Shown here: piece by piece, positions 1 through 64,000 of the stretch
Layout of the letters: every line of letters begins with the position of its first letter
Numbering within the stretch: position 1 is the stretch's first letter
Origin: Ianthella basta
Taxonomy: Eukaryota > Porifera > Demospongiae > Verongiida > Ianthellidae
Direction of reading: 5' to 3'
Assembly: GCA_964019415.1 (NCBI GenBank)
Contig: OZ025875.1
Coordinates: 4,170,411-4,234,410 of the forward strand
Length of the DNA: 64,000 bases
Notes under the pieces: generated by a model
What the model saw: the letters and a program-made list of their open reading frames with translations, nothing else
Told to the model about the DNA's origin: nothing
Databases searched by the model: none
Translations under genes and position numbers: made by a program

Positions 1-20
1 ACACACACACACACACACAC
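1..20. repeat. (AC)n microsatellite at the window edge
   Basis: Uninterrupted AC dinucleotide run that begins at or before the window edge. No coding potential. Confidence 0.95.
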
Positions 21-128
21 ATGCAAAACCAACTCACAAATGCCATGTCACTAGTATTAGACAACCAAGTGTCTTCCAGCACTAATGTTCGTAGAGATGG
101 TAATTTATTCAACAAAGACACAACCTTG

Positions 129-352
129 TCAGGTGTCAGAATCATGCCTGCAATAAATGTGTGATAAATAATGAATACTGGATTCATCTTCAAGACATTG
201 ATGTAACTTGATGTCATACTGACCAAGCAGTGTGATTTCTTGTATGCGAGGCAGCAGATCTGCAGGAATGCCATTTGGTGATTTCGCAAACTTCATTTTT
301 AAGGTTTTCGGATGTGTCTGATTTCTCCAAAATCTTGAAATAGTCTGAAGAT
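129..352 (-). CDS. Probable downstream LRR-region exon of the NLR-type gene
   Basis: On the minus strand an acceptor (CTACACAG) ends at 353 and the frame stays open from 352 to a TGA at 129-131. The NACHT exon upstream ends with one base of a codon (GAA G, donor GTACAT), and this exon begins with the two bases (AT) that complete an Asp, so the phases fit. The peptide includes GIPADLLPRIQEITLL, which looks like the start of a leucine-rich or helical repeat. The exon may end before the TGA at an internal donor, and the gene may continue past the window edge. No other assignment was found. Confidence 0.5.
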
Positions 353-491
353 CTGTGTAGAGACATGAACAGGTATATTATTTCCCCATGCTGTATCAGT
401 GCTGTGTACATACATACATCAATAATACTTTAAGTTTAAGGGTTGCTTTATGCTATGTGTGGGAGCAGGATTACTGCTACAATGTATATAA

Positions 492-2284
492 TTATGTACC
501 TTCAGAACATTTTGACTCTGACAGCATTGTGGAGCAGTCCATATAGGGCAATTCCAGGGTGGATAGGGACGTGAGCTGGTTCAGTTGGCTGAGAAAATCA
601 GCTATGGAATGAACTGAATTTTCAGAGTAGCTCACTGCTATAGTGAGCTCCTCAAAGCTTTCCTTGCATGCATTGAGACACCATGCAACATTTGCACTGC
701 CCTGCAGAGTGTCTACATCTACCTTGGCCTTCTTGCCAAGAGGAGATAGCAGATGGCATACAAATTCCTTGTCACCACTCTCCGCTGCAACACTGCACAT
801 TTTAACCAGTGTCTGGTCAAACTGGGAACTTGGTACCCACAAATTGTCTACTTCCTCCAGAAGATGAGCTCGTATCTGTTGGTTTTTAAGTCTTGTCAGG
901 CCACAGTAAAATGAAAATATTGCTAAGAAGCGGTCAGTATCGACAATACTGCTATAATACCCCTTGAAATGAATTGGAAGGTGCTTTATCCAGAAGTTAG
1001 CCTGCTCCGCTGGTGTCTTGCTGGCAACAAAGAGGGCTGCCATGAATTCCTGCAGAGTCACATGCAGGAATTCCACTTTGTACAGTTCAGCAGTCAGTCT
1101 TAAGTTATCAGTGATTGCAGTGCAGTGCAGTATCCCGTAACCATCACATCCTTCAGGAAACTGAGGCACTATTTCATTGCTGCTGTCAAAAACAAAACTG
1201 TCCTGAAGAATACCTTTTAATGCCAGTTCTGCTATTGCACTCAAATGACTAAAAGGCGAACCTGGATGCAATAGGGATGGGAGGTCTCTCAAAAGTGTCT
1301 CCATATCATCATTCAACATGAATTCTCGGCCTTCAACATGTTCTGGGTTTCTTTTGACAAATTCTATCAAGGTGATCACTAGAAATTGTCCATACAGCCC
1401 AGTCATGGTGGTCGGAATGATTTGTCGTTGGCTATGTAGATAACATACAATAGCTAGGGCCAGAGTGTTGCTGCATGCTACAGTCAAACGGGGGTCTGCA
1501 TCAAGCATGGCAAGTAGTGAGTGAACCTCCTGGACATTTTCTTTGCTGTTTCTAAAGTAGTAGCTCACATAGTGTGGAATCTCATCCTCCCTCAGTCCAT
1601 GAATTTCAAAACGTTTGTCTATGTGCTGTTTACCATACAAACTCTCAGCAGCAGTGCGTCTGGAGGTGACTATCACTGATGAGTACTGAAGGTAAGATCT
1701 TTGTAACACATGTTCAATCACAAGTGGTACCCCACCAGTATGTGACTTAATCTCATCATACCCATCCAGAATGAAAAGCACACCTTTCCCATCCACTGTT
1801 TCAATGTGCTGAACAACGCCATCTGGCAAGTTCCCATAAGCCACCTTCAGTAAGTCCTCTAACTCCACTTTTTCCTTCTTCATCCTCAGTTCAAGTAGCG
1901 AAACAAGGACCACTAGCTCAAATTCCATCCCGAGCACACCTACTGCCCAGTCCTTACACAGCTGATGAGAGACTGTACTCTTACCTGAACCAGGTGGGCC
2001 TTCGAGGAGGACCACTTTACTTCCACTTGCTGCTTGTATTATTCTACCATACTCCATAACTGGCTCTTCTCCATGTTGTAGACTCCCTTTATGTCCAGGA
2101 GTAATGTCCTCAATTTCATAGATAAGAAGCTGAAAGAATTTGAAATTTGGCACATTCAAGTGCTTCAGGCTGCTAGGGGTATCTGCAATTTTGTACTTGT
2201 TCTGTAGTCCCCGTCTGAACACATCCACAGGCTTCACATGTGGCTGCATCGGAGGCAGTGGAACATGATGTCGTGCACACACAA
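492..2284 (-). CDS. NACHT-domain exon of an NLR-like innate immune receptor
   Basis: One open exon of about 597 codons encodes a STAND-type NTPase. It has Walker A GPPGSGKS (about residues 95-102), Walker B GVLFILDGYDE (167-177) with the acidic run typical of NACHT, and a sensor-1 like VIVTSRR. Helical winged-helix/superhelical sequence follows, and the C-terminus has the start of LRR-like repeats (LTSLSTLELP). NACHT proteins oligomerise on nucleotide exchange after sensing ligands, usually in the cytosol. The open frame begins at GTG next to a TAA, so this is an internal exon rather than the start. An AG at 2285-2286 gives phase-1 entry, and the first in-frame ATG is near 2249. The 3' donor at 499 joins in phase to the 352-129 exon. 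NLR identity is well supported; ligand and exact architecture are not known. Confidence 0.85.
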
Positions 2285-2286
2285 CT

Positions 2287-3446
2287 TAAACATGCATCCC
2301 ACATTCAAAAACTACGTACAATGACACACAGCTAACAGTAAAGAAGAAGAGGTATATATAAGTATGCATTTCGCAGGTGAGTGGCCAGAGAGACACAAGT
2401 GTGCGTACATGTTCAAGTTCTGGTATGCACTATACAGTACTCACTCTCTGTCCATTTATGCTACAAAGAAACAAATCTCTCCTATATTGCTAGCTGTGTG
2501 TCACTGTATAGCTGGTGCATACACACAGGTACAGAAGGTCAGGAAGAACAAGCTGATTCCATGCAGTCACACAGTGTCAAACATTCACTGCATAATTATG
2601 TAAAATTCACTCACACTGCACAGCCAAAACAGCAGGACGACCACAATGAACAGCAACAGCAGCAAGTTGCAATTGACAAGACAGTACTAGGTAATAGTAG
2701 AAATGAGTGATCTACATAACAGCTGGCACTGCCTATCATATAACCACTAGAGGAACGGGCCCAACAGGCACATGTCACCAGAGCATAGCTATTTCATGCA
2801 TTGTGCATATACAAGAATATACAGTTACTAAACATGCATAGATACACAGTCATAATTATTAACGTCTTTTTAGGAATGTGCCCGGTTCAAAATGGCATCC
2901 CTATCTTAATGTATTAGGGCGCTTCAGTGAACTAGCCAAATGGCAGTGGCAAAAAAACAATTAAAGGCCATGGGTAGGCTTCTTTTGATGTATTGACGAC
3001 GGCAGCGTATCCAAAGGCAACCTGGAGTACACGTAAGAGAAAAGCGTCATAGGCTGCTTGTACCCCATCTTGTCTTTTCATATTATTCTTGTTCTCCTTC
3101 CTACCGAATATTTGCGTGCTCCTAGCGCACGACACAGGGCACCTACGAACCCAATTCATGTACGAGGACTAGGATCTGAGTGCCAGTGGCAATCTGATAA
3201 GTACAGCCCTGGAGCGGGCAGGAAATTTGTCCTCCCCGTGTATTAAAGATACACCAATACTGCCATTTTGTTGCGCTGGTATGCCATACGGTACACGGCA
3301 CCCGCTTCATCTAAAAGTGGCATAACTGAGCTCGATGCTCTACACAATCTTCAGCTAATTTAAGGAAGGGGTATTAGTCAGCGCTGGTATCAATCTGATG
3401 TAAACACAATTTATAGTCCTTTGGATATGCAAAAACTGTACAAACT
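2287..3446. other. Intergenic or intronic stretch without a supportable gene
   Basis: Short unconserved ORFs only. Positions 2874-3060 contain a segment repeated at about 57867-58050 in the same orientation (shared run CTATCTTAATGTATTAG, then a diverged ACTAGCCAAA...GATAGGCTTCTTT block), so part of it is a dispersed repeat. Confidence 0.5.
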
Positions 3447-3766
3447 AGTGTATAAAACTTCCTTTAGAATCAAAAGGGATCTAGGAATGGCCAGCAGGAA
3501 AAGCATAGAAACAAGCAACAGTAACTCAGCACCATGAACCACACTGCCATGAAGTTCACTATGCATTCCTAATTTCATTGTAGCTACATGGGACTGGCTA
3601 GCTAGACATTTGGGCCAATGTAGCTGAACAAGGAAATTAGGAATGCATAGCAAACTTCATGGCAATGTGGTTCATCATGGTGTTGAGTTACTGTTGCTTG
3701 TTTCTATGCTTTTTCTGCTGGCCATTTCTAAATCCGTTTTGATTCTAAAGGAATTTTTATACACTT
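3447..3766. repeat. Foldback (palindromic) element, about 130-bp arms
   Basis: The left arm (3449-3577) is the reverse complement of the right arm (3632-3764). Both carry GTTGCTTGTTTCTATGCTTT, a CTGGCCATT-type segment and GAATGCATAG. A related single arm occurs at about 58084-58212. This is a foldback/MITE-like family with at least three arm copies in the window. Confidence 0.85.
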
Positions 3767-4779
3767 GTATATGCACGTATTATACATTGTATATACTTAT
3801 GTATACAGTGCAAGTTGCAAAATACCAGGGTATTGAAGCCATAAAATAATGTAAAATAATATAATATAATGTTTGGGGACTTTGGGCACACTGTGGCACA
3901 GACCTTTGGTAAGATGTCAAACTTAAGGGAAATTTAACGATTTTACATATGACAGAATTTTAAATTAGGACTTTGTTTATGTGCAAAGTGGTGCCAAATT
4001 GCAAATATAAAATGCCATAGGCCCATATCATTGCAATAGCACATTTATACTGATAGTGGGTGTTATAATAATTTAATATGAAAATCCGGCAAATGCTCAC
4101 GAAACTTTGTAGGCAAGTGCAAGTGGTCGATGAGGCTGTGCACTCAGCAGAGATTAGTAAATAAAGACTCTGCTGTTCAATTAGAAGGCTGACAATTTAG
4201 TGTGACGTCATGGAACGGTGACGTGTTATTGTGACGTCATGCAAACGTTGCACCCTAGTGGATTCAAAATAGAGCGTTCATTTCGTGATGTCACCTTTTG
4301 CACCTCAAAGACCCCCTTGAAGCGGCTGGCAGGAAGAAAGGGCCGCTGCGCATGCTTCTCTTTGGTACCCATTGCCAGGAACTGTGTGCAGGCATCAAGG
4401 GCGCCTCGGAATTTGGGGGTTACGCGAGCGTGAGAGAGTTTCCAGACGATTCTGAGTGCCTACTGTGCGAAGACAGTGAATCAATGGGTACTGGGAAGAC
4501 ACACGACCTTTGTGGAGGCAGAGCCTTGAGGAAGTGTTCCGAGAAATGCTGCCGTAGTGCCATCGGCGTACTCTTCAACCATTAGTCAAACGTGGGACGT
4601 TTCCACCTGGACGTGTATTCAGTAAGCAGGAGAGCCGTGTTCTGCCCAAGTGCAAGTTGCATACCTGTTGCTGCATCCTGCTCCAACTTGTGCCGTTCGA
4701 CTAGCACCAACACTGTACTTGCATTCATAGTGGTCCCCCACTGCATGCCAATTGATGCTGGTGCCCGGTTCCCCTGACC

Positions 4780-5050
4780 TTCAGCAACTTGCACTGGTGG
4801 TGTTTTTCCTTTCATCAACTAGCGCAAACACTCTACTTGGACTCGGGGTGGTTACTTTCGGCAACTTGCACTGGTGGCCTTGTTCATAGAAGCACTGGCA
4901 CATATACCGCATGTGCGCAGATCGCAACTTGCACTGTGTGGTGATGGTGGTGGTGCTGGTGGTGCTGGTGGTGTATATATAGCACAAACACTCTACCTGC
5001 ACTTGCATGGGGTAGTTACCCTTGTCAACTTGCACTGGTGGTCTTGGTCC
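4780..5050. repeat. Diverged tandem repeat around CAACTTGCACTGGTGGT
   Basis: CAACTTGCACTG(GTGGT) recurs near 4785, 4862, 4925 and 5028, and AGC(G/A)CAAACACTCTAC recurs between them, giving an imperfect 60-100 bp tandem unit. A (GGTGGTGCT)n tract sits inside one unit. Confidence 0.6.
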
Positions 5051-5103
5051 TTATGCGTGTGTATATCTAAGGGTGTGTAAAAATGTTTCCTCCAAAAACA
5101 AGG

Positions 5104-5286
5104 CCAGATGTAGGGATGGTGCATGCAGTGTGTCTCTGAAGGGCATGGCAAACCACCTGGCAGAAAAACCGTAGGAACAAGGTGGAGGGCCAGTCCATGC
5201 AAAGAGGAGGGCCAGGCTGTCAATGCAAAACCCAGATCATTAACATTATCTGACTTTGAAGACATTTGCACCATCCCTACATCTGG
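5104..5286. mobile_element. MITE, copy 1
   Basis: The element ends in inverted repeats CCAGATGTAGGGATGGTGCA / TGCACCATCCCTACATCTGG. Similarity to copy 2 (10771-10947, opposite orientation) extends beyond the TIRs into flanks containing TGTTTCCTCCAAAAACAAGG. No ORF. Class unassigned. Confidence 0.75.
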
Positions 5287-5461
5287 CAACATTTTAATTG
5301 CTGTGCTTGCAGTCTTGCTACCTTCCTCTTTTTCTCTGCCTTCATACTGTTATGCAATTATGAGTGTGCAATAACAAGCTAAAGGACTACTACATGAGAC
5401 TAAAATTGTATGCCTATTCCAGCTATGCATCTTCTCATGTACACATCACCAATCTGCATGC

Positions 5462-5487
5462 ATATATATATATATATATATATATAC
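5462..5487. repeat. (TA)n microsatellite
   Basis: Simple AT dinucleotide tract. Nothing else is supported between 5300 and 5974. Confidence 0.9.
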
Positions 5488-5974
5488 ACCCATGTACATG
5501 ACTAAAGCACTAATGAGAAAAGGTTGTACAGCTATATTAGCAATATTGCAGAGTCTGGTACACAGTGGCGCATGCATATGTACTGGTGCGTCCTGATATA
5601 CTGTAAGACACTAGCTACCAGGATATATGTATAATTTAGGTTGAGCTTCACAAACGTTGGCAGTGAAGTGTACAATGTTTGTGCTGGCCTAGAGCTAAAC
5701 AGTGTGGGCATGAAAGTGGGTGTGGTGGTTTGCAGACAGCGATGTATTGAACAGCTATGGTAAATATTGCCACTGCAGTTGAACTTAATGGTTTGCTGGG
5801 GTACCATGGCAGAGCAAGGTGGCTACATAAGAGATGAATTATAACCCAAAGAATATGGAGCCTGCAACTGATACTTACATGGAAACACATATATAAAGAA
5901 TTGGAAGAGTAGGAGGTCCTGGATTCTAGAACACAGCAAAGTAGATTGAGTAGCAAGTAATTTGCAGGGACCAC

Positions 5975-6164
5975 TGTAGTGTGCATGGTGTATGTATGTC
6001 TGTAATCTCCAGTATTCTGTTAGTAAATCAATGAATGTAATTACGCATGCTCAGTTTTGTAGTGATCCTATTGAGAGTAATCATTGTGTTCTTGAGTCTC
6101 GTTCCTGTGTCGCTCGGGTTGCTGATCGTTTGTTCGTTGACGGTGGTTGCAGGAGGACACCACA
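5975..6164 (+). repeat. 5' LTR
   Basis: A 190-bp terminal repeat, TG...CA bounded, with seven-base inverted termini (one mismatch here). It presumably carries promoter and polyadenylation signals; no clear TATA box was identified. Confidence 0.95.
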
Positions 6165-6168
6165 TTAT

Positions 6169-6184
6169 TGGCGACCCAAGGTGG
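6169..6184 (+). other. Putative primer binding site
   Basis: TGGCGACCCAAGGTGG begins four bases after the 5' LTR. A TGG start complementary to a tRNA CCA end is normal for LTR elements. The tRNA was not identified. Confidence 0.6.
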
Positions 6185-6413
6185 GATCCATGCTGTGTTC
6201 CTTACCATTGTTTTTGTTTGTTGTGCTTCAGCTAGCCCCTGGAGCAGCGGAGACTTCGCTCGCGGATCACGGAGCTTCAGAGAGCTTCAGCGTCAATCAA
6301 CAGAGTAGCAAGAGACTGCGACTGACCGAGAGCAGCAGAGAACTGCCGAAACAGATCGCGTAGCGGCGGAGACTTCAGCCACGAACGAAGCGGCCCGAGA
6401 ACTCAGGGCAGAG

Positions 6414-7200
6414 ATGGCAGCGACCCTCAGGAGAATCGAGGAGTTTGACAGGGACAAAGAAGAATGGTCCCAGTACCAGGAGCGGCTGGAATACTTCTTC
6501 CAGGTGAACGAGATTGAGGATGCAGACAAGAAACGCGCAGTTTTCCTTTCGCTGATTGGATCCAACACGTACAACGGCTACGAAATTTGATTGCACCGGC
6601 AAAGCCTGATACAAAGACATACGCGCAACTTGTCAAGGCATTAGCTGATCACTTCAGCCCTACTCCAACAGAGAGTGTGCAGCGATTTAAGTTCCATAGT
6701 CGGGTCCGCAAACCTGGTGAGTCAGTTGCAACATTTGTTTCAGAGCTTCGGTGTCTTGCAGAGTTCTGCAACTTTAGAGCAGCACTAGAAGACATGCTCC
6801 GTGATCGCCTTGTCTGCGGTATCAATGATGCAGGCATTCAGCGACGGCTGTTAGCAGAATCTACACTGTCTTTCAAGAAGGCCTTCGAACTGGCACAGGG
6901 TTTGGAGTCCGCTGCACAGAATGTCAAGCAGTTGCAAAGTACGGGCTCCAGACAAGAGGTGCCAGGGGCAACAGGGACCACCCACATGCAGGGAGTCCAC
7001 AAGGTGTCACATCCAGATCAAAGGAAGTCAGACAGTGGTGCTAATTGTTATCGCTGTGACAAGTCAGGACACAGTGCTGCCAAGTGCAGGTTCAAGGATG
7101 TGAAGTGTCACTACTGCAGCAAAACAGGACACATCAAAGCCGTGTACCGCATGAAACAGAAGACAGCAGCTGGGAAGAAACCACAATCTGTGCGTGTGGT
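6414..7200 (+). pseudogene. Retrotransposon gag region (broken)
   Basis: The gag-type frame opens at ATG 6414. A frameshift near 6570 moves the reading into the frame open from 6587. The nucleocapsid end has two zinc knuckles: CYRCDKSGHSAAKC (about 7045-7086) is complete, but the second (from about 7105) reads CHYC...GH...Y, so its last cysteine is a tyrosine. The gag protein would package element RNA; this copy is disrupted. Confidence 0.85.
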
Positions 7201-8180
7201 TCAGCAAGAAGACGAATACCCTCTGTTTCACATGGGATCAGTTGGTCGTTCAAAGCCCTTGACGGTGACATTAGCAATTGATGATTGTCCGGTACTGATG
7301 GAAGTAGACATGGGAGCGGCCCTGTCTATTGTATCCGAAGCAACATTCAAAGAGTTGTGGCCGGACAAGAGCCCATCGAGCTCAAATGTCAGATTGTGCT
7401 CTTACTCGGGAGAAGCAATCCCCGTTGTTGGAAGCATGGATGTCAACATCAATTACAAAGTTCAAGTAGCTCACCTACCACTTGTGGTAGTGAAGGGGGA
7501 AGGCCCGAACCTCCTTGGGAGAAACTGGCTTGAGAAGATACGACTGGACTGGAGAGAAATCCATTACCTCCAGGACAAGTTGATGTCAGTTGTCGCCAAA
7601 CATGAAGAATTGTTTCAAGGTGGCTTAGGTAAACTCCGTGGGCACAAGGTGAAGATCCTGGTGGACCCAAATGCCAAGCCACGCTTCTGCAAGGCCATTC
7701 CGTATGCCTTCAAAGCCAAGGTGGAAGATGAGTTGGAACGCCTCGTTAAGGAAGGTACCCTAGAGCCTGTGCAATTCTCAGAATGGGCGGCCCCAATTGT
7801 TCCGGTTCTGAAGAGTGACAAGTCCAGTATCCGAATTTGTGGGGACTTCCGCCTGACAGTGAACCCAGTGTCCAAGCTAGACAGATACCCAATTCCCAAG
7901 GTTGAGAATCTTTTTGCAGCACTTGGAGGTGGGAAGTTGTTCTCAAAGATTGACCTCACCCAAGCCTATCAGCAACTCCCTCTTGATGATGAGTCCAAGC
8001 AGTATGTGGTGATCAATACCCACAATAGGGGTATTTCGCTACACTCGCCTACCGTTTGGTATCTCATCAGCCCCTGGAATATTTCAACGAGTGATAGAAA
8101 GTGTTCTGCAGGGAATTCCAGGAGTCACTGAGTACCTAGACGACATCTTGGTGTCAGGATTGACTGAAGAGTAACTTTGA
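7200..8180 (+). pseudogene. Retrotransposon protease and reverse transcriptase (broken)
   Basis: The retropepsin motif reads VDMGAALSI, where the family has D-T/S-G-A: the catalytic triad residue next to Asp is Met (ATG for ACG, a transition). RT follows with the usual Ty3/gypsy landmarks (DFRLTVNPV, FSKIDLTQAY). A frameshift near 8020-8030 splits it, and the YLDD catalytic box at 8133-8144 lies in the shifted frame, followed by a stop near 8173. Confidence 0.9.
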
Positions 8181-8198
8181 AAACCCTGGACCAAGTGT

Positions 8199-8940
8199 TT
8201 GATCGTCTGGAGAAAGCAGGACTACGTGTCCGCAGAGACAAATGCGAGTTCATGTATTTCTGTCACGTATTTGGGACATCAGATTGACCCGGATGGTCTA
8301 CATCCGCTCTCAGACAAAGTCCAAGCTGTGAAAGATGCCCCCAGTCCACGGAATGTTCAGGAGCTGAAGGCTTACCTGGGCTTACTCACATATTATGGCA
8401 AGTTCCTCCCAGACTTATCGACTGTCCTTGCTTCTCTGTACAAGTTACTAAGGAAAGATACACGCTGGCGATGGGCAGAAGAAGAAAAGCAGGCATTCCA
8501 AGAATCAAAGGATTTGCTGACATCCTCCCGTCTTCTCGTCCACTTTGACCCGCAATTGAAGTTGATTCTCGCCTGTGATGCTTCTTCTTACGGTGTCGGA
8601 GCTGTGCTTGCACACCAAATGCCTGATGGTTCCGAACAGCCAATCGGGTATGCATCACGTACACTGTCTAAGAGTGAGAAGAACTACTCCTAACTTGAAA
8701 AGGAGGCACTGGCTTGTGTGTTCGGTGTCCGACGATTCCACTCGTACTTGTTTGGACATCACTTTGAACTGTATACAGACCACCAGCCACTTCTTGCCCT
8801 CCTGAATGAGCATCGACCAACATCACCCCAGGCATCAGCCCGTGTTCGTCGTTGGGCTTTACTCCTCTCCACATACGAGTACACATTGAGGTTTCGGAAT
8901 ACACATGCTCATGCTAATGCAGATGCGTTGAGTAGGCTAC
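8199..8940 (+). pseudogene. Retrotransposon RT thumb/connection and RNase H (broken)
   Basis: The frame encodes the RT C-terminal part (YLGHQIDPDGLHPLS, a typical gypsy block, with a further shift near 8260), then RNase H (ILACDASSYGVGAVLAHQ with its first Asp). It is interrupted by TAA at 8691-8693, where the family has Gln, and resumes in frame with LEKEALACVFGVRRF and a DHQPLL block. Confidence 0.9.
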
Positions 8941-10380
8941 CGCTACCCATTGTTCCAGAACAGGTGCCTACACCACCAGAATTGGTGCTTCTAACGGAGC
9001 GTTTGACGGACTCTCCTGTCACGGCAGATCAAATCCGTGATTGGACAAGAAGAGATCCTTCCCTTGCATCAGTTCTCCAGTTTGTCATGCAAGGATGGCC
9101 AAGCCAATGTGACCAGGAACTAGCACCATTTGCATTGCGCAAATCAGAGCTTTCGATGCACGATGGCTGCCTTGTGTGGGGTGCTCGTGTGGTCATTCCA
9201 CCACAAGGCCGACAGGCAGTGTTGCAGGAACTGCACGAAGGTCACTTGGGGATGACAAAGATGAAGGCTTTGGCTAGAATGTATGTATGGTGGCCTGGAA
9301 TTGATAGAGATATTGAAGATTCAGTGCGCACCTGCTCCCAATGTTAAGCCAATCAGTCATTACCCCCGGTAGCTCCTTTATATCCTTGGGGCTGGCCTGT
9401 GCGCCCATGGACCAGACTGCACATTGACTACGCAGGTCCATTGTATGGTCACATGTTTTTGGTCGTGATCGATGCCCATTCTAAATGAATTGAAGCATTC
9501 AGAGTATCCTCATCAACATCCAAGATCACGATCAACAAGTTGAGAATGCTATTTGCTCAGTTTGGCTTGCCAGAAAACATTGTCACTGATAATGGATCGT
9601 GCTTCGTTAGTGAAGAATTTGCAGCATTTCTCAAGGACAATGGCATCAAGCACATCACTTCCACACCCTATCATCCATCTTCGAATGGATTGGCAGAGCG
9701 AGCAGTCCAGATACTCAAAAGTGGGCTTAAGACGGTAACAGAAGGTGACCTTGACACCCGAATTGCCTGAGTCTTGTTTGCGTACAGAATTGCTCCACAA
9801 AGCACTACAGGAGTCTCTCCATCAGAGCTTCTTTTGGGAAACCTCGATCAAGACTGGAACTTTTGAGACCCAACACAGCAAAGCGTGTTGAGAACAAGCA
9901 GTTGCAACAGAAAACAACACATGATGTGTCTGCTTGTCAATGCAAGTTTGAAGTTGGTGACCTGGTGTACATCCTGATTTCAGACCAGGGGAGAAGTGAA
10001 TCCCAGGTGAAATCATACAGTCGAATGGCCCAGTATCATTCAGCATTCAGTTGCAAAATGGGAAGATTGTACACAGGCATCAAGATCACATGCGACAGCG
10101 CACAGAGAGACAGCAAGCAAGAAGTGATTCCGGGACAGTGGCAGTAGATGATGACAGTGATATGCTCACAGAAATGCCGTCAGTTGAGACATCAGCAGAG
10201 ACCTCATCAGAGATAGCTGACACCGAGGGGACATCCTCTAGCAATCAGCATGTTGAGAATTCCTCAAACGAGGCTGCCACTTCCACTTCTACTTCACGTA
10301 CGTCAGCGACGCCTCGTTACCCGCAACGAGTGTGTAAACAACCTGACAGGTTTTTCAGTAGTTACTGTATCCATGTTTAA
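8940..10380 (+). pseudogene. Retrotransposon integrase and C-terminal tail (broken)
   Basis: The HHCC zinc finger (HEGHLG ... CSQC) ends at a TAA at 9345-9347. The catalytic core retains the three acidic positions (HIDYAG, VTDNGS, LAERAV) but carries TGA stops near 9486 and 9768. A frameshift near 9840-9865 precedes the C-terminal domain, whose GPVSF-type GPY/F motif (about 10028-10042) lies in another frame after a further TGA near 9988. The tail to the TAA at 10378 is Ser/Thr-rich. The inspected stops all fit C-to-T or G-to-A changes. Confidence 0.9.
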
Positions 10381-10426
10381 CTGCTTATGATGATCACTGA
10401 TTGCGCTTGCTTGTAGCCATTTTCTT

Positions 10427-10439
10427 AAGGGAGGAGAAG
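10427..10439 (+). other. Polypurine tract
   Basis: AAGGGAGGAGAAG lies immediately upstream of the 3' LTR, the expected plus-strand priming site. Confidence 0.8.
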
Positions 10440-10629
10440 TGTAGTGTGCATGGTGTATGTATGTCTGTAATCTCCAGTATTCTGTTAGTAAATCAATGAA
10501 TGTAATTACGCATGCTCAGTTTTGTAGTGATCCTATTGAGAGTAATCATTGTGTTCTTGAGTCTCATTCTTGTGTCGCTCGGGTTGCTGATCGTTTGTTC
10601 GTTGACGGTGGTTGCGGGAGGACACTACA
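10440..10629 (+). repeat. 3' LTR
   Basis: 190 bp with perfect TGTAGTG...CACTACA ends; 186 of 190 positions match the 5' LTR. Confidence 0.95.
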
Positions 10630-10770
10630 GCCATCTAGTAGAAATAGAAGATAGTGCACAGCAAAGCAGAGAGATGGGCAAATTGTTAGGCTGTACCTGT
10701 AGGTGTAAAGGGGAAACTGAATAGTTGCAATGGTTATGCAGTAACTAGCAGGATGTGTGGCAAAATGTTG

Positions 10771-10947
10771 CCAGATATAGGGATGGTGCAAATGTATTCA
10801 AAGTCAGCGAAAGTTAATGATCTGGGTTTGCATGGACAGGCTGGCCCTCCTCTTTGCATGGACCGGCCTTCCTCCTTGTTCCTACGGTTTTTCCACCAGG
10901 TGGTTTGCCATGCCCTTCAGAGACACACTGCACCATCCCTACATCTG
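10771..10947. mobile_element. MITE, copy 2 (inverted relative to copy 1)
   Basis: The same family as 5104-5286, in opposite orientation on the other side of the retrotransposon. Inverted ends CCAGATATAGGGATGGTGCA / GCACCATCCCTACATCTG, and the flank with TTGTTTTTGGAGGAAACA is also shared. The remaining sequence up to 11410 shows no gene. Confidence 0.75.
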
Positions 10948-11414
10948 CCCTTGTTTTTGGAGGAAACATATTTACACACCCTTATATATTTCTGTCATTG
11001 CTAATGGCAGCGCTCATGTCATTCTTTACAAAACTAAAAATCATCTATAATGGCATTTTGCCGTCTCTTAATAGAACAAAATGTATTCCTGAAGATGTGC
11101 TAATACAGTGATACTCATGGAAAACTTAACGAAAGTCTCTTTTGCGAGATACAACTCCAATTATCACAGACAAACATTGTAAAATGGCCGCACTCAATGC
11201 TCCCTGTTTGCTAGGCTGAAAATCACCTTTCTTCATGTTTCGCCGTGTATCCAAAGGACGAAAGATCTTACTAGAACATGTTTAAGTAATGGTATTGTAG
11301 TTGAAAGATTACCTAACTATTCTCCTGCGAGGTACAACCCCGGCCCAAATACAACAGAGGTCGAACAATCTGTTGGCCTATTAGAGACAATCAAATCATT
11401 GCATTACCACTTAA

Positions 11415-12616
11415 AGGTCCACTGTCGCAGCCTTTTTTAAAATTTTCATACTGATAGTGCTTTGTGAAACATCCTTAATGATGCCTATTTCAGTGTCCTT
11501 TGCCTCACGATGGGGGAGGTATGAGGGCGCAAAGTTGCAAAAAAACAATTATGTGTGGGCGTTTCTGGTTTTCCGGCCTAACAATGCTAAAACGTTGTGA
11601 CGTCACAGTAGGCTCCGGAATGTTTGCGCAAGTACGGAGGAGGGTAGGCCAGACAACGGACTGAACAAGAAATCGTTATCTCCTACGAATCTTTCTCTTA
11701 CGATGTAGGTGAAACTTCTTGAGACGATGAAGAAGATACCCTTGCTGATTCTGAAATAGATCTGGGCATGCGGGTTGCACAGCTGTACGGCACGACATTT
11801 ATTTTGCGACACAACCAATAATAGGGTGCATGACAACTGTCCTCAGCCCTACAAACACCGATTTGCATCATTCTTGGACAGTTACAAGGGCATACGAAAC
11901 AGAGATGGTACACCAGCCTAGAGCTGCTTTGTCAGCTCCTACAAGGCGTAACAGCTAAAAATACTAAGTGTGTCGAAAACATATATTGGAGCACTTGGCA
12001 CGTACTTCAGGTCACTGGCTCGCACATCACAAGACGTAAGCATCTATCCACTCCTACTTGCTAAGTAGCTATATAGTAGGGCACACGCAAGCTCTCGTCA
12101 CAGCAAAAAGTTCAGAGGAAAACTCTATGTCTCTACCGAGCACGGCTGCGCAGAACACCAGGCAGTGGGGGCATTGAAATGGCCCTGGGACACCTTTTTC
12201 ATCATCCTAAAGTTACTACTCACCCTTTCTTCCTTGGTAGCAATTTTTCTATCGCTCTTTGTGAAATGAAGCAGCAACAATTGCCTCCACCATAGATATA
12301 TGCTTCCACTGGCCCTACTACATCCTCCAGCAACACATTTGCGATGCATCGGGGCGAGTTCATCAGCAAGAGGGACATGAAAGCCAGTCGGCGATTGTCT
12401 TCCCACACGGCATGCGACCCATTCAAACATAGACGCAAGAGTACATCAACCTACTGTGACATCACTGCAATATGGCGGATTTCTCAGCCAATTTTCTGGA
12501 AGTGAGCCATTATCCCTCTACCAGGGAATTTCGAAGAGCTCTAACAGCGATTTTCGATGGTTCTAGACGATAATCTATCATATAAAGGCACATTGTATAA
12601 CCGTAACAGTGGACCT
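11415..12616. mobile_element. TTAA-bounded DNA transposon, Kolobok-like candidate
   Basis: Both ends show TTAA followed inward by AGGTCCACTGT (TTAA at 11411-11414 and 12617-12620). Subterminal segments TGACGTCACAGTAGGCT (about 11597) and the reverse complement of a CCTACTGTGACATCA segment (about 12450) extend the symmetry, so the TIRs are long and degenerate. TTAA duplication is used by Kolobok and piggyBac elements. The AGG terminus and an internal THAP-like peptide favour Kolobok. No intact transposase. Confidence 0.6.
12125..12430 (-). pseudogene. THAP-like zinc-finger relic
   Basis: The peptide contains HRKCVAGGCS, then LLHFTKSDRKIATK, then FNAPTAWCSAQPCSV. This resembles the THAP order C-x4-C, a basic segment, a P-T block, and C-S-x-H-F, but the final His-Phe is missing and spacing is off. 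THAP domains are DNA-binding parts of P-element and Kolobok transposases and of host proteins. Its position inside a TTAA element supports a transposase fragment. Confidence 0.4.
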
Positions 12617-12833
12617 TTAAGGTAGCCTTTTTAGCAAGCACACTCTTCCTCCAGGCACAAGGTAACATGTACATCCTCATTCAGAATGTTATGTAGATCA
12701 AAAAGCATCAGCAAAGCATTCTGACTGTTTAGTGGGGGGTGTTTTGACTGAATAACTTACTGGTCTGTGGACTTGGAACTCTTGCAACCCCATCAGTCTA
12801 TGGCATTGTGATGTATCTTTCAGGCTATCAGCA

Positions 12834-13121
12834 ATGCTGCATCCCGAACTATCTGAACTGTTAAACATACACCGGGAAGTTGCTAACAAGTATTTCGAGT
12901 TCAGGGGCGCCCCAGCCATCCATGAGTTTCTTAAGGGGGCAGGTCTATCTTATAATAACATTTTTGATACTTACAAAACTGTTCCTCCTGCCAGTCTTAA
13001 GTGGCATGCTGCCTTATTAGTGGTTCTGATGGCAAGACAGAAGGCAATACTTCTGCAAAGGAATGTTAAAAACCTACGAACGCAAAAGATCGCTGTGCAA
13101 TTATCGACGAAGTTCGAGTAA
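12834..13121 (+). CDS. Unrecognised 95-aa ORF
   Basis: ATG-initiated frame ending TAA, preceded by an acceptor-like CTTTCAG about 10 bases upstream. Composition is protein-like (HREVANKYFEFRGAPAIHEF, YKTVPPASLKWHAALLVVLM) with a basic C-terminus and no low complexity. It could be an exon of an unseen gene or a mobile-element fragment. No domain recognised. Confidence 0.3.
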   Translation: MLHPELSELLNIHREVANKYFEFRGAPAIHEFLKGAGLSYNNIFDTYKTVPPASLKWHAALLVVLMARQKAILLQRNVKNLRTQKIAVQLSTKFE

Positions 13122-14198
13122 TTTCAACTATGCATTATACGTTTCCTACTCGGAATATTAGGAAATCGGTGGGTTTAAAGCTATAATACAATTAGGTTTG
13201 CACACATCTACAAAGTTACGTATCTGCTAAGGAATGGAGTAAAGAGAACGCCAGTTAGTGTGCTTAGAATTGGCTCAAATGGAAAATTCCAGTCCTTCTT
13301 CGCTTGTAGCAAAGGCATACTTCAATCGATGCACTATCCAATACGTAGATTTGCGCACGTGCCTGTCAGCTGACCATAGCCAAATTTTCATAGCTGCTGT
13401 CCAAAAGTTCGCCTAAAGAGACATATAATGGTAAAATGTCGAACAAAAATGTTATATGCATGTATTGGTCACATGCCCAAGCAAATAAATTGCGCTATGT
13501 AATTGTATTCATAATGTACATAATAATATTCATGACATATATGAATATCATTAAAAGTTGGGTAAAATGGCAGGCCACCCCGCCACCTTAACTCGAAAAA
13601 CTTGTTCCTTGGTCAGATACTGAGCAGTCACAAGTACTTCTCCATGCACTATAGTCAGAGTACTGGTCTTCATCAACCAGTCAGTACTTCTGCTCTAGTG
13701 GCTGGCAACAGCAATTACAAAGCACTTGTACAGTATACCATCTCGCCCAATGTATGGATTGGTTCAAATATGCAGATTTTTATGGAGTATGAATTGCACA
13801 GTATAATAGGTGTGAGCTTGATAATGCAAAGGTGTGAATTACTCATTACTGTCCTTAGACTGCTCCTCCCATTCATTGGCACTTAGAAGGCACGATCTAG
13901 CAAGCCAGACTATAACCCAAGAGGCATACAAAGAGTAACTACTTCCAGTTGCACCTTAATGGGAAAGATGCATGGGTCTATAGCTCAATACACTATATAC
14001 CCACCAATACATATGCCTCAAACTTCAGGTTGGCTCACCTCCTTATCTCCACTGGTTGATGAAGCTGCCTCCCCATTGCTTCCTCCTCCATTAGCTATAT
14101 ACAGAGTGAAGGAGTTGGGGGAGACAAGGTGACACCACAATAGGGGTATTCCTTTAGTTCCACCCCCATGTGTGGACAACATGCATTTCAACACAAGC
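13122..14198. other. AT-rich stretch without a supportable gene
   Basis: No ORF with convincing composition on either strand; 13500-13560 is strongly AT-rich. Confidence 0.5.
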
Positions 14199-14318
14199 TG
14201 AATGCAGGACGTTTCGGCCCGAAGGCCTTCGTCAGCTGCGTACAAAACAACATAGTGTGCATACAAAGTTTTGTATGCAGCTGACGAAGGCCTTTGGGCC
14301 GAAATGTCCTGCATTCAG
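14199..14318. repeat. Inverted repeat with CTGACGAAGGCC...GGCCGAAA motif in both arms
   Basis: Arms of about 48 bp (14199-14247 and 14270-14318) are near-perfect reverse complements. Each contains GCTGACGAAGGCC, a 4-5 base loop, GGCCGAAA(C/T)GTCCTGCATTCAG. Single related copies lie on the minus strand at about 19803-19842 and 26011-26056. Confidence 0.85.
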
Positions 14319-14796
14319 TTGTTGATTAATCTGCTACGTATTGCCCACAAACTATTCGCCTATATACACACAAGATCTATGTACAAAATAAATTCCTAAA
14401 TGTACCACCTGTTTTTCACGTCAGACTTTGCTTTTGGTACAGTTGCATTTCGGTTGTCATTGCAAACAAAAACCTATCCTCATGAACAGATACTCCATTC
14501 TTCTATGAACAAAATGATACCAAACTCAATATAGTCTGCTTTACTCTAGTGGATAGAAGTATGCTCTGGAAAAGGTGCACATGTAGAATTTTACAATGTA
14601 TGGGAAGGGTAGGAGGGTTAATACTAGCGAGACCATCATGTTTGAACACATATACCAGTGAGGATGGGACTGAAGCGTTTGTTAGCTATTAACTTGGCTC
14701 CACCTCACAGAGTACACCAAGTTAGGGCTGAAGGTGTCTGTAATGACTAAAAGGAGGATTGGACAGACTCAAATGTTTTCCCATGGCAGCACTTAC

Positions 14797-15108
14797 TTCT
14801 TTTTTGTCTGAACTCTTTTGCCTTTCTCTCCAGTTCATCCGCCCACACTTCATAGTTGGTCCTTCGCAACATCTTCAAGAAAGTGCTAAAATCCTTGTCT
14901 TGCTTTCCTTTCAGTATTTCAATCAATTTGCCCATCTGTTTGGAGTTGCCCTGCTGTTCTTTCACTTGCTGTTCTTCCATTGCATTCAGGAACCCACCAG
15001 CTGCCTCCTGTAACATATCACTCAGTCCTGTGTCCATCAATACATTCAGTTTGAGATCCCCTTGCAGGGCGACCAGTGCATCAATGTTCCATTGACTCAT
15101 GGGATGAT
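14797..15108 (-). CDS. CARD-domain exon, probably the N-terminal module of an NLR-type or caspase-like protein
   Basis: A 312-bp exon is bounded by acceptor TCTTTTCAACAG (ending at 15109) and donor GTAAGT (14796-14791). It encodes 104 aa ending MGKLIEILKGKQDKDFSTFL, then KMLRRTNYEVWADELE. The six-helix-length peptide with D-x-D-F, a following helix and Y-x-x-W-A is characteristic of CARDs, which form homotypic helical assemblies. It starts and ends in phase 1, like modular signalling-domain exons. The NACHT exon at 2284-492 can be entered in phase 1 and lies 12.5 kb downstream on the same strand, so both may belong to one CARD-NACHT-LRR gene. The start codon and 5' exon were not found. Confidence 0.75.
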
Positions 15109-15366
15109 CTGTTGAAAAGACAAAGGCACAGCAAGAGAGCAAGAGCACCACCACTCAATTCCCTCTACAGAACATGGTCTATATCAAGAGAAGATGTCTG
15201 ACACTGAAATGTTTTTAGGTTATACGTACTCACTGCATGCAGTAACATGCACATGTCAGCATGCATGGTTGGAGGGATGGTGGTGTGATGCTTTGATCAG
15301 TGCTGTTTCTGTTTCCAATATAATAATGCGCAGTATGGTAAACCAGGGTAATTTTATCACTATAAG

Positions 15367-16435
15367 CTAGGTTTTGTTTCAACTCTTGTCCCTTTACGGT
15401 GGGTTTTTAGCTCACCACAACACTGCTCTTTTACAACCTATCCACTGCACTCTCTAAACCTAAATGGGTGTGTGCACGTTCCTTCCGCTCTGAAATAGTG
15501 ACAGTGTCATAGTGTGGGGCGTTCCCCATATGATTTGTCTCCCCGAACATTATTCACCAGTGAATAGTGTCCCACTAGGACACAATTCACTAGTGAGTAG
15601 TGTCCCCCTTTAGTGAATGTTGTCCCCCTAGGACAGTATTCACTAGTGAATAGTGTCCCCCCTTTGTGATGCTGTCCCTAACGTATATATTCTTTCCTTG
15701 TACTTGTTGCCACTCTTGAATCATGTGCCGCTTCTTGGCGTCACTTGTGCTCTGCCTAGAATAGCTACATAAGAAGGCCTCTCTTCACACAGTAGTGCTC
15801 GAAGCATTGCATTTTTTCCTCAGGTTCCTCTTCTTGTTCTTACGAAACTGAGAAGATAGCGATGAAGAATGAGGAATCACACACAGATGTGATGATATTC
15901 CTCATCTTCTGTGGTCATTGCATGCAAAAGCGCGTCTTCTAGGGGGGACACTATTAACTGGGGGATTACCCCGGTTTACCTTATATGTTAGAACAGTGAA
16001 AATGCGATTTCTAAATGCAGTGTTTAGGTAACTACAACTGTCAAGTGTACAGAACATGAACTCCAGACTAAAGGTAGTAATACCTGCAATTGTGCAAGAT
16101 GGAGTTAGACTCTTGCATTCGAATTCCAGGATTGTGCTCACCCTCCAAATCGTGTTTGCATATTGTTGACGGCACTTAGCTGCCTTAGAGGCTATGGATG
16201 GATAGGTTTGTGTTGAAAGCGGAACACTTCCAGGATCTCAAGGCATGGAGCTTGAAAATTGTGTATTAAGGTAAACTGGAGTAATTCCGTCGTGTGAGTC
16301 TACCACTACTCATCGAGAAGGAGCGCGCTCACACCCATTTAGGTTTAGAGAGTGCAGTGGATAGGTTGTAAAATAGTGGTGTTGTAGTGAGGTAAAAGCC
16401 CACAGCCAAGGAACAAGAGTCGAGACAAACCCTAG
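15367..16435. mobile_element. TIR element with about 120-bp ends
   Basis: The left end (CTAGGTTTTGTTTC... to about 15490) matches the reverse complement of the right end (about 16310-16435). A long identical core runs through CAACCTATCCACTGCACTCT and CTAAACCTAAATGGGTGTG. No transposase ORF. The interior contains the CACTAGTG-type repeat cluster. Confidence 0.8.
15546..15665. repeat. Cluster of TTCACTAGTGAATAGTGTCC repeats
   Basis: The palindromic ATTCACTAGTGAAT and the spacer GTCCCCCTAGGACA recur three to four times with small changes, giving an imperfect tandem array of hairpin-forming units of about 45 bp. Confidence 0.75.
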
Positions 16436-16443
16436 CCTTGTAG

Positions 16444-16536
16444 CCAGTCCCTATTTCCATTCCCACTTCTGCTCGGGGGGGAAATAGGCCTATTTCCCTC
16501 CTAAGCGGAAGTCAGAATGGAAATAGGGACTGGGGC
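16444..16536. repeat. Small foldback element
   Basis: CCAGTCCCTATTTCCATTC at the left is answered by GAATGGAAATAGGGACTGG at the right, about 90 bp overall. No ORF. Confidence 0.85.
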
Positions 16537-16538
16537 AT

Positions 16539-17561
16539 AGTTTTGTTCCCAGACCACTTGCGGCCGCCATTTTGTTAAAGGCGCGGAAGATGGTCTGGGA
16601 GCTACCGTATAGCGGGAAAATTTCACGAGGTTTAATGTTCGCGACCAAATTCGCGAAATTTTTCGTCGCGAATTTTCTCCACCCATCATTATAATTATAA
16701 TTATGCAAACGTCATAATAAGATGGCCGACGCGTAGCGCAGAAGTGGATTTTGCCATTTAAGTGCTATCTTACTGTTCCGTGCTCGAAAGTTTCCTTCAA
16801 CTAAGTGGTTTTCCTGTCTAGGAGTTGTTTTGGAGGTTGGAAATCGCGAAATTAAAACCGCGAAATGTTTGGTTTTGAACAAAATCGCGAAATTTTCTTC
16901 CGCGAAATTTCCCGCTATACGGTATCTACAGATTTCTTGACGGAATTCGGGTATCCCTGCGCGCCAATCAGATTGCAGATAGGTCACGCGCGCGTCACGT
17001 GCGAATGGATCGAAGTGTAAACCATTGTAGCTAATAGTGCAGCGGTGAATGTTTCTTTACTTGGAATCTCGGTGGATCCACTGCACTTTCGAAGAGTGCT
17101 TGAGGATGTTGCCAAGGATGCGGGATACGAAAAAATTGCTGTTGTTCTTGATGCTAGGGGATAAAATCTTGAACTGGCAAGAGATTGCTTCGAAGTGACA
17201 ATGGACTGTTTCAGAGAACTGAAACGATTTGCACCAGTGTCAAGCGCCTGACAGTACGAACGGCAGACATAGACGGTGTGCATACTCACCTACAACTGCC
17301 TCCACAGAGCTGGCCAGATCGTCCTCAAAAAGGAGGACAGTGGTCTGCCACTGCGTAGAATGGCGGTCAGTTTGCGCCTTAGTCTTAGCGTACAGCTACC
17401 GACGCAAAAGGCACAGCAATACTCTGGCGCTTCCATGCAGCATATCCCCCCGCTCAGCAAATTGCGCAATCAAATGCCAAGGAATCTGCAGATACCTCCC
17501 GGACCATCTTCCGCGCCCTTAACAAAATGGCGGCCGGAAGTGGTCTGGGAACGAGACTGTA
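16539..17561. mobile_element. TIR element with 60-bp ends, containing a nested MITE
   Basis: The left end GTTCCCAGACCACTTGCGGC...GGCGCGGAAGATGGTC and the right end (about 17500-17561) are reverse complements with few mismatches. The MITE at 16603-16924 sits directly inside the left terminus, so it inserted after the host element. The interior has no recognisable transposase. Confidence 0.75.
16603..16924. mobile_element. MITE, TACCGTATAGCGGGAAA ends
   Basis: 322 bp with inverted termini TACCGTATAGCGGGAAAatttc / gaaatttCCCGCTATACGGTA. The subterminal part is rich in TCGCGAAATT motifs on both sides. No coding sequence. Confidence 0.85.
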
Positions 17562-18326
17562 GGCTAGACAAAAACCTGGTGACGAAATTAACCCGGTTTA
17601 CCTTTTGATTCACGTTCGCTTAACCGAAGGCGCCAGATCTAGATACGTTTGCGTCCAATTCAGACGCCCACGCAGGCACAAAATGCTATTGTACGTACCT
17701 AGGTGTGTTGGTGTTAATAGGTGGGGGTCGCGCCAGCTACTTCAGTGAGATGCGAACTGAACGATTTGGATGAGTACAAGTACACGAACGGCAAACCTAC
17801 GTAAACACTGAACAAGCAATGCAGTCTATATAGCTAGCTAGAGATGGCACATTGTTGTCGTGTTGGACAACTCACGATCGCTTTGTTCTGAGTTCATAGC
17901 CATAGTGACGTGACTTAGCGGTGACTACACTGTGCAAGCACTGCTGGCAGCTAAAGCTCTTTGAACCAATAGTAGGCCTAGGGTAGACAGACGTCAGAGG
18001 GACCACTGGAACCGGAATGTACACTTGTGTGAAGAGTTCTCCCCTCAATTAAATTAAGTCGCGCAGTCACATGGAATGTACAAACTTTCCCCAATCACAA
18101 ATGCCTTGGCTTGTATCAGCGCGTGCACCCAAAAGCCAGCACCTCAACTTGAATACAGCGGCTTGAGCGGCTCACGCTGCAGCTGCCGTAACCGGTCAAA
18201 AATTAGCGGGCTGGTATGCAATGCGCGTGCCGACGTACAGATTTTCACAGGTATGCATGATTCTGCAGATGACACGCATGCGCAGCAGCCAAACATAAAA
18301 CCATATGCTTGCAGGTCAGGTGTTAG

Positions 18327-18401
18327 TCTCGTACCCAGCCCACTTCCGCCCGCCATTTTGACAAAGGCGCGGACGGAAGTGGGCTGGGTACGAGACTAGT
18401 C
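18327..18401. repeat. 75-bp perfect-arm foldback
   Basis: GTCTCGTACCCAGCCCACTT at the left and AAGTGGGCTGGGTACGAGAC at the right flank a CCGCCATTTTGACAAAGGCG centre. The centre and arms resemble the termini of the 16539-17561 element, so this may be two joined TIRs of that family. Confidence 0.85.
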
Positions 18402-18477
18402 AGGAGTTGGAGAGACACCCGTTAAGTGAATGACACATGCACTGCTTTAATTTGAAGTATTTGGATAATTTTATGTA

Positions 18478-19391
18478 TCGCATGTGGGACATGTCCAGTC
18501 CGTTTACATAAGGGCGAACCTTGAAGTATTCACACCTTGAAGTGTAAAATCCCTATGTTGCCATGACTACGCTCTCGCTGCATGTGATGTGCGCGTGATT
18601 CGAGAGGATTGAGAAATCGAACGTCATATCCGGTGGTGAGAAGAAACAAAATTTAAAGAGACAAGAAGACGTTTTGGTACGAGTGAAACAGTGCTGATGT
18701 CTTCATCGTTCTCATACCTTGAAGGGATCGACGTTTCACGCACTTCAAACTCGGCGAACGTTGAATGACGTCATGCGCTTGCTTCCGTTTTGTGCTTTGT
18801 CACGAGAACATCATGTGATGCGCTTGGCAAAGAGGCTTTCCTGCCATTGCTTTCACAAACCGCTGTTGTCGAAATCGCCGAGACGATTTCTTGGCCAGAT
18901 AATTATAAAGATTGAAATGGTTAGTCAAGTGAGTTTTCCATGAGGGATTATGCCTTTCACCTTTCCTATCTAGAGATAGGCGACCCGAACTTTCTTAGAT
19001 AAACAAGTAGTCGCTATTTTCTTGCTATACGTTCTCAGATTGCTTGATCAACTAATCTCTCATGCAACAGTTAGATAGTCTGTTGCGCACCCAGTGATGC
19101 TGTTCTTAACCGGCTGCACCCTTCCATTGATTTTGACATCGCCATTTACTGCAATTTCGGTGGCTTCGTAATTGTCACTATAACTCGATTAAAGAAAGAA
19201 TTATTGACAACGCTTATGCACAGAGTTATAGAATACCAAAGCAAAGACAAAGAACTCTCTTTGTCTTTACTTTGCATGGTATTTGTCCCGCTCTGATCCA
19301 GCTGAGCCTGTAGGAGATATAAGCAAAAATGCGAATGGCAAAATCGGCTGCGCATTGTTTACATACCCATGTACACATGTCCCACATGCGA
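18478..19391. mobile_element. TIR element, TCGCATGTGGGACATGT ends
   Basis: TCGCATGTGGGACATGT at 18478 is repeated inverted (ACATGTCCCACATGCGA) at 19375-19391, with further weak similarity inward (GTTTACATA). About 914 bp, no intact ORF. Target-site duplication unclear. Confidence 0.7.
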
Positions 19392-19949
19392 TTAATTAAT
19401 TATACGATTATAGCTACTCACAGTTAGTAAAGTAATAAAAAGAAGCATGGAGTGTATGTAATGATGATGAAACCACTTGGGATATAATTATTACATCTAT
19501 TAATTCCATGTAAAGTGGGCATGGTTACATACTTGTTGCCATGCAGTCTTTTCAATCAGGGTCTACTCCTGCATATCTTCACACAGTGCATACGGAAGAT
19601 TGCACAAATTATTCATGATCAATTATACAAGTTGCACCTGCATACCATAATAATAGCTGAAGTTATTAAAGTGCCCGCAAATAATAAAAATCACTGTAAA
19701 GAGAATTATTATGGAAGTTGTAGAGGCTCATTGCTATGTTAACTCGAATTGGATAAGTGAATTCTTGAGCATCAGACGTAGCAGATAGGTAATAGACAAT
19801 TGACACAGGACGTTTTGGCCACGTAGGCCTTCGTCAGCTGTACATAAACTGAAAAACTGCATAGAGGAGTTGGTTATATAGCAAAAACTTTGGCGCGAAC
19901 TAGTGTGAGTGGGTGACATGCCATACACAGAATAATTATTGCATAAAAG

Positions 19950-22900
19950 TTATTTTGCACACCGTTTCCATTCATTCAGATTAGTGCAATCAAACAAGCA
20001 GCTTGCATCAGAGACTGCTGGAAATGACAGAATGTGTTGGAAGAAGGGGGAGAGTCCATCTCTATCTGCAAGTGATGACAACTCCCACACTGTGGGTGGT
20101 GAGGAAGCCAATGGCTTCTCTCTGCCAAGCAGAGCGCTGAAACCTTGTTCCAGACAGGCTAGGGCAGGTGAATGGTTAACTTGCACCTTTATCCGCTGAT
20201 CCAATTCGCCCACAGCTTCACTCAGCCATTCCCTCATCTCTGTGAAGTCGTGGTACAGCTGTTGAGCAGCTCCTCTCCTGCATTGTGAATGCACACAAGT
20301 GTATCATGCATAGCACTAAAATGTACATCTATCCATATATTTCTACATTTGAAATACCGTATGGCTGGAAATTCTGGCAGGGAATCTATTTTGGCGGATT
20401 GGTGGTTTTCGGAGCAATCTGCCAAATTTGTGTCAGCGCACTATTGTGCAAATGTAGTTTCCCCATATATACTAGGCAGCCTGGCTTGTAGCTGGATGCG
20501 TCGGGCCTATAGGTTACTCGTCAGCATGGAGTTCATAACCGACAGCTGCGCACGAGGACACAGTATGTTTCCAAAGGTTTTGGACACCAGAGGTAAAAGA
20601 GCTGTCTAGACTTGTCAGCACGAGGAAACTGAAGGCAATCTAAATGGCGTCGCTGTGAAGACTGGCATTGATATCGTTGTCGGTAACTTACTTTGGAAGA
20701 TTACGACAGCCTGTTCTCTGTTTCTGCCTTGGAGCGGTATGATTGTGTGCAAAGTCAGAGGCAGCAAGCGCAAGCATCAGTAGATCTACCATAAGGAGGC
20801 TTGGATTCTCCATTGTATGTCGAAGAATTCATGGGCAAGGCTAAGGATTGGAACAAAAACAGTCCAGATATCATCAGCGTGTGTCCTCCACAGCCACAGT
20901 TCTGACTTCATCATCATATTGCAATCTAGCTCTTGCCTGTTCCAGATTAGCCATTTTGCTATGAATATCATTATGGCATAAGGCTTGCCCAACCATCAAA
21001 GTAAATTCCAATAATTTCATCAATCCGCCAACATTTTGGGCCATACAGTATGCACTGTATGTATATTGTATGTGTTTGCCTATAAAATTATGCAAACTGC
21101 AAAGCACTTGCAATTGGGAGGGGCATTTGTCAGGGAATGCAGAGCTGCTTTTCTGTTGCTATGTGTATGTGTTGTGTAGTGAGTGCAAATACAGTACTTA
21201 CATGTGTGGTGTGAGTATTCCATGTAGAATACCAAGATCATACTATGCTATATACATATGTACATACGTACCTGTAGGTTGTGGCATTTCCAGTGATGGC
21301 CTTCTTGTACCCTGAGCAGACCAGGTTAATATGCCAGACTAGAAGGGTGCCTTGCTCCTCAACTGAAACGATGCTCATCACCTCAAACAGTGGAAGAAAC
21401 ACCTGCTCCAGAAGTGACTCAATGTAGGCACTGGTTTGCAGCCCTTCGCTGGTCTTTAGCTCTAAGCAGATGAGCAGGGGTTGGATAAACAGCATGTAAG
21501 TACACATAAATGCATGAATGCGCATGAGTATACACACACATGTGAACACACACAGACACACATGGGCACATACACACGCGAACAACATGCAGTCACATTA
21601 GTAACCTATTCCCATACATACACATGTATACATACCCACGCACACAAGCAATATATGCACAACATGTACTTACTTACACAAGATTGACAAGCACATTCAC
21701 ACAGACTGGAATGAACAAAGCATTCTATGGTAACATACTCTTTAGTCCTTTCCAGTACTTAGCAGATGGGAAGACATCTGCCCATATGGCACAGCAGGTC
21801 CTAGTCAGGCGGCGGTTGCAGGACTCTGCGGCTTCTATCTGAAGCATCTGGTTGGGAAGGGAGGTCACAGATGAAATGCAATGTTACCTGTAGTCTGCTT
21901 CTCTTACAGTGACAATAATGATAACACCAAGTGATCACTGATGATGCTAATCTCACGATTCACTCTGTCTACAACGTGAGGGATGCTTAATGCTGGGTGT
22001 TTATGACTTTGTATAGAGAATAGCTGCAATGTATATACATATGTAAAATGCAAAGGGTGTCCTGCACACAACTACTATCAAACAGCAACTGGTTGTGATG
22101 CTGGAGAGGATGCAAGCAGCTTCATTGACTCACCCACAAGTTTCCCTTGAACTGCTGCAGCACTCCACTGCAGCCAGGCATGTCCACTCCTGCGGCCACT
22201 ACTCTGGCAGTCTCCTCACTTGCTTCTCCCAAGTCATAGACAGCCAGTGTGAAAAGCTGCTTCAGTGACCACTTTGCAAGGCTCTGGCGAATACCAGCAG
22301 AATACCACTTCTCTAAAGAAGTAAGGGCTACCTCCAGGGACATGTGGTACACATCCACATTTACATTCACATCCGGTGAAGGTTTTGGTGGGTGTCTTAC
22401 AGTTGGGCTGACAAACACTGGGTTAGGTGACACCACAGGGACGTGATTGATGAGAGCTGTGCACTGCTGTCCCACTTTTGAGACTTTAGAGTTTTGTGAC
22501 ACCACTATTCGGCTTGAGGTAGTTAGACTCAATACCTTGATGACATCTACATAAGGAAGAAGGCTCATAGTCGAATGGTCAGGCACAGCAGTGCGCACAC
22601 TTGCGCACACACGTGTGTATGTGTGTGTGTGTGTGCGTGTGCGTGTGAGCCCTTAGAGTTAGGGTTTAGAGTGCTCGTGTAGCAATGCCTTACAAATCAT
22701 TCAATAGGCATAATAGCAGCATTCATTATTACTGCAGAGGCATACACAATACATGCTCAGTCAGGTACTGCTATTTCAAATGCAAGAGTGTCCATTTCAT
22801 GGGACTGGTCTAGTGGACTGGATTACTGGGTTGCCATAATATCAAGACCTTTACTAGGATCAGTACTCCAACAGCTCCATTCGTCAAGAAGGTGGATGAT

Positions 22901-24199
22901 AGAATATGATGTCATTTAAGAGTAGAGTCATTCATGCATTACACAAACAACTAGTACATAAACTCGTAACTAAAGTCAAACAAGAAATCATGCACTTAAG
23001 GAATAATTAATATAATTAATCACAAGGATACAACTACCCTATCCTATCAGTCAAGATTGCATGCAATTATGCATGCTACAGTTAAGAGTTGTGCATAAAT
23101 TAAGGCAGTCCTGTAGTCCATGTGTTCCAGTGCATGCAGACACCCAAATATAAAGCTACAGATATATCTTGTTTTCAACGTGAAGGCGTCACTGTCTGTG
23201 GTGGATGATAGTCTGTATATGCATGACTTACTGCACCAAATGGTGCTAGTCAGTGCATCGCACTCACCTTCATCCAGACACTGCCTCTGCAATCTGTGTT
23301 GCTCAATGACTGCAGCAGCTGAAAGGATGCTGACCCAGTTCAGGTACTGTGTTTGACGTGCACCTGAAGTGGACAGGAACATACGTATAAGCGATTCACA
23401 GGCCTGGCTTTAATGGTATCTCTGGGAGTACTGTTAATTTAACAGCATGAAAAAGGGTCTGACTGTTCAGTTTCTATAGAAACTGAACAGTCCATGGTAA
23501 CATCACTACATCTTAATACATACCTTTGCCATCCAGCATGTGCAACAACTTGGTGATCCTGCTCATGTATGTACTGGGCCCAGCCTCACTACCATCGCAC
23601 CTATGCTGACCAATACTCCACAGCCCCAACCTCATGGCAAGCTGCCAACAGAGCTTTGCAAAGAAATACTGTCCAAGTGCATCCACTGCTGTTGTCTGCT
23701 TTAAGCGCACTGCAATGTCACTCCAGCAGTGGTAAGTGCGATTCTTCTCAAACAATTTCCCATCTGTTTGTGTATCTGTCTGCGTCAACAACCCTGCCAC
23801 TGCAACTTGGAGTAAGCTACTACAGTCTGCGGTGCTCCTCAAACAGTGATCAGATGTCACCCTTCCCTCCTCCACTTCAAGGAGTAGAGTCACAAGATGC
23901 TCTACTGCCAACGCCTCCAGTTCATCCAGAGATTCTTTCATAAATACATTCCTCTCCTTCGCAGAAGTGTGTGGACAGTAGACAGAGAAGAAATCATATA
24001 TTGACCCCATCAAACCCAGCAGTCCAGCAATATCCTCCTGGGAGAAGCATGTGGGGGTTCCATGCTGGGAGAGACCGCTCAACGCTGCCAACAAGTTTCT
24101 CATCATAGTGACAAAAGAACACTTTAACTGAGATAGCTGTAGTCTCCTGGTGTACGCCTTCCTGTCAGCTACCAACAGGTTCTTCCATAAGGACAACAT
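19950..24199 (-). CDS. Six-exon gene, about 603 aa; tentatively CCDC142-like
   Basis: Exons (transcript order) 24199-23524, 23363-23268, 22546-22134, 21847-21739, 21461-21272, 20277-19950. Every junction has GT and AG signals and phases agree (1,1,0,1,2), ending at TAA 19950-19952. ATG 24199 is the first Met after an in-frame upstream TAG. The product is mostly helical with no signal peptide or membrane segment seen. The C-terminal third (LLEQVFLPLFEVMSIVSVEE, then RGAAQQLYHDFTEMREWL) resembles the C-terminal domain of CCDC142-type and tethering-complex helical proteins. That assignment is recalled pattern, not a search, and could be wrong. A 700-bp MITE (20354-21051) occupies the last intron. 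The 5' end lies 70 bp from PSMG3. Confidence 0.75.
20354..21051. mobile_element. TIR element, ATACCGTATGG(C)CGGAAATT family, 0.7-kb copy
   Basis: Termini ATACCGTATGGCTGGAAATT and (inverted) ATACTGTATGGCCCAAAATG are followed by TTGGCGGATTGGTGG-like sequence. Interior segments (GTAACTTACTTTGG region, CAGCCTGTTCTCTGTTTCTG, ATGATATTCATA inverted) match the 1.44-kb copy at 52579-54019. It lies in the last intron of the minus-strand gene. Confidence 0.8.
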
Positions 24200-24269
24200 C
24201 CTCTGGGCTCGCGCTAGCCTAAACCTGTAGAACGGCTAAGGGTCCGTGTTGATGTATTTGGGCGCAGCC
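24200..24269. promoter_or_regulatory. Divergent promoter between the CCDC142-like gene and PSMG3
   Basis: Only 70 bp separate the two opposed start codons, so the genes must share a core promoter or overlap at their 5' UTRs. No TATA box is visible. Confidence 0.6.
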
Positions 24270-25723
24270 ATGGTGAGCGGAGGGGAACCCCCGAAGTGCG
24301 TGCTAAGCAAAATGGCCGCCGAAACCGAAATGATGCCGATTCCAACGAAACAGGTAAATGTTAATGCGTACGTGTAGTGGTTTCTCCTTTCCACACTGAT
24401 GGTGGTGCTTCATTATTCATGGTGTTTTAGTCGCCTACACGCGCGAGAGGATGTTTAAATTTCCCTTCCTTCAGGGTGTGATCACTGTGGGCGGTGAAGA
24501 TGCAAGCATAGTCTGCAGTCACTTTGGCAACAAAGTTCTAATATGCATCAGCCACTACCAGAAATTTGGGACACTTGTAAGTACTTGTACAAATACAGTA
24601 GATATGTCAAAGTGGCTGGGAGTCTCAGTTTGATACATTATACTCTGTATGCGTGTGCTTGCTAAGCTTGTACGAATATACCTCAGTGTAGCTAGATGTG
24701 GAAGACCTCACTTGATATTTAAGTTATCACAAACCCCCTTGCAGTGGCCTGATAAAGAAAGTGTATACTTTTTGCTGTATAATGTGTACAAATTGGTAAG
24801 TGTATAACTTACAGTGAATTCGGTCTAAGATGGTCACTGTGTTGTAGGCAGCCACCTCTTTAAAACAGCCAGCCTCCCTGGCCCAAATAGCACTAGCATG
24901 GCACTAGAACATTGCAATGTAGCTACCTCTGTGTGCAGTATGGACATGTACAGCTGCTTTGAGTGTTGCAATTGTTGATAGCTTCCAGATATCAATATGG
25001 TACATGACATGTCACTTGATGTGAACCTTCCTCTTTCTTTACAGATCCATGTGTCTAAGGATGCATCGCTGCAGAAGGCTGCTGTTGAAACCTACACTAT
25101 CAACACCTTGCTGGGAAAGGATGATGTGAGTTGGTACATGCATTCATGGATACATGAAAATATTATAGCCTATTAGGTTAATCTTTATCTAAATACCATG
25201 TAATACGTTCAATGTGTACTGGCTTGCACATACCTTAATCCATGCATGTGGTGTGCTGTCTATCACTATCACTTATGGAACAAAGGACATTGTTTGCATT
25301 GTTCATCCAGTGATTAATTTAAAGGTTATGCAACACTTTCGCCCAAATATTTGCAGATTGAATTATTAGTGGCCATGGATGGCTCTAGAACTGCAAAGGT
25401 TTAGTCTGCAAAAATTTGAGCGTATATATATAGTATAAAATTAATCTAAGACGAATGTCTCATAAAGAGACCTTGATGATCATGCACTTTAACTATTTTG
25501 TGATGTTAATTTATGTACTATGCAAAATATGCTGGACATCACTTAATTTGCACTGCAGGAGCTGCACAGTGTGTTTGCACGCGGCATAGCTGAGAAGGTG
25601 TACTCAACTATGCCCCAGTCTTCCCCACCCTCCCTCCTCATTGCACTGTCACTGAAGGAACTCACTCCAGCAGCTCTGAAGGAGTTGGTAGCCGGACTGC
25701 CACCCTTCAGTGTGTGGACATGA
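24270..25723 (+). CDS. PSMG3: Proteasome assembly chaperone 3 (PSMG3/PAC3), four exons, 143 aa
   Basis: Exons 24270-24353, 24475-24576, 25045-25125 and 25559-25723 all join in phase 0 with GT-AG introns; stop TGA 25721-25723. The order PIPTKQGVITVGGEDASIVC, FGTL, INTLLGKDDELHSVFARGIA, PSLLIALSLKELTPAALKEL and VW near the C-terminus follows the PAC3 family (TKQ, GTLV, LLGQDE, HVFA, LLAVAVKD, final VW). Length is close to the human protein. PAC3 pairs with PAC4 in the cytosol to guide alpha-ring assembly of the 20S proteasome. ATG 24270 sits in a strong context (GCAGCCATGG); an in-frame ATG lies 18 bases upstream. A MITE copy (about 24812-24950) lies in intron 2. Confidence 0.82.
24812..24950. 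mobile_element. MITE fragment (ACAGTG...GGTCTAAGA family), copy 1
   Basis: Shares TCACTGTGT, GGCAGCCACCTCT-like, AAAACAGCCAGCCTCC and GGCCCAAA blocks with the copy at 35275-35450. Located in PSMG3 intron 2. Confidence 0.65.
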
Positions 25724-26491
25724 AATTAAGTACGTAAAGTCTGTTTTATGTACTATGCAAAATGATTATGTAATGCATGGACTATGATTTATGCGTGCAC
25801 CACCTGGGTACACTGCACATGCACCATGCACAGCTGCATTTACATATATATAATTTTGCAGTGTTTGAAGTAATTAGCGATACATGTATAATATTATAAT
25901 TATTACACGTACTGTATATGCAGCGTAAAGCAGGCTTGAAGTGAGGGCTTCTCAGCTGGCTCAGGCATCAGAAAGGGTTGGTTCTCCAATACCAGCTTCA
26001 CAACAGGGTTGAAAACCTTGCCGACGTTTTGACCAGATGCTCTGGTCTTCTTCAGGGCGAAAAGCAGGATTATGTATGTACATATTATAAGAAGTCAGTT
26101 TGCATGCTATTGGCCCTCTGTATACACATACTCACTTACATATATAGCTACCCTGCGTGCAGCTGCAGATCTGTCCAAAAGCACCTATATTCCATGCACA
26201 TGCCCAGGCCCATGAAGGGCACTTACTGGATGGTCTAGCAGCCCAGACTAGTATGCACTGTACTCCATAATTCAGAAATTAAGTGGTCAAAGGTGCATCT
26301 ACATTCAAAATTCCATGCTTCTGTCATCTCAGCTGAGTGTAGATATGAGCTGGGTGTAAAGTATATACAAATATAAGAATAAACATAGTAGTGATGTGCA
26401 AGCAAAATACAACTTTGGTACCAAGGCAAACTCTCTGTGAAAATGGGAAAGGTACAACAAATTAACAGCTGAACTCAAAAAACACTTGTAA
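25724..26491. other. Convergent intergenic region
   Basis: Separates the 3' ends of PSMG3 (+) and the ROCO-like gene (-). It includes a minus-strand CTGAAGAAGACCAG...CTGGTCAAAACGTC hairpin motif (26011-26056). No gene supported. Confidence 0.6.
26011..26056 (-). repeat. CTGAAGAA-hairpin-AAAACGTC motif
   Basis: On the minus strand CTGAAGA is followed by a perfect 6-bp hairpin (GACCAG/CTGGTC) and AAAACGTC. It is the same arrangement as at 14199-14318 and 19803-19842 but with a different stem sequence. Confidence 0.7.
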
Positions 26492-29400
26492 TCAGCTATA
26501 TTTGTAGGGTTGTTCGATGGTGTCTTCCAGCTCACCGCTGGCAGCATCTGCCACCTTAACATGGGCAGTGGTGCTGTCCAGTCGGGGGCGCCTGTTGTCT
26601 TCCTTTGCAGCTGGAGAGAGAATAAGGCGATTAGGCTTATCCTCCGCAAGAGTCATCTTAAAGTAACCCATATGGTCGGTATCCCTTGACTGTTGTGAAC
26701 TGTATAATTTGATAGGCTTCATGTGTGCTGGTGGTGGCTGTGCTGGAGACAAATTGACATAAGCAGGATGGCTAGATTTGCTTGTCTTATGGTCTGTAGT
26801 GTCTGCTACAACAATAGACTCCAGTGAAGGATCAATATTAACATATGCTGACCCTGGAGACTCACTTCTTCTGGAAACAGGCAAAATGGGATGGCTCAGC
26901 TTTGGACGCAGTGGAACTTTCTTAGAGTTTGATGGATTTGGGTTTGCTTGGCTACCTTTTGCTCCTTGCTCCCTGCTTTGGTGCCTCTCCCTCACTGAGG
27001 TCGCTGAACTATCAGCACCCATATGGAAGATTTGTGCATTGCTGCCTTTGTGCGGGGGAGCAGATAAGGGAGGGGACTCAGCTTGTGACAACAACTCCAG
27101 TGACTGATGTTTCTCCAGAGAAATAGGAGCAGGTCTCCTACTCTTGTCCAGCACAGGTGATTCACTTCTTACTTTTGAGGAAGCCATCGCATAAGATGCA
27201 TCTATGCTCCCTGGTCTACTAGGAGGTCGTTGGTGGGGTGGCCGAAGTGGTAGCTTTCTGCCATGCTCCGCCTGCACCTCCTCATGTCCTACCTCGCTTT
27301 CAGGATTAAAATTGACATACGAATGCTTGGTAGTCTTTGGTTTTGCTGGCACAGGAGGAGCATGCTTGCCAGAGCCATGTGCAGGAAGGTTTACATATGG
27401 AGTAGCTTTCTGCTTTTTACCAGAACCACCATCACATTGTTGTCCTTGTAATGGCTGGGTAATGTGTGTTGTGCTTTGTGTTGATAGCTTCCGTTTCAGC
27501 ATTAGTATATTAGTGCTATCCATTTTCTCATATTCCTCATCTGATGAGGAGCCTGTAGCTGCAGGGAGTGTCATAAGTTCATACACCTCCTTTGAACCAT
27601 CAGAACCAGAGGTGTCTGCCCTTTTCTTTGACTTCAGCCTCTGGTGGAGCGGACCTTTTCTAGCAGGGCCACCACCAGCAGGGCCACCACCAGATGGGCC
27701 TGTAGGGGTCACTTTAGCACTGGGCAAGAGTGTAGTTGTCACAGCTGCAGTCAAGTCATAATATGCTCCAACTTCAGCACTTCTGTTCTCATTAATCACC
27801 ACAGCCATTCCCAGTTCTTGGCAAGTGCCTTGTCTGTTCACTTCCACCAGTTCAGCACTAAATTGTCCGGAGTTCAAGGAAGTACAATCAGAGCTGTGTC
27901 TTCTCCTACTTTCTTGGACATCACCACCTTCCTCACCATCAGATGATGTCTGGTGTTTCAACCATGGCATAGGGACAGGCTTCACCTTACCAGTCACTGC
28001 TGCTGGTACAGCATACACTGAACCTTCACTGTTCAGCATTAGGTCTTCCAATCTGATGACTGTGGCTAGTTCTGTAGACATCAGAGACTCTTTGGATTCC
28101 TCCATCTCTTCAATAGCAGGCACCTTACTAGAGCGCTTTATAGAGCCTGCAGGCTTGTCACTGACGAAGGTGGACTTTCGAAGGTGAGCAGTAGGTTGCA
28201 TAATAGGGTGCACAGCAGAAGTACCCCTAAGTGAAGACGCACTTGTTATGACCAGAGGTCGACTGCGAGATGATTTGGGATTAATGGCAGTGTGAGCACT
28301 TTCACCTCCAGCTGAAATACTGGCAAATGGTCCAGGAACCTGCCTTGCAAATGTGGGTACAACATGTTCAGTGTATCGTCTCATGGTTGAGGAAGGATTT
28401 CCCAGAAGTGTTCCTGTGTGGTTGACATGACAAAGTCGGAATGTCTCCAAAAGAAAATTCCTCTTCCTTGCTTCCAACAACTGCAAATGTTCTCTGGCTG
28501 TCATTGATGAGATAGCAATGACGTAGAGTCCGTGATGCAAGACAGGATTGGACTGTGTGATCTTGGCGTGTCTCTCGGTGAAGACGGAGCAGTTGAGTCC
28601 AATACCTGTGCTGAAAATGGTAAAGTGGCTAGACTGTGGATGTTTGTACGGCAGTGAATCAGGAGCGCTTGCCAGATGAGGCCAAACACAGACCGTCGGG
28701 GCTGGGTATATCGACAGCACACCGGCACAATCAGCGTAGTCACTGTGCAGGTGTAGGACCGTGAGTGGAATACGTGTGGTGCTGTCCAGTAGAAGGACTG
28801 TTCCCTTCGACAGTGCTACCCACATGACATCAGCCACAGCAATAAGTGCATAGACAGCTTTGACTCCGAGGGAGCACTCCTCCACATAGCAGTCACAGCA
28901 ATCCACAATCTCATTTGGCTTCTCATCATCTGTGAATAAAATTGTAAGTTTAACAGAATTTTTCTGAGCTGCCCAAATTTCTCCAAAGCTTTCATTGGTG
29001 CCTGGCTTGAATGGTACAGCAATCATGGCAACATGGCCAACATGCCAGCGCCAGGTCTCATTCAGGGAGTGTATATTGAAAGCCTTCAGCATGGATTGTG
29101 AGGCGAAGAAAATGGTATCACCAAAGCATTGCACCAGCTGAATTGCTTCACACTCAAAAACACTGAGAGTGGACTGCAATGCAAACTCTTCCAGTGTGTC
29201 ACTCATCACATGCACCATTGCTTGGCCATTGTTAAGCCCAAACACCACCTTTGCCACTCCATCTGTGTCCACAGAGATAACTTCTGAAGGGAAAGTGAGT
29301 TTCTTGACAACTTTGGTTAACTTCATGTTCAAAACAGAAACAGTCTCTGTGTTGTGCACGGCGAAGAGGAACTTGTTGAGCATGCAGCCTCTTTTGATCA

Positions 29401-32400
29401 CATCAACAGTCTTCACATCTCTGGTGGCCTGAACGGCTAGGTCCTGACTGGAGTAACGCTGAAAGTGAGTGCTGCCTTCCTCATCGATTGAGGCATAGAA
29501 GACTACAGGACCTCCATCTCCCTTGCTCACACTGCAAGGCAAGGGAAAGGACATAACAGTGCACTGTGGGTAGCACTTCTTCTCTCCTGTGACAATCTTG
29601 TACTTCATGGGAAGGAGAGTCTGAGCCTGTAGAAATACATGAAGCAGATCAGAAGAGTAGGGTCGTTTCCCTGGCTCCTCCTGCCATGATCGATGGAGTG
29701 TGGTTAAAAGCAATGGGGCTGTGGAAACTAAGGGCTCAACTGCAGGCTTAGAGTGTCCATTAGGATCAAGGAGCATTCCAGTGAGAATCTCGTACGCTAG
29801 GAAGGCAAAAGAATAGACATCCACTCGACTATCATACTCATACTGCTCCTTGTCCCAAGACATTTCCGGGGCAGGATGATGGCCACATTTTCCTCGCAGA
29901 GAGTCACGGTACAAAGCATTTGCTGCATGTTCGAATCCCAAAACTTTGGCATCTACTGCTGAGCCATCCGGGCTAATCTGCACCAAGATGTTGTGACTAG
30001 AAATGTCACGGTGAATGATACCGTTGGTGTGCAGTACTGACAGACCCTCTGCAGCTTGCATCAGAATGTGCAGAGCCAAGTGTCTCTGCAATTTGCCATT
30101 TTGTTCAATAACGGAATTCAGAGGCACATACTCCTTGGAGTTGCAAGTGAAGGTCGGAGGTAGTCCAAGGTTGGCTTCCTGGAGCACTGCCAAGTGGGGA
30201 CATTTCAGTGTGGTGAGCTCCAGCAACATAAACAGCTGTCGTTCAAAGTCACTTTGCATACCTGATGCATTTTGCTCTGAAACATCTGGAATTGTAAGCT
30301 TAGCGGTATCTTCTGTGTTAGCCTCAGCTGTGCACGTCAGCTGAAAGCTGGTTCCAAATGTACCATGCAGTGCTTCACTAAGGAGATCTGGCAGCAAAGA
30401 AAGTGGGAAGACATCAGCCTCTTTGTGGAGAGGACAGCATAGAGGCTTCTTGGATATTAACTTTCTTGCACAGTGAAGAAAAGGGTAATAGTGGGATTGG
30501 GGTTCGGCATCTAGCCTGCACTGTGAACAAGGGATCCACACCTTCACGTTGGGCCAAATGGAGGGGTACCAGTTGCGTAAGATGCTCATGACAATGTTGA
30601 ACAGTTTGGTGAGTAGCCTCATGCCACGAACAGACAGGGGGACTATGATGCCAATGGCGTCCTCGTCAGCAAATATCTCCTGTCTGACAGCAAAGCAGAG
30701 CTTGTCCAGGCCTCGTCGGACCACCATGCCACAAGCCCAGTGTTGAAGCAACACCTGCCCAGGAGGGCTAGTGTCACTGGGAGGAATGCTTGTCTCTTGA
30801 GGTGTCAATTTAATAAGGGCATCTGCATTTATAGTTAGATGCACCAGAAGACGATTCCAAAATCCTGGCAGCAGAATGGGTGCAGAGATAACCCTACTGC
30901 ATGTGTTGTCCAGAGGAATGGGCTCTGGGCTGTCCTTCAGAGTGTGTGGCACAAAGTAGGTGTCACGGTTGAGAGGGAATGCAACTCCCGTGTGCATCAG
31001 GTGCATGACCAGAACAGATGGTAAACCATCCCCTAAGCCAAGGCCAGAGAAAATGGTAGCCTGAGCTGGCTCTGGAAGAATTCCTTGCCGGACGAATGCA
31101 TTGGTGTGAACAACATTCACAGCTCGAAGCACAAAATCACACAGCCACTGCCGATCGAACACGATTCCTCTCCTGTTGCAAAGTGTAAACAGCTTGCCTT
31201 GCACTTCTAGGCTCTGAAGTAACCAGTTCAGTTCTGGCAGAGAGGAATCGCTCTCAACAGAATCAAGAGACTCCTGCAGCATTCTGCCATAAAGGATTGG
31301 TTTGCGCTCATCCTTGGTAGACTGTGCATTTAGGCTGTCCTTACTGCTGCTTGAGGTAGTGGACAAATGAAAATGTCTGTCAATGACACTTTCATACCGA
31401 GGAAGGGCAATGGGAGTTGCAATTTTACTGTTGCATCCCCGCAGCAGTTTCACAAAGTGGGAGAGGTCACAATTAGCCAACTGTGAAGAAATTGTTATAT
31501 TCACTGGGCAAGGAGTGATGTTACAGGTTGGGAATTGACCAGACAATGTCTCCACCTCACACATGAATTGCTTATCCAATAGCTCACTCTTCCGTTTGGC
31601 ACTCATAGAGGGGGAATGCTCACTGACTTTGCAACAACTGGCCACCACAATTTCTGCCTTGGAGTAAAGCAAGGACAGGAATTTCAGAACTGGTTTGAAT
31701 AAGGTAGTGAGCTGCGATGGGAGAGTAGCTGCATTGATTGCAAAGACAAAAACCTGAGGTGGTTTAAGTATGGTCTCCACAGCTGACAGGAAAAGAGCAG
31801 GGGATGGTGAGAAAATGACAGAGAAACCATATTGTGTTGAAAGAGATCGGACAGCTGTCACCAAATCTGCTTCAGTCTGTGAGGCTGTTCCAGTGCCAAT
31901 AAACACAGCCTCAAAGTGTTCAACACCAGCAATGTTCTTGCTGAGTGCTCTGAAATACTCTAGCACCATCGGCAGTGTGTACAGAGGTGGCAAATTTTCG
32001 ATTGTCATTCCCTCCAGAACAAGTTGCTCCAGATTCTGTAGCCATCGGATGTTGAAGGGGATGACTCTAAGGGCAGGATTATTGCTCAGCTTTAAGTATC
32101 TGAGGTTGGTCATTGCCAGAACTGCTTTGGGGAGCTCAGACAGGCAGTTGCACTGTAGTTCAAGGTGCTGAAGCTTAGGGGCAGAGAAAGAATCGGGGAT
32201 AGTCGTGAGACGGTTGTATGAGAGATACAAGTAAACAGCAGAGGTACTGCTGCCATCTGGAAGATCTGGTAGCTCCACAAGGAAGTTATCTGTTAGCCGA
32301 ATTTCCTGTAACAAAGGAAGGAGAAACAGCTCAGCAGGCACGGTCTTCAGTTGACAATCTGTTGCATGAAAGTTTGTCAAGGCCGGAAAAGACATCGTGG

Positions 32401-32977
32401 GGAACGGAAACAACACCTCAATGGAATTGTGTGAAAGGTTCACAGTGGTGAAATTCAGCATATCTGGTGCCTGCAGGTCGCATTTGCTTAGAACATCTTC
32501 CGTCAAGCCCAGTGAAGACAGATTTAGTGAATGTACAGGACTTTTCTTGATTGCCTGTGAAGCGCCAAGCAAGAGAGCAGCTATAGTTGATGCTTGTTCA
32601 GTTCTGCAAGCAATCTTCACCACTGTGTTCAGAGAGAAGGACTGATGAATAAGTGTTGGCAGAAGTATCTCTCGCCAATCAAGGATGTTGCGTTGGTGTG
32701 GATGACCCTTTGGTGGTGGGCCCTTGCCAAGAAGGGCTCTGATCAAGCTTGTATCACTGTGAAGTGTGGCTCGACACAGCATGAGATATACTGTGACATG
32801 ATTGATCAGTCGGTACGCTGGCTTAATGCAGTGGGGTGCCTCATCAAAGCGGTCAAGTAAGGCAACAACAGTTCTGTGGTCCCCGTAATTAATGCACATC
32901 TCCATGACGTCGCTGAAGAATCGCAGTACCTTCTCCCTTGTGAGCACTTTGTGGACATTACTGAACTCAGTGATAAG
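26492..32977 (-). CDS. ROCO/LRRK-like pseudoenzyme with phosphotyrosine docking tail (giant exon)
   Basis: One exon of about 2161 codons, acceptor TTAG at 32978-32981, stop TGA 26492-26494. Residues are numbered from a GTG at 32947 that is not a start codon. About 140-320: leucine-rich repeats (LSYNRLTTIPDSF, LKLSNNPALRVIP). About 325-545: Roc-like fold, with GTGTASQTEA where a P-loop should be and no N/TKxD. About 545-800: COR, then a Cys cluster. About 860-1110: kinase, with HRDISSHN and APE kept, but LGFEH in place of DFG and no clear Gly-loop or VAIK Lys. About 1120-1490: probable beta-propeller. The rest is disordered tail with YELM, YEKM, YFKM (YxxM), four YVN[LFI], YAVP and proline runs. 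LRRK proteins are cytosolic signalling GTPase-kinases; this one is inferred to be a catalytically inactive scaffold. Confidence 0.8.
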   Translation of the reverse strand, partial: LITEFSNVHKVLTREKVLRFFSDVMEMCINYGDHRTVVALLDRFDEAPHCIKPAYRLINHVTVYLMLCRATLHSDTSLIRALLGKGPPPKGHPHQRNILDWREILLPTLIHQSFSLNTVVKIACRTEQASTIAALLLGASQAIKKSPVHSLNLSSLGLTEDVLSKCDLQAPDMLNFTTVNLSHNSIEVLFPFPTMSFPALTNFHATDCQLKTVPAELFLLPLLQEIRLTDNFLVELPDLPDGSSTSAVYLYLSYNRLTTIPDSFSAPKLQHLELQCNCLSELPKAVLAMTNLRYLKLSNNPALRVIPFNIRWLQNLEQLVLEGMTIENLPPLYTLPMVLEYFRALSKNIAGVEHFEAVFIGTGTASQTEADLVTAVRSLSTQYGFSVIFSPSPALFLSAVETILKPPQVFVFAINAATLPSQLTTLFKPVLKFLSLLYSKAEIVVASCCKVSEHSPSMSAKRKSELLDKQFMCEVETLSGQFPTCNITPCPVNITISSQLANCDLSHFVKLLRGCNSKIATPIALPRYESVIDRHFHLSTTSSSSKDSLNAQSTKDERKPILYGRMLQESLDSVESDSSLPELNWLLQSLEVQGKLFTLCNRRGIVFDRQWLCDFVLRAVNVVHTNAFVRQGILPEPAQATIFSGLGLGDGLPSVLVMHLMHTGVAFPLNRDTYFVPHTLKDSPEPIPLDNTCSRVISAPILLPGFWNRLLVHLTINADALIKLTPQETSIPPSDTSPPGQVLLQHWACGMVVRRGLDKLCFAVRQEIFADEDAIGIIVPLSVRGMRLLTKLFNIVMSILRNWYPSIWPNVKVWIPCSQCRLDAEPQSHYYPFLHCARKLISKKPLCCPLHKEADVFPLSLLPDLLSEALHGTFGTSFQLTCTAEANTEDTAKLTIPDVSEQNASGMQSDFERQLFMLLELTTLKCPHLAVLQEANLGLPPTFTCNSKEYVPLNSVIEQNGKLQRHLALHILMQAAEGLSVLHTNGIIHRDISSHNILVQISPDGSAVDAKVLGFEHAANALYRDSLRGKCGHHPAPEMSWDKEQYEYDSRVDVYSFAFLAYEILTGMLLDPNGHSKPAVEPLVSTAPLLLTTLHRSWQEEPGKRPYSSDLLHVFLQAQTLLPMKYKIVTGEKKCYPQCTVMSFPLPCSVSKGDGGPVVFYASIDEEGSTHFQRYSSQDLAVQATRDVKTVDVIKRGCMLNKFLFAVHNTETVSVLNMKLTKVVKKLTFPSEVISVDTDGVAKVVFGLNNGQAMVHVMSDTLEEFALQSTLSVFECEAIQLVQCFGDTIFFASQSMLKAFNIHSLNETWRWHVGHVAMIAVPFKPGTNESFGEIWAAQKNSVKLTILFTDDEKPNEIVDCCDCYVEECSLGVKAVYALIAVADVMWVALSKGTVLLLDSTTRIPLTVLHLHSDYADCAGVLSIYPAPTVCVWPHLASAPDSLPYKHPQSSHFTIFSTGIGLNCSVFTERHAKITQSNPVLHHGLYVIAISSMTAREHLQLLEARKRNFLLETFRLCHVNHTGTLLGNPSSTMRRYTEHVVPTFARQVPGPFASISAGGESAHTAINPKSSRSRPLVITSASSLRGTSAVHPIMQPTAHLRKSTFVSDKPAGSIKRSSKVPAIEEMEESKESLMSTELATVIRLEDLMLNSEGSVYAVPAAVTGKVKPVPMPWLKHQTSSDGEEGGDVQESRRRHSSDCTSLNSGQFSAELVEVNRQGTCQELGMAVVINENRSAEVGAYYDLTAAVTTTLLPSAKVTPTGPSGGGPAGGGPARKGPLHQRLKSKKRADTSGSDGSKEVYELMTLPAATGSSSDEEYEKMDSTNILMLKRKLSTQSTTHITQPLQGQQCDGGSGKKQKATPYVNLPAHGSGKHAPPVPAKPKTTKHSYVNFNPESEVGHEEVQAEHGRKLPLRPPHQRPPSRPGSIDASYAMASSKVRSESPVLDKSRRPAPISLEKHQSLELLSQAESPPLSAPPHKGSNAQIFHMGADSSATSVRERHQSREQGAKGSQANPNPSNSKKVPLRPKLSHPILPVSRRSESPGSAYVNIDPSLESIVVADTTDHKTSKSSHPAYVNLSPAQPPPAHMKPIKLYSSQQSRDTDHMGYFKMTLAEDKPNRLILSPAAKEDNRRPRLDSTTAHVKVADAASGELEDTIEQPYKYS

Positions 32978-33337
32978 CTAATGGGAAAAGGAAACACACA
33001 TTACTGTCAGTACACATTGAGGATATGTAGCACCAGACACAACTGAACAATGGGTTGACATGAACTACTTTGTATTTACAGTTTACAGTTCACCTATGCA
33101 GTAGTATGAAGCAAACTGGCTCAGCAAATTCACATGCCGCGGTTCACTTTCCCAAAACTGGGAGTGTGCCAATGTAAAGTGAATCCTGCTCAGTAACAAT
33201 AAGCTGCAATGAAAAATCTTGTGATTGATTCAATAGAGGCTCATAGCTGCATTGGTTGAATCAGCATAAAATTTGGAGAGCAATACTGCGGCTTAAAAAC
33301 ATTTTGTTCCGAATACTTTTAGGACAGGATCAATTAT

Positions 33338-34023
33338 CGTATACATACAAATTTTGCAGGACATTATACATATTCATGAAGTTCACGAATTCGTGGAGGT
33401 TCGTGAAATAAAAATCACAAAATTCTTACAATTTCCAGGGCAATATGCATGTATGGAAGGCGATAAATAGGTAAGTGTGTAGTAAACAAACACTTCTTTG
33501 TGTGGAATGGCCAAGAAGACAATTGCAGATTACTTTAAGACCGTAGACATCTTTATCAAGGACTTGCCAGCATCCATCCAGCACTCAAGTGTTCAGGCTG
33601 TAAGGGAGGAGCTGAGAGTCGTCCAGGAGTGCTCTGACGCAAAGCATGGAGAGTACGAGGAGATCAAGCTAACTTTCTAGACTACCATTGTGTAAGGATC
33701 TTTGCTGTTTCTGTTTTCTTATTCACACTGAAGAACTGCTCCTGCCGATGCAGTCTATACATCCTTGTTAACGTGATACCCGTGAACGCAACTACTTGAA
33801 TGGAAAGAAGACATCCATAAATGGTCAGAAATGATTTTCAAAGTGCCAACAGAACATAACCAAAGCATACAGTGATGCCTGAGCCACTCTAGGTGTTGAT
33901 ATCTTGCGCACATAGGGAGCCATTTGCGAAATTTTCAGGGCTTCGTGAAATTAAAATCACAAGAATTATCAGGTAATAGGCATTCGCAAAATATACATCC
34001 TACGAACATTTGCATGCATACAG
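33338..34023. mobile_element. Degenerate TIR element with a small ORF
   Basis: The left end CGTATACATACAAATTTTG and the inverted right end CTGTATGCATGCAAATGTTC are similar, and both subterminal regions contain TCGTGAAAT(T/A)AAAATCACAA. Inside, 33498-33680 (+) encodes a 60-aa peptide (AKKTIADYFKTVDIFIKDLP...) with no assigned domain. Confidence 0.55.
33498..33680 (+). CDS. 60-aa ORF inside a TIR element
   Basis: Starts ATGTGTGG..., with a second Met at residue 4 (ATGGCCAAG); stop TAG. Charged and helical, with no recognised family. Its place inside a repeat suggests an element-encoded fragment rather than a host gene. Confidence 0.3.
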   Translation: MCGMAKKTIADYFKTVDIFIKDLPASIQHSSVQAVREELRVVQECSDAKHGEYEEIKLTF

Positions 34024-34253
34024 TAAGCGTCCTGATCACCGAGGTATCAATACTTACTTCTAGGTTAGTTTTGTACAAATCTCCATGCAACTCAGAAGTT
34101 ACTGTACTCTCGTTACTGTTCTCATTAATTAATGGCAAATGCTACGGTCAGGGTGCCCTCTGTAAGGCAGGGACCACACTACAGCGATGGTGAAGGTACA
34201 CTCAAGTGTTATCGGTTACAGTAAACATTATACAGTATATGTACAGTGGAACC

Positions 34254-34799
34254 CCGCCTTGCGGACACCCCTGAAAAGCGGACACTTTCTAAAGTCCTAA
34301 CGATTGGCTCTATTCTACCTGTATAAACTTCCCCTTGAAATACGGACACCCCGTTATTCCGTATTGCGGACAGCGCCCTGCGTGCCGCCCTATACAACTC
34401 CGTATAAACCCCACCCGATAATCCGGACATTTCGATCAGTTGCCAGAAATGGCTGCTCCCTGATTTGCACCGCTACCTCTGACAAGTGACAGGAACAGCA
34501 CAGAAGTTGACGAGTGCCGCAAATCGTCTATACTAAGGGTTTTGAAGGTGTCTTTTAGATGGGAAAGTGCAGTGGGAACAGGTACCCTTTAGAATCGTCT
34601 TCAGAAATGGTGCGTGAGTTGAGTACTCGAGCGAACCTCCTCTACCTTTACAAATTGTCTTATTTTGATACTTTTCATGCATACTAGATGATTGTTTTAA
34701 CGTATGGGCATATAAGTCGTACCTCTGAAATGCGGACACCCCTATAATCAGGACACTTCTCTTGTTCCGAAGGGTGTCCGCATTATAGGGGTTCCACTG
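34254..34799. mobile_element. Tc1/mariner-pogo-type MITE with TA target duplication
   Basis: Ends CAGTGGAACCCCGCC / GGGGTTCCACTG are flanked by TA on both sides (34252-34253, 34800-34801). Subterminal GCGGACACC repeats occur in both orientations. 546 bp, no transposase. The TA duplication and CAGTGGAACC termini match the Tc1/mariner superfamily (pogo/Tigger-like). Confidence 0.8.
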
Positions 34800-35274
34800 T
34801 ACATAACATCACCATCACCAAGAGCCTACTGGCACAAACTGTATGCACCCATGTACACATGCAAGACAGTCTCCTTTGAACAATCCAAACTAAACAACTG
34901 TGTCTCTTGTTTCCGCTCACCTAGTGCATGCCCTGTACATGCATATGAACTACATGTACACTAATGTTAATGAGGTGAAGGACAACTTGTGTAGTTGTCT
35001 CTCCTTGGCAACGACCATGACTCCCAAAACACAGCAAAAATAAAGGCAATGTTTGTCGCTGCATACCAAATACAACTCAGTTCAAATACTCATTCAAACT
35101 ACACATTCAACTTTACTTTCAATCTCACAATTCTCAGTGGACAATTCAGTGTGAAGACACATGATACAGCTCAGGTGTATACGTATGTACACCTACCATA
35201 TGTACGTATACAAGTAATAACAACTCTATAAGCAGGCATACATACTGCACATACACACATACATACTGCATGTA

Positions 35275-35450
35275 CAGTGGAACCTGTCTAAGAAGGTCAC
35301 TGTGTAAGGCAGCTGCCTCTCTAAAACAGCCAGCCTCCGTGGCCCAAAATGGCACAAAAACACTGAAGTCTGTCTCTGTAGAGCAGCCACCTCTTAATAA
35401 TGGTCAGTTAGAACTGGCTTACAGGTGACTGGTGCAATTCCACTCTAATG
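35275..35450. mobile_element. MITE fragment (CAGTGGAACCTGTCTAAG family), copy 2
   Basis: Begins TACAGTGGAACCTGTCTAAG and shares AAAACAGCCAGCCTCC and other blocks with 24812-24950. The CAGTGGAACC terminus suggests kinship with the neighbouring 34254-34799 element. Confidence 0.65.
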
Positions 35451-35837
35451 AATTGCATTTTTGGTGCTTTCAAATCATACAGTAAAGAGTACATGTGCAC
35501 AGCTACGTAGATAGACACAGTACAATTCCCCACTTACTTTGAATGAAGTTTCTCTATCAAATCTCTTGATGCTGTCACGCAAGCCTGTATAAGGAGGCAC
35601 AACAGAGTGGGAAGCCTCACATGCATACTTCACAGGAGCAGTATTACACATTTCAAGGTACTAGCACATTCAAAACTGGGTCACATATGGCGCTACCTCT
35701 AAACATACATAGATCCCATTGCCATGGTAACGTGCATCTAAATGATGTTTCTAAACGTTGTCGACACCCCGGGTGTTGTTTTGCGCTGTGGTCTATTTCG
35801 TCTAGCCGTGTTCTAATTCGACGTGCGGCATTCGCAC

Positions 35838-35964
35838 CTATGCTCTAAATGCCGATTTAGAGCATGGGCGTGGCACGCGCTATGCTCTAAATGCCAATTT
35901 AGAGCATGGGCGTGGCACGTGTGGCGTTCGCGCTATGCTCTAAATACCGATTTAGAGCATAGGC
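35838..35964. repeat. Tandem palindromic units TATGCTCTAAATnCCnATTTAGAGCAT
   Basis: Three copies of a 26-base palindrome (TGCTCTAAAT / ATTTAGAGCA) are separated by GGGCGTGGCACG-type spacers. They give three consecutive strong hairpins within 130 bp. Confidence 0.85.
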
Positions 35965-36432
35965 ATGGCTTAGGCCCGTGGTCTATAGCAGAGAAACTGC
36001 AGCTGTGATAAGCAATAGTAGCTAACGCCACAACATACGATGCACAGTTCGCACGGCTCACTTGTTTTGCCAAGAAACAGGGTAAAGCGGCAATGTGGCT
36101 ACGAACCAAAGCCGAGAAAGGAACTGGCTAGCTACGAGCTGGGGTACAAGCTTTGGTTAAAGACACCGCTCTGGGAAAAGCTGTGACTGACGTGACTGAC
36201 AGTGAGTAAGCTTACGCTTAGCTGACGCGCCGCATCCACTGCCGACCTGTAGGGAATGTCCGCTGCGAGATGAACAGCCCAAATTAAGACCCAAATTACA
36301 CAACGTTTTCTCCGACTGTTAGGAGTAGCTAACTACTTCCGGAAGACGCGTGATGACGCAAGTACAAGCAGGTAAACTGATTCGCTGCCGCCTCCTTGCC
36401 AATCCATGCCCAATCATTGGGATCTATAACAC

Positions 36433-36546
36433 TTAAATGCTGACCAATCGGTGTCTCTGAAGATTTAGACCACTCGTCACTCGGGCGCTTCGCGCCCTCG
36501 TGCCTCATGCTCTAAATCTCAGAGACACCTCTTGGTCAGCATTTAA
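36433..36546. repeat. Foldback with TAAATGCTGACC arms
   Basis: TTAAATGCTGACCAATCGGTGTCTCTGA on the left is mirrored by TCAGAGACACCTCTTGGTCAGCATTTAA on the right (given as position pairs 36433-36460 and 36519-36546). The loop contains GCTCTAAATC, echoing the palindromic array 500 bp upstream. Confidence 0.8.
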
Positions 36547-36867
36547 CTATTACATAATTTAAGACACATAAACAACTGAAGGAAACAATCATCTATAAGT
36601 TATGACATCAGTGAATGTGCAGCATACACGTGATGTGTTATTGCTAATGTCCTTATACTTTGAATCAAGCTGCAGACCAGATGCAAGTGGGGCCCAACAC
36701 CATACATACGTACTCAAGAACAGCATCATTAGGCATGCAAAGGTATAATCCAACTTTCACAGGTGGACACTAGCTGTATAATAATCTGTACAATAGCTAA
36801 GGCTAAAAAAACTACAACTACTTCTGGAGATTAAAACGTTGGTACTGCAACTCGATGAAGAAACCAT

Positions 36868-36939
36868 GCATACATACATACGTATGTACGTACAGTATGT
36901 ATGTATGTATGTATGTACTGTATGTATGTATGTATGTAG
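36868..36939. repeat. (GTAT)n/(CATA)n microsatellite
   Basis: Tetranucleotide tract of TACA/TATG type, switching orientation in the middle (palindromic microsatellite). Confidence 0.9.
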
Positions 36940-37637
36940 CTAATGTCCACATTGAAGCTAGAACATATCATTGACTAACAAGCTCTCCCTTGAGTGCACA
37001 TATACAGACACCTTCATGGCATAGACTGCTTTGATTTAATGTCTTTAGCCAGATGTGTCACATGACAAGTGATACAACTGAATCCAATAAAATTACGACC
37101 GTTTAATAAAGTGCATTTCACCCTTGCGCAGGCTAATCCAGCCGTTTGAATTCATTTTCTGTATGAAATTAAGCTCTTCGAAGCATACGCTGCTCTAAAT
37201 TGTGCCATTCCTACACAAAATCATCAACATTGCATGTATAGTAAAGTGACATAACTCTGGATCCAAAGTGTAGTAACTTTAGCTCCGACAGACGATTCGC
37301 ATTTGGGGAAGTGGACTCATGCAACGGACATTTAATCATCTGGGATTCAACTTGAATGACACAGTAGCTCAGCCATGCAGTTGCTTACAACTTAAATAGG
37401 CAAATAGACAAAGGATCGTACAGACAACAGGTGGATCAACATAGTTCAACGTACATGTAATAGGCAATGTGTTATAATTATCACAGCATGCAAGCATTGT
37501 TTACCGCCATCTGGACTCCATTACACAATCACTACACAAAGTCAGGGCACCTTATCGTGTTTATACTACATGATACTTTATACAAACAAAGTGGGCATGT
37601 CCCACACATGCAACATAACTGAAGGGTTACCTTATTA

Positions 37638-37982
37638 CTACTGGGACAGCTGACAATCATTGATGACGGTTACGCTCATCCATAATGCATACAGCAGTTT
37701 GCAAATGGCCATTGTGAGTGTCATTCCCCTCACGACACACCTCTGAACTACGTATGGTAAGTCACGAGTCAAATGACATTTCATGACAACCAATCTGCAA
37801 ACCACGGTAGCTGCACTTGTGAATGAATCATGCTTATCTTCATCGCACAAGATAATATAACATGTTAAAATCTTAGTGAGCCATGTGTTTGTTGCATAAA
37901 CTGTGTCATAGTCATCCTTGTTCCCCGCTAAATTGTAAACCTTTGTACAAGAAACAATAGCAAGTGTCCCAAAGTTGGACAA
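37638..37982 (-). CDS. Possible exon, unrecognised helical sequence
   Basis: A 114-codon frame ending TAG has protein-like, helix-rich composition (ATNTWLTKILTCYIILCDED, RGMTLTMAICKLLYALW). Acceptor-like TTGTTTCTTGTACAAAG occurs within it. It lies in the presumed intron of the ROCO-like gene on the same strand and could be a helical-repeat (armadillo/HEAT-like) exon of it or unrelated. No domain is certain. Confidence 0.3.
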   Translation of the reverse strand: MSNFGTLAIVSCTKVYNLAGNKDDYDTVYATNTWLTKILTCYIILCDEDKHDSFTSAATVVCRLVVMKCHLTRDLPYVVQRCVVRGMTLTMAICKLLYALWMSVTVINDCQLSQ

Positions 37983-39281
37983 CCACTAGATAAACTTCAA
38001 CATGCACAGAAGATGGTGTCCTTCATAGATAAGTGCCCATTGTATTGACCAGGAGCTGATCCATTTTGTCTCAAAAGGAAAGGCTTATACCCATCTGGTT
38101 CTTGATGGCAGTTTAGAATAATGCAGGCTTCGATGTTCTCGCTTTCATGGGACATGGAAAGCAGAAAACAGAGAGATGCACACATTCTAACAGTGCACAA
38201 AATTAATACTGTCAGTGAATGGTATGTTCGTCTAGTGGAAATTTGAAATAAACATGATTAGTAATCTTACGTAAGTAACAATTCAAATAGTTGATTTATT
38301 TGCACCATGCCATCGTTCTACATTGGCCTATAAATTACATACAAGGATGAATCATCACCCCCGGGTTGGGTTGGCTCATACGTACAACTGAAACTCTGCG
38401 TTAGAGCACATGTCCCAGGCTTGAAACAGTTGGTAGGAAATTTTCCCTCCACCGTCTGTTGTGTTCAGTCATGATTTATTTTAGATGACATACAGATACA
38501 CCCAATTTGTAAGTGTAAAATTAATATAAACATGAATGCGGCTAAATTCAAGATGTAAAATGCTTCTGCTATGAATTGTAAAAGGCACCACTGGAAATGT
38601 ACTTAGCAGTAGTTCAGGAGAGAGATGTGCCTATATGCACAGCCTGAACCTTATGTTCTGGAGCCGCACGGTTACAGTGTCAGGAGTGACTTGTATAAGG
38701 ACCGGTCCACTTGCATTCTAACACAACCCCAAACCCATACAACCATGCAATTAGGATTGCTGTACAATATTTACCCAAGGGCTTCACAATCAATGCATCA
38801 CATTACTTGAGGTGATGTAGCTTCTTTGGCTTGACACTGATTAAAGGAACAAGAGTGTGTGCTCGCTCACTCTGATTTTGTCAACACAAGAAATATTTCG
38901 GAAGATTTCATGATTTTATTTCACAAATGTGGGCTGATACATAGGATTTGCATAAAGGCAGTCCTGTGAAATTAGACTAAGCAAGTGTTGTATAGATATG
39001 CATTAACACTTCCCAGCTTAAGTGAGGTAAGCTGCAATGGGAGTGTCTTTTAAGTGGTATACAGTGTAATAGCGTTAATGCACTTCCCGCATAGTTCATA
39101 CTGCAAACAAGAGGACAAGTGAACACAACAGTCCGGCATGATCCCAAACAAGCATGCTCACGAGTGACTACTTCTCATCTACACATCACACGCCCTCCTG
39201 ACAAGAACAGTAGTGGTAGTCCAACCCCACCACCCCCCGCACACACACACACACGTTCCTTCCACGCTTGTACCGACTCAC

Positions 39282-39684
39282 TTTCTTGTAGCAGGATGAA
39301 GGCGGTGGCCTTGTGGCCATGGCGCATGGCGGTGTCGTACGGGCTCTGCCCATACCCATCCAGGCACGTGGTAGTGGCCCCCCGTTGTAGAAGTTTGCTC
39401 ACGACAAAGTTGTCCCCTTTTGCCGCTCCCAGGTGTAGCGGAGTACACCGACCAGCGTTCCTTGACCTAAGGTTGACGTCCAAGTCTTCACCAACTTCGA
39501 GGAAAAATACACGACTCAGTTCATCGTTGGTCGCCTGCGTTATTCTGTGCACAGCACCAAAGCCTTCTTCATCAAATGCGAGGTTAACGTCAAAATTGGC
39601 AGTCAGATCCCTGAAGAAGCTGACTACAGCCGAGGGGTCTCCATTCTTCAGCAACCGAAAGAGAACAGCAGCCTTCTCCTCCAT
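39282..39684 (-). CDS. Ankyrin-repeat first exon, probably of the ROCO/LRRK-like gene
   Basis: ATG 39684 is the first Met after an in-frame upstream TGA. The 134 codons end at donor GTGAGT (39281-39276) in phase 1. The peptide has ankyrin hallmarks: GRCTPLHLGAAKGDNFVVSK, LLQRGATTTCLDGYGQSPYD, then TAMRHGHKATAFIL. Ankyrin repeats precede the LRRs in LRRK1 and LRRK2, and the next coding sequence on this strand is the LRR-COR-kinase exon, so the same gene is likely. The connection passes through about 6 kb of unresolved sequence. Alternatively it is a separate short ankyrin gene. Confidence 0.65.
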
Positions 39685-39851
39685 GCCAGCAAGGCACTCT
39701 GTGTGGCCACACCTCTTTTGGGCATGTGATCAGCAAGGATATTCATTTACCTCCGAATAAGGACTACGCCGCCATTTTGCTCTTGTTTTCGCGCGTTATT
39801 CAGGTTCACCAGCTGCTGAACTCTTCTCGGAGCAGACGTACTTCGGAAGAG
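39685..39851. promoter_or_regulatory. Divergent promoter and probable non-coding first exon of PCM1
   Basis: The minus-strand ankyrin exon starts at 39684, and a plus-strand donor AAGAG|GTAAGG lies at 39851, so transcription probably diverges here. The plus-strand segment has no good ATG frame and is best read as 5' UTR. GC-rich, no TATA box seen. Confidence 0.45.
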
Positions 39852-40844
39852 GTAAGGACATATACAGCACCTACGCGAGTAAGGAGCCTATTTCAATGCA
39901 CTAAATAGTTGACTTATCTTCACGAGGATCTTACCTGCTCTTCATGTACTGGAAGTAGCTATCTGTTCAGATGTGTTGTTCTACAAGTACGTTTCTCAAT
40001 TCGTCTGCCTACGACACACATGAGGGGCGGAGGGTGATTGCGTTTAGGTGCTTGAGTAGAAGGGTGTCTGTCTGTAGTATGCTTATTGGCAGCAGTAGGC
40101 TGGCAAGTGGAAGTGCGTTCAAACTTTCTCCACAACATTTATGGACGCCTGTGGGAATAGGCTCTCCATTGACTGGTTAGCTTGGGACCTGGTGCAGGTA
40201 TTTATAGACTTTATAGAAGCTTTCAGCTTTTGAGCATGAACATGGTGCGCTCCTTACCGTATTGTGTAAACTGTATGAAGACAATGGAGCCGTTGTACTA
40301 TACTCTATAGAGTGTCCTTTCTACTTCATTCAGAATGCTCATTGAATGAGAATTATGGCAGAGAAGTCTCAACCAGTGTCCAGAATGGTGAGAGTGACTG
40401 ACAAGCACAGCAATTTGTGTTAAACTCTGGAAACACACTTCTGTAACAGTGTATGACAGTATGTTACTTATGGCTACCGGAGCTCGGTGGCTATTGACTG
40501 TCAATAGTGAAGCGTAGCTCTCGGTACTGTATGTTAACTGTGCATGCATCTACACACCCAGCCAGCTGAGAAGGGTTGTTGTTTGGTGTAGTGGATGGGA
40601 TGGTAGGCTCCTCCTACAGTGCCCTCAGCGGAGTGGTGCATGGAAAGAGAACACCTCGGGCATGCTGGGATGGCAGCGGCTTCTTCAAATGGACTGTGTA
40701 GCATCTTTTAATGTAGTGTAACGTACGGATTGATACATTTGCAGAAGGATGTGTTCCTCTTCTTTAAACTTATGGTTGATGCTTGCTTATTCAAGTGGCA
40801 CGGTGAACTCATATTCACACTTAGTTTTGTGTCTGTTCCTGTAG

Positions 40845-41723
40845 GAGCCTCGGGCTCACACACCATCTGCATACTCACGAACAGTGGGTTTGACTCCAAA
40901 GGATAAGGTCAAAATGGAGAAGTTGAAGCAGAAAATGACCTTTACTGATGTGAGTTTGGTTTATTGTGACATGTGCTGGGTGTTGTGCTGTGTGTTTGTG
41001 TTCACACATTGTGCTGTGTGCTAAGGTTGGTGCTCTTGTGTTCTATTAGTAGCCATGCTTTGTGTGTGGGTGCTGATGTGCTGTAGTGTTTGTCTGTGTC
41101 TGTGTTGTGTAGGTGTTATATGCTGTGGATTGTGTTTGGTATTACGTCTTTGTGTCCCCGTTGTGTGTGTGTGTGTGTGTTACTGCTTACTGTATACATA
41201 CGTATGCATTGTTGGTGAGGGAATGCGTGCGTACATGTGCGCGCGCGCGCGTGTGTGTTACTGCTTACTGTATACATATGCATTGTTGGTGAGGGAATGC
41301 GTGCGTGCATGTGCGTGTGTATGTGTGTGTGTGTATGCGTGTGTGCATGTGCGTGTGTGTGTGTGTTGTGTTACTACTTAGTGTATACGTATGCATTGTT
41401 GGTGAGGCAATGCCTGCCCCTTCTGTCCCTTGCATGCAGGACCAGGTAGTACCTCCAACTGCACCAGCTTCCACGGCTGCTCCTACCTCCATTGATGCTG
41501 CTTCTGCTGCTGCTTTTGAGGTGGAGGGTCCCAGTCTGAAGGAGCTACTGGAGAGACCCGTCCAAGGGGATGGCAAGGTGCTCATCTCATCTGCACAACT
41601 GAAACAGCTGGCCGTTATCCTGGACAACCCGGTAGGTAACTGGTATAGGGATGGAAGGGGAGTCATGCATTGCCTTGTGTGTACATGTATGCATGTTGCC
41701 CTTAATCATATCATGTGCACCAC

Positions 41724-41765
<42 letters not shown>

Positions 41766-42502
41766 GTGTCTGCAGAAAGTGCTGTTTGACATTCTGGAGA
41801 AGTTGCATCAGTTACAGGTGAGTGTGTACTAGTAGCTGAGGTAGCGTCACCAGATTGTGTACGTTATTGTGTCTAAGGATTTTCCCTTTGCTATAAACTT
41901 TCATCATTAGGCATACCAGCAGGATGCATCCACCCTTTACAGAGACCTAATGAGAGGGAAAATGACGGAGGTGTGTATGTATGGCTTCACTCCTTTAAGT
42001 AATACCATTAGTACTGTATTATATTGTATTGTATTGTATTGTATTATATTGTATTGTATTGTATTGTATTGTGTGGCTCAGTTACAGTATGTGAAGTGTG
42101 TGTATAGGTGTGTACATGTCAACTAAAACCATCTCTTCCTTAGCCGGAAGACACACAACAGTTGGTGAGGATGGCAAATCTCATTGGTGACATCAAGCAG
42201 CACGAACTGTCCTACCTGAAGATGCTACAGCAGTTGATGGTATGCGTGGAGCAGGTCCATGGATGACATGGTGCCTGCCATACGTGTGCTTCATATTGTG
42301 CTGTAACAACTCCTGTTCATGTGTGCGTTGACTTGTCAAGGTCCAAGCGATGGTGGGTGTATCAGAGTCTCAGCCTGCAGGGGAGAGTGGACAGGAGCAC
42401 GGGGAGGAGACAGATGGGACAGTGGAGGGGGAAGTGGAAGGGGCGCATAATGAGGGGGAAAGCGGTGATGAAGAAGGTGATGGAGACAAATTGGAAGAAG
42501 AG

Positions 42503-42533
<31 letters not shown>

Positions 42534-45500
42534 CGTGTGTGTGCGTCTACACATTGTGTGTGACGTCATCAAGATGGCAGCAAGCAGACTAGGTGATCGC
42601 TGAAGGAGACCACAGTAGCAGCCTGTTTGCGCGGAAGTGGCACAATTTTCGCTGTTTTCGCTGCTGGAAGGAGTTCCCAATGACTAAGAAACTGGAAGTG
42701 TGAGTGTCACTGTTCTTCATCAGCAGAGAGTGCCTCTTCACAGCAGCAGAGACTGACCAATGAAGCTTCAGCGAACCGTGTGATCTTCAACCCTGCCAGC
42801 AACACCAACTGTTCACCGTGCCCCCTGGGCCTACGGCATGGCTAACAGACAGGTCACCAACAAGGCCATCACAGTCAGGTGCCCTGAAGCCCCCAGTCCA
42901 GTGTAGTACAGCATGAGACTGGCCACCTCACCTGTTACAGAACCTTGACTATCAAGACAGGTCCCAGGTCAGGGCCTGGGACCTGCCCTTCATTTGTCTG
43001 CAGCAGACAAGGAGTACCGAAGAAGAAGTGTGTGTACACATGTGTACGTGTATGTTGCGAATGTGCAGATCACAGCCTGTTTATCTACTGTGATTGTCAC
43101 CACCCTACTGGTACCTCTGTTAATGCGTGAAGTTTGAGTGTATTCATGTTCCATGTTATTTGAATGTTAGTGTTTGCAGAATGTTATCGGTTCTGTCTCT
43201 GTTGTTTTCTCTACTTTTTGCTGTGAAGGAAACTGACTTGACTGAGGAGCAGCTGAAGGAATTGGCTAAACTCCAGGCACAGAAGGCTCAGCTGGAGAGG
43301 TTGCTAGAGCAGCAGAGACGTGTAAGTGCTTGTAACTCTTTTGTATCGGCTACAGCATACGTACATCAAGTGATCAATGTTGTTGGGTGAGGGGTTTCTT
43401 AGCACACACACATAGAATACCTGAAAGTATCAGTACGTACAAGTGCTTGTGGTGCTGATAAACTACTTCTAATATGTCTGGAGTCAGTGACAAGGCTCCT
43501 CACAGTATGTGGACTCAATCACTTCTTAATCTATGGGCTTCGTGTAGCAGCTTGCCAAAGTCTGCCTAGTCCCTCTTACTTTGATGTGCAATAGAAGACT
43601 ATGGCACTCTTTAAGGTGCTAGTTTGTATATGTAGGCACCTTTTAGGGGCCAATTGGTGTGCCTGATTTGTACACTGATACGTATGTCATCATAGGCTTA
43701 AGTTGATGGCCAGTTTTACTGTTTTCACTGTTTCTGCTATTGACTGCCATTTCTATTGCCCTGTTTTAGGCTGTATGTGTTGTGATACTAGCAGCTATGA
43801 GCCTCTACCTTTGCAAATAATTTGCAAATGGTACTTTATAACTGTACGTACCTCTGAATGCAAGTTAATCGGTTCACTAGACTTATGCTTTTTGCAAAGC
43901 GGTGTGATTTGCAAAATTCACAGAAATACAGACTCATATGTCTAAACTAGAGGACACGTGGAACTGACTCCTCTTAGCTCTTAGCACATTTACATACAAA
44001 AAGTGCAGTATTGCTCTTACTGTACAAGTCACTATGTATTGTACATATGTACATAAATTGTGCTGCATGAGTAGCATGCAGTGATTGCACTACATACATA
44101 GTAGAATGACAGACTGAGAGTGGTACTGTACTACATATGTATGTACATACGGGTGTGCTATGGTTGTTTGTGCTTGTTGTGTTTGCAGTTGAGGGAACTT
44201 GAGGAGAAGCAGCTGTCACTGTTAGCACTGCACCAGGAAGCCGAGGCAAAGCTGGAGGCAGCTGCACAGGTGTGTACACTGTGTAGCTGGTCACTTACTG
44301 TACATATACTGTACCTCTGTAACATACTATACCTGTATGTGGACCACACATAGGTATACCTACTGCACTGGTACCTTCACTATGAAGCATACGTAACATG
44401 TATGTAGTGTGTGTGTGTGCGCATACATGCCTGTGTGTGAGAATGAGTGTGTGTGTGCATATGTCTTTGTAGCAGACAGATGGATCCCAGTCTGAAGACC
44501 CTGCCACTATGCAGCTAAACAATGGGGATGTGGTAGAGGATGACTCTCAGGTGAGGCAACAGCCACGCCACTTGCATGGGCCTGACAGTGACCTGTGTGT
44601 AGGCTGTACATACATACAAGTATGGTAATACATACATACATACATATCATTGTGATGGCAGTGTGAGAATGCTTCCTTGTACTTTGAAGATGAAAAGGAA
44701 AGCAGCTGAAGGAGATGTAAAAGATGAAGAGGAGGAGGAGGAGGAGGAGAAGGAGGAGGAGGAGGAGGAGGAGGAGGAGGAGGAGGAAGAGGAGGAAGAG
44801 GAGGAGGAACTGGACAGTGCAACTAAGGCAGCACTTGTGAAGGAATTGTTGGAACTGAAGGAGAGAAAGAATCGACTAACCCAGCTCGTGGCAGAATTGG
44901 AGGGATATGGTACGTTGGTATACACATTCTTTAACCATTTCCTGCACAACAGAACCTCTGTCACATACCATCCATGTTTATGGAGTTCTTGTATGTCTTG
45001 TCTCTAATATACATACCGTATAACCCATTCCTGATTCCTTACTCCACAGGTGAAAGACGTGGTGATGGGACTCATGTAGAGAAAGTAAGCCAGTGTGTTT
45101 GCAGAATGACCTACATACATACCGTGGTGTGATACAAATCAGTGACCACGTTGTTCACATGTACAGCACCTGAGAGATTTATCCATCCTTTCCATTGAAA
45201 CGTACATCTTTTCTGAGTCAAGTGATGAGCCAACAAGAGCTCTTTCAAACTATACTCCCTGGGTCTACCACCTTGTCAGCCATTGTTACTATTTCATTAC
45301 ATGAAAGCAGCTGAATCTTGTTATTTACATGTATGATTATATGAATACAATAATTGTGTATAGAGTTTGTTCACTCCCGTTTATACATGGGTAGTTTGTG
45401 TACATGCTGTGTGCCCTCCCTGCAGGCCCAGGGCTTCCCCACACAGTCCAATCTATCAGGAGTGCCCTTAGCCACTGCCAGGGACTGGGTAGGCACAGGT

Positions 45501-47389
45501 GTGACCAGGCCAATGACACCACCACTGTCAGCAAGAAGGTGGGGCTTGGCATTAGCAGGCGACTGTGAAGAACTATTATACATTGCTGTCTGTTTTGTCT
45601 GTCTGTGTGTGCAGGATGGCTCCCTCTACTTCAGCAGAGAGCCAGAAGGTCACGTGGAGTGCCCCTCCAGGAGTGGCCAAGCCCAAGCCGCGCAGTGCCA
45701 CTGGCCCTGCTGCCACTGCAAAGGTTGTCAGCCAGGTACGTATGCCCATATATGGACACTGCTTTGTGGCTGCTGCTGTAGCTGAAGTGTAGTGGTTTTA
45801 ATTCCGTATGCAGTACCTGTCATTGCTTTCAATGAGTAGGCATCAATTTTGTGTAATTTGCTGTACACTTTGCTGCATATTATAGTGTGTAGGATGCATA
45901 CTGTAAACGTCAAAATTTTCACAGGTAATAAATTTCACAGAAGAGCTTTTTGTATGTACAGTTGAGTTATTCGCATGGAAATATTTTCATGCAGTGCACA
46001 CTGCGAAAATATTTCTAATGAAATCATCCAAAGTGTGGAGGAGAGTGGGCATGACTGTGCTTCATGGCAGCGCTGCATGTAGATACTCCAGTGGAATGTT
46101 GAGTAGCAGTGTCAAGACACTACCATGCGTGGCTGTGAGGCGACAGAAGACACGACTGTCTTCGCACCAAAGCGCCTGTAACTACCCCACTTCCTTGACA
46201 ACTGCGTGACTGCGGCTTCCCACATGTGCTTGTTGGCTTCTGTAATGGTCTGTCTCAGGATTGCTGAGGAGAACAGTCATTGGGGCATGGTATAAATTGT
46301 TTTTACACACTGGCTGGAAGTCACACGCAAAGAGCCTTTGTTGTGCATTTCATGGACTATATTTTTGCGGTGTCACGGTACCCAGGAATATGGCGAAAAT
46401 TTTTCCACCATGAAAATTTTTTTGTTTGCGGTATTTGTTTTGTCTACATACGCAGTCTGTAGTAAGCCAAGATGGACCCAGTGAGATGGTTGAAGCCTTC
46501 CCTCCAGAAATAGAAGAAAAGTTGAGGTCAGCACAGCTGGTGGTGTTCAAGTGTTGATAGTGTCTATCCCTATGCTGTTTGTACTGTTTAACATTGTGTA
46601 CATATTCTGCCAAAGGCTACAGTACTTACAATATGTGTATACCATCCTTCTTATTGTAGGCAGCTTGACACTGCAAGAGGAAAGCTTCAAGATGTCCAGA
46701 AGATGCTCTCCCAAGCTGGCTTGGTATGTGTTTGTGTGTGTGTGTGTGTATCCATGTAGCGGGAGACCTTGTTGACCGATTCATGCATGTTGTAGTGCCA
46801 AAGATGTTGCTACTCTCTGTATTGTGCTCTCTTGTATAGAATGACAGCAGCATAGCATCAAGCCCAGAGAAAGGAGCATGGAACAAGGAATCAGACAACC
46901 AGAAAGAGAATACAAGCCAAGTAAGCTGTTTGCAATTTGAAGCACATTAGGTGCCTTAGTGCTACATCTAACCAGCCAAGTCCCTTGACTGGTGCTATGT
47001 CTAATCAGCCAAGTCCCTTGACTGGTGTTACGTCTAATCAGCCAAGTCCCTCGACTGCTGCTACGTCTAATCAGCCAAGTCACTTGACTGGTGCTATGTC
47101 TAATCTGCCAAGTCACTTGACTGCTGCTACGTCTAATCAGCCAAGTCACTTGACTGCTGCTACGTCTAATCAGCCAAGTCCCTTGACTGGTTGTCTTGCG
47201 TCACATTAGTCCAATGTATGCATGTCTCTGCAGGCAGATGATGGGGAAGTGGTGAGCGATGAAGTAGCACAGCAGTATGAGTCCAGAATAGCTCAACAGA
47301 AGGCCGAACTTGAGGCCCTAGTGGCTCAGAAGGAGGAGTTGCTACAGCTGAGGGAAATGCTAAGGCAGCTTCAGGTTCAGGATGCTGAG
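40845..47389 (+). CDS. PCM1: PCM1 segment 1: N-terminal coiled coils (exons 1-17)
   Basis: Exons 40845-40949, 41440-41631, 41776-41817, 41911-41970, 42144-42239, 42341-42502, 43229-43321, 44189-44269, 44473-44550, 44690-44909, 45050-45084, 45426-45538, 45615-45735, 46456-46526, 46660-46723, 46840-46920, 47234-47389. The first contains MEKLKQKMTF, matching the family's LEKLKQRI block. Exons 42144-42239 and 43229-44269 are heptad-rich (LAKLQAQKAQLERLLEQQ, LSLLALHQEAEAKLEAA). Exon 44690-44909 has a run of more than 25 acidic residues, then LVKELLELKERKNRL. The acceptor of exon 9 is a TAGCAG tandem site, so one codon (CAG) may be optional. Confidence 0.85.
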
Positions 47390-50300
47390 GTATGCACGCT
47401 CACTCTTTACTGAGTATGCCCTGGCCTAAGATACATGTATGTATGCGCCACTCTTGCAATGTACGAAGTGTATTACGTTAGTGCTTACTACTACTTTTGT
47501 GGTAGGCATTGAATGAAGGTGGCGCCCAGAAGGAAGAAGGAGAGAGTGAAGAGGAAGAGGAGGAGGAGGAAGAGGAGGAGGAGGATGAAGCAGAAGATGG
47601 TGAGTAGTATAGCAATGCTTACTGCTTGTGTGTTGATGTTGTGGGTCTTATGCATTTGTTCATTGACTTTGGGCATACAATGGCAAAATGTTGACAACTG
47701 AGCCGTCATGTACAGTATGTAAATCACTAATGTGACATTGATTGTGAGACTTTCATGCCATGACCATCACCATGAAAGTGACAGTGATGGTAGTTGGAGG
47801 GAGTGCATGTTCAAATAATGGTGTCTGACAGACAGCAACTGATAGTGAAATAGGATACCGATAATAAAATGAAGGTGATTGATATTTGGGTCAATTGCAA
47901 GAATTTGTGTGTGCAAGAAAGCAGCCTACACAGCCTTGCTGGCCCTTGCACTAGTCCTAGCAGTGAATGACAAACTGCAGGTTGTGTAGGTGATGTTGCC
48001 AAAACCAGCACAAGGCTACAACAGAGGTACCCCCATTGGTTCTCTATCAGCCACTTGCTCGTATGTTAGTCTATACTTGACTAACATGACCCATTTTTGA
48101 TTGTGAACTTTTGATAGATATGACTTTAATGTTTGCTGTTTCATATGTAGCCGTGAATATCACCATAGCATGACTACATTGTTCTTGCGTTATATGTGAT
48201 CTTGCTTACAGAGGGTAGGAGGCACCATGCTAATGTCCAGGAGCACCAGCTGTATGACGAACTCATGAAACGAAATAGACAACTGAGGATGCTTCAGAGG
48301 AAGGTACACACTGTATGGATCCTTGATTTGCTTTGTAGCCTGTGTTGTAGTGGTGTGTGATGATGAAGAAGTGTCCCACTGAGGATGTGTTCTTATCGTG
48401 CTCAGGGCAATGAAGCAGAAGATCAAGATGCACATTCAGCTCAGTAAGTTCACTTTTAATTATACCCTCTTTTGTGTGGCATCTTGTAGTGTACAAATTG
48501 CAAATACTGTACAATTTCTGATATACGTACGTACGTGTATGTACACGCTTCAAAATGCAGAGACGCATACACAGTGATCTTAGAGTATTAGTGTGCTTTC
48601 TACATTCAGTACATGGCAAGGTTGCCCCCTGCCAATGTAATGTATGGAAACAAGTTTGCATCTACGTACTAAGCCTGACATGCTTTATCAGCTCACTTAG
48701 AAACTATTAGGTGGGCTATGCTAAATTTGAATACATCCCATTGAGCATACTGTATAACTTCTCCATTGTACAGTATGTACTTCAAACCACCATGTCATGT
48801 TCGGTTCACCATCTTGTCGGGCTTGTTATGTGTCTGTACATATGTACAGTATACTGTTCTCTGCAGTACTTGTTTTTGCTTTATGCTGTGTTGTAGGTAC
48901 AGTTGGGATGTGACAGCTGCCACTTGGGGTGGGTCCACTGCGCACACAATGGAGTCTGAAGGGAGCGATTACTCCACAGAGGGATTTGATACCAGCAGGG
49001 ATGTAGGCGGGCATACAGAGGAAACTCTACAAACCTTGGCAGGACAACTGTTAGCATCCCAGTACCTACAACTGGGCGAGCAAGCAGACTACCTCAGCAG
49101 CAGGCCAACAGCAGGTAACGCTGCTCTGTCTCAGCAGTGAAGGCTTGGAGTACATACGTACATAGTCTTGTGCACCAGATGTTTTTCCACGTTCCTCAAA
49201 ACCACAGGAACATATGGCATGCCAAATTAAATTTAGAATGTTTGGCTACTCATTGTAGATATAGAGTGGGCAAGTTACATGTGAATTCTTATGATTGTGC
49301 TATTAGTAAGGTACTGTACAAGCTTGCTACATGTACATATGTATGGCGAGCATATTCAATTCACAGCCTCAACAGGAGGCAAGTGGTCTCTGCTGGGGTC
49401 AATGGCTTGGTGACTAGAACTCTATGATAGAGCATACATACTGTAGGTCCCAGATTAGGGCCTGGGTTGTCACATCCTGTTGGAGCTGTGAATTGGATAC
49501 TATCGAATGCACTTGTGCGAGTGGTTGTGTGTGGTGTGTGTGACAACTATGGGTACCAAATCATTATAATTGTTGTGTTGTGTGTTTCTTGTGAAGCTAC
49601 ACATTTGCCTATCAAGTGGATGAATGAGCTAAGCCAACCCCTTCTCTGGTATATTGTGTGTGCGTGTGTGTGTTGATGTATGCAGGGGACAGTGCTGTGT
49701 TGGAGGAAGAGTCACCTAGCCGTGGAACCTACACAGTCAACAATGTCCCTGTGAGTGTGGAGAGGCATACTCCACGACATTATGATGGCATCCAGCGTCC
49801 TACTGTGGAAGGCTACACTGCCAGCCCAAGCGCTGCACCTGCTCGCTCCAGTGGGAAGAAGAGACGGCTGGACAGCGATTCATGGCCAGGACATGGCTAC
49901 GAGGGAGGCCCAGATCGTGAGTGATTGATGTGTACCTGTAGGTAAGTAGATGCATATCTTTGTGCCCTGCACCATCTGCCAATGCCTTCTGTGTGCAGGC
50001 AACCCTCAGTTTATGCCACACCCACATTCTGCCAGAGTAGCAGGCGCCTACCACAGTCCTAAGTCATCTGATCGCAGAGTAAGCTGCAGTGTACGTACAT
50101 TGCTGAATAGCCCCTGTGTGCTCATCTACTTACTGTACACTCATTGGTCAGATGGTCAGTGCTGCCAACCATTGTCTTGCAGGGTCACACAGCTCCCCCA
50201 TATGTGCACTCTGTGGATGTGCAGGAGCTCCACATGCGGTTGGCAGAGAGTTCAGCCATGTGCAGTGAGCTTCTCAGGAGCCAAGTGCAATTGGTGAACA

Positions 50301-53300
50301 TGGTCTCTCAGCGCTTTTCAGACAGCCACTACGGCATGCCCGCTCCCAGCTGGCCGTATACTCCGTACTACACCCCATATGGCATGCATCCTCCTCCCGG
50401 GTCTGACCCACAGTCCCTGCAGCCCGGTGTCAGTGACTACATGCAGAAGCTACAGCAGTACCATGCTGCTCTGCAGGAGGCTCACTACAGGCTCATGTCC
50501 CAGCAGAGTGGGCCACCTTCCTCAGTGGAGGAGAGGGAACAAGGCGTTGGAGCAGTTCCTCCATTTAGCTCCAGAAGTGTCAATCTTCCACCACCTCCCC
50601 CACCTCCCACTGGCTTGTTTGGGGCATCTCCACAAACCTTCAACTTTGCACCCAGGGGATTCCCTTTTCAGCCCTCCTTAGGTAACACGAGTCACTCCAA
50701 CAACATTGGCCTGATGCAGGAGAAGCCCTCACCATTGGGGAGATCCCACTTGGCAGGACTTGTTGAGCAGGTGCACCACCAACACCCACGCTCACCCTCT
50801 GGTGTGACTGCAGACTCCATGCAAGTGATGGCACCCTCCTCTCCACAGAGCGCCTACTCCTCTGTCAGGCCGATGCAGGAAGGGGAGCAAGAGCCGTCCT
50901 TACCACAAGCTGGTGAGTATTCTAGTGCAGGCAGAACAGTGCATGTCTCAAGTGTACCAACTCAGAGAATGACTGTAGATACAGTATCACTCCCTGTGTA
51001 TTGCGTAGAAGTGGGAGCAGCAAGGGTGGAGGATCAACAGGGATCGCTGCTGAGTAGGGGACAGAGCACTTCTGTTCCAACAGTGTCTTCAAGGAGCGTG
51101 GGAGGTTCAAAGAAGGTATAAATTATGCCTTTACATGTTAATCACTGAATGCAACATATAGTTGTATGTATATGTATCTTCCACATGTTGATGGGTCAAT
51201 ATTGTGTGTGTGTTGTGGTTTACTGTCAGGCGGTAGCTACCTCCCGTTCTGATGCCTATGCCTCATTGACCGGCCGCGCGAGACAGCTGGCTATGGAGGA
51301 GTTTAAGGCAGAGATGGGTGGTACCTGGCAGGCAGCTGGAGGGCAGCTGCAGCAGCCTCAGCAGGTGGCCGCTGAAGGAGATGGTGCTGACGATGAGTCG
51401 GAGTCATCCATGCCATGCAGCCTACCTAGCGACATAGAAGCCCCCAAGAACCAGAGGTGAGGTCCCTCACTCACACCAAACTGTCAGAAGCAGAAATGAC
51501 ACACTGTATTTCAGACTAATGGTAGGCTCTGTGTGATGTGTGTGCATTGTTGTTTGGCACTCTCCTTCAAGGACATCCAGGGCAGCTGAACAGTCTACTA
51601 ATGATGAGTAAGCCTTCTTGCTGCAAATGCGATTTTTCTGCCTGCTTGTACTGTACCCATCTAGAGCTGTTCATGTATGATGCAATGTGGTTGCGCTTGC
51701 TACTGCCTGCAGCCCGAACAGCCAGTCGTACTCACTGTTCGATGCTTTGAGGGAGTCCATTTACTCTGAAGTTGCAACACTGATTGCAAACAATGAGTCA
51801 CGTCCTCACTTCCTGGTAAGTGTGTACGTATGTACAGTATGTACGTACTGACATGTACATTGGCAAAGCTGGCATGACATTGCATCTTGTGCTATCTAGA
51901 TTGAGCTGTTCCGGGAGTTGCAGCTCCTCACAACAGACTACCTCAGACAGAGAGCACTGTATGGAGTCCAGGACCTGGTGACACGCTTCCTCACAGAGGA
52001 AGGCATAGAGACAGAGGCTACTGGGTACAATCCCATGGTACGTATGTCAGGCTTATGGCAAACAGTGTGAATGGGAGTTTGAAGGAAGGACCATGTGTGC
52101 ACTGTACGGTGAATGATGTGGTCATCCACGATACGTTTCTTATGCAGACCTACCAAAGCTGGCTTGGCTCCACCTCAGAGCAGACTCCCAGTGAGAGTGT
52201 GGCCACGTCTGAGGTTGTGTCAGAGGGGGAAGTCCCTGGGCACCACCGCTTGCAGTCCACCAAGCAGACCTATGACTACTCAGAGCAGGCTGAGTCTGCT
52301 ACCTCTGTCTCCACACCTCACCAGAATGAAGATGACCCTTTTGCATCAGACAACCTTGGAGACACTGTCATCCACTTTGGATCTGTAAGTGGCTGGAGGG
52401 GTGACTAGATGTAGCGAATGTCTTCAGTGCAGCTGAAGCCTGCATGTGCGCATGAAACTGAAAGGGTCCTTCTCAACGTACAGTACAGTGTACATATGTT
52501 TTAAGAGAATGAGGTAAAGGCCTGAAGGAGTATCTACATACGTGTATATGTACTATGGAAGCAAGGCTCTACCTAATATACATATGGCCGGAAATTTTGG
52601 TGGATTGCTGAAATTTCTGTATTTGGCGGAATTTACTTTGGCGGTTTGGCAAAAGCCTGTGCCATAATGATATTCATAACAAAATGGCTAACCCAGACGA
52701 ACAGTGCTAGATCAGGGGGGGTCGGTCAAGGTCACGTGTGTCCGCAAAATGGCCGACGCGGCTGCTCTTTACTGTGTATTTTACCTATACTAGCTAAGAG
52801 CAGACATATTTTGAGAAACACGTTGCATCGCTTGTTTCTTTGCTTCTGGGCACACAGTTGGACAAGGGCTATCAGAAAATGGACCCTTCCCCGCCCTTCC
52901 CCAGCATCTAGGTAGGTTTTGCAAGCATTTTCTAACACCGGTGTACGAGTGTTCTCTGATGCTGGCTACGAGGCAGATGGAGCCTAATCTGGAGTACTGA
53001 GCAAGTGCTGCTGTGGAAGTGACTCCTTAGAAGCTGGTAGCGAGTCCTCATTGATCACTTCAGGACTGCAAGACTGATAGGTTGACTGCTTCTGCAATGT
53101 GAGTGCAATCGGCAGCCACGTCCTTTCAATCGTCTTGGTTCTGTACACGATTTGTCACATTCGATAGCAGGGATGCTAGAAATGGCTTAAGTGTGCTGGC
53201 AATCCTCAAGAAACGCTGCGATAACTTGCAAAACTAAATCGTGAAAGCGGTCAGACAATTAAGCCCAATCCACCGTATGGCTCCTTGGCTACGTACGTAC

Positions 53301-56300
53301 GGGTTATACCAGGGGCGCGAATGCAGTACAAAGCCCTGCCATGGCTCAGGGTATGCACATTCGGCCTCGGAGCACAGTCAGCTAACATATGGAGACGCGA
53401 TTGTAACGTCAGGAATGCAATTATTGAGGTGCTGGTATTGCGCAATCCCAGCACCTTGTCCGACCCCCCCTGGTGCTAGATTGCTGAAGAGTCTCTGAGG
53501 AGTACACGCGCTGTTGTTTGACCATAATTGGGTTATTTTCGCTCCAATCTTTAGCTTTTCGCACGAGTGCTGCAACGTACAAAGGCTTTTAAGCCTTCTT
53601 TTGGCCGATCTGCTGACGCTCGCCTGCAGCCTGTGACCTCGCACAAAATTGTACCGCTCCAACGCAGAAACAGAGAACAGGCTGTCGAAATCTGCCGCAG
53701 TAAGTTACCGACAATGATCTCAACGTCAGTCTTCACTGCGACCGCATATACGACGCCGTTCGGATTGCCTTCGGCTTCCTCGCGCTCTTCTTCCACCTCC
53801 AGTGTGCAAAACTCTTTAGAAACGTAGTGTCCTCTCGCTGCTGTCATTTGTGAACTCCATGCTGACGATTAATCTATAGACCTGGTGCAATCAGGCTTGT
53901 TAAGCGGAAAATAACTTATGATTGCACAAATTTTGGCGGAAGAAATATTGGCGGATTCCTCTCAAAACCGCCAATCCGCCAAAATAAATTCCCCGCCAAA
54001 ATTTCCGGCCATACGGTATAATGCACAGTAGATGTTTTCAGTTTGAGGGTTCAGCTGTGTTTCTCTACAAACTGATTGCTGCCATGTAACTCCAGTAGTA
54101 TTAACTGCTAGTAATGTAGTGTTTGCATGTGTACTACATGCACTGTGTGGCCCATACCAGTGCTGTTACAACTAGGGCTGGGATGAATATTGACTTTTTG
54201 AGATGCGTATGAAAGGCTCGAGAATTTGGAAGCTTCATCCATGTGTGGAACAGTTGGTGTTGTGTGATATCACCAACTAACTGCCTCACGCAAATGTTCA
54301 GCTCAGAATCATATTGAAAAAAGGTTGTACCATAAATGTAATGAGGAGTAAGCGAAGCAAAGCAAGAACAACACTACATGTAATTTACATTACTGCAAAA
54401 GAAACTAACACAAACATAGAGATTTACATGTTAACCTATCTATTGAGAGCCATGACTCAAAAGAAAGATAGGCGAGGAAGGGAAATTGGCTACCAGCCAG
54501 TACCAAACCCAGGACAATCTATGACATGTCATGGAGTTTCAGCCACCCAAGCCAACTGACCCCTCTGTGACAGCTTGCCTTTCCTCACCTTAAATAGGCT
54601 AGTTCTTCCCAGCCCTTGTTACCGAACTACACATAAATAGTGCATACATGATTGTGTGTGTATGTTACATACTTGTGCAGGCTTTGAGACAAGTGAGGGA
54701 AGCTGATCAGAGTGTGACTGAGGGTGAGGCCACATTGGTGGAGACACCTGACAGGGATGGTGGCAAAGGCAAGAGTACTGTAAGTGTAACATCATAGAGT
54801 GTCACGTGCAGTAAGTGTGGTGGAGCGAGGGTAGCACTTGTGTGCAGTATTTGAAAGTAATGTGAGCACTCATTTAAAGAGTTGAAGAGATGCTTGAGTT
54901 GAGACTTAGTCAGCTGACCAAGCATCACATTGTACGTAAATGTATTTAAGAGGGTATGCTTCTTTCTCTTCCCAGGACCAGGAATGTGTGGAGATTCCAG
55001 TCGACCCCCAGCAGTTGGACAGTGAGATTAAGGCCATCATGATGGTATGTATATGTGCAGCAAATTGCAAGTAACTGATTTGTACATGAACTAAGATGTC
55101 TTCTTTTTCTTCTCATACTCATTTGTTACTGTACTTTGTCTTTGAACATTTTCTCTCTGCACCGCCTGACATCCTCCCCTCATACGTACTCTGTCCTTGC
55201 CCTTCCTTCCCCTGCAGCATGTGATCCCACTGTTGCGGGACCACCTGCCACAGCCCTGCACTGTGGAGCTGCTGGCAAGCATTCAGCAGTACATGATTGT
55301 TCAAGTCATGGATGTGGAAATGCCTCAGGTCAGTAGGACTGGTGTTTAAACTGCTGGTGGCTGCCTGCACCTACTGGTACAGTGCTTGCTTCACAACAGA
55401 TGTACCGTGTCCCTATGTACTGTACATACACAGTATTAGCTCTAATGGTTTAGGTCACATTGATGGCTTGTCACTTCAGGTACGTAGGTACTTCAGGTCT
55501 TAAACTGATGAAGACCTGGTGTACATACATATAACATACAACTGTTATTCTTTTCGCTGCTCTACACTGGAATGTGCCAACGTCTTCCTATTTGGTATGC
55601 TTTCCACTGTTAAAGTGCAAGGATGACAGTATATACAGTGTAGGTCGCTTGTTTAGGCAGCCTGCCATTGGTGGTGATGCTGACTTCTGTGGCCAACTAA
55701 GTCCATGAGCAGCTGCATTCCAGTGTCGTAGCAGGCTATCTGCCATGCATATGATTTCATTGCCCATTCTCATTTAACTTTACTTCCAAACACACACTTT
55801 CCAACCTCGCTGGCCTATTGCAGCGTACAACCATTTTCTGTAGCAACTGATGTCAGCCTGTCCTTGCTCATGCTTTCTTCACAATGCCCTGCATTCATTC
55901 TGCTATGTACCAGTCAAACTGGATGAGCTCTGTGAACTGCTGGACAGTGCTTTTGGTGATGCAAGCCACTTCTCTTGTCTCTTACTAGTCATCTTTCTTC
56001 ATCAGCCTTCCATAGTTTGTTCTTCCTGCTCACTTGCGTTTTGTGTGTTATTGATGGCAACCTGTGATCCAGCTCGCCCATTGCAGTGGCCAACTGCAAA
56101 GAACCAACTTTCTCAGATATACTATACAGTACATACTTCCCATTACTGTAAAATGTCTACCTGCCATGTTGGCATTGTTCAGGTGTAAGCAATGGTTACA
56201 GACAAGTTACAGGTGTACAGACACAGCCATAAGGAGTAAGAGGGAGTGTGCACTAACAGAGACGTGACAGCGCACCAATTGAACAACTGCTGGCTGCTTT

Positions 56301-59300
56301 CTCAACTGCTTCATCTCGGCTTGCTGTGGGTGAATGGTATCTTGCTGAGCTTGAATTTTGGTGCGCTGAGCTTGATTCAGAGCTTGCTGATCTTGACAAG
56401 TAGTGACTTTTCCCTCAACTCTGCATTCCTCTCTGCCAAGGCCTCATCCTGCTCATGTATTATGTCTACGTACAGTAGGTGCTGGAGTGCATCATCCTTC
56501 CTCTAATCACGTATTTATATTTTCCAGAGTCATCTCATCTTTCTCCACAATTACTGCAACTCGTCCATCTTCCTCAATGCTGCATCCTTCTGTCTGCATT
56601 CTGCCTCTTTGGCTGACAACCGCTGGCGAAGTTGCTCAATTCAGTTTAGAATAACTAAAGCTGACCAGTCAAACCTGGTGGCCTCTGAGAACTGATGGAT
56701 GGTGCTTTTGGTGGTGTATTCCACTTCTCTTGTCTTACTGGTGATAGATGCATGAGCTGTAGTTTGCTTTGTTAATTTTCTGAACAAAGTCTGCTGGAGA
56801 GCAGTGTGAACATCCTGCCAAGTGATGCAGGTTGCCTTCCTCTACTGCGAGTCGACTTATTTGAAACAAGCTGCTTTATGTATGTGTTTGTATATATGTA
56901 CCTTGTGAGCAGTTCTGGTGATTAAGGTGATTATAATAATAATGTTCTGGTGATTAAGGTGCACTAGCCATTTTATGGAGCATACCTGCACATTAGAGTA
57001 GCTTGTGGCCTGCTGTTGGTGCTGCCTTATTGTGTCCAATCCTCTTGATTCACAGAAGGAATTTGCGGAGGTATTTCAGCGACAGCTAGAGACATCACTG
57101 GCAGCGAGTGTGGCTAAGTACCAGGGAAAAGTGTGAGTTTCTGCAGTTTGAGGAGATGTTTTGCACTTACAGACTCAGTAGCAGTATTAGTGCTTATGTG
57201 AGTGCACCCGTTTGAGTATGCACACAGTCCCACCTCAATATTTCTAACAGGTTACGTGACTGTGTAGAAGACCTGATGGTGGATTTGAGTGAGGTGCTTT
57301 TCAATGAACTTGGCTTCTTCCGAGTACTGCAAGACATGAAAGTGTTAGTTCACTTCTCTGTGTACATTTGCAGTGCCAAACGTATGTTGGCAGTGTCAGA
57401 TGTTTGCTTGTCAATGCAATGCATGTGCTGTTTGCAGCTTTGATCAGCAGTTTTAGTTCGCTGCTAGAGGATGTGTCATTATTTGTTGTATGTATACAGT
57501 GATCCCAGCTCTTTGGCGGATCCCTCCCCCCAAGTGAACCAGACAGCGCTGGGAGCTCTGGCATCAGCCATGACAGCAACACTGCATGAGGAAGAGGAGT
57601 CACTTGGCAAGGTCAGCTCAAATGCTTGTGTTGAGGTGCTAGTGAGTAAGTGAAGTGCTTGAGTCTGGGATATGTTACAGCTGAATGGCACTGCCTGTGA
57701 GATTGTCTCTCTAAAAGTTTCACACAGTTAAGTGTACTTAACTACTACGAGCTCAGTTTAGCAATAACCTGTGCTAGTTCACTAATGTCCCTTATTACAT
57801 ACAAATGTTGATGTTGCTGCCTGTTAAGAAGTTGTGTTTTGTATCAGATGTCACGCTCGTGACGTCTCTTTAGGAATGTGCACATTATGCAGTAAATGGC
57901 TACTGCTATCTTAATGTATTAGCGCAATTCTGTGAAACTAGCCAAACGATGACGGTGAAGAACAATAGTTATTGAAGGCAATGGATAGGCTTCTTTCAAT
58001 GTATTTTAGACGGCAGAGTCAGCCTGTAGTGCACGTAAGAAAATGTGTAGCTAGCTAGCTAGTCCTATGTAGCTACAAGGACATTAGGAATGCAGAGTGA
58101 ACTCCACGGAAATGTGGTTTATCATGGTGTTGAGTTACTGTTGCTTGTTTCTATGCTTTTTCCGCTGGCCATTCCTAAATCCTTTTCAATTCTAAAGGAA
58201 TTTTTATACACTTTAGACCTGGCAGCACATCCCTCCCTAACCCATTGCTTCTGGTCTTCCCCTCAGACACGTGATGACGACATGGCTGCTGCATGTGACT
58301 TTGCCACTATGTGAGTGTGGCTCATCCACATACACAGTGCATGTATTGATCTTGTTCTGTGTTCGCTGCTACGCACTTGTGTGTAGACATGTGTGCAGGT
58401 GTATGCTGTGCCAGTGTTTGTCGCACTGGGTCCAGCTCTCCACTGACTGAGCTTATGTGTTTCTCCTCTCCCTCTTAGTGCGGCTACACCTGCAGCAACT
58501 GACAGTGATCAGGTATGATAGTACATGCACACCAAGCCACCACTGCAGTAGTGTGGATAAGGCTGTGCATACACCACTGCCGTTGTATGTGCTTGTCACT
58601 GCATTTGTCTTCTTGTGTAGACCCCTGTCCCTGAACACAGAGTCCCATCTCTCCCGGAAGCCCAGTATGTGATACTACCAACTGGTGTTCGTATGTACTG
58701 TATATATTGTGTTACCTATTGCTTATCTGAGCAGTGTTCTGTCTGTATCGTGCAGGTCAGGTGAAGTAGGAAAGGAGGGCGCAGAAGGAGCCAGCCAAGA
58801 GCCTACAGTGGTCAGTACACACACACATTGTGCTTTGCTGCAGTGTTAGACTACTAGCTGACAAAGCCAGTCCGTAGGGTGGATACTTGCCTCCCTTTTA
58901 ATGCTTAATCTTCTCTGGAGCATGCATAGCATGAAACAGTGCATTGTTGGGCAGAAACATCACAGGTATCCAGGGACACAGTGGCCATGTTGCAATTGGT
59001 TGTGGTCAGGACTGAAGTGTGTGCTTGCAACAAGCTTACGAGATAACAGAGTATTAGTGTATACATAACTAGAATTATAGGTATTGGTATTGCATGTGAT
59101 GTGATTGTATGGTGTTGTATTGAATGCAGGCTCAGGATGGAGGAACTGTGGAAGAGGGTACTGCGGTCACACAAGGTGAGTGAGCACTGCTGCTTGTAGC
59201 CACACTGGCATTTGAAAGGTGGAAGGGATGACAACTCTATGGCCAGCTCTGAAAATCCATGTTTCTTATTGCAGATGGAGTAGAAGATAAAGAGGAGGAG

Positions 59301-59828
59301 GGCAAAGATGAGGAGGGGGAGGGAGGAGAGGAAGAGGGTGAGGAGGAGGAGGAGAAAGTGGAGGAGAAAGACACAGAAAGTAAAGAAAAGAGTGAACAAA
59401 ACAAAGATGATGTCCAGAGCAAAGAGGAGGAGGAAGGAGCAGGAGAGGAACAGGTTGTTGAGATGGATGAAAGCAGTGCTCAGGACAGTGAACAGAAGGA
59501 GGGTGCTAGCCATAGTAGCAAGGCAAGCAATGAGGAGGAAGCTACAGCTGCGGTAATGGATGCAAGTGGAAGCAGCAGCGTCATGGAGACCCTGCAGAGT
59601 GTGGTGTGTTTGACTGCTGTTGGTCTGGTTGGTGTTATTTGGTGTATTGTACTGTACTGTATGCTGTTCTGGTTTGCAGAGTGACCTTCCCTTGGATGAG
59701 CAAATGTCTCTTGCATCCATTCACACAGAAGATTCCTTGACTTCACTGAGTCAGGTATATGCTGTTATCCATACTCCTACATTTTGTGTGTGTATGCATG
59801 TATCTCTGTGTGTATGTGTGCATGCATG

Positions 59829-59915
<87 letters not shown>

Positions 59916-60140
59916 GTGCATGCGTGTGCGTGTGCGTGCATGAAATTGTGTTGTGGCGTTCCGTTCACATTAAAAGATCAGTTCTTGTTACGCTGATAAC
60001 TTGTATTTGGTTGTGTCTGTTCATCACATTCCCTGTAGGAGCATGTGACTGCACTGCGAACTCAGGAGCAGAAGGCAGTGGAGGGTGTCAGTGGGATACT
60101 CGGATCACTTGCTCAGGTGCCAGGTCAATATTCTCAGTAA
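40845..60140 (+). CDS. PCM1: Pericentriolar material 1 (PCM1) orthologue, 43 phased coding exons
   Basis: PCM1 is the scaffold of centriolar satellites, moving centrosomal and ciliary proteins along microtubules. I could join 43 exons with GT-AG signals and consistent phase to a TAA at 60138-60140, totalling 5487 bases (1828 aa); human PCM1 is about 2000 aa. Diagnostic identities lie in the C-terminal half: SLFDALRESIYSEVATLI, NESRPHFLIELFRELQLL, DYLRQRALYGVQDLV, TPSESVATSE, NLGDTVIHF, QQLDSEIKAIM and DLSEVLFNELGFF. The N-terminal half is coiled coil and Glu-rich. The start codon and first coding exon upstream of 40845 were not resolved. Introns carry microsatellites, MITEs and an antisense coding relic. 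Exon coordinates are given in the four segment entries. Confidence 0.95.
42016..42071. repeat. (TTGTA)n microsatellite in a PCM1 intron
   Basis: Pentanucleotide TTGTA array with one variant TTATA unit. Confidence 0.9.
45898..46434. mobile_element. MITE in a PCM1 intron, ATAC(C/T)G(C/T)AAAC ends
   Basis: The left end ATACTGTAAACGTCAAAATTTTCA matches the inverted right end ATACCGCAAACAAAAAAATTTTCA (24 bases, several mismatches). About 540 bp, ending 21 bp before the next exon, with no ORF of note. Confidence 0.65.
46961..47191. repeat. 33-bp minisatellite, seven copies, in a PCM1 intron
   Basis: Seven back-to-back 33-base units of GCTACGTCTAATCAGCCAAG + TCACTTGACTGGT type, each with a few substitutions. 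The unit length is a multiple of three, so a plus-strand frame (SNQPSHLTA-type repeats) stays open through it. The preceding exon already has a good donor at 46921, so it is read as intronic. Confidence 0.9.
47506..51456 (+). CDS. PCM1: PCM1 segment 2: acidic, WGGST and proline-rich middle (exons 18-25)
   Basis: Exons 47506-47599, 48212-48303, 48406-48443, 48897-49114, 49686-49916, 49999-50078, 50183-51115, 51230-51456. The first encodes a second long acidic run. The second (DELMKRNRQLRMLQRK) matches the family's MLREELRQRRKQL coiled coil. 48897-49114 has ATWGGSTAHTMESEG, the conserved ATWGGST motif. The 933-bp exon contains LHMRLAESSAMCSELLRSQV and a proline/phenylalanine-rich segment (FNFAPRGFPF), as in the vertebrate protein. 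Confidence 0.9.
49353..49499. repeat. Foldback in a PCM1 intron
   Basis: CAATTCACAGCCTCAACAGGA (49356-49376) and TCCTGTTGGAGCTGTGAATTG (49476-49496) are near-perfect reverse complements. Confidence 0.8.
51572..55328 (+). CDS. PCM1: PCM1 segment 3: conserved C-terminal block (exons 26-32)
   Basis: Exons 51572-51607, 51713-51815, 51900-52037, 52148-52384, 54681-54779, 54976-55044, 55218-55328. This is the most conserved part: EVATLIANNESRPHFLIELF and TTDYLRQRALYGVQDLVTRF are nearly identical to vertebrate PCM1. TPSESVATSE and DPFASDNLGDTVIHF follow, then EIPVDPQQLDSEIKAIM and HVIPLLRDHL. The 2.3-kb intron after exon 29 holds a 1.44-kb TIR element. Confidence 0.95.
52579..54019. mobile_element. 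TIR element, ATAC(C)GTATGGCCGGAAATTTTGG family, 1.44-kb copy
   Basis: Ends ATATGGCCGGAAATTTTGG and CCAAAATTTCCGGCCATAC-type inverted repeats are followed inward by TTGGCGG repeats. The interior matches the 20354-21051 copy (GTAAGTTACCGACAATGATC region and CAGAAACAGAGAACAGGCTG in opposite orientation). No intact transposase was found on either strand. Inserted in a PCM1 intron. Confidence 0.8.
55850..56750 (-). pseudogene. Antisense coiled-coil gene fragments inside a PCM1 intron
   Basis: Reading the minus strand, about 56750-56660 encodes REVEYTTKSTIHQFSEATRF-DWSAL, and about 55990-55900 encodes a diverged copy (ITKSTVQQFTELIQFDW). Between them, about 56640-56570 gives IEQLRQRLSAKEAECRQKDA-ALRKMDELQ, and 56470-56390 gives EQDEALAERNAELREKSLLV. 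These heptad-like peptides are broken by stops, so a duplicated, decayed gene fragment is likelier than an active gene. Family not identified. Confidence 0.45.
57056..60140 (+). CDS. PCM1: PCM1 segment 4: C-terminus (exons 33-43)
   Basis: Exons 57056-57132, 57251-57343, 57500-57611, 58269-58312, 58479-58512, 58621-58664, 58756-58810, 59130-59175, 59275-59603, 59680-59754, 60039-60140. EFAEVFQRQLETSLAASVAK and DCVEDLMVDLSEVLFNELGF follow the family. The rest is variable, with a third Glu/Lys-rich run in 59275-59603. An AATAAA at 60165-60170 lies 25 bases past the stop. An alternative last-exon splice cannot be excluded, since CAG|GTGCCAGG occurs in the last exon. Confidence 0.85.
57867..58212 (+). 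repeat. Dispersed repeat related to 2874-3766
   Basis: Contains both the CTTAATGTATTAG...GGCTTCTTTC block (cf. 2910-3000) and the GTGTTGAGTTACTGTTGCTT arm (cf. 3679-3700), in the same order and orientation as the first locus but with the second foldback arm missing. Lies in a PCM1 intron. Confidence 0.75.
59830..59940. repeat. (TG)n microsatellite in a PCM1 intron
   Basis: About 80 bases of TG dinucleotides with a CGCGCG interruption. Open frames across it are artefacts. Confidence 0.95.
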
Positions 60141-60164
60141 ATGCATTGTGAATGTTCTGTATGC

Positions 60165-60170
60165 AATAAA
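60165..60170 (+). terminator. PCM1: PCM1 polyadenylation signal
   Basis: AATAAA 25 bases after the stop codon. Confidence 0.7.
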
Positions 60171-60177
60171 TGAATGA

Positions 60178-60952
60178 CATGCCATGTGGCTGGAAACTTG
60201 GTGGGAACTTATTGCTCCAATTATTGGTGTCCAAATGTCCTTGGAGTTGTTGATCAGGATCAGGAATCTTATTTACCTGGGGAGCCTGTAGCCAGAGGCT
60301 ACTGCAGAGGCACCCAGGAAAGGACACACACATACAGTACGTAGAGCAAAGGTTCAGCAGTAAATGGTTTCGTCCATGAATTGATGGACTTCCTGCTACG
60401 GCGAGTCACACGCTAGCAAGTCAGCCCAAGCCATTTCTGTCATACAACAACGGAGGGTAGCTGCTATGACAGCGGTGAGTGTAAATTCGATCGTTGGACG
60501 ACAGTGAATAAAATCGCCTGACAACCAGAAATGAAAGTGAATGAAAATTAAAAATGGCCATTGGCTGGGAACAAAACTAGAAATCAAAGGATATCTCCCC
60601 AAGAACAGTAAGACGGGCAATTTCAACCCATGGAGGACACTTCCCGAACTGTAGTTACTGTACTTCATATTCCCTGAGAGTTTGGTGGCGCCCTGCATGT
60701 GCAGTAGGTTTAGCCCAAATTGTGAACAAGCAAACAAACAAACAAACTGACATATACATACGTATGTATAGATTGGGAATTAGAAATCAAAAATTTACAG
60801 TAGTGTAATGCAAATGTGATGACCAACTGCTCTTGACCCATAGTGAACTCCATGCCATAGGGTGATGACATTCTGGAAAATTGGTTGGATTACACTCATA
60901 ACCACCAATCCATGAAAAATGTTCCCACCAAATTTTCAAGCGATACATTATT
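60178..60952. mobile_element. TIR element, third copy of the TGG(C)NGGAAA family
   Basis: The left end ATGTGGCTGGAAACTTGGTG and the inverted right end TGTATCGCTTGAAAATTTGG are followed by GGTGGGAACaTTaTT and an AATTATTGGTG / ATTGGTGGTTATG-type segment. This is the same layout as 20354-21051 and 52579-54019. It starts just after the PCM1 poly(A) signal. Confidence 0.6.
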
Positions 60953-61031
60953 ACACCGCTGTCACTAGTACGTATGTGTATATGTTGCACAATTGGCAAT
61001 AAATGTGGTGTAGTAGAAGCCCTTTAACTAC

Positions 61032-61049
61032 CCCCCCCCCCCCCCCCCC
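61032..61049. repeat. Poly(C) tract
   Basis: Eighteen consecutive C residues, unusual in this AT-leaning window. Confidence 0.9.
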
Positions 61050-61226
61050 TTGTGCACAGAGTTAGTTGGCAGTGATGATCCCATGGAACCTGGTATGTTG
61101 TGTGTGTGTAAACTTGTATTGTAGGGTGTGTGGGTGTGTGCAAGTGTGTGCGCTCGCATTACCTGTGTATTAGTATGGGCACTATGAATGTGTTTGGCTG
61201 TAAGTGGGTGTGCACTGATATTCCAG

Positions 61227-61266
61227 ACTGCTCTCTCTCTCTCTCTCTCTCCCTCTCTCTCTCTCT
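61227..61266. repeat. (CT)n microsatellite
   Basis: CT dinucleotide tract of about 40 bases with one CC interruption. Confidence 0.9.
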
Positions 61267-61561
61267 GCCCTCACAGCCACCCACACAACAGTACCAGAAC
61301 CATAGCAGACTACACAGTAGCACTTGCATGACTGCTTGTAGCATCAGTAGCACTTTTGTTGATGTTACTTTGTGATTGTATGATAGACGATGCAGCATGT
61401 ATAGCTAGCTAGGTACTTGATAAGCACGCCTCCACATCCTGCAGGTACCTTTGCCAATCATATACAATGTGTATATCCCACATGATGTGAGGTACGTATA
61501 TCGTGTCTCTTACAATAATATTTAAGCGGCCATTTATGTGAATGGGTGTGTTGTGTACGTA

Positions 61562-62287
61562 ATGGCACGTCACGGAAATACCATAATGAGTCAGCTACAA
61601 ATGGCTGCCGCCGCAAAGAACGACGATATGCTCAAGAATGTTTTCACTTGCAGCACGGCAGAAGAGGTGACTGCGATATTCAAGGCATACGTTGCAGGTG
61701 ATCGAAAGAAGCGTATCCCAAAGGAGTACGCGCAACATCGCATCGGGTTGGCGAACAAGGAGGGGAAGGAGTGCTACTTTTATCTTCATTACCAGACGAA
61801 GGATGAGCAAAAGTGGTTCCCCTTTTCGAATTTCCTAAAGTCTCCCATCTATGTTGATGGAATAACGTACCCCACTACTGAAACTTTCTTCCAGTGCGAG
61901 AAAGTTAATCCGAAGAACCTCCACGGGAAAGGACTGTCGGAAGCAGAAATCCAAGCTTGCAAACACAAGTGGCAGAGCATGATTGGGCTGTATGCTGGTG
62001 ACGCAGCGAAGCGAGGTAGAGACAGAGACACCAGGATTGCTCCAGACTGGGATGACCGTGCCAACCCTTTGTGTGAACAGGCAATGTACCGGGCATTGAA
62101 GGCAAAGTTTACACAGCATGCCGATTTGAAGGAGCTTCTCCTGTCTACTGGAGATAGGAAGATTGTAGAGGACACGGCCCAGTCCGCTGACTATAAGTGG
62201 GGGTGTGGTGCAGATGGGACAGGGCAGAACCTGTTGGGTGAGATCTTAATGAAGGTGCGCAATGATGTACGCAAGGAATCAGCATAG
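61562..62287 (+). CDS. NADAR/YbiA-like domain protein, intronless, 241 aa
   Basis: A single open frame from ATG 61562 to TAG 62285-62287; the frame extends upstream only through a GTG. Motifs are those of the NADAR (YbiA/COG3236) fold: KWFPFSNF, then GITYPTTETFFQCEK, then APDWDDR with M...L..KF, LLSTGDRKIVEDT and the terminal WGCGADGTGQNLLGEILM. Known relatives cleave the N-glycosidic bond in riboflavin-pathway intermediates or remove ADP-ribose from guanine. The conserved Glu, Asp and Trp-Gly positions are present, so activity is plausible. The first 50 residues are an extra helical segment. It is the only intronless complete gene here beside intron-rich neighbours, so retrocopy or horizontal origin is possible. 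Substrate unknown. Confidence 0.85.
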   Translation: MARHGNTIMSQLQMAAAAKNDDMLKNVFTCSTAEEVTAIFKAYVAGDRKKRIPKEYAQHRIGLANKEGKECYFYLHYQTKDEQKWFPFSNFLKSPIYVDGITYPTTETFFQCEKVNPKNLHGKGLSEAEIQACKHKWQSMIGLYAGDAAKRGRDRDTRIAPDWDDRANPLCEQAMYRALKAKFTQHADLKELLLSTGDRKIVEDTAQSADYKWGCGADGTGQNLLGEILMKVRNDVRKESA

Positions 62288-64000
62288 CTGACTTGTATAA
62301 ACATATGACACATACGTATGTCATAGTACATTAGTTTACAAGCAATTTAAATCCATGTGGTGCTTTGAATGATAAACTCGGCTATCTCTGTTAGTGCATG
62401 CATGTAAATACAATTTCTCAGCTTGATTCTATTTGTTGCAGTTCTTCTATTTCTATGGTTTGTAAGCAGTGCAGTTTGGTTGCATGAGGTAAACCTGCAG
62501 TTATTATTTTAGAGGTGTATAAAGTGTTACCCGGGGAAAGCTAGAAGAGCATGCACCCCTGTGTACTGGCATACTTAATTGAAAGCTAAGGACGATAGGG
62601 TGAGAGGATCGGGGGATTTGGAAGCACCCCCCACAGCATTGTATGAACCACTGACACCTATACGTTCATGCAAGACTCTATACCTGTATAGGTGGAAGAC
62701 CTAGCTGTGAATATGCTAACTGATATGTAGTGGTCTCACTTTGGGTAGGCGTTATGTAAACAACATAATGTGGTTGTGTTCACACATTCTTCGAATTCAG
62801 GCTGGAGTATGAAACCATGACTGCTTAATAATCGCCCCATGCACATTATGCATAAGGGGGGTTATGCAATCACCCATCATGAGGGTAAGCTCCACAGCCT
62901 TCCCTTTTACATATCCATTCAAAAGAAGGGAAGAAACTTATGAAAGAAACTTGCAGAGTTTGGTGTATGTTCGTGAAAGAAAGTAATTTTGTTTGCATAA
63001 TTCATGCATGAGTGAGAGCCCAGTCAGCGCCTACTCCCCAAGAGTCTGGCTTTTGTCTGCTACCAGGTAGCATCACACCCTTCCGTGCATGTAAACCAGA
63101 TCAATACCATATTTGACTAACAGAAGCAGCTGGTCATTGGACTATTATACAAAACAGTTAATCAACTGTTTGAGGCCAGGATGTACAAGATGACCACAAT
63201 CCACTCAAACACTAGCCCTACAATCAGGGAAGCCTGTGAATTCATGAAATATGCAAAAGTTAAGAAACTGTTAGCTAGTAGCTACGTATACAGTACATCA
63301 ATGCTCCAAAGTGTTTCCAGTACCCCTCCCTGCACCACCCTCCTCAGTCTCCTGCATACTACACCATGTTGCGTGCCTGTGCACAGTGCAGTGAGGACAG
63401 TCCACCAAGTGATAAAGGGGAAGATTCACTGGGGGATCACTTCTCAAGAGCCTCCATAAGCACCTCATTCACATCAAGGAGGTTGTTGGCCTAGGCTGCT
63501 TTGAAGTGCCTGTGCTTATCTGAATTGCAAGGTAGTGACATAAGGCCTTCCACTGAGCACTACTGACCTACTTCACTGCATGGAACTGGAGGTGACTCAA
63601 GGAGGGCATGGACTGGCTGCTGTGATAGTGTGAAGGGTAGCTATTTACAGTATATATGGGAGGGGTGGGGCTGGAGGAGCAGTGTAAGGGTAGCAGCATG
63701 GCTATATGATAGAGGGTATGATGAGAAGAGCAGTGTAAAGTAGCATGGATACAACAGAGAGGTTACAGGACTCTGATATCCCTTAAAGTTGTTTCTCTTT
63801 AGGACATTTTGTGGAAATCTCAATCTGCATTGTTGACAAGACTGGCTGTACAGAGAGTGCTTGGAGAATGAACCTGAGAACATACAGTCTGTTGAAGTTC
63901 AAAGCCGAAACAGAACAGAGCATTTACACATACTAAGCACAACAGCACACAATTGACACTATCATAGTTAGCTTCATGTACATGCAGCATGCATCCACCC
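62288..64000. other. 3' flank without a supportable gene
   Basis: Only short unconserved ORFs (for example 63181-63459, +) were seen. GGGTAGCnnnATnnnTA-type and GAAGAGCAGTGTAA segments are loosely repeated at 63640-63745. No RNA gene or element termini recognised. Confidence 0.5.

Follow-up and report, generated by a model that had tools for sequence, protein, structure and literature searches.

Research on the LRRK family, which is linked to Parkinson's disease, treats its members as enzymes that pair a GTPase with a kinase. A ROCO-like gene in the 64,000-nucleotide stretch of the Ianthella basta genome analyzed here (the window) raises the question of what such a protein might do if neither activity were left. 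The gene appears to encode a LRRK-family relative in which the enzymatic parts have been lost and a long tail with docking sites for growth-factor signalling adaptors has been added, so that a protein with two enzymes would have become a passive hub. Our preferred reading, held with moderate confidence, is that the product is a divergent LRRK1-derived scaffold without a working GTPase or kinase, which would recruit GRB2 and PI3K once phosphorylated on tyrosine.

The gene lies on the minus strand (32977 to 26492) as one open frame of 2161 codons with zero internal stops, while the other five frames over positions 26492-32977 contain 56 to 138 stops apiece, with a longest opening of 188 codons. 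The first in-frame ATG of this exon is at 32905, and an AG at 32979-32978 represents a possible splice acceptor. LRRs are followed by COR, kinase, a weak LRRK-type propeller, and a 601-residue tail (Table 1). Matches to LRR_8 and Pkinase were above the Pfam cut-off, with the LRRs preceding and the kinase following, as in LRRK1/2-type ROCO proteins. COR-B fell under the cut-off (4.9e-4, 20.4 of 27 bits), and the gene was not among the genome-wide matches to the COR-A and COR-B profiles; the COR region is backed by alignment with LRRK1 and with paralogues. The LRRK1 row also carries the CxxC...CxxH motif, but within a low-scoring stretch (1.2 bits). The initial annotation overlooked a WD40/beta-propeller region, which separates the kinase from the tail and matched Beta-prop_LRRK2 under the cut-off (0.0018, 17.8 of 26.9 bits).

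Table 1. Features of the LRRK1-like gene, in window positions
Feature	Residues	Positions	Strand	Basis
Single open exon		26492..32977	-	2161 codons + stop (26494-26492)
Leucine-rich repeats	about 150-331	31985..32530	-	Pfam LRR_8 1.1e-13; paralogue alignment
Roc position, without G1, G3, G4 motifs	332-550	31328..31984	-	by position between LRR and COR
COR-A/COR-B	about 556-862	30392..31312	-	sub-threshold COR-B; LRRK1 and paralogue alignments
CxxC...CxxH motif in COR-B	817-851	30425..30529	-	invariant columns, alignment A1
Kinase-like domain	866-1130	29588..30382	-	Pkinase 9.5e-15; hhalign; alignment
WD40/LRRK beta-propeller region	1131-1535	28373..29587	-	Beta-prop_LRRK2 match; paralogue alignment
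C-terminal tail, 14 Tyr	1561-2161	26495..28297	-	motif counts
YELM	Tyr1799	27572..27583	-	tail motif
YEKM	Tyr1816	27521..27532	-	tail motif
YVNL	Tyr1861	27386..27397	-	tail motif
YVNF	Tyr1887	27308..27319	-	tail motif
YVNI	Tyr2045	26834..26845	-	tail motif
YVNL	Tyr2073	26750..26761	-	tail motif
YFKM	Tyr2105	26654..26665	-	tail motif

The LRRK-type ancestry proposed in the initial annotation is supported. In the PDB, LRRK1 was the best ROCO match (1.3e-20 with the LRRs included). With the LRRs left out, LRRK1 scored 6.7e-13 versus 1.7e-11 for LRRK2. The apparent order of LRR, putative COR, kinase, and putative propeller and the CxxC...CxxH motif in COR-B resemble LRRK1, whereas the G-motifs and DFG are absent from the window protein and the tail with its tyrosine motifs is additional. 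COR, kinase, and propeller also align with LRRK2, which a six-protein family profile (window protein included) matched at 7.5e-105, although LRRK2 scores lower than LRRK1 when the window protein is used alone, and the same motif losses and tail distinguish the two.

Residues 332-550 had been described as a degenerate Roc. The sequence GTGTASQTEA is present, and in the paralogue alignment the P-loop, switch II, and G4 motif are all missing, while GKT is kept in 9 of the 11 other ROCO exons aligned from the same genome. The Roc identity itself is assigned from the position of the stretch between LRR and COR and was not recovered by comparison: the profile search suggested earlier returned zero Pfam families, where the Roc of a paralogue reaches 3.3e-19; an hhalign comparison with the Rocs of 10 paralogues gave 13.8 (shuffle mean, 13.2); and the global alignment score was reached by 391 of 500 shuffles. 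This lack of signal would be expected if an unrelated or newly formed domain occupied the stretch, making the product a Roc-less COR-kinase-like protein with a genuine docking tail. Moreover, paralogue ROCO genes are split into two reading frames with the break within Roc, and the LRRK1-like gene is unbroken there. Nonetheless, the alignment with LRRK1 extends from the LRRs towards the first Roc strand, in a stretch that sits where Roc would be expected between LRR and COR. Its best local alignment (score 59, with paralogue C20_3222) also outscored six stretches taken from elsewhere in the protein (40-48), but is marginal, as 49 of 1000 shuffles reached it. A single-sequence AF2 model alternates strands and helices (alpha/beta) at a low pLDDT of 53.7, and designed P-loop NTPase folds were among its weak Foldseek matches (best 50 of 930, with 0 of 930 at E<=0.001). 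On balance, an unrelated or newly formed domain seems unlikely.

The kinase-like domain was recognized by hhalign (60.3 versus a shuffle maximum of 23.2); its single-sequence AlphaFold2 model reached a pLDDT of 36.7. HRD, APE, and LGFEH in place of DFG are all found as first reported, and the paralogue alignment upholds the loss of the DFG Asp (GFE at residues 1014-1016). The HRDxK lysine is replaced by Ser. Such decay is not unique to this gene, because the HRD Asp, the DFG Asp, or both are missing from 4 of the 9 paralogues aligned, and the P-loop too is lost in one of these (C21_619b and a partial second frame at C20:6000269 were omitted from these rows). CASK is an example of kinase activity without the DFG Asp. 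The retained HRD Asp (HRDISSHN) with its following Asn, together with APE and, by eye, a GxFG loop and AK lysine that may remain, could indicate a LRRK-type kinase that still works in an unusual manner and also bears a docking tail; since the HRD Asp and perhaps the beta-3 Lys are kept, ATP binding or DFG-less activity is conceivable. We regard this as improbable given the replaced DFG Asp, the Ser at the HRDxK lysine, and an alphaC Glu that is not evident by eye.

The tail carries the three YxxM and four YVN[LFI] sites named in the initial annotation, and both motif types exceed expectation when residues 1561-2161 are shuffled 200,000 times at constant composition. YVN was observed 4 times versus 0.025 expected (reached in 0 of 200,000 shuffles) and YxxM 3 times versus 0.33 expected (653 of 200,000), statistics that are conditional on the choice of motifs, because these had been named before testing. 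More than one YVN occurred in none of 21 paralogue frames (some of them cut), and the last 572 tail residues had zero relatives in the same genome at E<=1. The proline runs also reported there did not hold up, with PxxP found 8 times versus 5.1 expected (24,766 of 200,000 shuffles). Docking proteins of the IRS/GAB/DOK type have tails with several YxxM and YVN-type sites. The earlier IRS/GAB-like label suits the motifs of the tail, which has multiple predicted SH2-docking-type tyrosine sites, but does not extend to the rest of the protein, whose body is LRR-COR-kinase-propeller and whose exon gave zero Pfam matches at E<=1 to PH or PTB domains that could bring it to a receptor.

At +3, one of L, I, M, F, or V follows 8 of the 14 tail tyrosines, including all seven YVN and YxxM sites (against an expectation of 2.7; reached in 73 of 50,000 shuffles). 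The tyrosines might remain unphosphorylated and serve as YxxPhi sorting signals for clathrin-adaptor mu subunits to bind, in an endosomal trafficking scaffold resembling LRRK1, which acts in EGFR endosome sorting according to PMC10022742. Against this, YxxPhi signals require neither V at +1 nor N at +2: with YxxPhi positions held fixed, VN was reached four times in 0 of 200,000 shuffles and N at +2 four times in 9 of 200,000, and we consider this explanation to have little probability.

Predicted partners of a phosphorylated tail are encoded in the same genome, including GRB2 genes with KYFLWVVKF, a p85-type nSH2, and two PI3K p85-binding domains (p85-binding PI3K subunits). A search of this genome for p85 iSH2 gave 0 matches, perhaps because introns split it. 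In the phosphotyrosine scaffold that we favor, a LRRK1-type ROCO body with neither GTPase nor kinase function left would offer its LRR, COR, kinase-fold, and propeller parts as a protein-binding or dimerizing platform. The tail, probably flexible and disordered, would be phosphorylated by a receptor or Src-type kinase, whereupon the four pYVN sites may recruit GRB2, towards Ras, and the three pYxxM sites class IA PI3K p85. Ancestry, loss of the DFG Asp, motif excess, and the GRB2/PI3K genes agree with the scaffold first proposed; against this, the Roc is positional and kinase decay is shared with several paralogues. Decay or misassembly of the gene, with motifs lost under relaxed selection and the tail a chance extension, could explain why the branch is so long (4.75 changes per column), why one scan each of genome and viral contigs found no orthologue, and why third-position GC, 0.45-0.52 in the body, drops to 0.39-0.42 in the tail, but is very improbable given the stop-free frame, the continued predominance of purines at first codon positions within the tail, and the excess of YVN and YxxM.

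In mammals, LRRK1 associates with EGFR via Grb2 and also has a scaffold role (PMC10022742). Reading the window protein as a putative phosphotyrosine scaffold would extend this link. Literature searches for ROCO with pseudokinase and phosphotyrosine, LRRK with pseudokinase and pseudoGTPase, and LRRK1 with sponge and Roco each gave zero matches; no paper combining Roco with YxxM was found among the matches listed (best 10 of 219), nor one on Amphimedon Roco/LRRK (best 20 of 106), and the matches listed for Porifera with LRRK were unrelated by title. We tentatively suggest that ROCO proteins may, early in animals, have given rise to non-catalytic phosphotyrosine docking hubs, in which LRRK-type bodies lost both GTPase and kinase function and acquired GRB2/PI3K tails. 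A relative without both enzymes and with growth-factor docking sites would represent the scaffold role alone, providing an evolutionary case for the mammalian LRRK1-Grb2 link and a natural test of the role of the ROCO body without catalysis.

If ROCO proteins did follow this trend, the genome would also contain another pseudo-ROCO that fits it, one whose tail differs (SAM). This paralogue, C20_3222 (C20:3221761-3227892), is a 1607-codon single frame that has lost the P-loop (GGSDVGRR), HRD (YRA), and DFG (NFN), and is the best match in the genome to the window kinase alone (at C20:3225907). In a tree of 10 rows, the two genes form long branches that meet, with unsure placement; the alignments omitted the near-copies C20:4346017 and C20:4360631 (L025 and L024), C21_5469a, and ROCO fragments on C13, C15, and C17. 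Unlike the window gene, C20_3222 has zero YVN, and a SAM domain encoded downstream is a candidate part of the same gene.

From its sequence, the LRRK1-like protein encoded in the window most likely functions like a docking protein. Its C-terminal tail (residues 1561-2161) contains 14 tyrosines and, as the initial annotation had noted, four YVN[LFI] and three YxxM motifs, against 0.025 and 0.33 expected; four YVN[LFI] were reached in 0 of 200,000 shuffles and three YxxM in 653 of 200,000. The body (residues 1-1560) has 35 tyrosines, no YxN, and one YxxM. For the proline runs also noted in the tail, the shuffle test showed no PxxP enrichment. Among paralogues, 21 frames (18,601 residues) held one YVN, which by eye lies beyond a likely splice donor and reads as intron; locus ends truncate some of these frames (C20_4300b, C20_3928b), and later exons were read for C20_3222 only. 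The last 572 residues had no relative in the same genome at E ≤1. Read as YxxPhi sorting signals, all seven motif sites fit, as do 8 of the 14 tail tyrosines (73 of 50,000 shuffles reach 8); however, with YxxPhi positions held, 0 of 200,000 shuffles placed the VN pair four times, and GRB2-type docking therefore accounts for more than sorting.

The tail is very likely coded together with the body, as frame and codon features indicate: the other five frames contain 56-138 stops each over the same interval, and purines remain commonest at first codon positions in the tail, although third-position GC drops from 0.45-0.52 in the body to 0.39-0.42 in the tail. An AG directly precedes the frame, which could therefore be either an internal or the final exon.

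The genome yielded 70 SH2 matches, including two GRB2-like genes, both carrying KYFLWVVKF alongside SH3-SH2-SH3 pieces (one matched GRB2 at 3.6e-22); the tryptophan of this motif gives GRB2 its preference for Asn at +2. A p85-type nSH2 was found, matching PI3K regulatory subunit alpha at 1.3e-39, as were two PI3K p85-binding domains; the p85 iSH2 model had no matches in the genome. IRS-type PTB domains had 14 matches elsewhere in the genome; Pfam found none in the LRRK1-like protein. Unlike IRS/GAB proteins, which have PH/PTB domains, it has no PH or PTB match in Pfam and is therefore not filed with them; the proposed IRS/GAB likeness concerns the motifs alone.

Sequence comparison gives good support for an origin among LRRK-type proteins, on the LRRK1 side, in line with the LRRK-type ancestry first proposed. 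LRR_8 (1.1e-13) and Pkinase (9.5e-15) exceeded Pfam cut-offs; COR-B (4.9e-4) fell under them, as did the LRRK2 beta-propeller (0.0018 when its region was searched alone, 0.016 with the full-length protein). Among the best 60 of 1625 solved-structure matches, LRR proteins came on top and LRRK1 was the best ROCO structure (1.3e-20, LRRs counted; LRRK2, 1e-10). COR plus kinase alone gave LRRK1 a narrow lead (6.7e-13 versus 1.7e-11 for LRRK2), and a six-protein profile including the protein itself matched LRRK2 at 7.5e-105 and LRRK1 at 9.8e-103. A CxxC...CxxH in COR-B is invariant across these six proteins and also occurs in the LRRK1 row, in a low-scoring stretch (1.2 bits).

The kinase is clearly related to kinases by sequence (hhalign 60.3; maximum of 60 shuffles, 23.2) and retains HRDISSHN and APE with GFE at the DFG place, as originally described; on visual inspection, a remnant glycine loop may survive as LHGTFGTS and the beta-3 lysine in TAKL. 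A degenerate Roc at residues 332-550 is plausible rather than demonstrated. Alignment with paralogue exons showed no G1, G3 or G4 motif there, and Pfam found no family (one paralogue Roc scores 3.3e-19). Against 10 paralogue Rocs, hhalign gave 13.8 (shuffle mean 13.2, maximum 20.2), with the C20_3222 Roc detectable at 35.8 (shuffle maximum 21.5), and 391 of 500 shuffles matched or beat the global alignment score. Pointing weakly towards a Roc, local alignment with C20_3222 scored 59, above the 40-48 obtained with six other regions of the protein, although 49 of 1000 shuffles did at least as well. A single-sequence AlphaFold2 model alternates strands and helices (pLDDT 53.7); its structure matches were weak (0 of 930 at E ≤0.001), some being designed P-loop NTPase folds. 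The missing motifs are thus borne out, but the hhalign, global alignment and Pfam results mean that the Roc claim must be trimmed, and strict ROCO membership fails because the Roc test failed.

COR-A and COR-B profile searches of the genome gave 24 matches (17 over cut-off) and 7 (6 over cut-off), respectively, with the LRRK1-like gene in neither list. The protein itself matched at least 22 further places, 19 on C20, a lower bound with 22 of 318 candidates scored. G-x4-GKT is kept in 9 of 11 other LRR + Roc exons (exceptions: C21_619a, GRT; C20_3222, GRR). HRD Asp is retained in five of nine other kinase rows (losses YRN, YRN, YRG and YRA) and DFG Asp in seven (losses NCG in one row and NFN in C20_3222). 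Outside the alignments lie two near-copies, C20:4346017 (L025) and C20:4360631 (L024), as well as C21_5469a and ROCO fragments on C13, C15 and C17; C21_619b and a partial second frame at C20:6000269 lie outside the kinase rows only. Kinase decay thus recurs within the genome's ROCO paralogues, and the cluster at C20:3.93-4.36 Mb suggests repeated loss following duplication. Among the aligned rows, P-loop and kinase site are both lost in the LRRK1-like gene and C20_3222 (the kinase of C21_619a is not judgeable).

Overall, the initial observation is partly confirmed and its interpretation partly supported. Among the papers listed by searches of an open-access library we found no ROCO protein with such a tail and no sponge ROCO pseudokinase, and there was no orthologue in one scan of genome contigs and one of viral contigs. 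In mammals LRRK1 is already known to associate with EGFR through Grb2 and to have a scaffold role (PMC10022742), and PMC6337361 likewise describes the Grb2 link; seen against this, the protein resembles a fixed form of that role, built into the polypeptide itself. Further features of the window and genome are listed with their coordinates below.

Coordinates of the LRRK1-like gene and of other features in the window and genome
Feature	Position	Strand	Details
LRRK1-like frame	32977-26492	minus	one open frame, 2161 codons then stop
AG before frame	32979-32978	minus	
First ATG in frame	32905	minus	
GRB2-like genes (L067, L069)	C15:6.23 Mb		adjoining; SH2 exons almost identical
Second divergent ROCO-like gene (L029, L030, L080)	C20:3221761-3231000		one 1607-codon frame; P-loop GGSDVGRR, YRA for HRD, NFN for DFG; SAM domain (7e-9) encoded downstream, perhaps same gene
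LRRK1-like paralogue cluster (e.g., L032, L033, L036)	C20:3.93-4.36 Mb		decayed kinase motifs in two paralogues, YRN/DFS and YRN/NCG
Open frame with P-loop GPPGSGKST	492-2282	minus	resembles a NACHT/NLR-type NTPase
Ty3/gypsy-like retrotransposon pieces	6587-9347	plus	split between two frames; by eye these show zinc knuckle, reverse transcriptase, RNase H and integrase regions
Frame like NADAR domain protein	61538-62287	plus	by eye only
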